Shown here piece after piece: positions 1 to 64,000 of a stretch of DNA of 64,000 nt (the stretch's first letter is position 1; each line of letters begins with the position of its first letter). The notes under the pieces are model-generated. The model had not been told where the DNA came from. It saw only the letters and a program-made list of their open reading frames with translations, and searched no databases. The stretch is from Sulfobacillus acidophilus DSM 10332 (GTDB taxonomy: Bacteria; Bacillota; Sulfobacillia; Sulfobacillales; Sulfobacillaceae): positions 2,882,270-2,946,269 of the forward strand of contig CP003179.1 of assembly GCA_000237975.1 (NCBI GenBank). The letters run 5' to 3'. Made by a program: the position numbers and the translations under genes.

Positions 1-1875
1 GTCGCGATCCTTGCCGTCTACCGCCGCAATCAAGCGAAACTGATCGTCCAGTTGGCGCTCGAGGTCTAAGGCCTCCGCACGTAGGGTCACCGCCGGATCA
101 CCGGCTTCGCCGACTCGGCGCATCCGTTTATAGGCCGCCGCCACCGTCTCAAATGCCGGATCGGCGGTCAGTTCGGCGAGCCACGCCAAAGTCGTCCGAA
201 GATCGCTCCATACCACCCCTGGCCGACCGAGCACGGCCCGCATCCACACCGTCGGATAACGGGTATCCAAATAGGTTTCCACACGTAGCACCACTAGCCG
301 ATAGACATCGTGGGCAACCTCCGGCGGCACCTCCAAAATCTCTGCCGCCTGCCGAATCACCTCATCTAACGGCCATTCGGCTAAGACGTCGGTCTCCAAC
401 GCCAATCGGGCGACCGCTAAAGCCGCCCGGCGAAGTCCGAAGGGATCTTCCGATCCGGTGGGCCGGATGTTGTGCCAAAACGCCATCAAGAGCGTATCCA
501 GCCGGTCCAAAAGCCCCAGAACTTGCCCTAATGCTCCTGTCGGCAATTGGTCGTCCGCCGATTGGGGCCGGTATTGATCCCGAATCGCCGCCGCCACGGC
601 CGGCGATTCCCCGTCCAACTCCGCATAGAGGCCGCCCATGACGCCTTGCAGTTCCGGAAATTCCTGGACCACATGAGTCAAGAGGTCGCATTTATATAGT
701 CTGACGGCCCGTTCGAATTCCGTCTCGGCCACCCCTCGGGGGCGAAAGACGGCGGCAAGGCCCTGAAACAACCGACGGACGCGATCGACTTTATCCTGGT
801 ACGTCCCCAACTCTTGGTGAAAAATCATGTGGGCTAGGCCCGGGGCATAGGCTTCCAACGGCTTTTGCCGATCCGTGCGGTAAAAGTACTCGGCATCCGC
901 CAATCGGGCCCGCAACACTTTTTCGTTCCCACGGCGCACTAACGCCAAGTCCTCCCCAATCCCGTTACGAACGGCCAAAAAAGCCGGAAGCAAACGGCCC
1001 GTGGAATCGACCAACGGAAAATATCGCTGGTGCGTGCGCATGGACGTCATCAATACCACGTCCGGCACCGCTAAAAAGGCCGAATCAAAATGGCCGATAA
1101 ACGGGGTGGGCCATTCCACCAAATGGGTCACTTCGCGGAGAAGGTCCTCGTCCCATAGCACCTGCCCGCCCGATTCTGCGGCTAAAACATCCCCGGTTTC
1201 CCGAATACGGCGTTGGCGTTCCGTTGCCGACAGGATGACCCGTCCCCGGTCAATCGCCTGAAAATACCCGTCCACCGACGACACGGCCAAGGCTTCGGGA
1301 GCGTCGGTGCGATTGCCGTAAGTCACTCCCCCGGAGGAGACCCCCAACACCGTGACATCCAATAACTGCCCGTCGACGAGTAAAATCACCCAGCGCACGG
1401 GTCGGACAAACCGGTAATCCGAGGCATCCCAGCGCATGCTCCGCGGCAGGGGAATGCCGGCAAAGGCTTGACTGACGACCTCCGGTAACGTAGCTTCCAA
1501 TGACGCTTGCGGCTGGTCTATCACCGCCACCAGATAGGCTTTCTCCCCGACGCCTTCCCGTTCGAGGGATTCCGGCGGCAACCCCACCCGCCGACAAAAT
1601 CCCAAGAGTGCCGGTGTCGGTTGTCCGTCCCGGTAGGCGTGGGCCACGGAGGGACCTTTCACCCGTTCTTGAAACGGCCATTGCCGAGCGGAAGCCCATC
1701 CTTCGGCCACAAATCGGCGGGGTGTACTGCTGACATGTAATCCCTCGACCGCCAGCCGCGCTTGCTGAAACGCCGATTGGAGCGCCTCACGCCAGGCCTC
1801 CGTCAATGGGTCAAGATATAGGCTAGGGATTTCCTCAACGCCGATTTCCGCGACAAACCGTCGCTGTTCAGACAT
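1..1875 (-). CDS. glyS: Glycine--tRNA ligase beta subunit (3' end cut by window)
   Basis: Beta subunit of the bacterial alpha2-beta2 glycyl-tRNA synthetase, which binds and positions tRNA-Gly for charging in the cytoplasm. The frame is open from an ATG at 1875 to base 1, giving 625 codons; the family is usually near 690 residues, so only the C-terminal part of the anticodon-binding domain is missing. The N-terminus contains the family signature EIGVEEIP. The start lies 8 bp inside the end of glyQ, which implies translational coupling and equal subunit output. It is the last visible gene of the yqfC-glyS operon. Large ORFs on the plus strand here are antisense shadows. Confidence 0.95.
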
Positions 1876-2719
1876 CGGGCTCCCCCCTTTTGAGATATTG
1901 CGTCGCCGCTTGACGCGCCAATTTGCGCAAACGGGCCAAATAGGCCTGCCGTTCCGTCACGGCAATGGCTCCCCGCGCATCCAACGTGTTAAACACGTGA
2001 GAAGCCTTCAACAAAAAATCATACCCCGGCAATACCAAACCGTCTCCAATCAGCCGGTGGGCTTCTTCTTCATATAAGTTAAATAGCGTCATCAACCGCT
2101 CCGGGTTGGCCGCGCTAAAATTGTAGGTCGCATGTTCGAATTCGGCCCGCCGGAATAACGTATCGTACCCGACGCCGGGTGCCCATTGGATCGACCAGAC
2201 ATCGTCCACCCCGGCCAAATAACTCGTCAGCCGTTCCAACCCGTAGGTAATTTCGGCCGAAACCGGTCGACATTCGTAGCCGGCCATTTGCTGAAAGTAG
2301 GTAAACTGGGTCACTTCCATGCCGTCGAGCCAAATCTCCCAGCCAAGTCCCCAGGCGCCTAAACTGGGAGCCTCCCAGTTATCCTCGACCAACCGCACAT
2401 CATGCCGTCGACGGTCCAGACCCAAGGCTTCCAAACTTTTCAGATAGAGTTCCACCACGTTATCCGGTGCCGGTTTTAGCAGTACTTGAAATTGATGATG
2501 CTGATAGAGGCGGTTGGGATTTTCCCCGTAACGCCCGTCCACCGGTCGACGACTCGGCTGAACGTAAGCCACCCGCCAAGGATCGGGGCCTAAGGCACGA
2601 AAAAAGGTTAACGGGCTCATGGTGCCCGCCCCCATCTCCACATCGTACGGTTCTGCCAATAAAGCCCCTTCTTGCTGCCAATATTGCTTAAGCGCCATCA
2701 CCACATCTTGAAATGTCAC
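1868..2719 (-). CDS. glyQ: Glycine--tRNA ligase alpha subunit
   Basis: Catalytic alpha subunit of the heterotetrameric glycyl-tRNA synthetase, a class II enzyme that makes Gly-AMP and charges tRNA-Gly. At 283 aa it is near family length. It contains the conserved stretches [16 protein letters not shown] (start of the fold), [19 protein letters not shown] (motif 2 region) and [13 protein letters not shown] (motif 3 region). It overlaps recO by 4 bp upstream and glyS by 8 bp downstream, so it is tightly coupled in the operon. No T-box precedes it directly, unlike the stand-alone glyQS operons of some Firmicutes. Confidence 0.97.
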
Positions 2720-3507
2720 GCCTTATCCTCACTTTCGGAGACTTCCGCGAGCCGGCTGACATGCCGGAGAAAATCAAACGAGCGTAACGGACGTCCCGCA
2801 CGCGCCACCGTAAACCGATAAAAAAGCTCTGTCAGTTCGGTTTGCATTTGCCCTTTGACCTCCGCCTGACCAAACTTGCGAGGATTTTGTGCCAACCAAT
2901 ATTGTAAACTACGAAGACTGCCGAGGCTAATGAAAATAAGCCCTCCCCGACCGGCCCGACAAGTGGGGCAGAACGCCTCCCCGCTCTCCACGTCAATCGC
3001 CACCGGCCCCCGGCTTAAAGGGGCTTCACAGGCCGAACAGTGTTGCCACTCAACCCCGTAACCCGCAACCCGCAAAAGATGAAAACCGGCCGCCAGCCCG
3101 ACCGTCGCCGGGGATTTCACGTGATCCAGCGCGTCTAAAGCCGCCACCAACACCGTAAACGTCTCCGGCGACGCCTCCCGATCCGCCCATAACTGATCGA
3201 CCGTATCCGCCAAAATCATGGCCCAACCCATCCGGTCCAGATCCAGCGCCAATCGCGGAAAGCCTTTGACCAGCTCCGCCCCTACCACCGTGTCCAAGTT
3301 GCTCCGCCCGTGATAGATTTCCAGCACGGAATAACTTAAGGGACTGACGTGGCCATGAAATTTGCTTTTGGGCCGACGAATCCCCTTCACGATAGCAGAA
3401 AATTTGCCCGTTTTGAGACCAAAGCCGGTCGCAATCACGTCCGCTTCGCGATAAGCCCGGCTTTTCAACAACAACACATGATCTTGGTATTGCGCCATGA
3501 GCGTCAC
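2716..3507 (-). CDS. recO: DNA repair protein RecO
   Basis: RecO works with RecR and RecF to load RecA onto SSB-coated DNA during gap repair. The N-terminal part fits the RecO OB fold. Two zinc-binding pairs (CSAC and CPTC) in the middle fit the Cys4 zinc motif of Gram-positive RecO. Length is 263 aa. A GTG start at 3507 overlaps the era stop as GTGA, with GGATAAG just upstream; an in-frame ATG at 3498 is the alternative. The era-recO-glyQ-glyS order matches Bacillus, except that the small yqzL gene between era and recO is absent. Confidence 0.93.
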
Positions 3508-4394
3508 TTATCCGGTTCACGGTATCCGAGCCGCCGTAACCAGCTCTCCTCGTTCCGCCATTTCTCCCGAACCTTTACCCACAAATCTAAAAACACCCGA
3601 TGCCGGTAGTATTCCTCCAGATCTTGACGGGCCCGTTCACCGATTTGTTTGAGCATCCGGCCGCCGTCTCCAATCACGATAGCCTTTTGGCCGTCCCGCT
3701 CCACATAGATGGTGGCCCGAATATAGGTCAAATCGGGCCGGCGCAATGTCCGTTCTTCCACCACCACAGCCACCGAATAAGGAATTTCCTCCCGCGTCAG
3801 CTCGAGCACATGCTCCCGAATCACTTCGCTGACGTAAAAATCTTCACTTTGATCGGTGACCATATCTTCCGGATAATAGGGTACCCCTTCGGGCAACACC
3901 TCAAAGGTTCGCTCGACCAAGTCGGTTAATCCCAGTTCGTGCGCCGCCGAGATGATCCAATGGGCTTGGTAACCCATGAGTTCCTGATAGGGAGCGAGCC
4001 CTGCGGCGGCATCCGCCACCAAATCGCTTTTGTTGCCGATTAACCAGGTGGGAATCTGACTTTGCCGACAAAGCGACGCGGCCCACCGATCTTCCTCGTT
4101 AGGTGGCCGACTGATGTCGACGATATGCCAAATCAGATCCGCCTCGCGCGCGGTCAGTCGGGCCGTCTGATTCATCCGTTGGCCCAATTTATGCTGTGCC
4201 CGATGAATACCCGGCGTATCCAATAAAATGAGTTGTCCGTCCGGGCGATGCACGATACCCACAATCCGGTTGCGGGTCGTCTGCGGTTTCGGCGTCGCAA
4301 TCGCGACTTTTCGTCCCAACAGCGCATTTAACAAGGTGGATTTGCCGACATTGGGTCGTCCCACCAAGGCCACAAAACCCGCTTTATAAGCCAT
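3504..4394 (-). CDS. era: GTPase Era
   Basis: Ras-like GTPase that binds the 3' end of 16S rRNA and checks 30S assembly. From the ATG at 4394 it is 296 aa, the usual length. It shows G1 (GRPNVGKS, about residues 11-18), G3 (DTPG), G4 (NKSD) and a C-terminal KH domain with IGDGGRMLKQIG. I chose 4394 over a longer frame because AAGGAGG sits 7 nt upstream and the protein then begins MAYKAGF as in the family; the extra 40 upstream codons look like read-through of cdd sequence. It overlaps cdd by 11 bp and recO by 4 bp. Confidence 0.96.
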   Translation of the reverse strand: MAYKAGFVALVGRPNVGKSTLLNALLGRKVAIATPKPQTTRNRIVGIVHRPDGQLILLDTPGIHRAQHKLGQRMNQTARLTAREADLIWHIVDISRPPNEEDRWAASLCRQSQIPTWLIGNKSDLVADAAAGLAPYQELMGYQAHWIISAAHELGLTDLVERTFEVLPEGVPYYPEDMVTDQSEDFYVSEVIREHVLELTREEIPYSVAVVVEERTLRRPDLTYIRATIYVERDGQKAIVIGDGGRMLKQIGERARQDLEEYYRHRVFLDLWVKVREKWRNEESWLRRLGYREPDK

Positions 4395-4794
4395 GCGGTT
4401 CCTCCTTGGCCCCAAGCTCGGCCCCGAATTGGTGAGGCAAAAGTTCGTGTAACCCCCGGGTTTCGATTGGCCCGGTCTCGTCCGGTGTCGCCATAATGAC
4501 GGTGAGATCCCCAAATTCCGCTAACGCCTGCCGGCATCCGCCACAGGGCGGTACCGGCCTCGACCCGGGCCCCACCACGGCAATGCGGACAAAACGCCGA
4601 TACCCCTGACCCACCGCCGTATATAACGCGGCCCGTTCGGCGCAACACCCTAACGGATAGCTGGCGTTTTCGACATTGACGCCGGTTATAATGGTCCCGT
4701 CATCCGTTTCTAATGCCGCTCCTACCCGAAATCCCGAATAGGGTGCATAGGCATATTGACGAACTTGTCGTGCGGCCCATATCAGTCGGTCCAT
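4384..4794 (-). CDS. cdd: Cytidine deaminase
   Basis: Zinc hydrolase converting cytidine and deoxycytidine to uridine and deoxyuridine in pyrimidine salvage. At 136 aa it is the short homotetrameric type. Zinc and catalytic residues are visible: Cys51 and Glu53 (CAE) and Cys84/Cys87 (PCGGC). A Shine-Dalgarno GGGAG lies 6 nt before the ATG. It is placed between a CorC-like membrane protein and era, and the cdd-era pair is conserved in Bacillus. Confidence 0.95.
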   Translation of the reverse strand: MDRLIWAARQVRQYAYAPYSGFRVGAALETDDGTIITGVNVENASYPLGCCAERAALYTAVGQGYRRFVRIAVVGPGSRPVPPCGGCRQALAEFGDLTVIMATPDETGPIETRGLHELLPHQFGAELGAKEEPHGL

Positions 4795-4818
4795 GATGCT
4801 CCCGTGCCTTCTTCCTTT

Positions 4819-4839
4819 GGCTTTTGGCTTTTGGCTTTT
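4819..4839. repeat. Short tandem repeat, 3 x 7 bp
   Basis: Three perfect copies of GGCTTTT in the 66-bp gap between the corC-like gene and cdd. In the transcript this reads as AAAAGCC repeats upstream of the cdd ribosome-binding site. It could vary by slippage. No function can be assigned. Confidence 0.6.
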
Positions 4840-4860
4840 GACTCTTGGCCTGTAGGCCGT

Positions 4861-6129
4861 TTAGGTTTCCGGTTCAGTTTCTCCGAGAATGCGGACAATC
4901 ACCCGGGATACCCGCCGCCCATCCACTTTGGCCACGGTTAATTCGACATTGTCCACCGTGACAACCTCTCCCTCGACCGGTACCCGTCCTAGCAAATGGA
5001 GAATCAAACCGCCCACCGTATCAAAATCCTCATGAGGCAAATTCAAATCGAACTCCTCGTTGAGTTCATCCAGCGCATAAAGCCCCGTGACTTCGACGAC
5101 ACCAGGCGAAAGCTCGCGAATGGGAACTTCTTCGGCATCATATTCATCTTGGATTTCCCCTACGATTTCCTCCAACAAGTCTTCAATGGTGACAATCCCG
5201 GCGGTTCCCCCGTATTCATCCATGACCACCGCGATTTGGGTATGCTGACGGCGAAAATCGGCTAAGAGGCTATTAATTTTTTTCGTTTCGGGCACAAATT
5301 GAACCGGTCGGGCCAAGTCTCGCGCCGGGGTATCCAGCGGTTTTTCCCGGGCGTACGCTAAGACGTCTCGGGCATAAACCACCCCGGTAATGTCATCGAT
5401 GGTATTGCGGTAAATCGGCAATCGGGAATGGCCCCACTGCGTCAATCCTTCCCAAACCTCGGCCAATGTCGCGGTTTCCGGTAAAGCCTTGACGTCAATG
5501 CGGGGCACCATCACTTCACGCACGACCGTATCGCCGAAGTCGAAGATGCCTTGGATCATGTCGCGCTCTTCCGCTTCCAAAAGCCCTTCTTCTTCTCCCA
5601 CCTCGACCATATTGCGGAGCTCCTCTTCGGTCATCAGCCGGCCACCCTCCGCTTTCCCCCCAAACAAGCGGATAAACCCGACCCCAATCCAGGTCATCAC
5701 TTGCACGATGGGGTAAAATACCCGACTGGACACGTCGAGGAATCCGGACAACCGGAGAGCCACCCGCTCCGCATTATGGGCGGCGAACGTCTTCGGCGTA
5801 ATCTCGGCCACCAGTAAAATCAAGATGGTCATCACGATGGTTGCCACCGTGACCCCACTGGCTCCCAAATAATGAATAAAGAGTCCTGCCGCCACCGTCG
5901 ACGCTAAAATATTGGCTAAATTATTCCCGACCAGAACCGTGCCCAATAGCCGATTCGGCTGTTGAACCATCCGCTCCAACCGTGCCGCATTCTTCTTTCC
6001 CTTTTCCTCCAGGTTTTTCACCTTGGCCCGGGAAAGCGACATCATGGCGGTTTCCGACATCGAATAGAGTGCCGAAAACCCAACGACAACCAGCAGCAAT
6101 ACAATGGGGCCCCACTGAATCCCTCTCAC
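4861..6129 (-). CDS. CNNM/CorC-type membrane protein with CBS pair
   Basis: Integral membrane protein of the DUF21 (CNNM) family linked to Mg2+/Co2+ transport, often annotated hemolysin C-like. At 422 aa it has the full layout: a hydrophobic DUF21 region (about residues 1-190, with several membrane helices), two CBS domains (about 205-325) and a C-terminal CorC/HlyC domain. GTG start at 6129; AAGGAGG lies about 14 nt upstream, a rather long spacing. It overlaps dgkA by 4 bp. Ion specificity cannot be read from sequence. Confidence 0.88.
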   Translation of the reverse strand: MRGIQWGPIVLLLVVVGFSALYSMSETAMMSLSRAKVKNLEEKGKKNAARLERMVQQPNRLLGTVLVGNNLANILASTVAAGLFIHYLGASGVTVATIVMTILILLVAEITPKTFAAHNAERVALRLSGFLDVSSRVFYPIVQVMTWIGVGFIRLFGGKAEGGRLMTEEELRNMVEVGEEEGLLEAEERDMIQGIFDFGDTVVREVMVPRIDVKALPETATLAEVWEGLTQWGHSRLPIYRNTIDDITGVVYARDVLAYAREKPLDTPARDLARPVQFVPETKKINSLLADFRRQHTQIAVVMDEYGGTAGIVTIEDLLEEIVGEIQDEYDAEEVPIRELSPGVVEVTGLYALDELNEEFDLNLPHEDFDTVGGLILHLLGRVPVEGEVVTVDNVELTVAKVDGRRVSRVIVRILGETEPET

Positions 6130-6626
6130 CGAAGCGGTTTTATCCTCCTTCTATGCGCTACCCAAAATGGTAACGCGAGCACCAGCCCCCATAGAACTGC
6201 TGCAGCCAGCAGCACGATTACCAGAAGACCGGCATCTTGTGACCATCGTAGCATAAAATCCGTCCCCAACCGGGATAGCCGGGGGCCAAACACCAGAATC
6301 CCTATCCCCAAAGCACCCGCCGCGGCGACCAACACCGCCCCGGCCGCGGCGTCTTTGGCCACCTTGGCCAAGGGATGGTAATCCGGAGATACCAAATCGA
6401 CAACCGCTTCTATTGCGCTATTCACCAATTCCAGCGCCAACACCAATGCGCTGGTCAAAATGAGGATCAGCCACATCATGCCGGAAATTCTCATCAAGAA
6501 CCCCAAAACCCCGACCAATGTCGCCGCCGCCACGTGAATCCGGAAATTCCGTTGCGTCAATAACGTAGCCCATAAACCTTGTCCCGCGAATCCAAACGAC
6601 CGCCAGAGATTATTCGACGACGTCAC
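6126..6626 (-). CDS. dgkA: DgkA-family undecaprenol/diacylglycerol kinase
   Basis: Small membrane lipid kinase. In Gram-positive bacteria this family phosphorylates undecaprenol to feed the lipid carrier pool for wall synthesis. The family signature ELVNSAIEAVVD and the following KDAAAGAVL are present. At 166 aa it is longer than the usual 120-130 aa: a C-terminal extension carries one more predicted membrane helix and ends in basic residues. GTG start at 6626, overlapping ybeY by 17 bp. The order ybeY-dgkA-(corC)-cdd-era is that of the Bacillus yqfG-dgkA-cdd-era operon with one insertion. Confidence 0.9.
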   Translation of the reverse strand: MTSSNNLWRSFGFAGQGLWATLLTQRNFRIHVAAATLVGVLGFLMRISGMMWLILILTSALVLALELVNSAIEAVVDLVSPDYHPLAKVAKDAAAGAVLVAAAGALGIGILVFGPRLSRLGTDFMLRWSQDAGLLVIVLLAAAVLWGLVLALPFWVAHRRRIKPLR

Positions 6627-7062
6627 GGCTGAGTCCTATAGCTCCTAAAATTTCTTCGGTTTTGGCCATCATGCGCCGTTCGTCGTCCGGCGTTTCATGG
6701 TCCCATCCAATTAGATGGAGAATGCCGTGTACGGTCAAAAAACCCATTTCTCGGGCCAGACTGTGGCCAAAATCCTCCGCTTGCCGTCGGGCTTGCTCGA
6801 CCGAAATCACCACATCTCCCAAGAGCTGGGGAACCGGATCCGGGTTGTCCCCCTCTTGCTGACTAAACGATAGCACATCTGTCGTCTTGTCGACCCCACG
6901 ATAGGTGCGATTTAACTCGTGGACCGTCCCGTCGTCCGTCAACAAAATGCTCAATTCGGCGTCCAAAAGCCCCAATTGCGTCAATGCGGTTTCCGCCGCG
7001 CGACGCACCGTCGGCTCCCACTCTTGGCACCATGAGGGTTCACTGGTCACCGAAATTTCCAT
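6610..7062 (-). CDS. ybeY: Endoribonuclease YbeY
   Basis: Metal-dependent RNase involved in 16S rRNA 3' maturation and ribosome quality control. At 150 aa it has family length. The zinc site HGILHLIGWDHE matches the H-G-x-L-H-L-x-G-x-D-H signature. The ATG at 7062 is one base after the pgpH stop. Confidence 0.95.
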   Translation of the reverse strand: MEISVTSEPSWCQEWEPTVRRAAETALTQLGLLDAELSILLTDDGTVHELNRTYRGVDKTTDVLSFSQQEGDNPDPVPQLLGDVVISVEQARRQAEDFGHSLAREMGFLTVHGILHLIGWDHETPDDERRMMAKTEEILGAIGLSRDVVE

Positions 7063-7063
7063 G

Positions 7064-9175
7064 TCATCGCCTCTCCATTTCTTTTAACACCCGTTCGGGA
7101 TATTCTATCCGCTGATGGAATACCCCGGTCAAGACCCGCGTGAAGGTTTGGGCTATCACATCGAGATCTTTCAAGGTTAAGTTCGCCTCATCCAACTGCC
7201 CGTCTTCCAAGCGTTCTTTAATGAGGCGACGGACGACTTGCTCAATCGTTTGGGGTGTCGGATTTTTTAGGGTCCGGGTCGTCGCTTCACTGGCGTCGGC
7301 CAACATCACGATGGCCGTCTCTTTCGTTTGGGGTTTGGGCCCGTCATACCGAAAATCGGTTTCGTCAACCCCGTCGCCGGTATCCATTTCCACCGCTTTG
7401 CGATAAAAATAGCGAATTACGGTGGTACCATGATGCTCTCGAATGAACTGCGAAATCGCCTCCGGCAACTTATGCTCGTGGGCGAGCTCAAGTCCGTCTT
7501 TCACATGCGACGCGATGATGAGGGCCGATAGCGCCGGGGACAACCGATCATGAGGATTTTCCGCCCCAAATTGGTTGTCCACAAAAAAGTACGGCCGCTT
7601 GGTCTTGCCGATATCGTGATAGTAGGCGCCAACCCGCGCCAACAACGAATTGCCGCCGACCGCTTCCGTGGCCGCCTCGGCTAAATTGCCGACCATAATG
7701 CTGTGATGGTAGGTCCCCGGAGCCTCCACCAAAAGTTTTCGCAAGAGCGGTTGGTTGGGATTGGACAGTTCAATCAGCTTCATCGCGGTAATCACCCCAA
7801 AGGGGCCTTCCAGAAGCGGGATGGAACCCATGGCCAAGATGGAGGCAAAAATACCGTCAACCAACGCCCAAATTAAATATTGCCAGACCACCGGTTCGGT
7901 AAGTCCGGCCCCTTCCATCACATCTAATCCCAGTAAGGTGAAGAGGCTAACGACCCCCACCAGCACACCCGCCCGCAAAATATCATAGCGTTGCGACAGC
8001 CGACTGGTCCCAAACACCCCCGCGATGCCGCCAAAAAACGACACCAACGCCACATTTAAATCGAGTCCGGTCAACACGGCAATCGCCATGGCCAGAATTC
8101 CCGACATCACCAATCCGAGCCCGGCGTCACTTAACGCAGTCGTCATGATGGCGGCGGTCGGCACCACCAGGTAACTTAATCCCGGCACCGCCTCCAAAGT
8201 ATCCGCCGCCAAAAGGCCTACCACCAAAATCAGTCCAACCATGACACTGATTTTCCAAGAGTCCAAAAAAGCCCGGCGCAAAAACACCAGGTAGCCGGCC
8301 ATCAGGGCCACCAAGGCCGCCGAAAAAATCATGGAACCGAGAATGGGCGCAGGGTTAAACCCCTGATCCAACAATCCCAACTGCCGTAAAACAGCAATAT
8401 CGCCCGGCGTCACAACCTGCCCTTGTTGGACCACGACTTCCCCTTGCAAAATCTTGACCAAGGGCACGCGGGCGGCCGCCGCCTGCCGACGTTCTTGGGT
8501 ATCGGCCCGGTTTAAAAAGGTGTTTGGCACCACCAGAGACCGAGTGAAGTCGGTCAGAAACAAATTAAGGCCCGGGTCGCTTTCTTCTTGCTGGGCTAAG
8601 CGCGCCACAAAACTTTGGGCCTCGGCCAAGCCCACCGGACTGTTACGGACACCGGCTTGGCTTCCCATCACCGATGACAAAATGACGTTGGTATCTTGCT
8701 GTAACTGCCCCAATTGGGCCGGCGACAAACTGAGCACCGTACCCCAGACGGAGGACGGCAAGCCTAGGGGTAGTTGCGATGCGGCGGCTTTTTCCCGTTC
8801 GCTTAACGGGGCCGCGGTATCCTGCGCCAATTCTTCCAAGTAGAGGAAATCGTTAGCGGCTTTGGTCTTTTGCTGGGACAAAATGGAAGAGTTGGTGGTG
8901 TAAACACCAGGCACGCTGGCCATCGCCTGCTGACGCGCTTTCGCCGTCGCGGACCAATCTATCACTCCGTAAGGCGCCACAATGGTACGAGGGGCTAAAT
9001 CACCGACTTCCAGAGATACCCGGTGGGAAAACCAGGTCACGGAAAAAATCGCGCTAATGACAAGCCAGACGGCCAGGCCAATTCCCACCTGCCGCGTCAT
9101 CGCATCCGATAACGCCCACAAGCGGGGAGCATTTAGCCGGGACACCCATCTCGCATCACTTGGCGCGCTTTTCAT
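7064..9175 (-). CDS. pgpH: PgpH-type 7TM-HD phosphodiesterase
   Basis: Membrane HD-domain protein of the PgpH family (Bacillus YqfF), which hydrolyses c-di-AMP. At 703 aa it has a short cytoplasmic N-terminus, one membrane helix, a large extracytoplasmic domain (about residues 60-290), a seven-helix membrane block (about 290-480) and a cytoplasmic HD domain with YYHDIGKTKRPYFF near residue 520. I chose the ATG at 9175 (AAGGGAG upstream) over a longer frame that would lie mostly inside phoH. It overlaps phoH by 20 bp, as in the conserved phoH-pgpH-ybeY block. Confidence 0.93.
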   Translation of the reverse strand: MKSAPSDARWVSRLNAPRLWALSDAMTRQVGIGLAVWLVISAIFSVTWFSHRVSLEVGDLAPRTIVAPYGVIDWSATAKARQQAMASVPGVYTTNSSILSQQKTKAANDFLYLEELAQDTAAPLSEREKAAASQLPLGLPSSVWGTVLSLSPAQLGQLQQDTNVILSSVMGSQAGVRNSPVGLAEAQSFVARLAQQEESDPGLNLFLTDFTRSLVVPNTFLNRADTQERRQAAAARVPLVKILQGEVVVQQGQVVTPGDIAVLRQLGLLDQGFNPAPILGSMIFSAALVALMAGYLVFLRRAFLDSWKISVMVGLILVVGLLAADTLEAVPGLSYLVVPTAAIMTTALSDAGLGLVMSGILAMAIAVLTGLDLNVALVSFFGGIAGVFGTSRLSQRYDILRAGVLVGVVSLFTLLGLDVMEGAGLTEPVVWQYLIWALVDGIFASILAMGSIPLLEGPFGVITAMKLIELSNPNQPLLRKLLVEAPGTYHHSIMVGNLAEAATEAVGGNSLLARVGAYYHDIGKTKRPYFFVDNQFGAENPHDRLSPALSALIIASHVKDGLELAHEHKLPEAISQFIREHHGTTVIRYFYRKAVEMDTGDGVDETDFRYDGPKPQTKETAIVMLADASEATTRTLKNPTPQTIEQVVRRLIKERLEDGQLDEANLTLKDLDVIAQTFTRVLTGVFHQRIEYPERVLKEMERR

Positions 9176-10142
9176 CCCCGGTGTCTCCCTTACCTTGTTC
9201 AAACTGTTGATACGCCCGGATGATGTCTGCCACCAGCGGATGGCGTACCACATCGCGCTCGCCCAGACGCACCACTTTGACACCGGCAACCGATTCCAAA
9301 ATGCGGGCGGCCGTCTTCAGACCCGATCGTTGACCCGGCGCCAAGTCTACCTGCGTTTCATCCCCCGTAACCACCATTTTGGAGCCCTCACCTAAGCGCG
9401 TCAATGCCATTTTCATCTGCTCATAGGTGGTATTCTGTGCCTCGTCCAAAATAATAAAACTGTGATTTAACGTACGACCGCGCATATACGCTAACGGGGC
9501 AATCTCGATATGCCCTCGTTCGCGAGACTTCTCCACCGCTTCCGAACCCACTAAATCAAATAGCGCATCAAACAAGGGGCGTAAATAAGGGTCAACCTTG
9601 TCCTCCAACGCTCCCGGCAAGAAGCCCAGTTTCTCCCCGGCTTCGACGGCCGGGCGGGTCAAAATAATCCGTTCTACCTCATGCGATTTCAATGCTTGCA
9701 CCGCTAACGCCATCGCCAAATAGGTTTTACCGGTACCGGCCGGCCCGATGCCAAAGACCAACGTATGATCTCTAACCGCTTCCACATATTGTTGCTGGCC
9801 CAGTGTCCGCGGACGCACCGCCCGCCCACTGGTGGTGGTATACACCGTTTCGGTCAGAAGATGCAAAAATTGCCGCTGCGCACCTTCTTTGACCGCCGAT
9901 ACCGCCGATTCCACCACTTGCCGGCGAATCGGTTGACCGGCATAGACACACTCCGCCAACAGATCCAACACTTGCCGGGTGGTTTCTTGCGCTTCCGGAG
10001 AGCCATTGATCTGAATCACATTACCCCGAGCGGTTAAATGAACGCCCAGCACATCTTCGAGCGTCTTTAAATGCTCGTCGGCCCGCCCCACCACGGCACT
10101 CGCCGCCTGATTATCTTGAATCACCCATTGGGAAAGTGGCAA
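9156..10142 (-). CDS. phoH: PhoH-family ATPase
   Basis: PhoH-like P-loop ATPase, 328 aa, thought to act in RNA metabolism beside YbeY. Walker A GPAGTGKTYLA lies near residues 132-142, and Walker B is in FIILDEAQNTT. The N-terminal 100 residues fit the small KH-like domain of the family. It begins with a TTG codon at 10142, supported by AAAGGGGG 8 nt upstream. Confidence 0.95.
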   Translation of the reverse strand: MPLSQWVIQDNQAASAVVGRADEHLKTLEDVLGVHLTARGNVIQINGSPEAQETTRQVLDLLAECVYAGQPIRRQVVESAVSAVKEGAQRQFLHLLTETVYTTTSGRAVRPRTLGQQQYVEAVRDHTLVFGIGPAGTGKTYLAMALAVQALKSHEVERIILTRPAVEAGEKLGFLPGALEDKVDPYLRPLFDALFDLVGSEAVEKSRERGHIEIAPLAYMRGRTLNHSFIILDEAQNTTYEQMKMALTRLGEGSKMVVTGDETQVDLAPGQRSGLKTAARILESVAGVKVVRLGERDVVRHPLVADIIRAYQQFEQGKGDTGDEKRAK

Positions 10143-10155
10143 TCGGTGTCCCCCT

Positions 10156-11364
10156 TTATTTCAGCCGGGTTGGTGCCACGGCAATATTACGGTTGACAAT
10201 CCACACGACGGTAGCCAACACCCCTTTTGGCGTACGGCGCACGGTGCGGATCCGTTGAACCACCGTGCCCCCGGGAGGAATGGCCGCTTGCACCCGCCGT
10301 TGGGCCTCGGCCAGCGCCAGCTTCCGGGCTTGCGAAACCGTAAGCCGCTGTCGTTTTTCGCTGATTTCATTATATACTATCTGAATCGTCTCGACCGGTA
10401 AGGTCACCCCGGCCCACCGCCAATTAGCCACATGCCGCACGATTTGGAAATGCTGAAACGGGGGCGTTTCGGCGTTGGGTAGGGTCACAACATATTGCCC
10501 ATCGATTACCCACATCCTCCGCACCGCCCGGCGACCCGAGAATACCGTCAACGTCCGCTGCCATGGCTGTAGGACCGTTGCCTGATAGCGGACCCGTGCC
10601 CACACTTCCCCTTCCGCCGGGGTCACGATACTCTCTTCCGTTGACGGCTGATCGCCAGCCGCGTTGGGAACGGCCGACACGACACCGGAAATTAATACTT
10701 GTCCACGCGTGACCTTCTCACCGACTAAAACATCGGGAGCCCCCATATAGACGTAGACGGCCGTAACGGTCCCGCCGGCATCGGCAACCAAGCGGGGAAA
10801 GAGATGGGCGGGTGGCCGTCGGTGAACCGGAATGGCGTCGATTTGGGCGACCGCCCCATGCACGTGAATGCCGATCCAGGAATATTGCCGGGGTAATTGG
10901 TGCTCCATCGCTTGCCGAATCCGGGGAATGTCCAGCCGATTTCGCCACACTCCCGGCGCTAGCCCCGCCGAACGGGCCGCTTTTAACAATGCTTGAGTCT
11001 CGGCCGGCGATAAATTCGTGGCCGTCACGTCCACTACCCAAATATGTAACGACGCGTACAACACCAGCGCCAGTGCGCCTAAAAACCCGGCCCAGATCCA
11101 CGGTTGCCTTTTTAGTTCGCTCCAGCGAATGGGCAGCCCACCTTGCCGGACAATCTCATAAGATACCCCATGTTCAACGGTCACTTCATCCAGCCATTCC
11201 ACAACCGATAACCCGATGAGACATGAAATCGATTCGCCCTGGCGGCGAACCCGCCAAATCCTAAACCCGTTCAACGCTAAGAGACTGACGACCTTCTCGA
11301 TCTGGGCGCCGGTAAGCCGGACTTCCACCCAACCACCGATGATACGGCGGAGATAATCTGTCAT
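10156..11364 (-). CDS. yqfD: Sporulation protein YqfD
   Basis: YqfD family membrane protein, 402 aa, usually made in the mother cell under sigma-E and needed for efficient sporulation. A membrane helix is visible around residues 90-112, after a basic N-terminal domain; the rest is predicted to face outward. ATG at 11364 with GGAGGA upstream; the yqfC stop and this start share ATGA. The yqfC-yqfD pair is characteristic of spore formers. Its molecular role is not known. Confidence 0.9.
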   Translation of the reverse strand: MTDYLRRIIGGWVEVRLTGAQIEKVVSLLALNGFRIWRVRRQGESISCLIGLSVVEWLDEVTVEHGVSYEIVRQGGLPIRWSELKRQPWIWAGFLGALALVLYASLHIWVVDVTATNLSPAETQALLKAARSAGLAPGVWRNRLDIPRIRQAMEHQLPRQYSWIGIHVHGAVAQIDAIPVHRRPPAHLFPRLVADAGGTVTAVYVYMGAPDVLVGEKVTRGQVLISGVVSAVPNAAGDQPSTEESIVTPAEGEVWARVRYQATVLQPWQRTLTVFSGRRAVRRMWVIDGQYVVTLPNAETPPFQHFQIVRHVANWRWAGVTLPVETIQIVYNEISEKRQRLTVSQARKLALAEAQRRVQAAIPPGGTVVQRIRTVRRTPKGVLATVVWIVNRNIAVAPTRLK

Positions 11365-11645
11365 CGTCGTCCTCCTCGAAACACCAAGGACCGCACCTGA
11401 CCGGTGACCAAGATTTCTTGGTGGTCAATCCACCCGATAACCAAATCTCGCCCGGCCACAATCAGTTGTCCGTCAGGCAGCCGTACCACCACCCGATGCG
11501 GGTGATAGTGCACAATCCCCCGATGATTTTCCACGCGAAACTGCAGATGTCCCACGACTTCCACCCGGGGCACATTGACAAGCACCTCTGGCGGAATTTC
11601 CAATATTTCCGTCATGCGCTGAATGGTTTTGCCTTTACTTCGCAT
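11361..11645 (-). CDS. yqfC: Sporulation protein YqfC
   Basis: YqfC family, 94 aa, a small sigma-E regulon protein of unknown function found beside yqfD in spore formers. The sequence has the family layout of beta-rich segments and ends in basic residues. Good Shine-Dalgarno GGGAGG before the ATG at 11645. It is the first gene of the minus-strand operon; the 59-bp gap to the divergent radical SAM gene must hold both promoters, but I could not assign a clear sigma-E box. Confidence 0.88.
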   Translation of the reverse strand: MRSKGKTIQRMTEILEIPPEVLVNVPRVEVVGHLQFRVENHRGIVHYHPHRVVVRLPDGQLIVAGRDLVIGWIDHQEILVTGQVRSLVFRGGRR

Positions 11646-11704
11646 GGGGTCCTCCCGCTCTTTCAGGCCTGGATACCTTATGCTATGCCACAGGTTGACG
11701 GGCC

Positions 11705-12634
11705 ATGATGACCGAGGGGGGTGTTCCGAAAGTTCCTCCCGTCCGGAGGAAAAAGCAGGAACCGGGAGATGCGTGTCGAATGTCCTTCCTAAGAATGTGT
11801 ATTGAGGCGAGTCTATTGATACGTCCGGCCTACCCCATATCCGTCCCGGTACGCACGGTCCGGGTCGGGAAAGTGACCACCGTCAAACGGTGTTGGATGG
11901 GGTGCTTATTTTGCACTCTATCGGATCCGGTGCCCAACACCCCCCTGCCGTTGACCCCCCCGGGCATACGGTTAGAAGTACTGGACACACTGACGGTCGA
12001 TTGGCACGTCGACCGGATTAAAATCCGTGGGGGCCTTTCCAGTAACGATCCCCCCGAATATTGGATTCATTGGATTAAAGCGCTCCGTGAGCGGACGACC
12101 GCCGTCTTACAAGGGTTTTCCGCCGTGGAAGTCTACCAGTGGCATCTCACCAGCCAACGCCCCATTCTGGAATTGTTGCGGCAACTTAAATGGGCGGGTC
12201 TCGATCGCCTAGGCCCCGGCGGCAGTGAGATGCTGGTGGATCGTTGGCGTTATGCGTGGGCGCCCTATCGCCTGCCGATCGAGACCTGGGCAAGCATCGT
12301 CCAATGGGCTGCCGAAGCGGGGCTCGAAACGACGGGCACTCTCATCGTGGTCGCCGATTTGCCCGCCGACGTGATCCATCGGCACTGGGCCCGGCTTCGG
12401 AATACCGGTGTCCCTCATATCGAGATTAAAGCCTTTCACGGGGAGAGTGGATTGGCGGCCTGGGGCCGTCCGCATGGGTGGGAAGTCTATGAAGCAGCCA
12501 GAATTGCTCGTGATTATTTTCCGACGGAGCCGTTGGCCATTTCCGGCTTGCCCGATCATCCCGATTGGCAGCAAATTTTTTCCGCGCTTCAGCCGATTCA
12601 TTGGCTTACGACGGCTTGGGAGGTTAGTCCATGA
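11705..12634 (+). CDS. Divergent CofH/MqnE-like radical SAM protein
   Basis: A radical SAM enzyme, 309 aa from the first ATG. The iron-sulfur motif CWMGCLFC (Cys63, Cys67, Cys70; C-x3-C-x2-C) is intact. Downstream features match the CofG/CofH/MqnC/MqnE superfamily: IKIRGG after the cluster, LKWAGLDRLGPGGSEML in the middle and ETWASIVQWAAEAGLETTGT after it. The histidine of the usual AHxxG step and the GHVET-like loop are not conserved, so it is not a standard menaquinone or F420 enzyme. Two further cysteines lie at 24 and 32. The start is uncertain: 11705 lacks a clear Shine-Dalgarno, and an ATG at 11780 is the alternative. Its stop overlaps the next gene by 4 bp. Substrate unknown. Confidence 0.8.
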   Translation: MMTEGGVPKVPPVRRKKQEPGDACRMSFLRMCIEASLLIRPAYPISVPVRTVRVGKVTTVKRCWMGCLFCTLSDPVPNTPLPLTPPGIRLEVLDTLTVDWHVDRIKIRGGLSSNDPPEYWIHWIKALRERTTAVLQGFSAVEVYQWHLTSQRPILELLRQLKWAGLDRLGPGGSEMLVDRWRYAWAPYRLPIETWASIVQWAAEAGLETTGTLIVVADLPADVIHRHWARLRNTGVPHIEIKAFHGESGLAAWGRPHGWEVYEAARIARDYFPTEPLAISGLPDHPDWQQIFSALQPIHWLTTAWEVSP

Positions 12635-13269
12635 CCGCTTTACGCTGGATTCCCACTTGGAAGATCCCCGTGCACGGCGACCCCCATTGGGTCCTCTGGC
12701 AGGGAGACCAATGGCGCACCCTTTATCCTCGGATGCATGTGATAAGCCCGACGCGCCTGTCCTGGCCATCTCTTGACGTAATCGGGGAGGATTACCTCAT
12801 ATTTCCGACATTGCCCCCGAACGCCAAAACCACGGTTACGGTGGAAGCCCCATGCCCCATCGGGCAAGACGCGGCTTTTGAATTTTTCGGTCACGTCGAA
12901 CATGCCGCCACCATCCGCCGATGGGTTATCGAACGGCCAACGGGGGCATCCCTGCAGGATATCACCGTTGCTTTAGACCTTTTGTTGGAAGCTCTACCGA
13001 ATTGGTGGTGCGACCTCGATCTCGACAGTTTCGGCGAGCCTTTTGCGGTCTACTTGTTACACCGATATCCAAAACTCGGCGTCGTCACCGACGTGACCCG
13101 CCCGATTGTAACCGTCACCGAGATCGCCCGCGCCCTGAAACGCGCGCTGGAGGAGGCGGACTGGTCCGGTCGGCCCCCCTTCCCGTGGCCGGAAGCACGC
13201 CAACATCACCCCCGACCGCAGGAAAAACGGCCCTACCGCATGTTACCGTTAGCCGGTCGCGGCGACTAG
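12631..13269 (+). CDS. Unrecognised protein coupled to the radical SAM gene
   Basis: I do not recognise this 212-aa protein. It starts with ATGA shared with the preceding stop and has GGGAGG upstream, so it is translationally coupled to the radical SAM protein. It is rich in Trp and Pro, has two cysteines (in EAPCPIG and NWWCDLD), no signal peptide or membrane helix, and a basic, proline-rich tail. Coupling suggests a partner, scaffold or substrate-binding subunit for the radical SAM enzyme, but this is inference from position only. Confidence 0.75.
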   Translation: MTALRWIPTWKIPVHGDPHWVLWQGDQWRTLYPRMHVISPTRLSWPSLDVIGEDYLIFPTLPPNAKTTVTVEAPCPIGQDAAFEFFGHVEHAATIRRWVIERPTGASLQDITVALDLLLEALPNWWCDLDLDSFGEPFAVYLLHRYPKLGVVTDVTRPIVTVTEIARALKRALEEADWSGRPPFPWPEARQHHPRPQEKRPYRMLPLAGRGD

Positions 13270-13303
13270 GTCATCATCTCTTGATCGAAAAAGGAGGTAC
13301 GTC

Positions 13304-13987
13304 ATGCCACTCGAACCCCGGATTGTGATGCTCACTTATGACGACATGCGCCGTCAGATGGCTCGGCACGTAAAATTAATCGACGTCCGCACACCCGAGC
13401 AGTTCGTACAGCTCCATTTAGTCGGGTCCATTCCCCTACCCGGTCCACGCTTCGGCATGAGCCTTTTGGCCGATGGTCAGATTCACCCGGAAGAACGGAT
13501 CGTGATTGTCTCGGACGACGCCGTATCCGGCCACATCGCCGCCCAAGAAGCCAACTTAATGGGGGCCGAAGTCGTCGGGATTTTTGCCAGTCTGCCTCGT
13601 AGCTGGGAAAAACGCGGGTTACCGGTGATAAAAGGCGACGTAGTGCACCCGGACACCCTTTTGACCTATCTGCACGACAATCCGCAAGTCGAATTTGTTG
13701 ATGTGCGGGAAAAAATGGAACAAATCCGGTTTCCCTTTCCGCCCGTGACCCGCTCGATGCCATTTTCCCTTTGGCCTGAACAAGCCCGGTTACTGGATCC
13801 TGCTCGTCCGGTATTGCTCATGTCCGGGAAAGATCAGCGCAGCATCTTGGCGGCCCGCCACCTCATGGTCCAGGGCTTTTCCCGCGTGGGCTATTTGGTT
13901 GGCGGCTATCACCGGTATCATCACCCCCGGGTTTACGATCCCAAAGAAGCCGCCCGGACCACCGCCCGCCACGGTGTCTTTATCTGA
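13304..13987 (+). CDS. Cysteine-free tandem rhodanese-like protein
   Basis: 227 aa with two rhodanese-like halves: VKLIDVRTPEQF opens the first and VEFVDVREKME the second, and the C-terminal half ends with the family GG motif (GYLVGGYH). The active-site Cys loop of the second domain reads MSGKDQRS, with Ser174 where catalytic Cys is expected. The equivalent loop of the first also has no Cys; I see no cysteine in the whole protein. It therefore cannot carry a persulfide in the usual way and may bind or regulate. AAAGGAGG precedes the ATG. It follows the coupled pair by 34 bp, so it is probably in the same transcript. Its 3' end overlaps the convergent gene by 55 bp. Confidence 0.82.
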   Translation: MPLEPRIVMLTYDDMRRQMARHVKLIDVRTPEQFVQLHLVGSIPLPGPRFGMSLLADGQIHPEERIVIVSDDAVSGHIAAQEANLMGAEVVGIFASLPRSWEKRGLPVIKGDVVHPDTLLTYLHDNPQVEFVDVREKMEQIRFPFPPVTRSMPFSLWPEQARLLDPARPVLLMSGKDQRSILAARHLMVQGFSRVGYLVGGYHRYHHPRVYDPKEAARTTARHGVFI

Positions 13988-14949
13988 AGGCTTCCTCCAA
14001 ATCGGCCCGTCGTCGTATTAAACCAAAGCCCTTGGCTAAAGCCGTCCATGACAAGAATCCAGGGACCGGCGCCGCTGACCACCGTGGGAGTGGTCGCCAA
14101 GGGTCGCGGCCAGGGGACAAGATGTCCACCTGCCAACCGAGCCGGCACAATCCGGAGCATGCCTTTGACCGTCAGTCCCCATACCGGCCGGGTGTCGGTC
14201 ACTTGTAAGACGGCTTGGGTCACGGGGAAGGTCTTTTCGAACACGCGCCGTCCCCACACCGCGAGGCCGAAGCCGTTGAGTCCCTCGGTATATGGCACAA
14301 GCACTCGGGAGCCCGAAAACGCCACCGTTCCCTCCGGGGTTTGAGAAAGCCATCCCCACGGCTTGGTTGCCTGGCTCAAGGTTTTGAGCCAGAGGCGGGT
14401 CGGCGTGGCGACGGCGACCGACAAGAGAGTGCCGGGCCCCCGTACAAATGTTGTAATGCCCATCGGCAAGGAGCCGGTGACGGCTTGCCATCCGGTCCCG
14501 GTCCAACGGCTCACCCACACCCTGGTTCCCTCCGCATTTTCCATGACGCCATACCGGATGCGGCCTTTTGATCCCACCGCCATCACCCGTACGCCCGGCG
14601 GAGCCGCGAGACGATGCCACCTACCGGCCACCCGGTAAAATACGGCCCGACCGGTGGACACCAGCGGTCCCACAGCACTTGACCAGGCTTCTCCCCATGG
14701 TTCGACCAGCCCCAGTTGACCGAGGCGCCGGGGTTGATTTAAGGGATGACCGGTCGGCGAATAAAGTCGAGCCCAAAGCACCTCCTGGTCACCTTCCGGC
14801 AAGGCATAAAAAAGCCACAGATTCGGCGGTTTTGAAGCATGAGGCCGATGGCCGCCCCCGATGAACGCGCTACCGAGTCCGAGGACCAGCAAAAGCAAAA
14901 GCCCGCCGATCCCTATTCGGAACCGGAAGGCTTTTTGCCCGTTTTGCAT
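13933..14949 (-). CDS. Membrane-anchored hypothetical protein
   Basis: 338 aa, not recognised. An N-terminal hydrophobic stretch (about residues 10-31) after basic residues acts as a signal anchor; the rest is predicted extracytoplasmic and beta-rich, with many Trp, Gly and Val residues in repeating strand-like segments, which would fit a beta-propeller. AAGGAG lies 8 nt before the ATG, inside the last codons of yqeY, and the gap to yqeY is one base, so it is probably the third gene of rpsU-yqeY. Its last 55 bp run antisense to the rhodanese gene. Confidence 0.75.
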   Translation of the reverse strand: MQNGQKAFRFRIGIGGLLLLLVLGLGSAFIGGGHRPHASKPPNLWLFYALPEGDQEVLWARLYSPTGHPLNQPRRLGQLGLVEPWGEAWSSAVGPLVSTGRAVFYRVAGRWHRLAAPPGVRVMAVGSKGRIRYGVMENAEGTRVWVSRWTGTGWQAVTGSLPMGITTFVRGPGTLLSVAVATPTRLWLKTLSQATKPWGWLSQTPEGTVAFSGSRVLVPYTEGLNGFGLAVWGRRVFEKTFPVTQAVLQVTDTRPVWGLTVKGMLRIVPARLAGGHLVPWPRPLATTPTVVSGAGPWILVMDGFSQGLWFNTTTGRFGGSLQIKTPWRAVVRAASLGS

Positions 14950-14950
14950 G

Positions 14951-15403
14951 CTATGCTCCTTGAAGTTGCGCTTTCACGAGCTCCGAAACCGCCCGACCAT
15001 CGGCCCGTCCCCGAATTTTCGGGCTCAGCCAGCCCATGACTCGCCCCATGTCGCGAGGACCGCTGGCCCCGGTTTCGCGAATGGCCTCGGCTATCAGTGC
15101 CTGCACCTCTTCAGGGGTCAGCGGGGTGGGCAAATACTCTTCTAAAATGTGGATCTCGGTTTGCAACTTCTCCACCAGATCCAAACGCCCGCCGCGTTCG
15201 AATTCGGGAAGCGTTTCCTTACGTTCTTTTACTTCTTTGGCGATGACGCCGATAATCGCGTCCTCATCCAGTGTGGTCCGCTGACTTTTGGTTTCGGCTT
15301 CCAAAATTGCGGCTTTAATCCCTCGGATAACAGTCATGCGGGCCTGATCTTTTGCCCGCATCGCGTCTTTCAAGTCCTGATTCAGCCGTTCGCGCAATGA
15401 CAC
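14951..15403 (-). CDS. yqeY: GatB/YqeY domain protein
   Basis: YqeY family, 150 aa, resembling the C-terminal tRNA-binding tail of GatB. It begins SLRERLNQDLKDAMRAKD and contains EEYLPTPLTPEEV, both typical of the family. GTG start with AAGGGG 7 nt upstream, directly after the rpsU stop, giving the conserved rpsU-yqeY pair. The exact role is not established. Confidence 0.93.
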   Translation of the reverse strand: MSLRERLNQDLKDAMRAKDQARMTVIRGIKAAILEAETKSQRTTLDEDAIIGVIAKEVKERKETLPEFERGGRLDLVEKLQTEIHILEEYLPTPLTPEEVQALIAEAIRETGASGPRDMGRVMGWLSPKIRGRADGRAVSELVKAQLQGA

Positions 15404-15415
15404 GGAAAACGCCCC

Positions 15416-15592
15416 TTACTTTGTGCGCTTTTTTCGAGCCGCCTCAGATTTCTTTTTGCGGCGCACGCTAGGCTTTTCATAATGCTCATGGCGACGCGCT
15501 TCCGCTAACACGCCGGCTTTTTGGATCTGCCTTTTAAACCGGCGGAGTGCGCTCTCCAGGCTTTCATTTTTGCCAACTTTAACCTCTGACAT
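15416..15592 (-). CDS. rpsU: 30S ribosomal protein S21
   Basis: Ribosomal protein bS21, 58 aa. Reading the minus strand from the ATG at 15592 gives [19 protein letters not shown] and then a Lys/Arg-rich tail ending in TAA at 15416. A GGGAGGGAG ribosome-binding site precedes it, and a strong sigma-A promoter lies at 15639-15668. It heads the rpsU-yqeY transcript. Confidence 0.96.
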
Positions 15593-15638
15593 TAATCTCC
15601 CTCCCCTCTACCCGCTCGGGTCGGGGTCTATTCCCTTT

Positions 15639-15668
15639 ATTATACGAGTTGGCTCGAAAGCGTGTCAA
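15639..15668 (-). promoter_or_regulatory. Sigma-A promoter of rpsU-yqeY
   Basis: Perfect -35 TTGACA (15663-15668) and perfect -10 TATAAT (15639-15644), spaced by 18 bp and reading toward rpsU. It is among the best consensus promoters in the window, as expected for a ribosomal protein gene. Confidence 0.88.
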
Positions 15669-15681
15669 ATGTCGATTTGAC
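15664..15681. promoter_or_regulatory. Perfect inverted repeat over the rpsU -35
   Basis: GTCAAAT-GTCG-ATTTGAC: two perfect 7-bp arms around a 4-bp centre, covering most of the rpsU -35 element. The position fits an operator for a dimeric repressor; a chance hairpin is possible. Confidence 0.45.
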
Positions 15682-15785
15682 GTACCCAAAAGTACACGAC
15701 ACGATGTCCCTGTCCTTACAAACGACACATCACGGGAAACCTCTAGGGCTTGACATCCTAGGGAAGAAGTCGAACGTAACCGCCG

Positions 15786-15826
15786 ATGGCGCCCGGATCC
15801 CTTGACCTGGAGTTCCCAGGCGCCAT
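15786..15826. promoter_or_regulatory. Inverted repeat around the DenV-like gene promoter
   Basis: Perfect 8-bp arms ATGGCGCC and GGCGCCAT separated by 25 bp. They flank the -35 and overlap the -10 of the plus-strand promoter, so they could be operator half-sites or form a hairpin in longer transcripts. Confidence 0.4.
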
Positions 15827-15829
15827 AAT
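15802..15829 (+). promoter_or_regulatory. Promoter of the DenV-like gene
   Basis: -35 TTGACC (15802-15807) and -10 CATAAT (15824-15829), 16-bp spacer. It is followed 33 bp later by the ATG with AAAGGAG. Another TTGACA lies near 15755 but has no convincing -10. Confidence 0.55.
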
Positions 15830-15861
15830 AAAAGGCAGACGCAAACGTAAAGGAGCTTTTC

Positions 15862-16227
15862 ATGCGGCTATGGCATGAATCACTCATTGCCCGGCTCCCC
15901 CGGGCGCAATTACTGGGGCAACATCGCGAATGTTGCGCATTGCGGGGGTTAGGCTGGGGTCGACGTCATCAAACGGTCGATTACGTCTTCACTCATCCAT
16001 ACGAGTTTTTGGTCGCCTACCATTATCAAGTGATGAACGAGATGGTGAATCGCGGTTATCGGGTCGCTCCAAAATGGTGGGACTGTAGTTATCGTGGCCA
16101 ACGGGCACCGGGCATTCCCTGTGATCCCGATAAGATCCCCCGACAGCACCCCATCTATCCGGTACACGACGCGGACTACGAATTGTTGTGCCGGGAGCTT
16201 TTGGCTCATAGAGTCCCCAACAGCTAG
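15862..16227 (+). CDS. Pyrimidine dimer DNA glycosylase (endonuclease V/DenV type)
   Basis: 121-aa protein of the Pyr_excise family, related to T4 endonuclease V, which nicks DNA at UV-induced pyrimidine dimers. It begins MRLWHESLIARLPRAQLLGQ, followed by HRECCALRG, the family N-terminus with its conserved Arg/His residues. A catalytic alpha-amino group at residue 2 is typical of T4 DenV after Met removal; here residue 2 is Arg, so the details may differ. Clear AAAGGAG before the ATG and its own promoter. It stands alone between rpsU and a minus-strand small gene. Confidence 0.85.
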   Translation: MRLWHESLIARLPRAQLLGQHRECCALRGLGWGRRHQTVDYVFTHPYEFLVAYHYQVMNEMVNRGYRVAPKWWDCSYRGQRAPGIPCDPDKIPRQHPIYPVHDADYELLCRELLAHRVPNS

Positions 16228-16230
16228 GAA

Positions 16231-16261
16231 CAAAAATCACCCGATGGTCATAACCATCGGG
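16231..16261 (-). terminator. Intrinsic terminator of the rsmE-side operon
   Basis: On the minus strand: stem CCCGATGGT / ACCATCGGG with loop TATG, then TGATTTTTG. It lies just after the 49-aa gene, so it probably ends the hrcA-rsmE transcript. On the plus strand no T-run follows. Confidence 0.75.
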
Positions 16262-16270
16262 CGACCGGGT

Positions 16271-16420
16271 CTACCACGGGCGATAAAGGTGACCGTACTT
16301 CACCAAGCACTCCTTACACAAGGTACTTTCCAAAAAGCCAGATGTAAAAGAGGTCGCATTTTTTTTGACCACTGGCTTATGGCAGATATCGCAAAATTTC
16401 AGCTCAATCACCTTGCCCAT
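16271..16420 (-). CDS. 49-aa four-cysteine (zinc-ribbon-like) protein
   Basis: A small gene not previously named to my knowledge. The ATG at 16420 follows AGGAGG at good spacing and TAG is at 16271. The protein begins MGKVIELKFCDICHKPVVKK and has two CxxC pairs (Cys10/Cys13 and Cys35/Cys38), which would bind one zinc or iron ion. It is placed 83 bp after rsmE and before a strong terminator. The ribosome-binding site, spaced CxxC pairs and terminator together support it as a real gene. Function unknown. Confidence 0.78.
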   Translation of the reverse strand: MGKVIELKFCDICHKPVVKKNATSFTSGFLESTLCKECLVKYGHLYRPW

Positions 16421-16503
16421 GCTCTCGACCTCCTGCCGTTAGCATGGCCGGCCTCAAAGCAATTGAGTCTAGCAGTCTTGTCCAGTTGTGGAAGCAACCA
16501 GGC

Positions 16504-17196
16504 CTAGGAACACGACAACACCAGCAAGGCCGCCCAAACGCCGGCATTTTCCGCCCGGTAAATTCGGGGGCCTAAGCTGACGGCTTTCGCCCCCTGATCC
16601 ACCAATTGGGCCACTTCGTCATCCGTTAGGCCACCTTCCGGCCCCACGACCACATGAAGAGCCCGATCGCGAATCTCGGAGCGAAGAGACATCCACGGAT
16701 CGCCCTGGGGACTTAAAACCCACCAGCTGCCGCCGACGGCCGGATCCAGTCGACTCCAAGGCCGAACCGGTTCGACAGTGGGCACTTCTCGCCGACGACT
16801 TTGTTCCGCGGCTTCTTTGGCGACGGTTTGCCAGCGTTGTTGCTTGGCCGAAGACGCCTCCCGCACCACGGTCCGCGCCGTCACCAGCGGCACAAATCGG
16901 GAAATACCGACTTCGGTGCCTTTTTCGATGACGTCCCGCATCCGATCGCCCTTCAAAAGGGCTTGATAGAGGGTCATGTGGATCGGCACCGGTACCGGCG
17001 GTGCCAACTCTTCCACGACCGCCACGGAATCGGCCTTGCCCATCTCTGCCCGAAACAGTCGGCCCTCAGGCGTCAAAAGTTCGAAAGAGTCTCCCGGTCT
17101 GACCCGCATCACCGTCTTTAAATAATGAGCATCGTCACCGGAAAGCCGCACTCGGTCCCCGGTGGCCGCCGCTTCAGGAATGCTCAACCGAATCAT
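16504..17196 (-). CDS. rsmE: 16S rRNA m3U1498 methyltransferase RsmE
   Basis: SPOUT-class methyltransferase that methylates U1498 of 16S rRNA, 230 aa. The N-terminal PUA-like domain includes DDAHYLKTVMRVRPGD. The C-terminal SAM-binding knot has VVGPEGGLTDDEV and LGPRIYRAENA, the family signature. It overlaps prmA by 23 bp, with only a weak ribosome-binding site, so coupling is likely. prmA-rsmE after dnaJ is the common Firmicutes order. Confidence 0.95.
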   Translation of the reverse strand: MIRLSIPEAAATGDRVRLSGDDAHYLKTVMRVRPGDSFELLTPEGRLFRAEMGKADSVAVVEELAPPVPVPIHMTLYQALLKGDRMRDVIEKGTEVGISRFVPLVTARTVVREASSAKQQRWQTVAKEAAEQSRRREVPTVEPVRPWSRLDPAVGGSWWVLSPQGDPWMSLRSEIRDRALHVVVGPEGGLTDDEVAQLVDQGAKAVSLGPRIYRAENAGVWAALLVLSCS

Positions 17197-18079
17197 GCGC
17201 GACCACCAACATGAGCCATCCGTCTTCCCGTTCCACCTGCTCGACCCGCTGTCCGGTCGACCGTGCCAGTTGCATCATATCGTTCATCCGTTCTTCTAAC
17301 AGACCGGAGACGTAAATGACCGCTCGGGGAGCCAGATACGCCTGAAGGTGGGACCACTCGTGAGCAATAATTTCCCAGATAATATTTACCAAGAGCACGT
17401 CAAAAGGCGTGGGCGGTACATCCTTTAAGGTCCCGGCAATCACCCGAGCCCGATCCTCTACGTGATTTAACGCGATATTGTGCCGGAGAGCTTTTAAAGC
17501 CACCCCATCCGGCTCGACCAACACCGCTTCTCGGGCGCCCCGTTTCAGCGCCAGAATCCCCAATATCCCCGAGCCCGCCCCTAAATCCAACACCCGGCGA
17601 TGGGCCAAATCGGCAAAAATGAGGGCATTCAAGCACATGCGGGTGGTTGCATGCGTGCCGGTCCCAAAAGCCATCCCGGGATCTAATCGGATCACATGCT
17701 CCTCGTCGCCCGCGGGCCCCTCTTCCCAGGCCGGAACGATAGAATAGCCGTTGGCCAATGCCACCGGCTGATAATACGCTTTCCAGGAGGTTTCCCAGTC
17801 TTCCGGAAAAACTTCGCGCGCTTCCCAAGTCCAATCCCGCCGTTCCGCCATTTGGCTCACCGCTTGCTCCCAACTCGGATAGTCGGCCTCGGGTACATAA
17901 ACGGCCACAAATGGCATTTGCGGCTCGAGGGGAATGTCGGTAAAGGGCGGATTGGCTATTGTCCCATCTTCCCATTCCAGGCCGTTGGCACCTAGCCCAT
18001 AAAGCCAGGCCACGGCCTCTTCGAGATCTTTTTGCGGCGGATAGAGGGCAATCCGCCAATATTTTGGGGTGACGGCCAT
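17174..18079 (-). CDS. prmA: Ribosomal protein L11 methyltransferase
   Basis: SAM-dependent methyltransferase of ribosomal protein L11, 301 aa from the ATG at 18079. That start has GGAAGG upstream and lies one base after the dnaJ stop; an in-frame codon six residues earlier lies within dnaJ. The class I motif VLDLGAGSGILGI (motif I) and the catalytic-region LLVNIIWEII are visible, with the substrate-binding domain in the first 120 residues. Confidence 0.94.
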   Translation of the reverse strand: MAVTPKYWRIALYPPQKDLEEAVAWLYGLGANGLEWEDGTIANPPFTDIPLEPQMPFVAVYVPEADYPSWEQAVSQMAERRDWTWEAREVFPEDWETSWKAYYQPVALANGYSIVPAWEEGPAGDEEHVIRLDPGMAFGTGTHATTRMCLNALIFADLAHRRVLDLGAGSGILGILALKRGAREAVLVEPDGVALKALRHNIALNHVEDRARVIAGTLKDVPPTPFDVLLVNIIWEIIAHEWSHLQAYLAPRAVIYVSGLLEERMNDMMQLARSTGQRVEQVEREDGWLMLVVAHDSVEHS

Positions 18080-18080
18080 A

Positions 18081-19205
18081 TTACCTTCCCAGGGCATCTT
18101 TAAATTTCCTCAATAAGCTTTTGTCTTCAGGTAACACCGGCTCTTGCCGAATCTCCGCCCAGTGCCGCAAAACCTCACGTTCCTTGGCACTCAGGTGCGT
18201 CGGAACGCTAATGGTGACCCGCACGTTCAAATGCCCGCGGTGAAGGGGGACGCCTAAGCGCGGCAAACCCGCTTTAGGAATGCGAAACACCGTGCCGCTT
18301 TGAGTTCCGGCCGGAATATGCAAAGTTTCCGTACCAGTCAACCCCTCCACGGTAATTTCTGCGCCCAAAGCCGCTTGTGCAAACCCAATTTCCTGGTCCA
18401 GCCAGAGATCTTCCCCTTCTCGGCGGAACTTTGGGTGATCGGCGACCCGGATAAACACAATGAGGTCGCCGGGCGGACCGCCCCGGTGTCCCGCCGCCCC
18501 TTCGCCCTGCACGCGAAGGCGGGTGGACTCGTCAACCCCGGGCGGGACTTTCACGGTGAGACGCTTTTCCGCCCGGACCACTCCCCGGCCGCCACACACC
18601 TTACAGGGGGTGGGAATCACTTTGCCGGTACCATGGCAACGAGGACACGTTTCAATACGCCGAATACGGCCCAAAAAGGTTTCCGAAATGCGGTCGACTT
18701 GCCCGCGGCCTTTACAGTCGGGACACGTTTCGATCCGCGTGCCGGGTTCGGCTTGGTTTCCATGGCAATGCGAACACACCTCATCGCGCACGACCCGGAT
18801 CTCCTTTTCGACCCCGGACGCCACGTCTTCCAACGTCACCGTCAAATCGTAACGCAAGTCGGCCCCCCGTTCGGGACCGGCTCGCCGACTACCGCCCGCG
18901 GTTTGGCCAAAAAACATATCAAAGATGTCACCAAACGGGCCAAACCCAAAATCGCCCTGCTCGCCAAAGCCTGAGAACCCATCGGCTCCGGCATGGCCAA
19001 ATTGGTCATAGCGCGCCCGTTTATCCGGATCGGACAGGGTCTGGTAGGCTTCGTTGATTTCCTTAAATTTCTCTTCCGCCTCGTGGTCTCCCGGATTCGC
19101 ATCGGGATGATATTTCGCCGCCAATTTGCGAAAAGCCCGCTTAATCTCGTCGACGGAAGCCCCACGACTAACTCCTAATACCTCATAATAATCTCTTTTA
19201 GCCAT
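18081..19205 (-). CDS. dnaJ: Chaperone DnaJ
   Basis: Hsp40 co-chaperone of DnaK, 374 aa. Domains in order: J domain (residues 1-70, with HPD in [10 protein letters not shown]), a Gly/Phe-rich linker (about 75-115), four CxxCxGxG-type zinc repeats ([32 protein letters not shown]; about 140-210) and the C-terminal substrate-binding domain. The first repeat is degenerate after the second Cys. It follows grpE by 19 bp; dnaK is missing from its usual place between them. Confidence 0.97.
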
Positions 19206-19224
19206 GACGGCTTCCCCCTATCGC

Positions 19225-19800
19225 TTACGCATCCGTCGGCTCTGACTCCGTTCCACGTCCTTGCGACACTTTGACTAAACTGGCACGCAACACCCGGTCG
19301 CGCCATTGAAACCCTCGCACCACTTCCTCCACAATGGTGCCTTCCGGCTCATCGCTATCCACCTGTTGGACCGCTTCATGAAAGCGGGGATCAAAAGGCT
19401 GGCCGACAGCCGCAATCGGAGTCACCCCCAGTCGGCCTAACGCCTCCTCAAACCCTTTCAGGGTCATTTCGACGCCGACCCGCCACGCCTTGGCCTCCCC
19501 TTCGGTGGGCATGAAGTTAACCGCCCGCTCCAGGTTATCGTATACCGGCAACAAATCAGTTAACAAACTTTCGGCAATGCGCGCCATCCATTCGTCCCGT
19601 TCACGATCCATGCGTTTTCGGAAGTTGTCAAAATCGGCACGCAGCCGAACCAATTGTTCGTAGCGTTCCGCCGCCACCTGCTCCCAGTCTGGAGCCTGAT
19701 TGTCCGCCTCGGCGGTCATATCGGCCGACGGCTGGGCAACTTCTTCATCCCCTAATACGGATTCCTCCGCAGTTTTCGCATCCTTTTCCTGTTCGTCCAT
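19225..19800 (-). CDS. grpE: Nucleotide exchange factor GrpE
   Basis: Exchange factor for DnaK, 191 aa. An acidic, low-complexity N-terminus (about 40 residues) leads to the coiled-coil segment with RADFDNFRKRMDRERDEW and then the beta domain with VTPIAAVGQPFDPRFHEAV, all typical. GGAGG lies 7 nt before the ATG. It is 12 bp after hrcA, in the CIRCE-controlled operon. Confidence 0.96.
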   Translation of the reverse strand: MDEQEKDAKTAEESVLGDEEVAQPSADMTAEADNQAPDWEQVAAERYEQLVRLRADFDNFRKRMDRERDEWMARIAESLLTDLLPVYDNLERAVNFMPTEGEAKAWRVGVEMTLKGFEEALGRLGVTPIAAVGQPFDPRFHEAVQQVDSDEPEGTIVEEVVRGFQWRDRVLRASLVKVSQGRGTESEPTDA

Positions 19801-19812
19801 CTTCTTGCCTCC

Positions 19813-20859
19813 TCATCGGGCGTTTTCCCGGAGCTCGCCATACCAGCCGCCGTCGAGCACCCGCGACAACTCCTCGGACACCGCCTCGACGATCGTCACC
19901 ACCCGAGAATAATGCATGCGGCGCGGCCCCACCACCATAAGGTGTCCCAAAACGCGTGGGCCCACGCGATAGGTCGCCGTCACCACGCTGCAATCCTGAA
20001 TGTCGTGGACAGATGACTCGGTACCGATGACCACTTGCACGCGATCGCGATCCTCCGCCAACGACACCAGTCGTTCCACTTGGGATTCCTGTTCTAAAAA
20101 TCCCAATACGCGGCGGACTTTGTCGACATCCCGAAATTCCGGGTAATTTAAGATATTCAACGGACCGGCCAAGCTGACCTTCGCTTCTTCCCCGTCTTGC
20201 CCGGTCACCCATTTCAATGCCAGCTGCCATAACACCGGATAGCGATGGATGTCGCCTTGAATGGGATCTAAAATGCGAGTTTTCAATTCACGGATTAAGA
20301 TCCCGCGAAATTCCCGGGTAAAGTCTTCGGCTAATTGCTCGAGTTGCACCGTGTCAAAATCGCTTGGGACCAAAAATGTCTGGTTTTCGACCAGCCCGGT
20401 ATCGGTCCGGAGTACCATGAGTACCGTGCCCGCCCCAATCGGCATAAAACTAAGATCCAACAATTTGGCTTCATCCACCGAAGGCGCCAGCACCAATGAA
20501 GGATAATGGGTCAACTCCGACACTAAACGGGCCGTATGATGAATAAACCAATGGATTTCCCGGACCCGCACCTGATACGCCTGCCGGATGCGATCACGTT
20601 CCTCCCCCGCCAAATCCGCCGGCTTCATTAATTCATCCACGTAGTAGCGATACCCTTTGTCTGACGGCACGCGGCCCGCGGACGTGTGCGGCTGTTCCAA
20701 AAAACCTTGTTCCTCGAGATCGGCCATTTCATTCCGAATGGTCGCGGAGCTAACGCCCAGCGAGTATTTCCGCGCCAGGGTACGAGACCCCACCGGCTCA
20801 GCCGTGGAAATATAATCGTCAATCAGCGCTTCTAACACGCGCCGCTTCCGCGCATCCAT
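19813..20859 (-). CDS. hrcA: Heat-inducible transcription repressor HrcA
   Basis: Repressor that binds CIRCE and controls class I heat-shock genes, with GroEL as its usual thermal co-sensor. 348 aa from the ATG at 20859 (MDARKRRVLEALIDDYI). The N-terminal winged helix includes GVSSATIRNEMADLEEQGFLEQPHTSAGRVPSDKGYR in pieces typical of the family; the C-terminal GAF-like domain follows. A CIRCE operator 21 bp upstream indicates autoregulation. A start nine codons earlier is possible but lies next to CIRCE and lacks support. Confidence 0.96.
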   Translation of the reverse strand: MDARKRRVLEALIDDYISTAEPVGSRTLARKYSLGVSSATIRNEMADLEEQGFLEQPHTSAGRVPSDKGYRYYVDELMKPADLAGEERDRIRQAYQVRVREIHWFIHHTARLVSELTHYPSLVLAPSVDEAKLLDLSFMPIGAGTVLMVLRTDTGLVENQTFLVPSDFDTVQLEQLAEDFTREFRGILIRELKTRILDPIQGDIHRYPVLWQLALKWVTGQDGEEAKVSLAGPLNILNYPEFRDVDKVRRVLGFLEQESQVERLVSLAEDRDRVQVVIGTESSVHDIQDCSVVTATYRVGPRVLGHLMVVGPRRMHYSRVVTIVEAVSEELSRVLDGGWYGELRENAR

Positions 20860-20879
20860 CGGACCACCCCCGACGCTCG

Positions 20880-20906
20880 TTAGCACTCCCGATCTTGGAG
20901 TGCTAA
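20880..20906. promoter_or_regulatory. CIRCE operator
   Basis: TTAGCACTC-N9-GAGTGCTAA, a perfect match to the HrcA operator, between the hrcA promoter and start codon. It makes hrcA-grpE-dnaJ-prmA-rsmE a heat-inducible, autoregulated unit. Confidence 0.97.
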
Positions 20907-20920
20907 GTGTTTCTCAAAAA

Positions 20921-20950
20921 ACCATAGCACCCGCTTCTTTTGACTGTCAA
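20921..20950 (-). promoter_or_regulatory. Sigma-A promoter of the hrcA operon
   Basis: -35 TTGACA (20945-20950), 18-bp spacer, -10 TATGGT (20921-20926). CIRCE lies immediately downstream, at or just after the expected transcription start, the usual repressing position. Confidence 0.8.
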
Positions 20951-20962
20951 GGCACGACCCGG

Positions 20963-22147
20963 TTATCCCGACTCAAGCTTGGCATCTAAGAATTCCTGGG
21001 ACACCTGATTCCAGACGTCACGGCCGCGGGGGGTTAACCGGATCGCCTCGTCGGTCGACTCGACAAGCCCCCGTTGCTGCAGCCGATCCCAGATCCCCCG
21101 AAACGTCTCCCAGAGAGGTTGGTGAAACCGCCGATAAAACCGCTCCCGGCCGACACCTTGGCTAAGCCTAAGTCCCAACCAGACGACTTCGCGCATTTCT
21201 TCCTCCGCCGAAACCCACTCCTCCCCGGTCGTAGGATCCTCGCCCGCCAAAACGCTGGCCACATAACGCGGAATCGCACGTACGTTCCACCATCGCCGGC
21301 GGCCGTTAAAGGCATGGGCACCCGCCCCTAGCGCCAGATAGGGGTTAACGTACCAATAGAGCGCATTATGGCGGGAATGATATCCCGGGCGGGCATAATT
21401 GGAAATTTCGTAGGCGTCGAATCCGGCCTTCGCCAAACGGGCTTGAGCCCAGTCGGCCATATCCCACACCCAGTCCTCGGGCGGCAACACCACCCGTTTA
21501 TGCTCCAACCCGCGGGCCAGCGGGGTGCCTGGTTCAACCGTTAGTTGATAGAGGGATAAATGTTCGACCTGAAGCCCAATTAAGGCGTCAACCGTTTCGT
21601 GCCATTCGTCTGGCGTCTGCCCCGGCAGGCCATAAATCGCATCGCAATTGAGATTGGTAAACCCCTGGGCCCGGGCTAAGGCGACCGTGGTCACGACATC
21701 CTCCCGCGTATGGACGCGGTTGAGCGCCTCTAGATGATGATTTTGCCATGCCTGTACCCCAATCGACAATCGGTTCACCCCGGCCGCCCGCAAACGAGCG
21801 AGCCGTTCACTGTCCACCGTGCCCGGATTGACCTCCACCGTAATTTCCACGGCGTCGGTCTCTATGCCGGTTCGCTCCCGGATAGCCGCGATGACGGCGG
21901 CCAGGTGCCGGGGATCGACCAACGACGGCGTACCACCGCCAAAATAGATGGAGACCAAGCGCCCGACCGGCAACGACTCGTCCGCCCATTCACGCAATAA
22001 GGCCCGGGTGTACGCCTCATGCTCTTGTGGCCCCATCCCCGTCACCGTGTTGAAATCGCAATATGTGCAGCGTGCTTGGCAAAAAGGGATGTGCACATAG
22101 ACGCCAAATCCGTCATCCGGAACCAAATCCAGATTGTCGGGTCTCAT
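20963..22147 (-). CDS. hemW: HemW-type radical SAM heme chaperone
   Basis: Radical SAM family protein formerly annotated as oxygen-independent coproporphyrinogen oxidase; characterised HemW proteins bind and deliver heme. 394 aa. [16 protein letters not shown] carries the C-x3-C-x2-C cluster motif; the Cys that follows the motif in true HemN (CxxxCxxCxC) is replaced by Phe here, which favours HemW. GGGTPS and the C-terminal HemN_C domain are present. It overlaps lepA by 4 bp, the conserved lepA-hemW-hrcA order. Confidence 0.92.
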
Positions 22148-23943
22148 CCGTTATCATCCACCCGTAAAATGGCCATAAAGGCTTCTTGGGGAATTTCCAC
22201 GCTGCCCACCGATTTCATCCGACGTTTACCTTCTTTTTGCTTCTCGAGCAATTTGCGTTTGCGGGTAATGTCTCCGCCGTAACATTTGGCCAACACATCT
22301 TTGCGCATGGCCTTAACCGTTTCACGGGCAATCACCCGACCGCCGATCGCCGCTTGAATCGGCACCTCGAAGAGTTGGCGCGGGATCAGGTCTTTGAGCT
22401 TTTCGACCAACGCCCGGCCTCGGTGATAGGCTCGGTCACGGTGAACCACCGTTGATAGGGCATCGACAACCTCTCCGTTAATCATGACGTCCATTCGCAC
22501 CAGATCGGCTTCCTGCATACCCGCCCACTGGTAATCGAGCGATGCATAGCCACGGGTACGACTCTTCAGTTGATCGAAGAAATCAAACATGATTTCGCCC
22601 AGCGGTAACCGATAACTCAACATCGCCCGCACGGAATCCAAATAGGTAAGGTCGAGATAGGTCCCTCGCCGCTCTTGCGCCAGCTCCATCACCGCTCCGA
22701 TATACCCCGCCGGCGTAATGATATGCGCCTCGACCACCGGTTCTTCAATACGAAGAATATCCCCGGCCGGAGGAATGAGCGCCGGGTTATCCACCCGAAG
22801 CGTGGTGCCGTTCACCAACGTGACCTGGTAGACCACGTTAGGTGCGGTTGTGATAAGCGTCAGATCGTATTCCCGTTCGAGCCGCTCTTGGATCACTTCC
22901 ATGTGCAAAAGGCCCAAAAACCCTGCCCGAAACCCAAAGCCTAAAGCGGCCGACGTCTCCGGTTCGAAAGTCAATGCGGCGTCGTTTAATTGTAGTTTTT
23001 CCAGTGCTTCTCGAAGACGAACATAATCCGCCGAATCCACCGGATATAATCCGGAAAACACCATCGGTTGCGCCGGACGATAGCCAGGCAAGGCTTCCGG
23101 AGCCGGGCGCTCGGCAAGCGTCACGGTATCGCCGACGCGGGTATCTTGTACGGTCTTGATTTGGGCGGCAAAAAACCCCACTTCTCCGGTTGCCAGCGCG
23201 CCTACCGGTGTCGGATGAGGCCGGAATACCCCGATTTCGGTCACCTCAAATTCCTTGCCGGTGGCCATAAAACGAATGCGATCGCCCACCTTCAGCTGGC
23301 CGTCGACGACCCGGACGTACACCAACACTCCTTTATAGCTGTCAAAACGGGAATCGAAAATCAAGGCCCGCAAGGGGGCTGTCCCCTCACCCGGTGGCGG
23401 GGGCACCAAATCCACGACCCGATCTAGCACCGCTTGAATCCCAATCCCTTGCTTAGCGGACACCAGCACGGCATCGGTCCCATCTAAGCCAATTTCGATC
23501 AGCTCTTCCATCACGCGCTCGGGATCCGCGCTCGGTAAATCGATTTTGTTAATCACCGGGATGACGGTTAAATCATGTTCCAGCGCCAGATAGAGGTTGG
23601 CCAAGGTTTGCGCTTCCACACCTTGGGCGGCATCAACCACCAAAAGGGCCCCTTCACAAGCCTGCAAGGCTCGTGAGACTTCATAGGTAAAGTCGACGTG
23701 GCCCGGGGTGTCAATTAAATTCAACTCATAGGTTTCTCCGTCCCGCCGATAGAAAAGTTGCACCGCTTGGGCTTTAATGGTAATGCCCCGCTCGCGCTCC
23801 AAGTCCATGGAATCGAGCACTTGCGGCGCCATTTCCCGTTCGGAGAGCGCCCCCGTGAGCTCAATAATCCGGTCGGCCAAGGTGCTCTTACCGTGATCGA
23901 TATGGGCAATAATTGAAAAGTTGCGGATATGCTGCTGGTCCAC
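22144..23943 (-). CDS. lepA: Elongation factor 4 (LepA)
   Basis: Ribosomal GTPase EF4, which back-translocates or rescues stalled ribosomes and aids 30S biogenesis. 599 aa, the usual length. G1 [14 protein letters not shown]3 DTPGHVDF, G4 NKIDLP and the unique C-terminal domain ending with [17 protein letters not shown] are visible. GTG start at 23943 with CGAGGAG about 7 nt upstream. The IS at 24014-25410 begins only 70 bp upstream and may have separated lepA from its original promoter. Confidence 0.97.
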
Positions 23944-24006
23944 ATTGTCTCCTCGGCTTCCTTACGCGCTTCTCTTCATGTTACCAGACCGGCGCCGGAA
24001 AGAAAA

Positions 24007-24013
24007 TCATGCG
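24007..24013. repeat. Possible target-site duplication, left copy
   Basis: TCATGCG here is repeated in the same orientation at 25411-25417, just outside the other end of the insertion sequence. A 7-bp match could be chance, but its position at both boundaries fits a target duplication. Confidence 0.5.
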
Positions 24014-25410
24014 ATTTGACTCACAAAAAATGTACTTGAAACACCTTCGTTGCCTCACAAAAAAATGTACTCGAAAAGGAGTGCTGTGATGGCAAGCCGA
24101 AATTCCCGGCATCATGCGTTGCAGGAGGATGTCTTGATGCCGTTGTCCCTTACCCGAACGTCGTGCGGTGATTCGTGAATTGGCGGCCCAGTATCGCAAG
24201 GCCACGAAAGGCCAGCGCACCCGACTGATCGAACAACTCCAAACGCTGTGTGGTTATAACCGTTCCTATGCGGCGCGTGCCCTACGTGCGGCGGCCACCA
24301 CGGAGTCGGCGACACCACGCGCCGTTCGCCCCGGCCGGGGACGCAAACCGATGTATGGCGCGGCCGCCAAGGCCGCGTTGACGGCCTGTTGGGCCATTCT
24401 CAACTTCCCCACCGGCAAACGGTTACACCCCTTTTTACCGGAGTTGGTGGAACGGCTCGAGGCCCACGGCGAACTGCACTTAGAGCCTGCCGTGCGCGAT
24501 CAGCTCGTGCAGATGAGTGCCGCGTCGATCGACCGATTTCTCGCCGCCGAACGGCGGCGGTTGGAGGTCAAAGGACGCAGCGGCACCAAGCCCGGCACGC
24601 TCCTCAAACAGCAAATACCGGTCCGGACGTGGGCGGAGTGGGATGATGCGACCCATCCCGGATTTCTCGAAATTGATCTCGTCTCCCACGATGGCGGCGC
24701 GGCCCGTGGAGAGTTTGCCTGGACCCTCGATCTGGTCGATATCTTAACGGGATGGACTGAAACCGTTGCCTTGCCGAATAAAGCACGTAAGTGGGTCATC
24801 GAGGCCTTGGATGCCCAGCTGTCGCGCTTCCCATTCCCGATTCGCGGGATCGACTCGGATAATGGGAGCGAATTTATCAACCACCATCTCCTCACGTGGT
24901 GCGAGAGCCACCACATCACCTTCACGCGGTCCCGGGCCTACCACAAAAACGACGGCTGTTATGTGGAGCAAAAAAACTGGTCGGTGGTGCGGCGCTTCGT
25001 CGGTTACCTTCGCTATGAGGGGGCAGAACAGGTGCAGTGGCTTAACGACCTCTACGCTACACTCCGTCTCTACACGAACTTCTTTCAGCCGTTACAAAAG
25101 GCCGTGGCCAAAGAGCGCCGGGGAGCCCGCACGTACCGCCGCTATGATCAGGCCCAACCCCCCTACCAACGCGTCATGGCGCTTCCGGATACGCTAGTCT
25201 CCTCTACCCAGAAAGCGGCCTTGAAAGCTCAGTACGCGTCGCTCAATCCCGCCGCGATCCGGCGCGACCTGCTACGCCTCCAAAACCGTTTGTGGGACCG
25301 GATCCCCAGCGAAGACCCGCAGGAGGTGCCCCTATGATAGGATTTTCAAAGACCTTTTAATTTGAGGCAACGAAACCTCGTTCAAGTACTTTTATTTTTG
25401 AGGGAAGACG
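24014..25410 (+). mobile_element. Insertion sequence with DDE transposase
   Basis: About 1.4 kb. Imperfect terminal inverted repeats share GTACTTGAA and TTCGTTGCCTCA: left end 24018-24057; right end 25365-25410 on the opposite strand. The left end has a second copy of CTCACAAAAAA.TGTACT.GAAA (24054-24075), a likely extra transposase-binding site. A matching 7-bp TCATGCG flanks both ends. It carries one transposase gene with a frameshift near its 5' end. It is inserted between lepA and the terminator of the acetate genes. Confidence 0.85.
24089..25337 (+). pseudogene. Frameshifted DDE (rve) transposase
   Basis: The main frame (GTG at 24168 to 25337) encodes 389 aa with an N-terminal helix-turn-helix-like segment (LCGYNRSYAARALR) and an integrase-core catalytic domain. 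Asp170 (EIDLVSHDGG), Asp231 (DSDNGSEF) and Glu267 (YVEQKN) give a DDE triad with 35 residues between the last two, so the catalytic part is intact. A preceding frame from the ATG at 24089 (after AAAGGAG) reads into MPLSLT and then shifts out of frame at a CCC run near 24153-24155. Deleting one C would join it as MPLSLTERRAVIREL. Either the gene is broken by a 1-bp insertion, or translation starts at GTG 24168. It resembles the IS1202/ISNCY-type transposases with the GYNRxYA motif. Confidence 0.8.
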
Positions 25411-25417
25411 TCATGCG
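25411..25417. repeat. Possible target-site duplication, right copy
   Basis: Second copy of TCATGCG, matching 24007-24013 in orientation and flanking the right end of the insertion sequence. Confidence 0.5.
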
Positions 25418-25424
25418 CCCAAGA

Positions 25425-25456
25425 GAAAAACCCTTCCCCAACAGCGGGAAGGGTTT
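25425..25456 (-). terminator. Intrinsic terminator of acs-satP
   Basis: On the minus strand: AACCCTTCCC / GGGAAGGGTT stem with a 7-nt loop, followed by a T-run. It lies 31 bp after the satP stop and just outside the IS, so the insertion did not disturb it. Confidence 0.88.
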
Positions 25457-25486
25457 AGGAATATAAGGGCAGAAAGAGAGAATCGG

Positions 25487-26050
25487 TTACGCTGCTTTAT
25501 TAAACGGCCCCACCGGTAATACCGTCCGGCCGTACATCTCGTTGAGCACCTCGGCCGCCGAAAGATAAAACGCCAAAATCGCCGTAATCATGCCGACATA
25601 GCCACCCACCGTGGTCAGTGCCGTCATCCCCCACGCGCCAATCGCCAGCAGGACAAAGGTCACCCACAGCGCCAGAAACACTAATTGTAACGCCATCGTG
25701 GCTCGGAAGGTGCCCAGCCACATATAAAACGTGAACACACCCCATAAGAACAAGTACCAGCCGACAAAGGCAGCCGGAACGCCCGCCCCGAAATAGTGGG
25801 CAAAGAGAGCAAAGGACCACCAAAATGCCCCGTATGAGAAGAAGGCGACCGTCCCAAACGTATTACCGCGACGAAACTCCAGTACACCGGCCACTAATTG
25901 TGCCGTACCGCCATAGGCCATCGCGAGAGCCAATACGAGCCCGAGACTCTTGCCGTCGAACCACCCGGCATTAATCATGCTGAGCATCCAGGTCGTCAGC
26001 GCAAATCCGGCCAGCCCTAACGGGCCCGGATTCCCCAATTTTCCTTCCAT
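25487..26050 (-). CDS. satP: Acetate uptake transporter (GPR1/FUN34/SatP family)
   Basis: Six-helix membrane protein, 187 aa, of the family that imports acetate and succinate. The signature NPGPLGLAGFALTT lies near the N-terminus, and six hydrophobic segments follow, the last including FYLSAAEVLNEMYG. GGGAGG lies before the ATG. It is 73 bp downstream of acs on the same strand, giving an acetate uptake and activation unit. Substrate is inferred from family and neighbour. Confidence 0.88.
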   Translation of the reverse strand: MEGKLGNPGPLGLAGFALTTWMLSMINAGWFDGKSLGLVLALAMAYGGTAQLVAGVLEFRRGNTFGTVAFFSYGAFWWSFALFAHYFGAGVPAAFVGWYLFLWGVFTFYMWLGTFRATMALQLVFLALWVTFVLLAIGAWGMTALTTVGGYVGMITAILAFYLSAAEVLNEMYGRTVLPVGPFNKAA

Positions 26051-26096
26051 GGTTAGCCTCCCTCAGTCAGTCGAAGATCAGTCCCTTTGACAGAAT

Positions 26097-26121
26097 CAGA
26101 AAATGCGGGGCAGAGTGCCCC
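26097..26121 (-). terminator. Weak terminator or attenuator between acs and satP
   Basis: On the minus strand: GGGGC-ACTCT-GCCCC followed by GCATTTTC, directly after the acs stop. The short stem and four T's suggest partial read-through, which would lower satP expression relative to acs. Confidence 0.5.
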
Positions 26122-26123
26122 AT

Positions 26124-28145
26124 TTAAGGACGCGCCATCTTTTGAATGGTTTCCACCACTTCCGGATTGGCTAAGGTGGTGACGTCCCCAATCTCTCGAT
26201 TATCGGAGATCGCCGCCAAGATCCGGCGCATAATCTTCCCGGATCGCGTCTTGGGTAAATCCGGAACCACCCAGACGTGACGCGGGCGGGCAATCGGCCC
26301 AATATCGCGGACAATGACGTCGACAATCTTTTGCGTCAGTTGGGGGGTCGCTTCCACGCCGGGATGCAGCGATACATAGATCTCCGGCATAGCGCCTTTG
26401 ATCTCGTCATGCGCAGCGACCACTGCCGCCTCCGCCACCTCATCCAACGTCAGCACCGCGGACTCAAGCTCTTTGGTCCCTAAGCGATGACCTGCCACAT
26501 TAATGACGTCATCGATCCGGCCCAAGATGCGGAGATATCCATCCGCCGCCATCATCGCCCCGTCGCCCGCCATGTACGGCCAATCACGCCAGTCTTTGCT
26601 TTCAGGGTTCTTGTTGTACTTCCCGTAATAGGTGCGGACATAACGTTCGGGATCGCCCCAAATCGTTTGCATGATACCCGGCCAAGGGTTTCGAATGCAG
26701 AGATAACCGCCTTCGCCGGACCCCGGCGCCACTTCCTGGCCGGTTTCATCCAGCACCACCGGGTGGATACCGGGTAGTCCAGGACCCGCGCTACCGGGTT
26801 TCATGGGCTTTATGGCCGGGATGGTACTGCAGAGGTGCCCACCGGTTTCAGTCTGCCACCAGGTGTCAACCACGGCCGCCTGTCCCCGGCCAATGACATG
26901 GAAATACCAACGCCAGACGTCCGGTTCAATCGGCTCACCAACCGTCGCCATCAACTTGAACCGATAATGATACTTTTGCGGGATTTCCTCGCCAAACTGA
27001 CGGAGGCTGCGGATAGCCGTCGGCGACGTGTGGAAAATGGTGACGCCCAATCGTTCGGCAATCCGCCAGGGGCGCCCGGCATCGGGATAAGTGGGTCCGC
27101 CCTCGTAGAGCACCGAGGTAGCCCCTAGCGCCAAGGGACCATAGACAATATAGGAATGGCCGGTAATCCACCCGATATCCGCCATACACCAATAGACGTC
27201 ATCCGGCTGAATGTCCAACACGTATTTGGAGGTCGCGGCGGCGTAAGACAAATAACCCGCGGTGCCATGCTGAATCCCTTTCGGTTTGCCGGTGGAACCG
27301 CTCGTATACATCAAAAAGAGGGGCGCCTCACCCGGCATCGGCTCCGGTTCGACCACCTGCCCGCGATACCGGGGGGCGAGTTGGCTCACCAGAAAATCGC
27401 GCCCCTCCACTAACGGCGATCCCCCATATTGGCCCCAATGGCGCTCAAAAATCAACACTTTGTCCACCGGTTGGCCGACCTCGGCCGCCCGGGCCACCGC
27501 CACATCGGCTTTTTCTTTGTGGTCAAGCCATTTTCCGTTCCGGTAATACCCGTCCATGGTGACCAAAATGCGGCTTTGAGAATCGATGATCCGGTCGGCA
27601 CAAGCCTGTCCGCTAAATCCGCCGAACACCACCGAATGCATAGCCCCGAGACGGGCACACGCCAACATAGCAATCGGGAGTTCCGGCACCATGGGCATAT
27701 GAATGGTCACTCGATCGCCCTTTTGAACCCCGGCAAAATCCCGTAAAATCGCGGCAAACTCGTTGACCCGCCAGTACAGTTCACGATAGGTCAACGATTG
27801 AACGGGATCGTCTTCCCGCTCGGAAACGAAATAGTAGGCCACTTTACTCTGTAATGCGGGTAAGTGGCGGTCGACACAGTTATACGCGGCATTAATTTGC
27901 CCGCCGGTAAACCAGCGCCAAAACGGGGGGTTGGAGTCGTCTAACACCCGGTCCCATTTCTGATACCAGTCCAAAAGTTCGGCATATTCCGTGAAATAGT
28001 GAGGAAAGTTGTCCAGGTTAAAACGCTCATAAATCGTAGGGTCCGTGAGGTTGGCTTGCGCTACAAAAGACGCGGGAGAATTTATATACTCTTCTTCGCG
28101 CCAATGTACCTCAATGTCGGAAGATGTCATATGTTCGTCGCTCAC
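26124..28145 (-). CDS. acs: Acetyl-CoA synthetase
   Basis: AMP-forming acetate--CoA ligase: acetate + ATP + CoA to acetyl-CoA. 673 aa, full length. The AMP-binding motif YTSGSTGKPKGIQHG, WWQTETGG (substrate pocket with the Trp that restricts to acetate) and the C-terminal KTRSGKIMRR with the lysine often acetylated for control are all visible. GTG start at 28145 with AAGGGAG upstream; an ATG five codons later is the alternative. Paired with satP for growth on acetate. Confidence 0.95.
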   Translation of the reverse strand: MSDEHMTSSDIEVHWREEEYINSPASFVAQANLTDPTIYERFNLDNFPHYFTEYAELLDWYQKWDRVLDDSNPPFWRWFTGGQINAAYNCVDRHLPALQSKVAYYFVSEREDDPVQSLTYRELYWRVNEFAAILRDFAGVQKGDRVTIHMPMVPELPIAMLACARLGAMHSVVFGGFSGQACADRIIDSQSRILVTMDGYYRNGKWLDHKEKADVAVARAAEVGQPVDKVLIFERHWGQYGGSPLVEGRDFLVSQLAPRYRGQVVEPEPMPGEAPLFLMYTSGSTGKPKGIQHGTAGYLSYAAATSKYVLDIQPDDVYWCMADIGWITGHSYIVYGPLALGATSVLYEGGPTYPDAGRPWRIAERLGVTIFHTSPTAIRSLRQFGEEIPQKYHYRFKLMATVGEPIEPDVWRWYFHVIGRGQAAVVDTWWQTETGGHLCSTIPAIKPMKPGSAGPGLPGIHPVVLDETGQEVAPGSGEGGYLCIRNPWPGIMQTIWGDPERYVRTYYGKYNKNPESKDWRDWPYMAGDGAMMAADGYLRILGRIDDVINVAGHRLGTKELESAVLTLDEVAEAAVVAAHDEIKGAMPEIYVSLHPGVEATPQLTQKIVDVIVRDIGPIARPRHVWVVPDLPKTRSGKIMRRILAAISDNREIGDVTTLANPEVVETIQKMARP

Positions 28146-28179
28146 CGATCGCTCGCTCCCTTCGAGGTATTCGTATTAC

Positions 28180-28210
28180 ATTATATACTCTTACTTGATC
28201 AAAAAGTCGA
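28180..28210 (-). promoter_or_regulatory. Probable promoter of acs-satP
   Basis: A TATATAAT box (TATAAT at 28180-28185) with TCGACT (28205-28210) 17-19 bp upstream, reading toward acs. The -10 is good and the -35 is poor, so an activator may be needed. Confidence 0.42.
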
Positions 28211-28273
28211 TCGAAATTTTGATTGACAAAAATACCGTTTCAATATGTGAAAAGGAGAACAATCTTCCGGCGG

Positions 28274-28303
28274 GCATAAGCTGCTCCCGTCTGGCGCACA
28301 CTA
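28274..28303 (+). promoter_or_regulatory. Sigma-G-like promoter of ger operon 1
   Basis: GCATA (28274-28278) and CACACTA (28297-28303), 18-bp spacer. This resembles the Bacillus sigma-G consensus (GHATR and CATNHTA) with one mismatch, which would fit forespore expression of germinant receptors. It lies 34 bp upstream of the GTG start. Confidence 0.38.
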
Positions 28304-28336
28304 CCGCGTAAGGACAGCGGTTGAGGGGATTTGCGC

Positions 28337-29821
28337 GTGAAGGGGATCGATATTGAAGAACTGAGCGGGGCGTTAGACGTGCTCGCCAATGAGCTAAATG
28401 CCTTCCTTCGCCACGACCCGTTGCCCCGCTCGGTGAGCGATGCGTGCGCCAAAATTTTAGAGCGGTTGGGCCACCCGCCCGATGTCGTCTGCCGACAATT
28501 TTCCGTCGGCTCCCACTCTTATTGGGTCTTATTTTTCGCCGGCAGCACGGACGACGCCTTAATTAGCCAAGGCATCCTCTATCCGTTGCTGGCTCATGCC
28601 GACGACACTTTGAACCCGACAACCGTCCCCATCGGACAAGTTCGCTCCGTGACCACTCTGACCGACGCCGTTCAGCAGCTCTTGGCCCACCAAGCCTTGG
28701 TCGCCGACCAAACCAGTGGGCGCTGGTGGGCATTCGATGTGGGCCAGCCTCCCACGCGTTCCGTCTCTGAACCGAGTAACGCCAAAGTGGTTCACGGACC
28801 CCACGACGGTTTCGTTGAACAATGGGTCATCAATCTGGCGCTCTTGCGCCAATATCTCCAAACCCCTTACCTGCGGGTCGAAACCCTGACGGTCGGATTT
28901 TGGACCCAAACCACCGTCGCCGTGATATATCTGGAAGGCCTGGCCGAGGGCAAGGTCGTTAGTCAGGTCCATGCAAAGCTGTCTCAAACGTCCTTACGAG
29001 GTCTGGTGGATTCCTCCCGCATTGCCATGGCGCTCGGCGGTCCCTGGGTGATTCCGACGGTGCAGTATAGCGAACGGCCGGACCAAGTCGCCGCGGCACT
29101 GATCCAAGGCCGGGTGGCGATTATGATGGACAAAAGTCCCTCCGTGTTGCTGGTACCGACCCGTTTCACCGATCTCATGTCTCGCCCGGGCGACTACTAT
29201 CAACTGCCGCTAACCGGCAGCCTAACCCGCTTTTTGCGTTATATCGGCACGATCGCGGCGACCACTTTACCGGCCGTTTATGTCGCCGCCCTAACCGTCA
29301 ACCCGTCCTTTATTCCGCTCTCGCTCTATTTGACCACGGTCCGTACGCGGCTTGCGATCCCCTTTCCGGTGGTAATCGAAACGGTGATGATGCTGGTGGT
29401 GGTAGACATTGTGCAAGAGGCCGGCCTGATTATGCCCGGCGCCTTAGGGCAAACGGTCACCATTTTCGGTACCTTGATTCTCGGCGACGCCGCCATTAAA
29501 TCCGGCATTGTCAGCGCTCCCACCTTGATTACGGTGACTCTGGCCATGTTAACTCAATTTTTGATTCCCGACGCCAACCTCATGAGCGTGACCCGCCTAA
29601 TCCGCTACGCATTATTGCCCTTAGCCGCGGTATTCGGGTTTACCGGCATCGTCAGCGGATGGATGTTGCTGCTCGGTCTCGGCGTAGGGCTCGAATCCTA
29701 CGGCACTCCCTATTTTAGTCCACTAGCGCCCCTGCGACCCGGAGGATGGCGGGATACGGTGGTGCGAATGCCCCGCCAAAAACGCAAACGAGCCCCCTTT
29801 ATCGGCCGAGGTGCCTTATGA
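28337..29821 (+). CDS. Spore germination receptor subunit, GerA family (A subunit)
   Basis: A subunit of a spore germinant receptor in the inner spore membrane, 494 aa. The N-terminal soluble domain (about residues 1-290) includes VCRQFSVGSHSYWVLFFAG and PPTRSVSEPSNAKVVHGPHDGF. The C-terminal part has about five membrane helices and ends with LESYGTPYFSPLAPLRPGGWRD, the family tail. I chose GTG 28337 because GAGGGG lies 8 nt upstream; a TTG two codons earlier is possible. The stop overlaps the B subunit start (ATGA). Operon order is A-B-C. Confidence 0.92.
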   Translation: MKGIDIEELSGALDVLANELNAFLRHDPLPRSVSDACAKILERLGHPPDVVCRQFSVGSHSYWVLFFAGSTDDALISQGILYPLLAHADDTLNPTTVPIGQVRSVTTLTDAVQQLLAHQALVADQTSGRWWAFDVGQPPTRSVSEPSNAKVVHGPHDGFVEQWVINLALLRQYLQTPYLRVETLTVGFWTQTTVAVIYLEGLAEGKVVSQVHAKLSQTSLRGLVDSSRIAMALGGPWVIPTVQYSERPDQVAAALIQGRVAIMMDKSPSVLLVPTRFTDLMSRPGDYYQLPLTGSLTRFLRYIGTIAATTLPAVYVAALTVNPSFIPLSLYLTTVRTRLAIPFPVVIETVMMLVVVDIVQEAGLIMPGALGQTVTIFGTLILGDAAIKSGIVSAPTLITVTLAMLTQFLIPDANLMSVTRLIRYALLPLAAVFGFTGIVSGWMLLLGLGVGLESYGTPYFSPLAPLRPGGWRDTVVRMPRQKRKRAPFIGRGAL

Positions 29822-30903
29822 ACATCCGCATCTCGTTACGCCAATTAACGGGCATTCAAATGATGTCCATTTTGCCCACGACGCTGGTGTTTTTACCTGG
29901 GTTGACGTTTCATACGGCCACCACGGGGGCATTTTACGCGGTACTGCTGGCAAGCGTCGTCGGCTGGGCGCTAAATCGTATCATTACCCGCAGCTGCCTC
30001 GGCGAAAGCCCGGTTACCGGTTTTCCTGCCCATTTTGGTCCTTTCCTGGGCCGTATCCTGCTGGGAATCTACGGGCTCGGCATCACCACCGGTTTGATTT
30101 CGATCGGCAATGAGCTGATGACTTTTATTCAGGCAAGCGTCTTACCGCGTACCCCGGATTGGGCGATTGCCGGATTGGTTTGGCCGGTGGCCTGGGTTTT
30201 GGCCGACGGCGGGTACGAAGGGATCGCCCGGATGACGGACATTCTCGTCATTGGTTTCATTGTGGTCAGTCTGGTGGTGGCGCTCCCGTTATTCGGGTAT
30301 ATCCGCCTAAGCCACTTTGTCCCCTATTGGCCGCCCCAGGGGTCGACCCTTTTGGCGGCGGTCTGGATTCCGGCCAGTTTTCTCGGCGAAACGGTGATCG
30401 GAGTGGCTTTTGTCGATGGCGCCCGCGACCTGAGCCCAAAAGCTCGCCAACAAGCCCTCATGGCCGGCGCTTGGCTGACCACCGACATTTTTATTGGGTT
30501 AATCATGACGCTATGGGGAGTGTTGGGCGCCCAATTTGCCGCTCAAACCACCTTCCCCTTGCTGGAGGCCATCCGCGATATCCGTGTCGGACAGTTCCTG
30601 TCGCGGTTTGACCTATTGTTCGTTCCGCTCTGGGTGGGTTTAATCGAGCTGAAACTGGGCATCTGGATTTTTGCCGCCGGGACCGCTTTGGCCCGTAGCG
30701 TCGGTATCGGCCCGATCCGTCTTTGGTTTGGCCTGGTCTCCTTCGTTCCCTTAGTCATGGCCGCGCTGCTCTTTCCGTCGGTGGCCGGCCGGATTTCCTT
30801 CTTACGATGGAGCTGGGCGGATACCGCCTATCCGACGCTCGTCCTCGTCATGGGGTTACACGGCCTCGTGGGCTGGATTAAACGAAGACACGCCCATGGC
30901 TAG
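29818..30903 (+). CDS. Spore germination permease, GerB family (B subunit)
   Basis: B subunit of the germinant receptor, 361 aa, an APC-like membrane protein with about ten helices; in studied receptors this subunit contributes the germinant site. It starts MNIRISLRQLTGIQMMSIL with the ATG overlapping the A subunit stop. It overlaps the C subunit by 8 bp. The ligand cannot be deduced from sequence. Confidence 0.9.
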   Translation: MNIRISLRQLTGIQMMSILPTTLVFLPGLTFHTATTGAFYAVLLASVVGWALNRIITRSCLGESPVTGFPAHFGPFLGRILLGIYGLGITTGLISIGNELMTFIQASVLPRTPDWAIAGLVWPVAWVLADGGYEGIARMTDILVIGFIVVSLVVALPLFGYIRLSHFVPYWPPQGSTLLAAVWIPASFLGETVIGVAFVDGARDLSPKARQQALMAGAWLTTDIFIGLIMTLWGVLGAQFAAQTTFPLLEAIRDIRVGQFLSRFDLLFVPLWVGLIELKLGIWIFAAGTALARSVGIGPIRLWFGLVSFVPLVMAALLFPSVAGRISFLRWSWADTAYPTLVLVMGLHGLVGWIKRRHAHG

Positions 30904-32056
30904 GCACCGTCGACGCCTTTGGTGGGCAGCCATTAGTGTGAGTTGGGCCTTTGTCCTCTCCGGATGCTGGGATGTGGAAACCCCGGAAGTCCTGACCGTT
31001 CCGGTGATGATGGCCATTGACTGGCGCCATCAGGCCTACCGTGTAACCGTTGAGGCAGACGCCCCCGACTTATTGCAATCGCCCGGCCAATCGAACAGTT
31101 CGGGAAGCTCCCGCCCGACCTGGATTCTTCAGGGTCAAGGTTCCTCGGTGGCGGAGGCCTTGCTGCACACCGGCCTAAATGCCCCGACGCTCAATCCTCT
31201 CACCTTGAGCCATTTGCGGGTGGTGATTCTCGGTCATTCGGCCCTCACGCCAAAAGCCATGCCGGGGATCTGGGACTGGTTCTCCCGCTCACCTTACCTC
31301 CATCGAACATTTTGGGTGCTGGCGACCTCCGGCCCCGCGAGTCGGATCGCGGAAACGACCAACCCCCTTGGCCCCGACCCGGTCACGGTGCTCGAGCAAG
31401 AAATGAAGGACGCTCAGGTCAACGGCTGGATCACCCCCATTCGTTTTTACCGGTTAACCGAAGTGATGACCAATGCCCCGAATACCGCCGAACTCGTCCC
31501 GCTGGTCACGTTGAAAGCGGAGCCGGGGGTATCCAACGGCACCAACTTCACCTTTGATCAGGGCGCCGATGTGCTAAGTCCGACCCGTTTAGTGGGTCAA
31601 TGGACTTTGTCGGAGGTAATGACCTATAACCTCTTGACCAATCGGCGGCCCCACGTATTTTTTCGCCTCTGCCAAGACGGACAATGCTGGACGGTGGGTA
31701 CCGTTACCAGTCGTACCCGCATCCTCCTCACCGGTCAGGGTATCCAAGCCGCCTCAACGGTTCAAGTCGGCCTCTTAGAGCATGACGGCAGCAGTCGGAC
31801 ACAACTGGCCCCGCTCTGGCTTGAACGGGCCGTAGCGGCCCGGCTTAGCCGGCAAATGTTCGATGAAATCCGGTGGACTCAACAACATCGCGTGGATCTG
31901 TTCGGCCTCGGCACCCAGGAGGCGCTGTGGCATCCCATCTGGTTTAACCGCCATGCCAACCAATGGATGACCCGCTATGCCCAACTCCCTTTAAAAGTCC
32001 ACGTCACAGTGATTCTCCACGGAACCGGCAATCTACAGCCGCCTTCGCCTCATTGA
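30896..32056 (+). CDS. Spore germination lipoprotein, Ger(x)C family (C subunit)
   Basis: Lipoprotein subunit of the germinant receptor, 386 aa. The signal peptide (about residues 1-23) ends with the lipobox LSGC; Cys then begins the mature protein, and CWDVETPEVL is the family start. The rest is soluble and outside the membrane. It overlaps the B subunit by 8 bp and converges with the GntR gene with 7-bp overlap. Confidence 0.9.
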   Translation: MARHRRRLWWAAISVSWAFVLSGCWDVETPEVLTVPVMMAIDWRHQAYRVTVEADAPDLLQSPGQSNSSGSSRPTWILQGQGSSVAEALLHTGLNAPTLNPLTLSHLRVVILGHSALTPKAMPGIWDWFSRSPYLHRTFWVLATSGPASRIAETTNPLGPDPVTVLEQEMKDAQVNGWITPIRFYRLTEVMTNAPNTAELVPLVTLKAEPGVSNGTNFTFDQGADVLSPTRLVGQWTLSEVMTYNLLTNRRPHVFFRLCQDGQCWTVGTVTSRTRILLTGQGIQAASTVQVGLLEHDGSSRTQLAPLWLERAVAARLSRQMFDEIRWTQQHRVDLFGLGTQEALWHPIWFNRHANQWMTRYAQLPLKVHVTVILHGTGNLQPPSPH

Positions 32057-32763
32057 CGATGGCGGATGACATCAAATCGGAATTTCCCCGGTACAAAATG
32101 GTCGTGGGACCATAAAAGCAAGGTCGAATGCTGATTGTAGTGCGCTTGCCGCAAACGCAACAAGGGTGACCCCGGGGCCAGATTCAAACGGGAGGCCATA
32201 TCGTCGGTGGCCAAGGCCACTTCAATCTCGGTTTGCGCAAAAATCACCACTTGGCCAAACCGCTGCTCAAAAAACCGAAATAACGACTCTTCAAGGTCAT
32301 CTTCGGTTTCCGGAGCAAACTGGGCCGGGAACACGTCGATACAATATAGGACCGGCGTACCGTTGGCTGTGCGCACGTGATGGACCTCAGCCACCTCCCG
32401 AATTTTCCAGGCAGCAAACCGATCCGCCTCCCGCTCGGTGACCGGCCGACGAAAGAGCTTAAGGTAGCTGGTACCCGCTTCATATCCATGGCGTTCAATC
32501 CACTCGGTAATGCTAATCAAAGATTCCAGACCACCGGAGATGGCATGCGGTTCCCGGACAAACGTACCGATTCCCCGCCGTTTGACCAGGTAGCCTTCTA
32601 CCGCCAGTTCGGAGATCGCCTCACGAATCGTCGCCCGACTAACGCCAAATTCATGCGCCAGTTCCTCTTCCGGCGGAATTTGGTCACCCGGTTCCCATTC
32701 ACCGGAGAGAATCCGCGTCCGAATGGTTTGGGCAACTTGCTTAGGCAGCGGCAAACGAACCAT
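32050..32763 (-). CDS. GntR-family regulator (HutC/UTRA type)
   Basis: 237 aa. N-terminal winged helix (residues 5-75) with GDQIPPEEELAHEFGVSRAT, typical of GntR, then a UTRA ligand-binding domain with FPAQFAPE and LRLRQAHYNQ. Such regulators sense sugars, amino acids or their derivatives. It is divergent from fdhD and convergent with ger operon 1; the intergenic 181 bp is a plausible target, but I see no clear operator. The ligand is unknown. Confidence 0.88.
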   Translation of the reverse strand: MVRLPLPKQVAQTIRTRILSGEWEPGDQIPPEEELAHEFGVSRATIREAISELAVEGYLVKRRGIGTFVREPHAISGGLESLISITEWIERHGYEAGTSYLKLFRRPVTEREADRFAAWKIREVAEVHHVRTANGTPVLYCIDVFPAQFAPETEDDLEESLFRFFEQRFGQVVIFAQTEIEVALATDDMASRLNLAPGSPLLRLRQAHYNQHSTLLLWSHDHFVPGKFRFDVIRHRQ

Positions 32764-32858
32764 TTATCACATCTTCTTTTGGAATAAAATTTAGGATGTC
32801 TGATCTCTTGGCGCCATTGTACCTTAGGTCACCCGGCTTGACAATCGACCCGTCTCGC

Positions 32859-32887
32859 GTGACCCCTGAGCATCTGACGAGTACAAT
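32859..32887 (+). promoter_or_regulatory. Promoter of fdhD
   Basis: -35 GTGACC (32859-32864), 17-bp spacer, -10 TACAAT (32882-32887). The predicted transcript starts near 32894. Confidence 0.5.
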
Positions 32888-32944
32888 AAGAAGGGAAGGT
32901 CACAAGTCATGAAACCGCTAGACGCCGATAAAGGAGGGACGCCG

Positions 32945-33736
32945 ATGGACCTGACGCTGCGACACGGCGTGATCCCACGATCCCGTCACCACTTTCGCGC
33001 ACCGGCGTTCGAAAGCCGGCTCGATTGGGCGGAAGTGGTGGTAGAAACCGCCGTAACCCTTTACGTCAACGGCGAAGAATATGTCACAGCCGCGTTGACG
33101 CCAATCGATTTGGACGATTGGGCAACGGGCTTCTTAGCCGGGGAAGGGCTGATCGAGAGCGCGGCCGACATCACGATTTTTCAATGGCGGCCCGACGACG
33201 GTCAAATTTGGGTGCGGGTCCCGGGATTACACCTCCAACCACCCGAGGGGTCTCGCTATTTGGGTTCCTGTTGCGGGCAAAGCCGCCCCGGATTTTTACG
33301 CCCGAGCGGAGGCCATCCGGTCCAAAGTTCTTTGACCGTCCCCCGAAACCAAATTCCCGGCTGGTTTATGGAGCTCTCGACCTGGTCGCAGGCCCAGCAT
33401 TCGGGAGGGCTTCACGCGGCCGGCCTGGTGACCGGAGCGACGTTTCACAGCGCACGCGCAGATGTCGGACGTCATAACGCGCTCGACAAACTCTACGGTA
33501 GCTTCCTCAAGAAAGCGCCGGCCCCGTCTGATGAATGCGTGCTGGTCTTCACCGGCCGCCTGTCCGGGGAAATTATCTGGAAGGTAGCCAACATGGGGTG
33601 TCCCGTGGTCATTTCCAACGCCGCGCCGACCACCCTCGGAATTGATTTGGCCGAACAGCTCGGTATCACGGCCATCGGATTTGCCCGCGACGGGGAATTT
33701 AGCGTATATAGTCATCCCGAACGCGTTCGTCCATAG
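32945..33736 (+). CDS. fdhD: Formate dehydrogenase accessory sulfurtransferase FdhD
   Basis: FdhD transfers sulfur from a cysteine desulfurase to the molybdenum cofactor of formate dehydrogenases. 263 aa from the ATG at 32945, which has AAAGGAGGG at ideal spacing; an ATG at 32909 with its own AAGGGAAGG would add 12 residues. The cysteine pair expected to carry sulfur is SCCGQS, adjacent rather than CxxC, as in some Gram-positive FdhD. GLHAAGLV and ADVGRHNALDKL are family signatures. No formate dehydrogenase lies in the window. Confidence 0.9.
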   Translation: MDLTLRHGVIPRSRHHFRAPAFESRLDWAEVVVETAVTLYVNGEEYVTAALTPIDLDDWATGFLAGEGLIESAADITIFQWRPDDGQIWVRVPGLHLQPPEGSRYLGSCCGQSRPGFLRPSGGHPVQSSLTVPRNQIPGWFMELSTWSQAQHSGGLHAAGLVTGATFHSARADVGRHNALDKLYGSFLKKAPAPSDECVLVFTGRLSGEIIWKVANMGCPVVISNAAPTTLGIDLAEQLGITAIGFARDGEFSVYSHPERVRP

Positions 33737-33737
33737 A

Positions 33738-33770
33738 AGAGCCGTCCCAAACCCTCGCCAGGACGGCTCT
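33738..33770. terminator. Bidirectional hairpin between fdhD and enoyl-CoA hydratase
   Basis: Perfect 10-bp stem AGAGCCGTCC / GGACGGCTCT in the gap between convergent genes. T-runs are weak on both sides, so it may be a modest terminator or an RNA stabiliser. Confidence 0.55.
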
Positions 33771-33778
33771 TGAACGGG

Positions 33779-34546
33779 CTATCGGCCTTTGAATTCCGGT
33801 TTACGTTTTTCCAAAAAAGCTTGCATGCCTTCTTTCTGGTCCTCGGTGCCAAAGAGCAAACTGAATAGCCGCCGTTCATGCGTTAATCCCACTTCCAGAG
33901 GCGTATCGAGGGCGGTCAGCACCGATTCTTTGGCCAATCGCACGGCGACGGGCGGCATGCCGGCAATCGTTTCGGCCAGCGATACGGCGTGGTCCACCAC
34001 TTGTTCGGTCGGCACGACGCGATTGACCAGTCCCATCCGAAAAGCCTCATCGGCATCGATGGTACGTCCGGTGAGCACCATTTCCATGGCCCGCACCTTG
34101 CCTATCGTTTTGGTTAGCCGCTGGGTGCCGCCTGCTCCCGGCATCACGCCAATTTTAATTTCCGGCTGGCCAAAATGAGCATCATCGCCGCAGATGACCA
34201 TATCGCAGGCCATAACTAATTCCATCCCGCCTCCCAACGCCCAACCCCGTACCGCCGCAATCAGCGGCTTGGAAAACTTGCGAATCGATTCCCAACGATT
34301 AATCTGTTTGGATTGCAACATGGTGACCGGCGTATTGTGATAGAGCTCTTGAATATCGGCCCCGGCCGCAAACGCCCGTTCGTTGCCGGTAAGCACTACC
34401 ACCCGTACCACAGGATCTTGATCGATGCGGTCTAGCGTTTGGCTCAGTTCTTCCATTAATTCGCTATTAAGCGCATTCAACACCTCCGGCCGGTTTAACG
34501 TCAATACGGCGACCGGTCCCCGCCGCTCTTCCAATAAGACGCTCAC
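33779..34546 (-). CDS. Enoyl-CoA hydratase
   Basis: Crotonase-fold enzyme, 255 aa, adding water to 2-enoyl-CoA in fatty-acid or amino-acid breakdown. Both catalytic glutamates are in place: QPEIKIG and AMEMVLTG. The oxyanion-hole region AFAAGADIQEL and PGAGGTQRL are typical. GTG start with AAAGGTGGG upstream. It is a single gene here without other beta-oxidation genes, so the precise substrate is unknown. Confidence 0.9.
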   Translation of the reverse strand: MSVLLEERRGPVAVLTLNRPEVLNALNSELMEELSQTLDRIDQDPVVRVVVLTGNERAFAAGADIQELYHNTPVTMLQSKQINRWESIRKFSKPLIAAVRGWALGGGMELVMACDMVICGDDAHFGQPEIKIGVMPGAGGTQRLTKTIGKVRAMEMVLTGRTIDADEAFRMGLVNRVVPTEQVVDHAVSLAETIAGMPPVAVRLAKESVLTALDTPLEVGLTHERRLFSLLFGTEDQKEGMQAFLEKRKPEFKGR

Positions 34547-34610
34547 CTAATTCCCACCTTTGTTGTAAAATAGCTGTCTCTTTCATTATGGCACGTCCCC
34601 TGCGCCCGAT

Positions 34611-35807
34611 CTAGGAGCCCGGTTGTCGGGAAGACAAAACGGCATGAATCGCCAGAGCCAGCTCCTCCACCGCCCGTTTTTCTTCCCCGAGCGTACTGTT
34701 TGGCCCGCCCACCTCGATCATCAAATCACCCGGCATGAGTTCTTGATTATAGCGATAGGGCACCATATCGATGCCGTTACCTTGTAAAATGCCGGGCGCG
34801 ATCCGGTTCAGAGCTTTCGCCAATTTGATTGCCGCGGTCAGATTTTGATGCCAATATTCATTAGGCAACAGTTTATTCGTGCCGACGACGATGAGAATTC
34901 TCGATACCGCTTGGCCCCGGATCTCCGCCGGCGCCACCGCCGTGGACGCGCGATGAAGATCGATGAGGAGCTTGACGGTCGGATAGCCCCGAATGAGTTG
35001 CTTGGCCGTGAAATACGCTTGGCTATAGCTCGCCAACACCCCTTCCGCCATATTGTCGACTCGGGATTGGACCACCGACAGGCCTTGGCGGTGAAGAGCC
35101 TCGGCCAGCCACCAGCCCACTTGCACGATAGTACGGGGCCAATACGTCGAATAGGCCGGATTGGTGCCCGACGGCAAATAGGGCCAGAATGACTCATGGC
35201 TATGCGTCTGATAGATGCCGACGACGGGCGTTTGTCCCAAAACCGCCCACACCCGGCCCTGATCGCCGGGCAAAGACGCATCCCGCTCATTGGCCCCGGG
35301 GATCGCGGGCGGCGGGGCTATCGGGGTCTTCGACTCCGTAGGCGGGGGCACGGCTTTCAGCACGGGTATCGCCACTTGCAAGAGAGCCGGCAAGCTGGAC
35401 AAGCGGACTCCGGAGACCTCGGTTAACCCGGTACTGACCAATGCCCCTAAATGCAAGGCGAATTGATGGGGCGACAATACCAGCCCGATGAGCGGAATTC
35501 CCCGGTTCAACCAGTCTTCGGCCGCATTGACAGGGGCTTTTAGCCCGGTAAATGTCCGATCCAGCCAAGAGGGCCGGACCGGATAGAGACTCGCGGTCAC
35601 CGGCCGTACGGTCGGCGCCGGCGGAAACCGCCAGAGCACCCCCACGGCACCCAGCAAACTTAAGCCGTACCAAACCGCCAGGCTCTTCGGCCATTGAAGG
35701 CGCGGTGCTCTCCCGGCCGGTTTTCGCCGCCTGGCCCAATAGCGATTTTTGGTGGTCGTCCGAAACCAAATCACCACTGGCGTCCAACCCCGTTTGGCCA
35801 CATCCAT
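34611..35807 (-). CDS. spoIIP: Stage II sporulation protein P family
   Basis: SpoIIP-type peptidoglycan hydrolase used in septal thinning and engulfment. 398 aa from the ATG at 35807 (MDVAKRGW); a start 20 codons upstream at 35867 is possible, and neither has a clean Shine-Dalgarno. A membrane anchor lies near residues 45-65. The catalytic domain (about 200-395) has IYQTHSHESF, LLIDLHRAS, YNQELMPGDL and IEVGG, matching SpoIIP motifs. The upstream position near rpsT and holA matches the Bacillus block, but the spore protease gene gpr is not between them. Confidence 0.88.
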   Translation of the reverse strand: MDVAKRGWTPVVIWFRTTTKNRYWARRRKPAGRAPRLQWPKSLAVWYGLSLLGAVGVLWRFPPAPTVRPVTASLYPVRPSWLDRTFTGLKAPVNAAEDWLNRGIPLIGLVLSPHQFALHLGALVSTGLTEVSGVRLSSLPALLQVAIPVLKAVPPPTESKTPIAPPPAIPGANERDASLPGDQGRVWAVLGQTPVVGIYQTHSHESFWPYLPSGTNPAYSTYWPRTIVQVGWWLAEALHRQGLSVVQSRVDNMAEGVLASYSQAYFTAKQLIRGYPTVKLLIDLHRASTAVAPAEIRGQAVSRILIVVGTNKLLPNEYWHQNLTAAIKLAKALNRIAPGILQGNGIDMVPYRYNQELMPGDLMIEVGGPNSTLGEEKRAVEELALAIHAVLSSRQPGS

Positions 35808-35902
35808 CCCCCCATGTATATCTATGGTAAAAGTTGGAGGAAAAGACCAACTTGTCCGCCCGATCATGGGGATGGCAAGCTAAAAATACGACGGCTACCG
35901 TT

Positions 35903-36436
35903 TTATCCTGAGCGGAGGATTTTTAACGCCTCCTCCTCGGTAATGACGTGTTGGCTTCCCAAGACTTTACGCAATATGGCCAACCCGTGCGCGCGGCCGG
36001 AAGATCCGTAGGCACTCGCCGTCCACGACGGCACAATGTCTACGCCGATACCCCTATCAAAGGCATCCATCGCGGTTTTACAAACGGAGGCATCCGTCTC
36101 GACACCCGCCAAAACGATGCGGTCAACGTGTGACAGCCGAGCCGTTTGCCAAAATGCTTCCGGTAGACCATAGGTATTGCGACGAATAACCTCGACCGTC
36201 CGGGTGGCATACGGTTCTAAAAGAGTCCAATCTTCGGCGGATTGAAAATCGGTCCACCGAGCCATTAACCGCCGAAACGGGCTGGCCTCATCGTTATAGA
36301 AGGCCGTAATCCAGACACGGGGCCATAGGTCATGGACCGTCAGCCAATTTGCCAAAAGGCGAAACGTGGATTCTACTTGGACATGCCGACGGGCCCAGCC
36401 CACTTGCGGATCCAAAATAAGCAGTCGACTCGCCAT
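35903..36436 (-). CDS. Isochorismatase-like cysteine hydrolase
   Basis: 177 aa, isochorismatase fold. The nucleophilic Cys lies in GVETDASVCKTAMDAF and the first acidic residue in LILDPQ. The usual catalytic Lys position appears to be Arg (VIRRNTYG), which may alter or abolish activity. It resembles nicotinamidase-related proteins, but substrate cannot be assigned. It lies between spoIIP and the divergent rpsT. Confidence 0.8.
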   Translation of the reverse strand: MASRLLILDPQVGWARRHVQVESTFRLLANWLTVHDLWPRVWITAFYNDEASPFRRLMARWTDFQSAEDWTLLEPYATRTVEVIRRNTYGLPEAFWQTARLSHVDRIVLAGVETDASVCKTAMDAFDRGIGVDIVPSWTASAYGSSGRAHGLAILRKVLGSQHVITEEEALKILRSG

Positions 36437-36600
36437 AGTACCCCTTCCTTCAACTCTCGCCTACAATCGCGCCCATATTGCCAGTATAGAGCACCCGTCA
36501 CCGCTCGAACGGACATCTCCCACGCCAATCGTCGTGGCTTCGCTCGCGCGCCAGCCGGCGAAACATCCCGTCAGTCGTCCCCCGAGGATAACCAAGCCTC

Positions 36601-36629
36601 TTTACGGGTTTCACATAACCTGATATAAT
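36601..36629 (+). promoter_or_regulatory. Promoter of rpsT
   Basis: -35 TTTACG (36601-36606), 17-bp spacer, perfect -10 TATAAT (36624-36629). The start codon follows about 15 nt after the expected transcription start, with AGGAGG between them. Confidence 0.7.
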
Positions 36630-36650
36630 GCGCTGTCAGGAGGTATCGGC

Positions 36651-36926
36651 GTGGCCAATATCAAATCTGCCAAAAAGCGTATCCGCCAAACGCGCGTACG
36701 CACCTTGCGTAACCGCATTCGCAAAACCATGGTGCGCACCGCGATTCGCCGGTTTGAGGATGCTCTCAATCGGGGAGACCTGGAGGCTGCGGAAATGGCT
36801 TTGCGGTTTTGTTATGCGCGACTGGACCGTGCTGCCCAGAAGGGGGCCATCCACCGCAATAATGCAAGCCGTCGCAAGTCCCGTTTAGCCCATCGGTTCC
36901 AAAAGGCCAAACAGGCGGCCAGCTAA
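36651..36926 (+). CDS. rpsT: 30S ribosomal protein S20
   Basis: Ribosomal protein bS20, 91 aa, beginning MANIKSAKKRIRQT and strongly basic throughout, with the conserved KGAIHRNNASRRKSRL. GTG start preceded by CAGGAGG. It has its own promoter and terminator. Divergent from the isochorismatase-like gene and convergent with holA. Confidence 0.97.
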   Translation: MANIKSAKKRIRQTRVRTLRNRIRKTMVRTAIRRFEDALNRGDLEAAEMALRFCYARLDRAAQKGAIHRNNASRRKSRLAHRFQKAKQAAS

Positions 36927-36938
36927 ATTGTCAAGGTG

Positions 36939-37949
36939 TTAAGCCCCCCGAACCCGACGGGGGGATTTATTTTGGGTTTCGGGTAAAAGGCCCAGCCAAA
37001 AGATTAGCCAGTCCGTCGCATCCCCGTAGCCGGTTTTCATGGCCCGGTCAATCCGAAAAGCCCAATCGATCAAAAGCTCCAAACGACGGGAATCCCATTT
37101 TTGGGCGGCTTGCCAGAGACGTTTGGCATGAAACCCTTTATAGCCGGCTTGTTGTTCCCACTCAAACGCACTGCGCCCGGCTTTTTGCCATTGCCGGGCC
37201 CGCTCGATCTCGGTCAGCCGACGCGCAAACACCACCAAAAGCATTAATGGCGCCGCACCATCATTGAGCATCTGTATAACCCGGCGAATGGCCTCCGCGC
37301 GCTGCCCGTGAACAATCAAATCAACGACGTCCCAGAGCGACTCCTCGTGATGCCAAGGAATCACCTCCGCCCGAATCCGTTCGGCGCTCCAGGGCTCGCG
37401 TGACGGTATGAGAGCCATCTTATCCAGTTCGTTTAACGCATGGTACTCGTCGGGATACACCAACGCCGCAAATTGGTTTAGTGCCGCATCGGGCCAATGC
37501 AACCGACGAGCGGCGGCCGCTTCGGCAACGAATTGCCGGAACGCGTCTTCCGGCATGACGGCAGCCTCAATCAGGGCGGCGGCAGGAAGCCACTCCTTCC
37601 AACCGGAAATCAGTTTGTCTTCCCGCAAAATCAAAATGGTGTCCGTGATCGGGTTTTTGACATATGCTTTTAAACTCTCCTCTTTTTTGGGCCACTTACC
37701 CTGTCGGATCACCACCACTTGGCGGGAAGCGAAAAAGCCTTCCGTTGCTAAGCGCAGGCGTACCTCGGTAAAGTCTACCGCCCCTTCGAACAGATGGCGC
37801 CCATCCTCGTCCGATCCCAGAAACTGATGGGTCACCAGACGGATCCATTGGCTTGCCCAATATTCCTGGGGGCCATAAACCACGTAGAGCGGTTGAAAGG
37901 CGGGCGCTTTATCTTCCGCCAACTTCCGAACGGCTTGCCATGCCATCAT
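36939..37949 (-). CDS. holA: DNA polymerase III delta subunit
   Basis: Clamp-loader delta subunit, 336 aa from the ATG at 37949 (GGAGG 8 nt upstream). It starts MMAWQAVRKLAE, and PLYVVYGPQEYWASQWI fits the family N-terminal ATPase-like domain (Walker motif degenerate, as usual for delta). The C-terminal domain is rich in Arg and Trp. holA next to rpsT, convergent, is a conserved Firmicutes arrangement. The terminator of rpsT lies within its last codons. Confidence 0.92.
   Translation of the reverse strand: MMAWQAVRKLAEDKAPAFQPLYVVYGPQEYWASQWIRLVTHQFLGSDEDGRHLFEGAVDFTEVRLRLATEGFFASRQVVVIRQGKWPKKEESLKAYVKNPITDTILILREDKLISGWKEWLPAAALIEAAVMPEDAFRQFVAEAAAARRLHWPDAALNQFAALVYPDEYHALNELDKMALIPSREPWSAERIRAEVIPWHHEESLWDVVDLIVHGQRAEAIRRVIQMLNDGAAPLMLLVVFARRLTEIERARQWQKAGRSAFEWEQQAGYKGFHAKRLWQAAQKWDSRRLELLIDWAFRIDRAMKTGYGDATDWLIFWLGLLPETQNKSPRRVRGA
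36944..36974 (+). terminator. Intrinsic terminator of rpsT
   Basis: CCCCCCG / CGGGGGG stem with a 7-nt loop and ATTTATTTT after it. It lies inside the 3' end of the convergent holA coding sequence, so one stretch of DNA serves both as coding sequence and terminator. Confidence 0.82.
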
Positions 37950-38081
37950 GAAAATGCCTCCGAGCACTGTTCTCTTGCCGTCATTGTATCAAATATCAAA
38001 GTCCTATCCCCTCGTCGCATATGCCCTCGCAAAGTTGGTCACGCTGTATTTATCACGAGATTGATCGAGGGAGGCCAGTGA

Positions 38082-39815
38082 ATGGGCAATCCGCCGCGCC
38101 TGTCGCCGGAGGCTTTCACCCTCATGCAAAACATTCTCGATACGCAGGCGACCTTGCGTGATGTGACCCCGACCGACATCACGCTAACCCAAGATTTGAT
38201 TACCGAGTTGAAAACCCTCGAAGCGCGCCTGAGTGCACTGTTGACCGACTTGGGCCATCAAGCGTCTTTAGATCAATTTTCGGGAGACACTCAGGCCGCC
38301 TACCAACGCCTAAAGAATACCGTGGGCCAGTCACCCGATGTCATTGTCCGGCAATTTACCATTGGCCAGAACGCCCGCATACCGGCGGTGCTGACCTTTG
38401 TGGACGGGTTGGTGGATAACACGATGGTTGATCAGGATATTCTGGAGGTCGCCCAATCTTTTAGCCAGGACCAACATCTGAAAGACAATCCCGAGACGTG
38501 TCTCAATATCTTGCAACACGCCGTGTTGGGAGCCGGTCATGTCAGTACCGAAACCGCATGGAGCACCCTCGTGCCCAAACTCATGGGGGGTAACACCCTT
38601 GTCTTTGTTGAGGGTTCGTCTAAAGTGTTGGTGGTGGATACCGTCAAATTTCCGGCCCGTAGCATTTCCGAACCCACCAACGAGCGCTCGGTCAATGGCC
38701 CTCAAGAAGCGTTTAATGAAGTCATTTTGACCTCGATGAACTTGATTCGTCGGCGTATCCGCTCCCCCAACCTGCATTTTGACGTTCTCACCTTGGGGGA
38801 CTTGACCCGGACTTCCGTCGCCATTAGCCATATTGAAGGCGTCACCAATCCCGAATTGGTGGCCGCCGTCAAAAAACGCTTGGGCGCGGTGCAAATGGAC
38901 GGTGTCTATTTATCCCAGCAACTGATTCCGGCCCTGTCGTCCAACCCCTGGTCCCTTTTTCCCCAAGTCCGGAGTACCGAACGGGTGGACGTGGCCGTCC
39001 GCGACTTGATTTTAGGGAAAGTGGTGATACTTATCGACAATACACCCTATGCTTTGACGGTCCCGTCAACGCTGATGGATTTCTATCAGACCACCGACGA
39101 TTATACGACGAGTTTTTGGGGCGCCTCGTTAGAACGGCTCATCCGGTTTTTAGGCCTCTTCCTAGGGTTATTACTGCCGCCCCTTTACATCGCCTTAACC
39201 AGTGTCAATCCCGAACTCTTGCCGGCAAAACTCGTCCTCACGATTGCCGGTTCTCGGGTAGGTCTCCCCACCCCGCCCTTCTTTGAGGTCTTGGTGATGT
39301 GGGCCATCATCGAGGTAATGCGGGAAGCGGCCGTCCGTTTGCCCAAGCAGTTGTCCAATACGCTGGGGACGGTCGGCGCCATCGTGGTCGGTACGGCGAT
39401 CGTTAAAGCCGGTATCGTATCCCCGATTATGATTGTCATCATCACCTTAACCGCGTTAGGACTTTTTACGTCGCCGGTGTTTGAAATGGCCGTACCTTGG
39501 CGCGTCATCTTTTGGTTTTTGATCGTGACAAGCTATTTGATGGGGTTATTTGGCATCATCTTGGCGCTGCTCATTATTCTGGGGCATCTCGCCTCGCTCG
39601 AGAACTTCGGGGTTCCCTATTTATCGCCCTTCGGACCGTATCGCTCACGCGACTTGAAAGATTCGTTGCTGCGCTTCCCGCAGTTCACCATGAAGCGGCG
39701 ACCGGCCTATTTACGGGCTATCAAACCAACGCACGTCAAAACCTCGCATCCCGACACCATGCTACATCCGGAACTTCATCAAACCCAGAAAGCGCGGTGG
39801 GGCGACCATGAATAA
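38082..39815 (+). CDS. Spore germination receptor subunit, GerA family (A subunit, operon 2)
   Basis: 577-aa A subunit, longer than that of operon 1 because of an extended N-terminus (about 75 residues) and a hydrophilic tail. The soluble domain holds VRQFTIG, PARSISEPTNERSVNGPQEAF; the membrane part ends with LENFGVPYLSPFGPYRSRDLKD. The start follows GGGAGG. Its stop overlaps the C-subunit gene by 8 bp, giving order A-C-B here. This is a second, divergent receptor that probably senses a different germinant. Confidence 0.92.
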   Translation: MGNPPRLSPEAFTLMQNILDTQATLRDVTPTDITLTQDLITELKTLEARLSALLTDLGHQASLDQFSGDTQAAYQRLKNTVGQSPDVIVRQFTIGQNARIPAVLTFVDGLVDNTMVDQDILEVAQSFSQDQHLKDNPETCLNILQHAVLGAGHVSTETAWSTLVPKLMGGNTLVFVEGSSKVLVVDTVKFPARSISEPTNERSVNGPQEAFNEVILTSMNLIRRRIRSPNLHFDVLTLGDLTRTSVAISHIEGVTNPELVAAVKKRLGAVQMDGVYLSQQLIPALSSNPWSLFPQVRSTERVDVAVRDLILGKVVILIDNTPYALTVPSTLMDFYQTTDDYTTSFWGASLERLIRFLGLFLGLLLPPLYIALTSVNPELLPAKLVLTIAGSRVGLPTPPFFEVLVMWAIIEVMREAAVRLPKQLSNTLGTVGAIVVGTAIVKAGIVSPIMIVIITLTALGLFTSPVFEMAVPWRVIFWFLIVTSYLMGLFGIILALLIILGHLASLENFGVPYLSPFGPYRSRDLKDSLLRFPQFTMKRRPAYLRAIKPTHVKTSHPDTMLHPELHQTQKARWGDHE

Positions 39816-40929
39816 GAAACGGGTCCGCATCTGGGGGCTTCTTTTAATCTTTTTGAGTCTTAGCTTGGCCGGATGCTGGGACAACGTCCCGTTAGAGTCA
39901 CGTAACTTGGTCGATGCCATGGGCTTTTATCCCGGCCCCAAGCCGGGATGGATGACGGTGTATTTTGAGTTTCCCACCCCCACCGGTATGGCAGCCAACA
40001 CCACTTCGTCCTCCGGAGGTGGGTCGGGACCGGATTTTACCTATCTCACCGGCATTGGCCGAAGTTTGGGGGAAGCCTTCTCCGCCGCCCAAGCAAAATC
40101 CTCACGCGATCTCTATTTGGGCCATGTGGAACTGTTTGTGTTTTCCACCCATCTACCCGCCCGGCAATTTCGCACCATTGTCAGCAGTTTGGCTCGCATC
40201 GGCACTCTGGATAAAACGCCGTTCGTGGCCGTGACCGGTGCGCCCTTTGCCGAGGTTCTAGGAAAGGTGACCCCACAATCCCGGTTTCCCTCGCTCTATT
40301 TTGAACGCCTCTTTTCCTGCCCGACTTGCCAACAATTGGGCTTAGGGGTGCGATTTTGGCAATTGGAGGAACGGCTAGCCACACCGGGAGTGGATGCCGT
40401 ATTGCCGTACATCAAACCGGTGGCGGAAGGACAGGCGGTCAACCGGGTCGCTCTTTACCGTGGCCCCCAATACGTCACCACCTTGTCCGTACCCGAAACC
40501 ACCGCTTACGCCCTTATCGCGGGCCATAGCTATAAAACCAGCCTTTATCTGACCCACGCCTATGATGCCAACTTGATTGCCATTACCGGTCCGAGTCGCC
40601 TATCGGTCGCTATGGTTGGCGATCAAGTGAAAGCCACCGTCAATCTGGCCCTGACCGCAACGTTGGAATCGCTCGACACGAATACCGAAACGGCACAACA
40701 GCTCTCCCAAATCAGTCAACAAGCCTCGGCCGTCCTGGCCCATACGGTGGCCCACTTTCTCGAACATACGCAAAAGCTGGATACCGACGTGTTAGGGGTG
40801 GGCCGATTACTCAGTTGGACGGCACCCCGCCAGTTCGCGCGAGTGGGGTCTTGGGCCAAACGCTATCCCCAAGTGCGCTTTACCGTTCATTGCCGGGTAA
40901 AAATCAACGAAATGGGCGATATTAGATAG
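39808..40929 (+). CDS. Spore germination lipoprotein, Ger(x)C family (operon 2)
   Basis: 373-aa lipoprotein; signal peptide with lipobox LAGC at about residues 20-23, then CWDNVPLESRNLVDAMG, the family start. The mature part is beta-rich and extracytoplasmic. Includes a Ser/Gly-rich loop (SSSGGGSG) and a CPTC pair. Overlaps the A subunit by 8 bp; the B subunit follows after 16 bp. Confidence 0.9.
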   Translation: MNKKRVRIWGLLLIFLSLSLAGCWDNVPLESRNLVDAMGFYPGPKPGWMTVYFEFPTPTGMAANTTSSSGGGSGPDFTYLTGIGRSLGEAFSAAQAKSSRDLYLGHVELFVFSTHLPARQFRTIVSSLARIGTLDKTPFVAVTGAPFAEVLGKVTPQSRFPSLYFERLFSCPTCQQLGLGVRFWQLEERLATPGVDAVLPYIKPVAEGQAVNRVALYRGPQYVTTLSVPETTAYALIAGHSYKTSLYLTHAYDANLIAITGPSRLSVAMVGDQVKATVNLALTATLESLDTNTETAQQLSQISQQASAVLAHTVAHFLEHTQKLDTDVLGVGRLLSWTAPRQFARVGSWAKRYPQVRFTVHCRVKINEMGDIR

Positions 40930-40945
40930 CCGGGAGGACCGCCGC

Positions 40946-42088
40946 ATGAAAAACCATCGCCAAGCGCGCATTTCTGCCGCGCAATTTGCCACCATGGTCA
41001 CCAGCGCCTATTTAGGGCTCGGGATCTATTACTTTCCCCGCCCGTTAGTATCGGCCGCCGGCCGATCCGGCATCTATGGCTTATGGCTCGACGGCTTAGT
41101 GGCCGGTGGCCTGATGTGGCTCATGTTCCGCGCCAACCGCGTCATTCCCACCGAGACTCTCAGCGAATATGGGCCCCAGCTCTTGGGAAAACCGCTCGGC
41201 TACCTCATTGCCGGAGTCACTATCGCCTACCATGTGGCATTGGCGATCAGTGCGGCGATTTTATATAGCTTCGTCATCGGCAATATTTTCTTGCCCACCA
41301 CTCCCATTTGGGCCATTGATGGCGCCATGACCGTCACCGCTGCCTACCTCGCCTTGACCGGAACCGCGGGTTTAGCCCGCACGCTCCAAGCCGCCTATTT
41401 ACCGACTCTGGTCGTGGCGGTGTTTTCGGTCGTGTTGGCCATCTCTTTAATTCATCATCCGGTGTTGTTAATTCCGTCCGGCGACCTCGCCATCATACCT
41501 ATCTTAAAAGGTGCGTATCGCCAATTTCTCATCTTTATCGGCTTTGAAGTAAGCGTCACCCTCTATCCTTACGTACGCGACGGCGACCGAGGGGAGGCCG
41601 AACGCTATAGTTTTTATGCCTTAATCGGGGTGGTTGTGGTCCTCACCGGGATCTATGAAATTACCCTGAGCATTTTCGGCCCGGCCTTGATTTCCCAACT
41701 GCGTTGGCCCCTGGCGACCACTTATGGCGTCATTTCGGCGCCCGGATTTTTTATTTCCAAGTTGGGAACATTCCTCAACGTGTTATGGACTATCGTCATT
41801 GTGGCCTTTTTGGCCTTGCGCCTTTGGTGCTTAGGCCATGATGTCAACGCCCTCTTCCCCCATCCGTCCACCAAAACCTTTCAGTGGGGAGTCGTTATCA
41901 TGGCCGTAACGGTCATGATTATGGCGCCCTTAATTCCGAACGCCAAAATTGACGATATTTTGAGTACCACCTATTTGATCCCGCTCGGCCTCGGCTACCT
42001 GGCCGGCGTTCCCCTTTTAATTCTATTGGCGGCCCGCCTACGTCGGCATCTCGTCAGCCATTTGCGGCTGTCGTCGGAGAGTCCGTAA
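40946..42088 (+). CDS. Spore germination permease, GerB family (operon 2)
   Basis: 380-aa membrane protein with about ten helices, APC-like. It starts MKNHRQARISAAQFATMVTS, typical of GerB permeases, and IGFEVSVTLYPYVRD is a conserved mid-protein segment. Shine-Dalgarno GGGAGG before the ATG. The 3' end overlaps the convergent histidine kinase gene by 35 bp. Confidence 0.9.
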   Translation: MKNHRQARISAAQFATMVTSAYLGLGIYYFPRPLVSAAGRSGIYGLWLDGLVAGGLMWLMFRANRVIPTETLSEYGPQLLGKPLGYLIAGVTIAYHVALAISAAILYSFVIGNIFLPTTPIWAIDGAMTVTAAYLALTGTAGLARTLQAAYLPTLVVAVFSVVLAISLIHHPVLLIPSGDLAIIPILKGAYRQFLIFIGFEVSVTLYPYVRDGDRGEAERYSFYALIGVVVVLTGIYEITLSIFGPALISQLRWPLATTYGVISAPGFFISKLGTFLNVLWTIVIVAFLALRLWCLGHDVNALFPHPSTKTFQWGVVIMAVTVMIMAPLIPNAKIDDILSTTYLIPLGLGYLAGVPLLILLAARLRRHLVSHLRLSSESP

Positions 42089-43364
42089 TGTCCGGTGCCT
42101 CCGGAATCCAAATATGGGCCACCGTCCCCTGCTTACCGGAGATGACTTCCAAAAATCCGCCGTGAGCTTCCACCAGCCGCTGCACCACAAATAAGCCAAG
42201 CCCGGTACCGGAGGCTTTCGTCGTCACGCGTTTCACAAACAGTTGGGCCTGCACTTCCGGAGGAATGCCGGGCCCGTCGTCCTCTACCGTCAGGCGCACA
42301 TAGCCGCCGTCTTTTCGGTAAAGTATCCGAATTGTGGTACCTCGGCCCTCCGTCATGGCATCTAAAGCATTTTTCATCAAGTTCAAAAGGATTTGTTGCA
42401 ATCGGTCCGGATCCGCATAAAGCATTTGTGTCGCTTCATACTGCTTATCCAAACGCACGGCGAGAGCACCGCGTTGTCCGCGTCCCACCGAATACCACGC
42501 TTGTTCGACAATCTCGTCCAGACGGACCCGGCGGGGATGCACTCTGAGCGGTCGAAATACGAAGAGAAGGTCATCGGTTAAGCGGGTGAGCCGTTCAATT
42601 TCGTGCATCATGGGCGACAAATAGGTGCTGCGCTCGTCGTCCGTGGCCATTTGAGCCATTTCGACATAACCGCTCAAGGCGGCCAAGGGATTTCGAATTT
42701 CGTGGACCATGCCCGCCAGATAGTCGGAGGAAATGGAATCCTGGGGAGCTCCGCTACCGGTAATTTCGGTCAGGACATATGGGCCTATGACCGAAAACCG
42801 TACCACTTGCTGACGAATCCGCCGCACCCGAAAGGTCGCCGGAGTTTCCGGGCGGGTCAGCTGGTGCCACGGCGGAAATTCCGCTACCGAGTCCCACGCC
42901 GTCCCGACGGTGACCCCCAGCTGCTCTTGGGCAGCCCGGTTAACCCACACCACCTGCCCTTGATAGGCAAAAATAATACCCGTCTTGAGCCCGTTGGCCA
43001 GCCAATTTTCTAGGGGCGCAGGCGTCCACACGAGATATGCCGTCACGTTGCCGGACACGTCACATAACGGCTCCACCGATACGGTCAAGGCGTAATGATC
43101 CCCCTGAATCGTTTGGGATTTTACCGGCGGATGCTGTAGAATATCATCCATAAAGCGCGCATACGCATCAGGATATTGAGCCATAAGCCAGCCGACGAGC
43201 TTTCGCGCCGACTCGTTAGCCCAACGCCAACGTCCTTCCATTAATAAACCCAACGGAAACGGGAACCGGCTTAAAACCTCTTTGCGGACGACAAAATCAT
43301 TGACAAAGGTTAGCGTTTCCGCAAACGGAAACTCAAAAGCGCCATCCTCATCCCAAGTTCTCAC
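42054..43364 (-). CDS. PAS-containing sensor histidine kinase
   Basis: 436-aa soluble kinase without membrane helices. Two PAS-like segments (about residues 30-115 and 120-200) precede the phosphoacceptor helix with MVHEIRNPLAALSGY (His221) and an HATPase domain with NLMKNALDAM, DDGPGIPPE and GTGLGLFVV. GTG start with AAGGTGG upstream. No response regulator is adjacent, as is typical of orphan sporulation kinases (KinA/KinE type) that feed the Spo0A phosphorelay. Spo0A-box-like sites upstream support that idea, but it is inference. Confidence 0.88.
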   Translation of the reverse strand: MRTWDEDGAFEFPFAETLTFVNDFVVRKEVLSRFPFPLGLLMEGRWRWANESARKLVGWLMAQYPDAYARFMDDILQHPPVKSQTIQGDHYALTVSVEPLCDVSGNVTAYLVWTPAPLENWLANGLKTGIIFAYQGQVVWVNRAAQEQLGVTVGTAWDSVAEFPPWHQLTRPETPATFRVRRIRQQVVRFSVIGPYVLTEITGSGAPQDSISSDYLAGMVHEIRNPLAALSGYVEMAQMATDDERSTYLSPMMHEIERLTRLTDDLLFVFRPLRVHPRRVRLDEIVEQAWYSVGRGQRGALAVRLDKQYEATQMLYADPDRLQQILLNLMKNALDAMTEGRGTTIRILYRKDGGYVRLTVEDDGPGIPPEVQAQLFVKRVTTKASGTGLGLFVVQRLVEAHGGFLEVISGKQGTVAHIWIPEAPDITDSPTTAANG

Positions 43365-43434
43365 GCGTTCGCCACCTTGCTAACATTTGAGCTAAATTTA
43401 GGGCGGGGCTTGGATGCAATGCCATTTAAAAAGG

Positions 43435-43454
43435 TTCGACAAAAATTTGTCCAC
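43435..43454. promoter_or_regulatory. Pair of Spo0A-box-like sites
   Basis: TTCGACAAA is the exact reverse complement of the 0A box TTTGTCGAA (43435-43443); TTTGTCCAC (43446-43454) faces it in the other orientation. They lie between the histidine kinase and the P450 gene, 70-90 bp from the kinase start. On the kinase strand AAAGGAGTG and GTCGAAC, 11 bp apart, loosely resemble a sigma-H promoter. Confidence 0.45.
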
Positions 43455-43547
43455 TCCTTTTTTCCCGAGCGTCGACCGCGTAAAAGTCCTCGTTGAGACA
43501 TAATTGATACGGTGCCAAGCAAACGGCACGAAACGGGGGATATTGAC

Positions 43548-44786
43548 GTGAAGAACGAAGAGCGGCAACCGGTGCCGGGCCCTTCCGCTGGAGGATGGCG
43601 CCATCTCGTGTGGTTTCATCGTCAGCCGTTATATTGGTTAAAATCGCTGGCTGACCAGTACGGTCCCCTAACGGCCTTTCGGTTGGGTCCATGGCCCTTT
43701 TTGTTGGCCTCAGGGCCAAAGACGGTGGGAACGATTTTACGGCGGCACGGTAAGGAGTTTGTCAAAAGGCCGGGTCTCAAAACGGATAACCCGCTGATTG
43801 GGGCAGGTCTTTTGACCACGGAAGGATCGTATTGGGCGGAAGAACGACGGCGAGAGGCCCCGCTTTTTACCCCGACCAACGTGAAGCGTCTACTGACCGC
43901 CGACGTGATGCCGTGGAGTGTAAAATGGGCCGATGCCCTACCGACGGACCGTCCGGTCGAGCTTCATAGCCTCTTTTTACGTGGAACCTTAGACTTGGTG
44001 ATTCGGACCCTGTTTGCCGATAGCGGACCCCAACCGCTGGCGGCGTATCAGGAAGACCTGGCCTGGATTATGCACCACTTCTATCACCGCCTAAGAAGCC
44101 CGTTTCGGCCCCCCTACCATTGGCCGTGGCCTTTCAACCGACGCTACCACGAGCACGCCCGTCGGCTTGAAACTTTTTTCGATCACTGGCATCCGGAACC
44201 TAAGCTCTATGAGACACTCGGTACACGATTTAATCCGAACGACCCCGGCGACCGGGCCAAAGCCGTCACGCTACTGCTGGCCGGTCAGGAAACCACCGCC
44301 AACGCGTTGACTTGGACTCTCTGGCTTCTCGCCACTCACCCCCATTGGCAGCAGCGACTTTGGGAGCAACCGGAGGAGCTGGATGGGGTATTACAGGAAT
44401 CCCTACGGCTTTATCCTCCGGTTTGGCTAATCAGCCGGGAAACTACGCGGTCAGTCACGTTCGAAGGGTATGACCTTCCCCCTCACACCAAAATTCTGAT
44501 TTCGCCTTGGGTGTCTCATCGAAACCCGGACGTGTTTCCGGACCCGGCCGCATTTCAACCCCAACGCTGGCAAAGCGCCGCTCCTCCCCTCGATGGCTAT
44601 TTTCCATTTGGCGGTGGCCCCCGACGGTGTATCGGTCAGGCATTTGCCGTAGGTGAAATGCGTGCCGTCATACAAGCGATTTTAGCGCGCTATCGGATTG
44701 AGCCGGCCGGTCCCGAGCCCACGGTTTTTCCGGCGATGACACTGGAACCCGGCACCCCGGTTTACGTCCAGTTAAAAAGCCGCTAA
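43548..44786 (+). CDS. Cytochrome P450
   Basis: Heme monooxygenase, 412 aa from the GTG at 43548 (GGGGGA 8 nt upstream; a GTG at 43512 lacks a ribosome-binding site). The oxygen-binding I helix AGQETTANALTW, ExxR (ESLR) and the heme loop FPFGGGPRRCIGQAFA with the thiolate Cys are intact. No signal or membrane anchor, so it is soluble. No ferredoxin or reductase is adjacent, so the redox partner and substrate are unknown. Confidence 0.93.
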   Translation: MKNEERQPVPGPSAGGWRHLVWFHRQPLYWLKSLADQYGPLTAFRLGPWPFLLASGPKTVGTILRRHGKEFVKRPGLKTDNPLIGAGLLTTEGSYWAEERRREAPLFTPTNVKRLLTADVMPWSVKWADALPTDRPVELHSLFLRGTLDLVIRTLFADSGPQPLAAYQEDLAWIMHHFYHRLRSPFRPPYHWPWPFNRRYHEHARRLETFFDHWHPEPKLYETLGTRFNPNDPGDRAKAVTLLLAGQETTANALTWTLWLLATHPHWQQRLWEQPEELDGVLQESLRLYPPVWLISRETTRSVTFEGYDLPPHTKILISPWVSHRNPDVFPDPAAFQPQRWQSAAPPLDGYFPFGGGPRRCIGQAFAVGEMRAVIQAILARYRIEPAGPEPTVFPAMTLEPGTPVYVQLKSR

Positions 44787-45022
44787 CGCCGATGCCGGGG
44801 GCGAAACGGCACGACCCGCGAACCGGAGGCGGGATACGTCCACGGGACCTGGCGGATGCTCCGGCGCACAAAAAACGCCGCCCCAGGCGCAATAACGAAA
44901 TAGCTGAGTCCGCCCCAAGCCAGATCACGGGGATTATGGGTCCAGGCCATGATTCCCATATTGAGGACCAAAGGCGCCAACGAAAGCCATAAAGCCATAC
45001 GCCGTACTCCAATCTGTCTCAT
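44783..45022 (-). CDS. Small two-helix membrane protein
   Basis: 79 aa, not recognised. Two hydrophobic stretches (about residues 9-27 and 36-53) with a basic C-terminal tail rich in Arg, giving both ends probably cytoplasmic. GGGGGAAGGG before the ATG is a strong ribosome-binding site. It converges with the P450 gene, overlapping by 4 bp. Confidence 0.62.
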   Translation of the reverse strand: MRQIGVRRMALWLSLAPLVLNMGIMAWTHNPRDLAWGGLSYFVIAPGAAFFVRRSIRQVPWTYPASGSRVVPFRPRHRR

Positions 45023-45094
45023 GCGCGACCCTTCCCCCTTTATCCTTACTGTACGGTTTCTCGGAATCCAGGGCTATTGGCCCCCGAACCGAAA

Positions 45095-45132
45095 ATTTAT
45101 CGACCGTAAACAAAGTCCGGTCGGTGATAAAT
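45095..45132. repeat. Imperfect inverted repeat upstream of hsp20
   Basis: ATTTATC...GATAAAT with inner GACCG/CGGTC arms around an 11-bp centre, about 130 bp upstream of hsp20. It could be an operator or a hairpin ending the small minus-strand gene's regulatory region; nothing decides between these. Confidence 0.35.
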
Positions 45133-45195
45133 CATAGGATGACCCTTCCGGCTCAACTTTGTGCAAGGAATCGAATTGTCTCGGACATGCTAAGG

Positions 45196-45213
45196 CAGGA
45201 GCTTCGGCTCCTG
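45196..45213 (+). other. UUCG-capped hairpin in the hsp20 leader
   Basis: CAGGAGC-TTCG-GCTCCTG, a perfect 7-bp stem closed by a stable UUCG tetraloop, 46 bp before the hsp20 start. It may anchor folding of the leader or protect the mRNA 5' end. No T-run follows, so it is not a terminator. Confidence 0.5.
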
Positions 45214-45235
45214 GCTCATGCCGATTCAACGGATG

Positions 45236-45250
45236 TTTTTTATTAAGGAG
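45236..45250 (+). promoter_or_regulatory. Candidate fourU-type RNA thermometer on hsp20
   Basis: A run of six T's (45236-45241) can pair in the RNA with AAGGAG (45245-45250) around a 3-nt AUU loop, using only A-U and G-U pairs. This would cover the Shine-Dalgarno of hsp20 and melt on warming, as in fourU thermometers of small heat-shock genes. Confidence 0.4.
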
Positions 45251-45258
45251 GGAATTCG

Positions 45259-45672
45259 GTGGCACTACTACGTTGGGACCCAACCGATATGGACCGCTGG
45301 CGTGACGACATGCTCCGGATGTGGGGCCGTATGCGTGAAGACTGGAACTTCGACAACACGCGCCCCCGTACCCATTTGCACGAAATTGATAATGGGTATT
45401 TGGTCGAGTTTGAGCTGCCCGGTGTGGACCCGAGCCAAGTAGAAATCGACATTGACGACCAATCCGTCAGTGTCCGTGGCGAATTTCCTGCCCATCCGAT
45501 TGAATCGGACCAGCGGGCTGGTGAAACGTTTCATGCCGTCGTCAGTTTTCCGTCCGAAATCAACCCCGATACCGCTCAAGCGGATTATCGTCACGGACTG
45601 TTGGCGATTACCGCCTATAAGGCCCGCGGCCGACGACGGCGGCTGGAATTGCCCGCCACTCAGCCCTCCTAA
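45259..45672 (+). CDS. Hsp20/alpha-crystallin small heat-shock protein
   Basis: ATP-independent holdase, 137 aa. The alpha-crystallin domain runs from about residue 40 (RTHLHEIDNGYLVEFELPGVDPSQ) to 125, including the conserved HGLLAITAYK. GTG start preceded by AAGGAGGG, which the upstream T-run may mask. Transcribed alone with a bidirectional terminator after it. No CIRCE is nearby, so control is probably distinct from the hrcA operon. Confidence 0.92.
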   Translation: MALLRWDPTDMDRWRDDMLRMWGRMREDWNFDNTRPRTHLHEIDNGYLVEFELPGVDPSQVEIDIDDQSVSVRGEFPAHPIESDQRAGETFHAVVSFPSEINPDTAQADYRHGLLAITAYKARGRRRRLELPATQPS

Positions 45673-45674
45673 CC

Positions 45675-45708
45675 AAAAACCCTCGTGGATCACTCCACGA
45701 GGGTTTTT
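45675..45708. terminator. Bidirectional terminator between hsp20 and ilvE
   Basis: Perfect 15-bp stem AAAAACCCTCGTGGA / TCCACGAGGGTTTTT with a TCAC loop. T-runs are present on both strands, so it serves both convergent genes. Confidence 0.93.
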
Positions 45709-45722
45709 CTCCGATAAATTGC

Positions 45723-46619
45723 TTACGCCACCGAGGTTCCTTGTTCCACCGGAGTACCCGTCGACCGGGCGAACTCCTGAAACACGGCCATGAGGCGGCG
45801 GGTCACCGGACCCACTTGCCCATTACCGATGGGTCGCCCGTCACACGTCACGGCGGGAATTACTTCCGCGGCGGTTCCGGTTAAGAAACATTCATCTGCG
45901 TTATATAGATCGTGTAATGTAAAGTTTTCTTCCGCGACCCGATAGCCCTCGGCGAGCGCCAACTCCATAATTACCTTCCGGGTAATCCCGTTTAAAATAC
46001 CGGCTGAAGACGGCGGCGTAATGACCCGATTTTCCCGGACAATAAAAATGTTGTCGCCGGTTCCCTCGACAACATATCCTTGAGCATTCATGAGGACCAC
46101 TTCCGGCACGCCTCGCAAGTTTGCCTCGATTTTGGCCAAAATATTATTCAAGTAGTTCAGGGACTTCACGGCCGGGTTCAACACATCCCCGGACGGCCGC
46201 CGAATGGACACGGACGCAAGTGCCAAACCATTCTGATAGAACGTCTCGGGATATAACTGAATTTGGTCCGCCAAAATCAGCACGGTCGGTTCCGGACAGC
46301 TCCGCGGGTCGAGCCCTAAATCTCCGGCTCCGCGGGACACCACCAATCGAATATAAGCATCTTGTAGCTGGTTGATACGCACCGATTCCAACACTTTCTG
46401 GGACAGCTCCTCGGGAGTGTACGGGATCGTTAGCATCAACGTTTTGGCGGACGCATAGAGACGCGCCATGTGGTCCTCGAGTTTGAACACCCGCCCAGCA
46501 TAAGCACGAATCCCTTCAAATACCCCATCGCCATATAAAAAGCCATGGTCGAAAGGCGAGATTCTGACTTGACTGGCTAACACCCAATTTCCGTTAAAAA
46601 AGACGATTCGCTCACTCAT
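45723..46619 (-). CDS. ilvE: Branched-chain amino acid aminotransferase
   Basis: PLP-dependent class IV aminotransferase, 298 aa, catalysing the last step to Leu, Ile and Val. The PLP lysine lies in AVKSLNYLNNILAK; GDGVFEGIRAY and ECFLTGTAAEVIP are class signatures. It follows ilvB by 115 bp, so it is either the last gene of the ilv-leu operon or has its own weak promoter in that gap; I see no strong one. Confidence 0.95.
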   Translation of the reverse strand: MSERIVFFNGNWVLASQVRISPFDHGFLYGDGVFEGIRAYAGRVFKLEDHMARLYASAKTLMLTIPYTPEELSQKVLESVRINQLQDAYIRLVVSRGAGDLGLDPRSCPEPTVLILADQIQLYPETFYQNGLALASVSIRRPSGDVLNPAVKSLNYLNNILAKIEANLRGVPEVVLMNAQGYVVEGTGDNIFIVRENRVITPPSSAGILNGITRKVIMELALAEGYRVAEENFTLHDLYNADECFLTGTAAEVIPAVTCDGRPIGNGQVGPVTRRLMAVFQEFARSTGTPVEQGTSVA

Positions 46620-46734
46620 GCTGCGTCTCCTCTGTGACTAAATTGCCCCAACCGATGAAATCTGTCGGACATAGCCTCCTCTATTCGGGTTGCCGATGGG
46701 CTTGACGACATACTACGCTGCCTCACGGAAGAGA

Positions 46735-48396
46735 TCAACCCTCTAAGACCTCCGAGAGGGGTTTTCCGGCGGGAACCATAGGGTAGACCATCTCATTCTC
46801 GTTGATAAACACTTCCAAGAGGGCCGGTCCGTCCAGCGTGCTCATTTCGGTCAAGGCTCCGACCAAGTCGGCGTCGTTACCGACCGAAAATCCCGAGATG
46901 CCGAAGGCTTGCGCCAATTGCACAAAATCCGGATTCAAAAGATGGACGCCATGCCGCCGGTGACCATGAAAGAGATCTTGCCACTGGCGCACCATTCCGT
47001 GCCCCCCGTTATTCAGGAGCACAATCCACACCGGCAACTGATATTGCGCCAGCGTCGCGAGCTCCTGCAAATTCATTTGCAAGCTGCCGTCACCCGCCAC
47101 CAGGACCACTTTCCCGGCGGGATGGGCCAAGCGCGCTCCCATCGCTGCCGGCAACCCATAGCCCATGGTGCCGGCTCCTCCGGAGGTAATGAATCGGCGC
47201 GGCTTTTCACGGCCGATAAATAATGCGGCCCACATCTGATGCTGGCCCACATCGGTGACCACCACGTCGTCCGCATCCAAAAACTCCATCAGCTTCAACA
47301 ATGCTTGGGGTGAAGATAGGCGGCCTGGCGGCGCTCCCGGAACCCGCACGGGATGCTCGGTTTTCCAACGGGTAATCGTTTGCATCCATTCCTCATGACG
47401 TGCTTTAGGAATCCACCGGTCGAGATAAGGGAAAACGTCCCGCAGGTCTCCGTGAAACGTCACGTCGGGATGCACAATTTTCCGGATTTCGGCCGTATCC
47501 ACTTCCACATGGACAATTTTCGCTTTCGGCGCAAAACTAGCTACCTGCCCGGTGACCCGATCGTCGAACCGCGCCCCCAACGCAATAATGAGATCCGCTT
47601 CCTGCATGGCATGGTTAGCGGCCCAGGTTCCGTGCATCCCCAGCATACCTAAATAAAGCGGATTGGACGCGGGAAACGCCCCCAGCCCCATGAGGGTTGT
47701 CGTCACCGGTGCATGATACCGTTCAGCCAGCCGACGGACCCACACGGCCGTATCGCTCGCCGTGACCCCGCCGCCGACGTAAAATACCGGCCGTCGAGCC
47801 CGGTTCAAATAGGCTCGAAAGCGCGCCACCGACAACGGATTAGGCCGAAACGGCGGCCGCGAAGGCACCGGTTCCGGCAACACCGGCTGTTCTTCTAAAG
47901 CCAACTGCACATCTTTCGGTAGTTCAATCATCACCGGACCGGGACGGCCGGCACCGGCTAAATGATAAGCCTCGCTCACAATGCGGTAGACATCATCAAC
48001 CCGTTCGATCCGGTAACTGTGCTTGACGATCGACAAAGCCATGGTAAACAGGTCCGTTTCCTGAAAGGCATCGGATCCGATTAAAGTCGTCGGCACCTGC
48101 CCCACCAAAACCACCAGCGGGACCGAATCCGTCATAGCCGTCATGAGCCCGGTAATACCGTTGGTGCCCCCGGGTCCCGAGGTGACCAGTGCGATGCCTG
48201 GCCGTCCTTTGACTCGGGCATACCCGTCCGCCGCGTGAATCGCCGCCGATTCATGGCGCGTGACCACAAAATCGAGGTGGTCGCGGTGTTGGACCATGGC
48301 ATCAACCAGGGGCAATACCGCGCCTCCAGGCACCCCAAATACCGTGTCTGCCCCAAATTCGCATAGGACCTGCCAGACTCGCTCCGCTCCGGTCAT
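46735..48396 (-). CDS. ilvB: Acetolactate synthase large subunit
   Basis: ThDP- and FAD-dependent enzyme of Val, Leu and Ile synthesis, 553 aa from the ATG at 48396, which overlaps the leuB stop as ATGA and has AAGGAGG upstream. It shows FGVPGGAVLPL, the activating Glu in RHESAAIHAADGYAR, and the ThDP motif GDGSLQMNLQEL...NNGGHG. It is separated from its ACT regulatory subunit by leuB, leuA and ilvC. Acetolactate function is supported by the operon. Confidence 0.94.
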   Translation of the reverse strand: MTGAERVWQVLCEFGADTVFGVPGGAVLPLVDAMVQHRDHLDFVVTRHESAAIHAADGYARVKGRPGIALVTSGPGGTNGITGLMTAMTDSVPLVVLVGQVPTTLIGSDAFQETDLFTMALSIVKHSYRIERVDDVYRIVSEAYHLAGAGRPGPVMIELPKDVQLALEEQPVLPEPVPSRPPFRPNPLSVARFRAYLNRARRPVFYVGGGVTASDTAVWVRRLAERYHAPVTTTLMGLGAFPASNPLYLGMLGMHGTWAANHAMQEADLIIALGARFDDRVTGQVASFAPKAKIVHVEVDTAEIRKIVHPDVTFHGDLRDVFPYLDRWIPKARHEEWMQTITRWKTEHPVRVPGAPPGRLSSPQALLKLMEFLDADDVVVTDVGQHQMWAALFIGREKPRRFITSGGAGTMGYGLPAAMGARLAHPAGKVVLVAGDGSLQMNLQELATLAQYQLPVWIVLLNNGGHGMVRQWQDLFHGHRRHGVHLLNPDFVQLAQAFGISGFSVGNDADLVGALTEMSTLDGPALLEVFINENEMVYPMVPAGKPLSEVLEG

Positions 48397-49475
48397 GATG
48401 ACATGGCCTCCTTCCGATGAATTTGCTCCATTTGTTGTAGCACCCGGCCGGTAAAGCTTTCTGTCGTGTCGTGGCCGCCTAAATCCGGCGTTCGGTACCC
48501 TTCTTTTAAGGTGTCGCGAATCGCCTGGCGAATCCATTGGGCCGGTTCCCGATCCCCCCAGCTCCATTCCATCATCAAGGCCACCGATAAGATGGCGCCA
48601 ATCGGATTGGCAATACCCTGGCCCTGAATATCGGGAGCCGACCCATGCACCGGTTCGTAAAGCCCTCGGGACCCCTGAAGTCCGTTGACGGTCGCCGATC
48701 CCAAGAGTCCTAGACTACCAACCAGCCCACCGGCCAAATCACTTAGAATATCGCCAAAGAGGTTCTCCGTAACCACCACTTGATAAAGCTCGGGTTTTTT
48801 GACAAATTCCATCGCCGCGGCATCAACATACCGATGAATCACCGGAACATCGGGAAAGTCTTGCCGAACCTCCTCCACGGTTTGCCGCCAGAGCTTGGAA
48901 GTCTCCAGCACGTTGGCCTTATCGACCGATACCAGGGGCACCCCTTGGCGCTGAGCGACTTGAAAGCCCAACCGAACCACCCGTTCGATTTCGTGCCGAG
49001 CGTAGCGCGAGGTTTCCATGGCTTCAGGTTCCCCATTCACGACCGATCGTCCCCGCGGTTGGCCAAAATAAAGCCCCCCCAACAACTCCCGAATGATCAT
49101 GCCGCGTAAGTGTGGCCGCGCTAACGGGGAGAACGATTCCATCCCCTCAAACACTTCGAAGGGACGCAAGTTGGCCCAAAGCCCCATTCGAGCCCGTAGC
49201 GCCAACAAACCGGACTCCGGGTTTTTCGGATGACGGTCCCACTGAGGCCCTCCGACCGCCCCTAAAAATACCGTGTCGGCGCGATCGACCAAGGCCCGTG
49301 TCTCGCTCGGGAACGGATCACCGGTTCTGTCAATGGCCGCCCCGCCAATCAGGGCTTCTTGACGTTCGACCGCATAGCCGCCTTTTTGAGCCGCCCAATC
49401 CAACACCTTGAGCGCCGCATCCACCACTTCAGGTCCTATCCCGTCGCCTTTCAAAATGACCAGTGTCCGTGCCAT
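48393..49475 (-). CDS. leuB: 3-isopropylmalate dehydrogenase
   Basis: NAD-dependent oxidative decarboxylase of leucine synthesis, 360 aa. GDGIGPEVVDAAL at the start, NLRPFEVF, RELLGGLYFG (the ELTGGIYFG-type loop) and NLFGDILSDLAGGLVGSLG (metal/substrate loop) identify it. ATG at 49475. It lies 38 bp after leuA and overlaps ilvB by 4 bp. Confidence 0.96.
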   Translation of the reverse strand: MARTLVILKGDGIGPEVVDAALKVLDWAAQKGGYAVERQEALIGGAAIDRTGDPFPSETRALVDRADTVFLGAVGGPQWDRHPKNPESGLLALRARMGLWANLRPFEVFEGMESFSPLARPHLRGMIIRELLGGLYFGQPRGRSVVNGEPEAMETSRYARHEIERVVRLGFQVAQRQGVPLVSVDKANVLETSKLWRQTVEEVRQDFPDVPVIHRYVDAAAMEFVKKPELYQVVVTENLFGDILSDLAGGLVGSLGLLGSATVNGLQGSRGLYEPVHGSAPDIQGQGIANPIGAILSVALMMEWSWGDREPAQWIRQAIRDTLKEGYRTPDLGGHDTTESFTGRVLQQMEQIHRKEAMSS

Positions 49476-49513
49476 GTTTGTCTCCTCTTGCCTGTTTTAT
49501 CCCGAGTCCGCTA

Positions 49514-50686
49514 TTAGCCCACACTTTCGCTACGGCCGTGCACCTCATTGGACCAGAGAGCTTTCAGTTGCTCGTCATCCACCGCAATTTTGCTTTCGGC
49601 CAACGCCTTGACGCGCAGTTGCAACCGATGTAATTGGTCGGCCGTGTAACTGAGGCCCATGCGATCCAGCCGATCCCGCAGCGCATGCCGCCCGGAATGC
49701 TTCCCTAACACGAGTCGGCTGCCCTGCCCAATCAGCTCGGGGTTGATAATCTCGTACGTCCGCGGATCTTTCAGCATCCCGTCTTGATGAATGCCGGATT
49801 CGTGCCGGAAGGCGTTCTGCCCGACAATCGCCTTGTTCGGTTGTACGACCATCCCGGTGTACTGGCTGACCAACTGACTGGTTTGGTAGATAAACGGCAA
49901 CCGCACATGATGCTCCCGTCCGTAATAATCTTTCCGTGCGGTCAGCGCCATGACCACTTCTTCCAATGCCGCATTGCCGGCCCGTTCGCCAATCCCGTTA
50001 ACCGCCACCTCGACCTGACGGGCGCCCGCCTCCACACCGGCCAGCGAATTGGCTACCGCCATACCCAAGTCATCATGACAATGCACCGAAAAGACGACCG
50101 ATTCCGGGCATCGCTCCCGCACGTACCGAATCAATGCGCCGTATTCTTGCGGCATGGCGTAGCCGACCGTGTCGGGCAAATTGATCGTCCGTGCTCCCGC
50201 CGAAATGGCTGCGTTAGCCACCTTCACCAAAAAGTCGGGGTCCGAACGCGTGGCGTCCTCGGCGGAAAATTCCACGTCATCGGTATATTGACGAGCCAGG
50301 CTAACCGATTCCGTCACCGCCTCCAACACCTGTTCCGGTGTCATCTGCAGTTTGGCCCGCATATGCACGTCGGAAGTGGCGATGAACACGTGAATTCGTG
50401 GCTTCTTGGCCGACTCCAAAGCCTTGGCGGCTTTCATGATGTCTTGTGCCTGACAGCGGGCCAGCGCGGCAATGGCCGGGCCTTCGACTTCGCGAGCAAT
50501 CGTTTCCACCGCTTCAAAATCCCCTGCCGAAGCGGCGGGAAAACCGGCTTCCACGACATCGACTCCCAAAATCGCCAGCTGCTGGGCAATCGCCAATTTT
50601 TCGACCACCGTCAGGGCGACCCCGGGTGATTGCTCCCCGTCACGTAAGGTGGTGTCGAAAATATATACGGGACCGGCATCGTTCAT
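49514..50686 (-). CDS. leuA: 2-isopropylmalate synthase, short form
   Basis: Condenses 2-oxoisovalerate with acetyl-CoA, the committed step to leucine. The TIM-barrel domain is complete ([27 protein letters not shown] with the metal His pair, [15 protein letters not shown]). At 390 aa it ends about 120 residues short of the usual 510-520 aa and lacks the C-terminal LeuA regulatory dimer domain that binds leucine. The end is a normal stop, not a frameshift, and leuB follows closely. Feedback inhibition may be weak or absent. The homocitrate-synthase branch is an alternative, but the leu operon context favours LeuA. Confidence 0.9.
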
Positions 50687-51711
50687 GGGCGTACCTCCTC
50701 TTGCACTTCCTCCTCGACCGAAGGCTTCAGCCAGCTCATCATGGACCGTAATTCTTTCCCGACCACTTCAATGGGGTGTTGACGCGACTCTGCCCGCAAT
50801 TGATTGAAGACCGGACGTCCAGACCGGTTTTCGTCCATCCACGCCTTGGCAAACGTCCCGTTTTGAATCCGTTCGAGCACTTGACGCATCGTTTGCTTGG
50901 TTTCCTCGTTGACTAACGACGGTCCGACCGTCAACCCGCCATATTCCGCCGTATCCGACACCGAATACCACATGGCGCTGAGTCCACCTTCGTACATTAA
51001 GTCAACAATCAACTTCATTTCGTGAAGGGTCTCAAAGTAGGCGATTTCCGGTTGATATCCGGCATTGACCAAGGTTTCAAATCCCGATTGGATCAGGGAG
51101 GATACACCACCACAGAGCACTGTCTGCTCCCCAAACAGGTCGGTTTCGGTTTCTTCCCGAAACGTAGTCTCAATCACGCCGGCCCGTGTGGTGCCAATGC
51201 CTTTGGCATAGGCTAGGGCGAGATCGCGCGCCTGACCGCTGGCGTCTTGGTGTACCGCGACCAATGCCGGCGTCCCTTGCCCTTCGCGATATAACCGCCG
51301 AACCAGGTGCCCGGGAGCTTTCGGTGCTACCATGAATACATCCACATCGCCAGGGGGTTCAATTTCATGAAAATGAATGGCAAATCCATGCGCAAACGCT
51401 AATGCCTGCCCCGGACGCAAATACGGTTGGATCTCATTTCGGTATAAATCCGGTTGCACATGGTCGGGTGCTAAAATTTGAATGACATCGGCTTCTTTCA
51501 CGGCATCGGCGACATTCATCACGGTTAATCCGTCACGCACCGCCCGGTCCCGCGAGGAACCCGGCCGAATGCCCACGATGACGCGAACCCCGCTATCCCG
51601 CAGGTTTAATGCGTGCGCATGGCCTTGGCTGCCATATCCGATAATCGCCACCGTCCGGTTTTGCAATAAGGAAAGATCGGCATCTTGGTCGTAGTAAATT
51701 TTTGCGTTCAT
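50683..51711 (-). CDS. ilvC: Ketol-acid reductoisomerase
   Basis: Class I NAD(P)H-dependent enzyme converting acetolactate to dihydroxy acids in Val, Leu and Ile synthesis, 342 aa. [18 protein letters not shown] binds the cofactor; [13 protein letters not shown] and [12 protein letters not shown] hold catalytic residues. ATG at 51711 has AAAGGGG 8 nt upstream and overlaps the ilvN stop; its own stop overlaps leuA by 4 bp. Confidence 0.96.
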
Positions 51712-52034
51712 AAACAAGCCCCTTTCTTGATGTCAATGTTCATCCGCCGGACGTGCCAAGCCTTAAGAGTCGGTTTCACCCGGGCTGTTAGCGGTCGCCC
51801 GTCCTGATGGACGGTAATCTGGTAGATATCTTGATGCCGTGCCAATTGACGCGCCAATCGGCCGACGACTGCCTCACTCACCTCTACATCTACCGTGGCC
51901 CGAATCCGTCCCGCCTGCCGGTCACTGTGAAACGCTGCCGCTTCGACGTCAATATGCCGCTGCGCGAGTAGCGCGAAAAGCCGATGGGTCGCCCCTGGCA
52001 CAAGCGCCATTTCCACATCAATTCGATATCCCAT
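51708..52034 (-). CDS. ilvN: ACT-domain acetolactate synthase small-subunit-like protein
   Basis: 108 aa from the ATG at 52034 (AAAGGAGG 10 nt upstream). A single ACT domain (about residues 1-75) resembles the regulatory subunit of acetolactate synthase; the C-terminal ALS_ss_C domain of longer IlvH/IlvN forms is absent, so it is like the short IlvM/IlvN type. It is the first gene of the ilv-leu operon, right after the T-box terminator, while its presumed partner ilvB lies four genes downstream. The IlvN assignment is from fold and context. Confidence 0.78.
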
Positions 52035-52086
52035 CGAACGATCGCCTCCTTTACCCTGGTGCCTGTTAAAAACTAGCCCATATACC

Positions 52087-52340
52087 AAAAAACCCTTTCC
52101 CCGACTGGGAAAGGGACGTATGCACGTGGTACCACCCTTCTTCCCTTTACAGCGTTTCCGCTCTAAAGGCTCGAAGATGGATAACGGCATCACCCGCTTT
52201 CGTCTCCATTCCCTTTACCAGAAAGAGAATTTCGGGAAAGAGCTCCGGGCCGAGAGGGCTTTCGGATCCGCTTAGGCTTACACCGTCCCTAAGTCGCTTG
52301 ATTCGGTCGCTTGAAAACCCATGTCCCTTCATTGCTGAAA
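52087..52340 (-). ncRNA. T-box leader of the ilv-leu operon (with terminator)
   Basis: tRNA-sensing leader RNA. The T-box sequence AGGGTGGTACCACG (52125-52138) is followed by a terminator (CCCTTTCCC / GGGGAAAGGG then six T's, 52087-52115). Upstream, CTTAGG / CCTAAG closes a loop with GGTGTAAG, like the apical loop of Stem I, and GGGTTTTC / GAAAGCCC can form a lower stem. I could not fix the specifier codon: ATC (Ile) in GGATCC and CTC (Leu) in GAGCTC are both candidates. Uncharged tRNA would stabilise the antiterminator and allow ilvN onward. Confidence 0.9.
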
Positions 52341-52347
52341 GCTGTAT

Positions 52348-52390
52348 AAAAAAACCCGCCACAAGTTCCGCCTCGAACTTGCCACGGGTC
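52348..52390 (-). terminator. Terminator of the ykkC-type riboswitch
   Basis: CCCGTGGCAAGTTC / GAACTTGTGGCGGG stem (one mismatch, two wobbles) followed by seven T's. Its 5' arm shares CCCGTGG with the 3' end of the aptamer, so aptamer folding and termination exclude each other, the logic of an ON switch. Confidence 0.88.
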
Positions 52391-52490
52391 TTTTATCCCC
52401 ACGGTGTAACCTACCTCGGTAGGCCTGTACCGCTTGGTCCTTCCTCTCAATGGAGGTGGATCCCTAGGTACACTTCGATTCTTTAAGAAG
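52381..52490 (-). ncRNA. ykkC-family riboswitch, probably ppGpp type
   Basis: Core ykkC elements in order: GTACCTAGGGATCC, GGACCAAGCGGTACAGG, TTACACCG and GGGGATAAAAGACCCG. A small hairpin CTTC/GAAG (52473-52490) precedes the core, like the extra P0 helix of the ppGpp and PRPP subtypes, and the core differs from the guanidine type. PRPP types usually control purine genes; ppGpp types control branched-chain amino-acid genes, often in tandem with T-boxes, as here. The ligand is therefore inferred from context. Confidence 0.85.
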
Positions 52491-52632
52491 CTATTGTGAT
52501 TCGATGAACAAATCAACGTGTTCGCGACCCTCTGTTTTGGTTTATGCGAGTCATTGACCGGAAATGTCACCAAAATCGGCAGGCCGCTTTTTATCATTGC
52601 TGGACCACGACGAACTATCGTGGTTTTGACTC

Positions 52633-52638
52633 ATTATA
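52633..52638 (-). promoter_or_regulatory. -10 element of the ilv-leu leader promoter
   Basis: Perfect TATAAT on the minus strand (in GGCTATAATGAG); no good -35 lies 16-18 bp upstream. If used, the transcript starts near 52626, leaving a leader of nearly 600 nt, with about 135 nt before the riboswitch that includes a CCACGA/TCGTGG hairpin. Confidence 0.5.
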
Positions 52639-52734
52639 GCCACAATTCTTGTCCGAGAAAAGAGGGAAGGCAAAATTTTTTCTTGATTTTTTTCCAACTG
52701 CCCCGCAATATTTTGGGCAATCGGGATAAAGGGG

Positions 52735-52764
52735 TAGACCAGCCATCCCTCATCTCGGTAAAAT
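52735..52764 (+). promoter_or_regulatory. Promoter of leuCD
   Basis: -35 TAGACC (52735-52740), 18-bp spacer, -10 TAAAAT (52759-52764). The remaining leader to the leuC ATG is about 75 nt with no riboswitch or T-box that I can see. Confidence 0.5.
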
Positions 52765-52844
52765 GATGAGGAAATCTCTTCAGGCAAGATGGCCCCAAGA
52801 CCACTCATCCGTGATATCCGAGCTTTCGACAAAGGAGGGGCACA

Positions 52845-54272
52845 ATGGGCCCGCGAACAATATTCGATAAAATCTGGGATGCTCATATCGTGTGGCAAGG
52901 ATCGACCGCTGAACCCACTCTCTTATATATCGACCGCCATTACGTCCATGAAGTGACATCACCGCAAGCCTTTGAGGGGCTTCGCAAAGAAGGCCGGACC
53001 GTCCGTCGGCCGGACCGGACCGTGGCGGTCATGGATCATAATGTGCCCACCAGCGACCGTTCATTGCCCATTCAAGACACTATCGCCAAACGGCAAATGG
53101 AACTATTGGCCGAGAATTGCCGGGAATTCGGCATTCCACTCTACGATCTGCACCACCCCGACCAAGGCATCGTCCACATTATTGGTCCCGAGCTCGGGCT
53201 GACCCAGCCGGGCATGACCATCGTTTGCGGAGACAGCCATACATCCACTCATGGCGCCTTCGGCTCGTTGGCCTTCGGCATCGGAACCAGTGAAGTGGAA
53301 CATGTGTTGGCCACCCAAACTTTATGGCAACAGAAGCCGAAGACCATGGAGGTCCGGTTCATTGGCGAGCGTCCGTTTGGAGTCACGGCAAAGGACATGA
53401 TTTTAGCCTTGATAGGCCAAATTACCACGGCCGGCGCTACCGGATATGTCATCGAATATACCGGCGATGCCGTCAAAAGCCTCTCGATGGAAGAGCGGAT
53501 GACCCTTTGCAACATGTCGATCGAAGCCGGGGCCCGGGCAGGACTGGTGTCACCGGACGAGACGACCATTAACTATTTACGGGGTCGACGTTTTGCCCCG
53601 GCCGACGACCAATTTGACGCTAAAGCGGCCGAATGGTTGGCGCTCGCCTCGGATCCGGGCGCATCTTACGATCGGGTGGTCGAAGTCGACTTACGCCGAC
53701 TCGCCCCGATGGTTACGTGGGGAACCTCCCCGGGTATGGTTTCCCCCATTACCGCGACGGTTCCCAATCCGGACGAGGCCGATGATGCCGATACTCGCGA
53801 GGCCATCCGCTATGCCCTCCAATATATGGATTTGCAGCCAGGCACCCCATTATCCGCGATTGCCATTGACCGGGTCTTTATTGGCTCCTGTACCAACGGA
53901 CGGCTGGAAGATCTTAAGCGGGCGGCCCATGTCATCCAGGGTAAGAAAGTCGCCCCGGGTGTGCGGGCCATGGTCGTCCCCGGCTCTGGGCAGGTTAAAC
54001 GGCAAGCCGAAGCGTTGGGCCTGGATCGGATTTTCACCGAAGCCGGGTTTGAATGGCGTGAACCGGGTTGCAGTATGTGTCTCGGCATGAATCCCGACAT
54101 CTTGTCTCCGGGCGAGCGCTGTGCCTCCACTTCTAACCGAAACTTTGAGGGCCGGCAAGGCCGCGGAGGCCGCACGCATTTGGTCAGTCCGGAAATGGCC
54201 GCGGCAGCCGCCATTTCCGGCCATTTCGTGGATATCCGAGAAATTATGGAAAACGAGGAGGTGCCGTCATGA
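52845..54272 (+). CDS. leuC: 3-isopropylmalate dehydratase large subunit
   Basis: Aconitase-family subunit with a [4Fe-4S] cluster, isomerising 2- to 3-isopropylmalate. 475 aa. Cluster cysteines lie in GSCTNGR and in the pair [17 protein letters not shown] and [13 protein letters not shown] are family signatures. AAAGGAGGGG precedes the ATG. Divergent from the ilv-leu operon and 4 bp overlap with leuD. Confidence 0.96.
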
Positions 54273-54862
54273 GGCCGCTGGTCCGCCACCATGGCATTGT
54301 CGCACCCTTAGACCGTGCGAATATTGATACCGACCAAATTATCCCCAAGCAATTCTTAAAGCGCGTCGAGCGCACCGGATTTGGCCAGTTTTTGTTTTAT
54401 GACTGGCGCACTTTGCCGAACGGCGAACCAAACCCTGAATTCCTCTTGAACCAAGCTCCCTATGACCACGCCTCCATCTTGGTCGCCGGTTCCAACTTCG
54501 GTTGCGGGTCGTCGCGGGAGCATGCTCCCTGGGCGCTGGAAGATTTCGGCTTTCGGGTCCTCATCGCCCCGTCCTTTGCCGACATCTTTTATAACAATTG
54601 TTTTCAGAATGGGATTTTACCCGTCACCTTGGCGGATTCGCAGGTCCGCCAATTAATCGCCCGGGCGACGGAAGAGCCCGGCTATCAACTCACGGTGGAT
54701 CTGGAAGCGGAAAAAATCTTCAGCGACGATCACACGATAGAATGGTCGTTTACCATTGATCCGTATCGCCGCGAAACCTTATTGCACGGGTTGGACGCGA
54801 TTGCCCGGACTTTGACTCTGGAAGAGGCCATCAGAGCTTATGAGGCGGCTCACCCACTTTAA
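54269..54862 (+). CDS. leuD: 3-isopropylmalate dehydratase small subunit
   Basis: Small, swivel-domain subunit of isopropylmalate isomerase, 197 aa. [18 protein letters not shown] and [17 protein letters not shown] are the family signatures. Starts inside the leuC stop (ATGA), so the subunits are coupled. The 3' end overlaps the convergent small membrane protein gene by 4 bp. Confidence 0.96.
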
Positions 54863-55146
54863 CCGGGGGGCCGCCTAGGCGGTAGCTGATCCGGGGGCGG
54901 AGGCTTCCGTCCCGAGAAAAAACCGGCCACAAATCCTAAGACAATACCTCCTAGCACGGGTTGCAAAGGGGATGCAGGGGGACCGACCCAAAGGACGGTC
55001 CCCCCTTCCGCTATAAGAGCGGCCATAACGCTGACCCCAATGACTATTCCCAACCGGAGCCCGCCAAAGGGCCGCCGGGATTTACCGAATACGGCCCCAA
55101 TGACCGCTGAGGACAGCGCCAACAACAACGCCAAAACCGTTTTCAA
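54859..55146 (-). CDS. Small membrane protein downstream of leuS
   Basis: 95 aa, not recognised. Three hydrophobic segments (about residues 3-20, 30-48 and 60-78) and a proline- and arginine-rich tail. The ATG overlaps the leuS stop by 4 bp, so it is translated in coupling with leuS. It resembles generic small TIGR/DUF membrane proteins, and no function can be given. Confidence 0.7.
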   Translation of the reverse strand: MKTVLALLLALSSAVIGAVFGKSRRPFGGLRLGIVIGVSVMAALIAEGGTVLWVGPPASPLQPVLGGIVLGFVAGFFSGRKPPPPDQLPPRRPPG

Positions 55147-57599
55147 GCCACCACCACATTTACCAGCCGGGTCGGAATGACAATGGTTTTGACCACACGG
55201 CGACCCTCTATTTGCGCTTGGAGATATTGCAGCGCCTCTTCCCGAATTCGCGTCTCATCCCAATCCGGGGTAATCACCATCCGTCCCCGTACTTTCCCGT
55301 TGACTTGCAGCGCAATCTCAATTTGACGTTCCTCTAACCATTTTGGATCGTAGTCCGGCCAAGCGGCGAGATGGACACTCTCCGTGTGACCCAAATGATG
55401 CCAGAGTTCCTCGGCCAAATGAGGGGCCATGGGCGCCAACAACAAGACCAGCGATTCCAGCACGTGCTGACGAAGCTCCGGCGAGACCTGCTCAATATCT
55501 TGGTACAGGGCATTCGTCAGTTCCATTAAGGCACTCACCGCCGTATTAAAGGCTCGCCGGTCGCCCAAATCCTCCGTCACTTTCTTAATCGCCCGCGCAT
55601 TCGCTCGCTGTACTCGTTCTTCGGCTTCCGGAGAGGAGGCACGAGCGTCCGCAAACGGGCGGGTTACCAGCCGATAGACCCGCTGCAAAAAGCGAAACGT
55701 GCCTTCGACCCCTTGCTGAGACCACTCGAAGTCTTTTTCCGGCGGGGCCGCAAATAACATGAAAAGCCGGGTGGCATCGGTACCCCATTCCCGTAAAATT
55801 TCTTCCGGGCTCAACGTGTTGCCCTTAGACTTCGACATCTTTGCCCCTTGATAGACCACCATCCCCTGTGCCAAGAGCCGCTTAAATGGCTCATCTACCG
55901 CCACCCAACCGGCGTCGTACAGTACTTTGGTGAAAAAGCGGGAATATAAGAGATGCAAAACGGCATGCTCTTTACCGCCGACATATTCATCCACCGGCAT
56001 CCAATAATTGGCCTGTTCGAAGTCAAACGGGCGATCTTGGGCCTCCGGCGAAGTGTACCGGAAGTAATACCAACTAGAATCGACAAAAGTGTCCATCGTA
56101 TCCGTTTCCCGCCGTGCAGGACCGTGGCAGACCGGGCATTCCGTGTTGACCCAGTCCTCCACTTGGGCCAAGGGCGAAGCGCCCCGACCCGTAAATACCA
56201 CATTTTCGGGGAGAAGAACCGGCAAATCCCGTTTGGGGACCGGCACCACACCGCAATGCGGGCAATGAATCATCGGAATGGGCGCTCCCCAATACCGCTG
56301 TCGGGAAATCAACCAATCCCGCATCCGGTAAGTAATCCGAGGCTTACCGCGTCCAATGGATTCCAGATGACGGCTTATGGCGCCTTTGGCTTCTGTGGAA
56401 GCCAACCCGCTGAAGCTTCCAGAGTTGATCAGCACGCCCGGTTCGACATAGGGTAAATCCGCCGACTGGCCGTCCGTCGGCTGAATGACGGGACGAATCG
56501 GCAGCTCGTATTTTGTCGCGTAATGGTAATCGCGCACATCGTGTGCGGGAACCCCCATGACGGCCCCCGTCCCATAATCGACCAGCACGTAGTTGGCTAC
56601 CCAAATCGGTAAGGCTTCGCCGGTTAAAGGATGTAATGCATAGGCGCCGGTAAACACCCCCCGCTTTTCGGTCGTCTCGCTGGTTCGCTCAATGTCACTA
56701 CGCACCCGTTCCGCCGCCACAAATTCGCGGACCTGGTTTTGTTCCGGTCGATTCTGAACGAGCTTTTCCACTAACGGATGCTCCGGTGCCAAGACGACAT
56801 AGGTCGCCCCGTAAAGAGTATCCGGTCGGGTCGTGAATACCCGGATGACATCGTCGAGCCCCTGCACCGGAAAATGCACTTCAGCGCCTTCGCTTTTTCC
56901 GATCCAGTGAATCTGCTGGGCTTTGATTTCATTCGGCCAATCAACCCGGTCTAGCCCCTCCAGCAACCGATCGGCATATTCCGTGATACGAAAATACCAT
57001 TGGGTGAGGTCGCGTTTGGTCACCACCGAATCACATCGCCAGCAGCGGCCGTCTTCCACTTGTTCGTTCGCTAAGACGGTTTCACAACTGGGACACCAGT
57101 TCACCGCACCCGCCTTTTGGTAGGCCAAGCCTCGCTCATAGAAAAGGAGGAATAGCTCTTGAGTAAACCGGTAGTAGTCGGGCAGACATGTAGTAACTTC
57201 CCGACTCCAATCAAACGATAAGCCCATTTGGCGCATTTGCTGGCGCATATAGTCAATATTATTCAGAGTGGAAATTTTAGGGGGAATACCATTTTTAATG
57301 GCAGCATTTTCCGCCGGCAATCCAAAGGCATCCCATCCCATGGGATGCAGAACACTATACCCGCGCATCCGGCGATATCGGGCAATCACATCCCCCAACG
57401 TATAGACACGCACATGGCCCATGTGCAAGTGTCCCGAAGGATAAGGAAATTGTTCTAAACAATAAAATTTTTGTCGGTCATCCGGGCGGGTCCGATATAG
57501 CGCATCTTTTTCCCACCGCTCTTGCCAAAAGCGTTCTACCGATTTGACGTCATAGTGGTCACGTTCCAATCGCCCCGTCGTTCCTGATTCTGTCTGCAC
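55143..57599 (-). CDS. leuS: Leucine--tRNA ligase
   Basis: Class Ia synthetase, 818 aa. HIGH-type motif PYPSGHLHMGH and KMSKS (KMSKSKGNTLS) are intact; the CP1 editing domain (about residues 220-420) is present with the TTRPDTLYGATY stretch. Zinc-type pairs CPSC/CWRC and CPHC/CPVC lie in the insertion. GTG start at 57599 with GGGAGG upstream. Controlled by the T-box at 57617-57845. Confidence 0.97.
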   Translation of the reverse strand: MQTESGTTGRLERDHYDVKSVERFWQERWEKDALYRTRPDDRQKFYCLEQFPYPSGHLHMGHVRVYTLGDVIARYRRMRGYSVLHPMGWDAFGLPAENAAIKNGIPPKISTLNNIDYMRQQMRQMGLSFDWSREVTTCLPDYYRFTQELFLLFYERGLAYQKAGAVNWCPSCETVLANEQVEDGRCWRCDSVVTKRDLTQWYFRITEYADRLLEGLDRVDWPNEIKAQQIHWIGKSEGAEVHFPVQGLDDVIRVFTTRPDTLYGATYVVLAPEHPLVEKLVQNRPEQNQVREFVAAERVRSDIERTSETTEKRGVFTGAYALHPLTGEALPIWVANYVLVDYGTGAVMGVPAHDVRDYHYATKYELPIRPVIQPTDGQSADLPYVEPGVLINSGSFSGLASTEAKGAISRHLESIGRGKPRITYRMRDWLISRQRYWGAPIPMIHCPHCGVVPVPKRDLPVLLPENVVFTGRGASPLAQVEDWVNTECPVCHGPARRETDTMDTFVDSSWYYFRYTSPEAQDRPFDFEQANYWMPVDEYVGGKEHAVLHLLYSRFFTKVLYDAGWVAVDEPFKRLLAQGMVVYQGAKMSKSKGNTLSPEEILREWGTDATRLFMLFAAPPEKDFEWSQQGVEGTFRFLQRVYRLVTRPFADARASSPEAEERVQRANARAIKKVTEDLGDRRAFNTAVSALMELTNALYQDIEQVSPELRQHVLESLVLLLAPMAPHLAEELWHHLGHTESVHLAAWPDYDPKWLEERQIEIALQVNGKVRGRMVITPDWDETRIREEALQYLQAQIEGRRVVKTIVIPTRLVNVVVA

Positions 57600-57616
57600 C
57601 TCATTGTCCTCCCCAC

Positions 57617-57845
57617 AAAAAAGCCCCTAGAAAGCCCTAGGGACGAGTATAACCCGCGGTACCACCCCGGTTAACGGCGCCAACGCACCGTTCGCTCCAT
57701 GCAACGCTAACGGATTGCCCCCGTGGATCTCCTCTGCTGAGAAAGCTCTAAGACTTATTGGCTCACACCATCCGCCAACTCTCTGAAAAGTCCCGTCAGC
57801 CGTAGGCAGAATCTTCGACCCATTCCTACGTTCACTGTCAGATAT
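57617..57845 (-). ncRNA. Leu T-box leader of leuS
   Basis: Canonical T-box RNA. Stem I has AGAGAGTTGGCGG and ATGGTGTGAGCC; the specifier reads CTC followed by A (CTC at 57739-57741), decoding leucine. The T-box core GGGGTGGTACCGCGG is at 57654-57668. The terminator CCCTAG / CTAGGG with a T-run is at 57617-57642. Uncharged tRNA-Leu(GAG) would allow read-through into leuS. Confidence 0.96.
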
Positions 57846-57850
57846 TTTTT

Positions 57851-57879
57851 ATTGTATGCGCTTCAGGCTTTGCATGCAA
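57851..57879 (-). promoter_or_regulatory. Promoter of the leuS T-box transcript
   Basis: -10 TACAAT (57851-57856), 17-bp spacer, weak -35 TTGCAT (57874-57879), placing transcription start near 57844, at the head of the T-box. Confidence 0.6.
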
Positions 57880-57969
57880 ATCACGACACACGATAGCAGA
57901 GATGCTGCTCCCCAAAGTTCGACCGATGACCCGCAGAAGGAAGTCCGCTACCAGCGGGCGGATGTAAGT

Positions 57970-58133
57970 CCCCTTGGTCAAACCAGGGGGAATCCGATGG
58001 CCTTTCGCCTAGAGGCGTGAGCTTCTTGTTTCATCGACCACCGCCTGCCGTTAGCAGGTCTTACAGGATCTCCATTCGGCCCGTTCCAGGCCTATGGGGC
58101 GCATACACGTTAGCTGACGTGCTGTCGTATTTC
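57970..58133 (-). mobile_element. Right-end-like region of a decayed IS200/IS605-type element
   Basis: Directly after the tnpB remnant. GAAGCTCACGCCTCTAGGCG (58006-58025 on the minus strand) has the palindromic stem typical of IS605/IS1341 right ends, preceded by several GC hairpins and followed by CCCCTGGT/ACCAAGGGG (57971-57991). In active elements this region also yields the guide (omega) RNA of TnpB. No left end or tnpA was found. Confidence 0.5.
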
Positions 58134-58350
58134 TCACCCTCGATGCAGAATGTTGATCGCTGCGTTTACGTCCGATCAATCTCCAGTACGCATGTCGGGC
58201 ACTTATGGATTCGCACCGAGCACGAGTTATAGTCGCATTTCGAATAGACCATGCGATTTAAAAGTCGCAATGCATCGTTCGGATATGGTACGTTTTACGA
58301 AGTGGGTAGGATACCTGGCATGATGGCTCCATAAAGCGCCCGGAATCAAT
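58134..58350 (-). pseudogene. Decayed tnpB C-terminal remnant
   Basis: On the minus strand the frame reads HKCPTCVLEID and then, after a single-base deletion in CGGACGT, DVNAAINILHRG and a stop at 58134. Together this is the zinc-ribbon end of TnpB (C..C...DRDVNAA.NI). A second cysteine pair is degenerate upstream (CDYNSC), and DSGRFME near 58330-58345 fits the preceding catalytic part. Stops and shifts break the rest, so it is not functional. Confidence 0.65.
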
Positions 58351-58552
58351 CACGGGCCCCCACGTGTCGCACGGATTCGGGAGGTATTGACACCTCAACT
58401 CCGGTATTCCACCGATCACCGCCATGTCCGAGCCCCCGAACTTCGCCGAAAAAGTGCCTCAACTCAATCGTATCCGTATTCTCCCCGACACCGCCGAACG
58501 AAGAATGGGCCGCCTTAAGTCGAAGGCGATATGCTACACGTCGGTCCTGTGC
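58351..58552. other. Non-coding gap between tnpB remnant and ybjQ-like gene
   Basis: No gene with a ribosome-binding site. The minus strand is open for about 60 codons ending at a TGA near 58351 and may be more decayed transposon sequence, but it has no recognisable motif. No terminator for the ybjQ-like gene is evident. Confidence 0.4.
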
Positions 58553-58912
58553 CTAGACCAACCGAACCGGCGACGATTCGGCCGATTCCGCTTCAATGAC
58601 AACCGCCGTCCCATAAGCCAAAATTTCCGACATGTTTTGGCCGAATTCCGAAGAATCAAAAGCCATACCTATCACCGCGTTCGCCCCCAGCGTTCGGGCG
58701 TGATCCCTTAGTCGGTCCAACGCACGTTGCCGGGCGTCATTCAGCATATTCGTAAACTCTTTGATTTCTCCTCCTGCCAAAGACCGAAGCCCGGCCGCCA
58801 CCTGATATCCAATGCCCCGACTGCGTACCACGGTTCCCCAGGTGGGACCCAGTACCTGAACAATGCGATAACCGGGAACATACGGGGTATTAACGACCAC
58901 CATTTCGTCCAA
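58553..58912 (-). CDS. YbjQ/UPF0145 family protein
   Basis: 119 aa. The family fold is recognised by NTPYVPGYRIVQVLGPTWG, AGGEIKEFTNMLNDAR and LGANAVIGMAFD. YbjQ proteins form pentamers of unproven function, sometimes called heavy-metal binding. A TTG start at 58912 sits 6 nt from AGGAGGGG; an ATG three codons later is too far from it. Single gene. Confidence 0.88.
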   Translation of the reverse strand: MDEMVVVNTPYVPGYRIVQVLGPTWGTVVRSRGIGYQVAAGLRSLAGGEIKEFTNMLNDARQRALDRLRDHARTLGANAVIGMAFDSSEFGQNMSEILAYGTAVVIEAESAESSPVRLV

Positions 58913-59076
58913 AGAATCCCCTCCTCTCGATTCCGATTGTACACCACATGAACTAAAATACGCGTCGCATGCTGAGTTCCTCGCGGTTCACGGAGAATGG
59001 TGCCGCCCCCCGGACAGGCTCCCTTAAGCATGATATGCTGAAGCATAACCTAATTCACATCAAGGAGTTTTACACC

Positions 59077-59937
59077 ATGTCCACCCGAACACCTTTCCGC
59101 CTCCTGATTGCCTGCCCGGACCGGCCCGGCATCATTGCCCATGTGTCGAGCACGCTCGCTCATCACGGAGCCAATATCACCGCTTTTGATCAGCATTCGG
59201 AAGGGGGCGATCAGGGCATGTTTTTCATGCGCGCCGAGTTTGATCTGCCCGATGCGGAAATTCTCTTCTTAAGACAAGCGTTAGAGGCCTTGGCCCCGGC
59301 GTACCATATGCATTGGCGGCTCACCCCTACAGCCTACAGGCCCCGGTTGGCGATCTGGGTATCGCGAGAAAGCCACTGCCTAACGGAACTCGTTGGCCAA
59401 GTCGAATCCGGCGATATTGCCGCCGACATCGCCCTTATTCTCGGTAACCATGAAGACTTAAAGCCCATCGCCGACCGACACGACATCCCGTTTTACACCG
59501 TGCCGGTCGACCCTCAAAATAAAGAGGCCAGTGAGGCCATAGCCGACGAACTTATGGCCCGCTATGCCGTTGACACCATTGTATTGGCTCGCTATATGCA
59601 AATCCTGACCCCCGAGTTTGTCGCTCGCTACCCCCAGCGCATTATCAACATTCACCACTCGTTCTTGCCCGCTTTTATAGGCCCGCGACCCTACCATCAA
59701 GCCTATGCCCGAGGGGTCAAACTCATCGGAGCCACCGCCCACTATGTGACCGCCGACCTTGATGCCGGCCCGATTATCGAACAAGATGTTCACCGAGTCG
59801 ACCATCGCTACGGCCTCGAAGACTTTAAGCGGATCGGTCGCTATGTCGAACGGATGGTGCTGGCGCGAGCGGTGGCGTGGCATGTGGAAGAGCGAGTGCT
59901 GGTGTACCAAAACCGAACGGTGGTGTTTCCCTGGTAA
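59077..59937 (+). CDS. purU: Formyltetrahydrofolate deformylase
   Basis: Hydrolyses 10-formyl-THF to formate and THF, balancing one-carbon pools. 286 aa from the ATG at 59077 (AAGGAG 9 nt upstream); a longer frame upstream lacks support. An N-terminal ACT domain (CPDRPGIIAHVSS) precedes the formyltransferase-like domain with NIHHSFLPAF and ADLDAGPIIEQDV, which hold the catalytic Asn-His-Asp. Stand-alone gene. Confidence 0.93.
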   Translation: MSTRTPFRLLIACPDRPGIIAHVSSTLAHHGANITAFDQHSEGGDQGMFFMRAEFDLPDAEILFLRQALEALAPAYHMHWRLTPTAYRPRLAIWVSRESHCLTELVGQVESGDIAADIALILGNHEDLKPIADRHDIPFYTVPVDPQNKEASEAIADELMARYAVDTIVLARYMQILTPEFVARYPQRIINIHHSFLPAFIGPRPYHQAYARGVKLIGATAHYVTADLDAGPIIEQDVHRVDHRYGLEDFKRIGRYVERMVLARAVAWHVEERVLVYQNRTVVFPW

Positions 59938-60039
59938 TAGTTCCGGGTTAGAAAAATTAACAGAATAAAAGAGGAATCCGTCGATTCAAGTCGAACGTGA
60001 GAGAAGAGATATTCATTTCGGTACCCGGAGGAATAGTGT

Positions 60040-61803
60040 GTGGCTTCCCTGACGCCCGACAACATCGTCCACCTCTATCCCCGCTGGCAACAGACGGGAT
60101 CGCTTCACATCGTGTTTCAACCGTTGTTTCATTTGCCCAGTGGCCACGTCTTCGGCTGGGAGGCGCTGAGCCGTCCGCAGATCGCCGATCAGCCACTGGG
60201 CATTGCCGAATTATTAGAGTCCGCAACCTATCACCACGAATTAAGCGCCTTTGACCGACGGGCCATCTGGGAGGCGCTTCACCAAGCCCGCGCGCGAGGA
60301 CTGTCCGCCAAATTTCGATTATTTGTCAATATCTTCCCCGAAACTCTCTATCACCCGGATTGGGTCATCCACGCGGTTCACCATGCCGGACTCTCACCGG
60401 AGCAAATTGTGCTCGAACTATCGGAGCGCGAATCCTTACCGGAAGGTCATTTGGATCAGCTCCTGGCTCCCTTTCGGGCGCAAGGAATGGCTGTTGCCCT
60501 GGATGATTTTGGCGCCGGGTATTCCGGACTGAATCGACTGGTGGAAATGCATCCCGAGTATGCCAAAATCGATATCACTTTAGTTCGCCACATTGATTCG
60601 GATCACGTCAAACATGCCTTGGTGGAAAGCACGGTCCGGTTTTCCGCAGAAACCGGCCACATTCAATTGTTGGCGGAAGGGATCGAACGCGAGGCCGAAC
60701 TTTTGGTGCTCCACGACATGGGTATCACGCTCGGGCAAGGATATCTCTTAGGAAAACCCGAGCCCGTCTTATCCCGCCCCCGGTATCAGATTCCGCCCTC
60801 GCCGCCTCGGGTTAGGGCGGGTGCCAAAGAACAATTGACCACGGTCATTACGCTCGCCCAAAGGCTTTTAGCCGGGCTGGCAGCCGGCGAAGGGCTTATT
60901 CCCCACCTCATTGCCGCTCTGGCCCGGCTGTTAAATCCCGATCTGGTGATTTTCTTTCGGCATCAAGGAGACTTTTTATATGCCGAGGAAGCTCATCCGC
61001 CTCTCGACGAAAAATGGCAGCGCCTGCCTGTCTCACCGGCCTATCTCAGTTTTGACGCCCTCGCCAAGCGCCAAACCATCGTCTTTCAAACCCCCGAAGA
61101 GGGCGTCCGGAGTCCTGCGATTCATGAGTGGGGCATGGCCTCCGGCATGTTTGTCCCTGTCTATACTCCCGCCTATAGCTGGGGTTTTTTCTTCATTGGG
61201 TACCGTATCCCGATGGGGGTAAGGGCCCACGATGTCACCCTCGCCGAAGGAATCGCCCGTTTAATGGGGCTAGGGCTTCTGTCGTATCAAAATCCCGTCC
61301 CTCTCAGCAACATCCCCTTAGGAGAACCGGTGTTCGAAGCCTTAGCGGCACTCTTGCAGTCAAGGACCCAAGATCAGCTGCTGGCCAAAGTGGTCGATGC
61401 CGCCTTATCGGTCAGCGGAGGGCATTTAGGGTGGATCGGCATTTTGCGGGACGACGAGCTCTATTGTATCACCCCGCAACAAGAAGCCTTTTCCTTTGCT
61501 GCCGCTCCGTTCTTTGACCCGGCCACCTCCGACGGCCAAGGCCCGGTCGGGCGCACCTTGCGCAATCGCACCACCGTGGTTATTCCCGATATCTTGAAAG
61601 ATGCCTCCCTCGCTCCCTGGCGCGACGAGATGATTCAAGACGGCATTCGTTCCGCGGTAGGCATTCCGTTGGTGGCCGGAGACCGGGTACTGGGGTTATT
61701 GAAAGTCTATCATAGCCGGGCCGGCGGTTTTGACAGCGGGCACATTCGCCGATTAGAAGCCCTAGCCGCGCTGGCCACCAGCATTTTAATACGTCAGGTT
61801 TAA
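60040..61803 (+). CDS. EAL-domain c-di-GMP phosphodiesterase with GAF domains
   Basis: 587 aa, soluble. The N-terminal EAL domain (about residues 15-250) keeps the catalytic set: GWEALSR, FVNIFPE, ELSERE, DDFGAGYSGLNRL, KID, AEGIE and GQGYL, so it should hydrolyse c-di-GMP. Two GAF-like domains follow (about 260-415 and 430-585); the second has the typical PVGRTLRNRTTVVIPD. No GGDEF partner domain is present. GTG start with GGAGG. Overlaps the convergent SDR gene by 18 bp. The GAF ligands are unknown. Confidence 0.9.
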   Translation: MASLTPDNIVHLYPRWQQTGSLHIVFQPLFHLPSGHVFGWEALSRPQIADQPLGIAELLESATYHHELSAFDRRAIWEALHQARARGLSAKFRLFVNIFPETLYHPDWVIHAVHHAGLSPEQIVLELSERESLPEGHLDQLLAPFRAQGMAVALDDFGAGYSGLNRLVEMHPEYAKIDITLVRHIDSDHVKHALVESTVRFSAETGHIQLLAEGIEREAELLVLHDMGITLGQGYLLGKPEPVLSRPRYQIPPSPPRVRAGAKEQLTTVITLAQRLLAGLAAGEGLIPHLIAALARLLNPDLVIFFRHQGDFLYAEEAHPPLDEKWQRLPVSPAYLSFDALAKRQTIVFQTPEEGVRSPAIHEWGMASGMFVPVYTPAYSWGFFFIGYRIPMGVRAHDVTLAEGIARLMGLGLLSYQNPVPLSNIPLGEPVFEALAALLQSRTQDQLLAKVVDAALSVSGGHLGWIGILRDDELYCITPQQEAFSFAAAPFFDPATSDGQGPVGRTLRNRTTVVIPDILKDASLAPWRDEMIQDGIRSAVGIPLVAGDRVLGLLKVYHSRAGGFDSGHIRRLEALAALATSILIRQV

Positions 61804-62484
61804 GCCGCCGTCTACCGGAATCACCGCCCCGGTAATATAGGAGCTGGCGGGAGACAAAAGAAAGTGGATCACCGACGCGACCTCGGGCGCTCGCCCGAGC
61901 CGTCCGAGCGCTATGCGCTTTTGGAGCTGCTCAACCACCTCGCCGGCTTGGGGTCCGTTACCCGTGTTCAAGGCCCCGGGCGCGACCACGTTGACACGAA
62001 TCCCGCGAGGTCCCCACTCTGCCGCCCATTGCCGCATGAGGCCGACCAGGGCAGCCTTGGACGCGCCATAACTCGCCGCCGGGCCGTCTTGACTTTGATA
62101 CCAGGCATCCACGCTACCCACCAAGACAATCGATGCCGGGGCCGTCAACCGGGGGACCAGCCATCGCCCGAGGGCATACGCACTATCACAATTCACGCGC
62201 CAGGTAGCGTCCCATTCCGAGAGGGTGCCGGTTTCGATTTTGTCACTAAAGACCACGCCGGCTACATGCACAAACCCCCGAAACGGGCGATTTCCGGCGA
62301 CCCTGTCCAGTTCCGCCAAATAGTGCCGATCAGGATCCCGAAAATCCGCCGGAACGAACTCCACCCCGGGTCCCGGATGTTGGCGCCCCAGAGCCACCAC
62401 CGGTCCTTCCGCCATAAGAAGCGGAATCAACGCCCGACCAATCCCCGACGACAGGCCGGTCCCTAATATGGCGTGATTTTCCAT
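61786..62484 (-). CDS. Short-chain dehydrogenase/reductase
   Basis: Classical SDR, 232 aa from the ATG at 62484. Cofactor motif TGLSSGIG (TGxxxGIG) near the N-terminus, and the catalytic Ser and Tyr-x3-Lys in GSVDAWY and ASYGASKAAL. C-terminal TGAVIPVDGGL is typical. GGGGGAG upstream supports this start; the longer frame upstream overlaps the divergent gene. Substrate unknown. Confidence 0.88.
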   Translation of the reverse strand: MENHAILGTGLSSGIGRALIPLLMAEGPVVALGRQHPGPGVEFVPADFRDPDRHYLAELDRVAGNRPFRGFVHVAGVVFSDKIETGTLSEWDATWRVNCDSAYALGRWLVPRLTAPASIVLVGSVDAWYQSQDGPAASYGASKAALVGLMRQWAAEWGPRGIRVNVVAPGALNTGNGPQAGEVVEQLQKRIALGRLGRAPEVASVIHFLLSPASSYITGAVIPVDGGLNLTY

Positions 62485-62567
62485 TGGGTTATAGACTCCC
62501 CCTTTTTGGGTAAAGATTGGTATGATGGTACCTGCGAACCTTGGCCGTACCAGAAAGGATGACCAAT

Positions 62568-64000
62568 ATGGGAGAACCAACCTTTCGTTTTAGTCCTCGT
62601 CCCAATCGTGCCCAAGATATTCATTGGTACGAATGGGGACCGGAGGCATTTACCCGGGCCGAACAAGAGGATAAACCGATTTTATTGTCAATTTCCGCGG
62701 TTTGGTGCCATTGGTGCCACGTCATGGACGAAACCACCTATTCGGATCCTCGCGTGATTCACCGCATTAATCAAGACTATATCGCAATCCGGGTCGACAA
62801 CGATTTACGACCGGACATTAACCAACGCTACAACATGGGGGGCTGGCCCACCACCGCCATTTTGACTCCAGCGGGTGAGGTCATTACCGGAGCCACTTAC
62901 GTCAATCCGGATCAATTGCTGGGGCTCATGGACCAGGTCCAACAATATTGGGCGGCCAATAAAGAGCAAATTCGGCATCAACTGGCGGAACCGAAACTGC
63001 CAACCTTGTCGGACCGCCCAGGGCCCGATCGCGAGGCGATTAATCACATTGTCAATGCCATCCGGCAACAATTCGACCGGGCCTATGGCGGCGTTGGCGC
63101 CATGCCTAAATTTCCTCAGCCGGATGTTTGGGAGTTAGCCCTCGTGAACTTTTTGGCCACCGGAGACGGCTCAACCGCCGGCATGGCGGTTCGCACGTTA
63201 GATGCCATGGCCGGCTCCAATCTCTACGATCAGACGGCTGGCGGCTTTTTCCGTTACTCTACCACCCGAGAGTGGACGATTCCTCATTTCGAAAAAATGT
63301 TGGAGGACAATGCCCAATTAGCCCGGCTTTATCTCCGCGCGTTTCAAATCCTCGGGGACGACACCTACCGACAATTGGTCGACCACCTCTTGGGTTGGGC
63401 CAATCGCACGCTCTTAAACCCGGACGGACTATGGGGCGGATCGCAGGACGCCGACGAGGAATACTATCGGTTACCGCCCGAAGGTCGGCAACAACGACCC
63501 GAACCAGGGGTGGATCCTGTCGTGTACACCCATGCCAATGCGCAAATGATTTCCGCCCAGTTGTTAGCCGCCAGTCTGATTAATCCCGGTCAATACGCGC
63601 CCATCGCTCTCACGGCCTTAGAAGCGCTATACGACCGCATGTGGGATGACGACGAAGGCCTGTTTCACGCAGACAACGGCGAAACGCGTTTTTTGCCCGG
63701 CCTCTTAATCGATGTGGCGTGGCTGGGACATGCCCTCTTGGATGGCTACGAATATACGGGGGATACGGTGTTCCTCGAGCGGGTTCAAACCCTTTTGGAT
63801 TACGCGGATCGTACCCTCAGTGACGGACGAGTCTACTGGGATCAAATCGAACGCCCGGACGGGTTGGGTCGGTTAAAGCACCGCCAACAGCCGCTCAATG
63901 AAAATGCCGTGATGGCTCGCCTATGGCTTCGGTTAGGCACCCTAACGGAGAATGACGCCCAATTGGAACGCGGCCGGGCTATGGTCGGGGCCCTCGGCGA
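62568..64000 (+). CDS. YyaL/DUF255-type thioredoxin-fold protein (3' end cut by window)
   Basis: Frame open from the ATG at 62568 to the end of the window (477 codons); full-length family members are about 650-700 aa. The N-terminal DUF255 thioredoxin-like domain has the CxxC-type WCHWCHVMD and MGGWPTTAIL, and a glycosidase-like alpha-barrel follows (about residue 180 onward). It begins MGEPTFRFSPRPNRAQDIHW. AAGGAT lies upstream of the ATG. Family role is unclear (SPATA20-like). Confidence 0.9.
   Translation, partial: MGEPTFRFSPRPNRAQDIHWYEWGPEAFTRAEQEDKPILLSISAVWCHWCHVMDETTYSDPRVIHRINQDYIAIRVDNDLRPDINQRYNMGGWPTTAILTPAGEVITGATYVNPDQLLGLMDQVQQYWAANKEQIRHQLAEPKLPTLSDRPGPDREAINHIVNAIRQQFDRAYGGVGAMPKFPQPDVWELALVNFLATGDGSTAGMAVRTLDAMAGSNLYDQTAGGFFRYSTTREWTIPHFEKMLEDNAQLARLYLRAFQILGDDTYRQLVDHLLGWANRTLLNPDGLWGGSQDADEEYYRLPPEGRQQRPEPGVDPVVYTHANAQMISAQLLAASLINPGQYAPIALTALEALYDRMWDDDEGLFHADNGETRFLPGLLIDVAWLGHALLDGYEYTGDTVFLERVQTLLDYADRTLSDGRVYWDQIERPDGLGRLKHRQQPLNENAVMARLWLRLGTLTENDAQLERGRAMVGALG

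Follow-up and report, generated by a model that had tools for sequence, protein, structure and literature searches.

Evidence for a tandem ppGpp riboswitch and leucine T-box leader before the ilv-leu operon of Sulfobacillus acidophilus

The ilv-leu operon of Sulfobacillus acidophilus DSM 10332 is very probably preceded by the ppGpp riboswitch of this strain, placed directly before a leucine-specific T-box. Tandem leaders of this type are known from branched-chain amino acid operons, and full expression would need both a shortage of leucine and the stringent response. The leader lies in a stretch of 64,000 nucleotides that was analyzed as a whole (the window), within a genome whose two replicons total 3,557,831 bases (3,472,898 in the larger one). 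The original prediction, made from the sequence of the window, described two RNA control units on the minus strand, each with its own intrinsic terminator. Matches to the Rfam families RF00442 and RF00230, together with U-tracts after both hairpins, place the two units where they had been described, and the motifs that the prediction quoted are present exactly. The tandem is real and its reading is supported, yet earlier publications already cover both the arrangement and the S. acidophilus ppGpp switch. The AND logic, which the prediction put forward as its own idea, is likewise prior knowledge.

Table 1. Features of the tandem leader and of the genes downstream, in window coordinates
Feature	Positions	Strand	Basis or remark
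Tandem leader: ykkC-type aptamer and terminator, then T-box and terminator	52478-52087	minus	
ykkC subtype 2a (ppGpp) aptamer core, predicted: P1, P1a/P1b, P2, P3	52379-52478	minus	RF00442; helices kept in 22 family members
P0 5' strand UCGAA	52474-52478	minus	Pairs with 52377-52373 (UUCGA)
P3 with AUAAAAG loop; 3' strand CCCG common to P3 and terminator 1	52382-52404	minus	Sequence; fold by length
Intrinsic terminator 1: hairpin AAAAGACCCG...CGGGUUUU, seven T at 52354-52348	52348-52394	minus	MFE comparison
T-box leader, stem I to antiterminator	52109-52341	minus	RF00230; kept in 22/22 relatives
Specifier codon CUC (leucine)	52253-52255	minus	Rfam alignment
T-box sequence AAGGGUGGUACCACG	52125-52139	minus	UGGU matches 3'-ACCA of tRNA-Leu(GAG)
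Intrinsic terminator 2 (CCCTTTCCCAGTCGGGGAAAGGG and T6), competes with antiterminator	52087-52115	minus	Hairpin 52115-52093, then six T
First gene, small ACT-domain protein, ilvN-like	51711-52034	minus	Pfam ACT, E 1.3e-4, under curated cut-off; precedes ilvC
ilvC	50683-51717	minus	TIGR00465
leuA	49514-50686	minus	NF002086
leuB	48393-49475	minus	TIGR00169
ilvB	46735-48396	minus	TIGR00118; listed ORF 46735-48567, homology from its codon 58
ilvE	45723-46619	minus	TIGR01122

Two complete RNA units in one leader

The covariance-model searches that had been proposed as a check matched both units. The first matched RF00442 (ykkC/Guanidine-I) over the full model at 52478-52379 on the minus strand with 39.9 bits (E = 1.7e-5 for a search of 901 nt and 1.6e-5 for the whole genome). 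The second matched RF00230 (T-box) at 52341-52109 on the same strand, again over the full model (positions 1-219), with 57 bits (E = 1.2e-11 and 1.1e-11, respectively). Both leader elements score lower than the Rfam gathering scores of 63 for RF00442 and 93 for RF00230, and neither was listed when the whole window was scanned with the Rfam defaults, because both are under the curated cut-offs. Nine of the 11 T-boxes in the genome with E < 1e-7 are under the gathering score as well, and default annotation would overlook them. Thus, the low score reflects where the threshold is set and is no sign of decay. Two further matches, one to PyrR over the T-box and its terminator (21.3 bits; gathering score, 54) and one to mir-247, were taken as chance.

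The first unit has the ykkC core, with P1, P1a/b, P2, P3, and the AUAAAAG loop. Across 22 family members the aptamer helices are 96.4% paired, and changes on both sides of a helix were found in 48 cells, against a shuffle mean of 18.4. The 138-nt RNA comprising the aptamer and its terminator folds better than 200 of 200 shuffled sequences (z = -4.7). The original prediction had also noted a P0-like hairpin. The helix is present, not as a local hairpin but as a long-range helix between 52478-52474 and 52377-52373, which brings together both ends of the aptamer. This add-on helix (UCGAA/UUCGA) covaries: its fourth pair is A-U, G-U, or G-C inside the family, and a C-G pair changes to G-C in comparison with other families.

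The second unit is, as predicted, a classic and complete T-box, with stem I, a specifier loop, an antiterminator with its UGGN bulge, and a competing terminator. All 22 family leaders carry the specifier CUC, which matches the regulated pathway. A cognate tRNA exists, because the genome encodes a tRNA-Leu with anticodon GAG whose A73 fits the UGGU of the T-box bulge. Since the T-box reads CUC, it is predicted to sense tRNA-Leu rather than tRNA-Ile or tRNA-Val; of the three tRNAs considered in the original prediction, only the first is retained. A second leucine T-box, at 57636-57824 on the minus strand, also aligns with a CUC specifier and leads leuS (55143-57599).

The units are separated by 6 nt, counted from the U-tract of terminator 1 to the start of the T-box. 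A simple scan for sigma-70-type promoters found none on the minus strand. Most relatives have a conserved block, TTGTT-N2-4-CGAATnAC, about 10 to 60 nt upstream of the aptamer (about 52490-52530 in the window), which is followed in some of them by TATAGT, and this block may hold the promoter. The genes leuC and leuD (52845-54862, plus strand) diverge from the tandem leader and have no recognizable leader RNA; they are therefore outside its control.

The ligand of the first unit

RF00442 is named Guanidine-I but covers the ykkC scaffold; the subtype was decided by three positions. P0 is specific for the ppGpp and PRPP subtypes, and the first unit has this helix. Residue 49 of the T. mathranii aptamer corresponds here to a pyrimidine, C52432, where guanidine-I riboswitches have A (PMC6031431), as does the genome's own guanidine-I copy (C1:1011131). 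The conserved G that is diagnostic of PRPP subtype 2b (G96 of T. mathranii) is absent, the sequence being CCCGUGGC here versus CCCGGGCGGG in nearby PRPP-type loci, with a gap in the alignment at this point. The unit also has C52406, the expected pairing partner of the guanine in ppGpp. Judged from the sequence, these diagnostic positions support subtype 2a, and guanidine-I and PRPP were both rejected on them.

Co-crystal structures with ppGpp have been published for the ppGpp riboswitch of S. acidophilus DSM 10332 (PDB 6DMC and 6DME; PMC10687018, PMC10112252, PMC7674647). A model built from the family (R1) found exactly one ppGpp-type ykkC copy in the genome, the locus described here, and the crystallized RNA is therefore in all likelihood this locus. 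The diagnostic positions, the operon, and the published structures all uphold the original assignment to ppGpp. A third ykkC match in the genome was weak (15.7 bits) and was taken as noise. The genome's one clear guanidine-I riboswitch (C1:1011131-1011224) scores 87.1 bits, and a guanidine-I crystal structure of S. acidophilus has been published (5T83).

Terminator 1 and the logic of the leader

Terminator 1, which alone folds to -28.7 kcal/mol, overlaps the 3' strands of both P3 and P0. When the growing transcript was folded by length, the complete four-way junction with P0 was predicted at 112 to 116 nt; from 128 nt, the P3 strand CCCG and the P0 3' strand are incorporated into terminator 1. 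The minimum free energy was -57.0 kcal/mol with the terminator versus -43.5 kcal/mol with the aptamer enforced. Because the terminator fold displaces the P3 and P0 strands, a ligand that holds the aptamer would be expected to turn transcription on, in agreement with the mode of action published for this riboswitch class.

In the proposed mechanism, P3 and P0 would be given up when ppGpp is absent, terminator 1 would form, and RNA polymerase would halt about 130 nt into the leader. With ppGpp, the four-way-junction aptamer would be held together and the polymerase would pass terminator 1, after which the T-box would be transcribed. Uncharged tRNA-Leu(GAG), bound via the CUC specifier and the UGGU bulge, would then stabilize the antiterminator and prevent terminator 2, so that full ilv-leu expression would require both leucine shortage and the stringent response. 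The genome encodes a RelA/SpoT protein. Both units are in one leader with their own terminators and no promoter-like site between them, and with separate terminators and such a short gap, series (AND) logic is the natural reading. Expression with both signals only is a prediction. Binding of ppGpp is taken from the literature here, and we infer the AND response in the cell.

This leader provides a clean, naturally occurring case of two RNA inputs in series, with an atomic structure for the ppGpp half, and it would suit as a construct for measuring the predicted AND behavior.

Uneven maintenance of the first terminator in the family

The aptamer was found with model R1 in 22 of 34 family genomes. 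At all 22 loci a T-box follows 304 to 353 nt after the aptamer start and precedes ilvC. The same order recurs at ten loci from other families in the class, most of them with ilvC in reach, and in three family genomes that lack the aptamer a T-box stands alone before ilvC. Apparent "stops" in ilvC of some relatives were its normal C-terminus.

To compare U-tracts in these 22 genomes, the T residues among the 8 nt following each hairpin were counted. At terminator 2 every genome has 5 to 7 T. Terminator 1 has at least 5 T in 13 genomes, exactly 3 T in two of genus g10, and 0 to 3 T in seven of genera g4, g6, and g11. With a weak or missing U-tract in 9 of the 22, the first gate is unequally maintained across the family. 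Given the contrast between an uneven terminator 1 and a T-box terminator that is always kept, how strong the ppGpp gate is becomes an evolutionary question that can be tested.

Genera g6 and g11 (L119-L121, L126, L127, and L135) retain an intact aptamer core and anti-aptamer hairpin, but their terminator 1 lacks a U-tract, and in place of the U-tract there is a second conserved hairpin, GUGGGGC-loop-GCYCCRC, before the T-box. A simple two-terminator AND gate can therefore not be assumed there. Covariation of this hairpin is weak, with one compensatory change, and folding of six leaders in both states gave no consistent switch linking it to T-box stem I. One rather unlikely explanation is that in these two genera, over six genomes, the ppGpp aptamer, retained along with its anti-aptamer hairpin and the second hairpin that abuts the T-box, has ceased to drive an intrinsic terminator and that ppGpp acts on the T-box or on elongation in some other way. 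The tandem would then not be two independent gates.

Alternative explanations

Scores below the Rfam gathering thresholds might suggest that the aptamer and the T-box are chance resemblances or a decayed, functionless relic. On present evidence this is not tenable, and we give it practically no credence: the E-values, the conservation with covariation in 22 genomes, the invariant specifier and antiterminator, and the constant place before ilvC all argue against it, and most of the genome's confident T-boxes are likewise below the threshold. For the first unit, an identity as a PRPP (subtype 2b) or guanidine-I aptamer instead of a ppGpp aptamer is very improbable, even though Guanidine-I is the sole matching Rfam family and subtypes 2a and 2b are very alike (PMC6031431). 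The residue at 52432 differs from that in the genome's guanidine-I copy, the G needed for PRPP is absent, and the ppGpp co-crystal of this strain is published. Furthermore, none of the PRPP-type relatives in the class lies ahead of ilv or leu genes.

A more serious, though still unlikely, alternative to the ppGpp-leucine AND gate is that the units do not act in series, with an internal promoter or a leaky terminator 1 leaving the T-box as the sole effective control and ppGpp as a minor modulator. Terminator 1 without a U-tract in seven relatives and weak in two, next to a U-tract at terminator 2 in all 22, would be consistent with this possibility, as would the two genera that have a T-box alone before ilvC. 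However, terminator 1 is strong in the window, in both its calculated stability and its run of seven T, and the 6-nt gap, with no promoter-like site on the minus strand, indicates that the two units are read in series.

Comparison with known leaders

Leaders that join a ppGpp riboswitch and a T-box(Leu), whichever of the two comes first, have been published with separate expression platforms and a predicted AND logic (PMC9481103, PMC6031431, PMC5912903), with 15 cases in the order seen here and 16 in the other (PMC9481103, Table 2). The tandem leader was shown as an AND gate in one of these reports (PMC5912903) and discussed in another (PMC6031431), and all three call the AND behavior a prediction (PMC9481103, PMC6031431, PMC5912903). 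The S. acidophilus locus is not different in kind from these leaders. It has the same RNA classes in the order of the 15 published cases, separate platforms, a leucine T-box, branched-chain amino acid genes, and the same predicted logic. In other families of the class the P3-P0 junction is CCCGNGCGGC or CCCGGCGGC, and the one here, CCCGUGGC, is shorter by one to two nucleotides. Such tandem leaders were reportedly described by Sherlock et al. in 2018, and the count of them dates from 2022. Peselis and Serganov are said to have presented the structures of the S. acidophilus DSM 10332 ppGpp riboswitch in 2018 (PDB 6DMC, 6DMD, and 6DME); the strain is the same as the one examined here, with its single ppGpp-type copy.

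The leucine T-box leaders of ilv-leu and leuS genes share with this locus the class I T-box, the CUC specifier, the UGGU bulge, and the intrinsic terminator; unlike in those leaders, a second, independent riboswitch precedes the T-box here. Guanine/PRPP tandem riboswitches are likewise tandem leaders with a ykkC subtype 2 aptamer. However, they have one shared expression platform and form an IMPLY gate, whereas each unit of the S. acidophilus leader has a terminator of its own.
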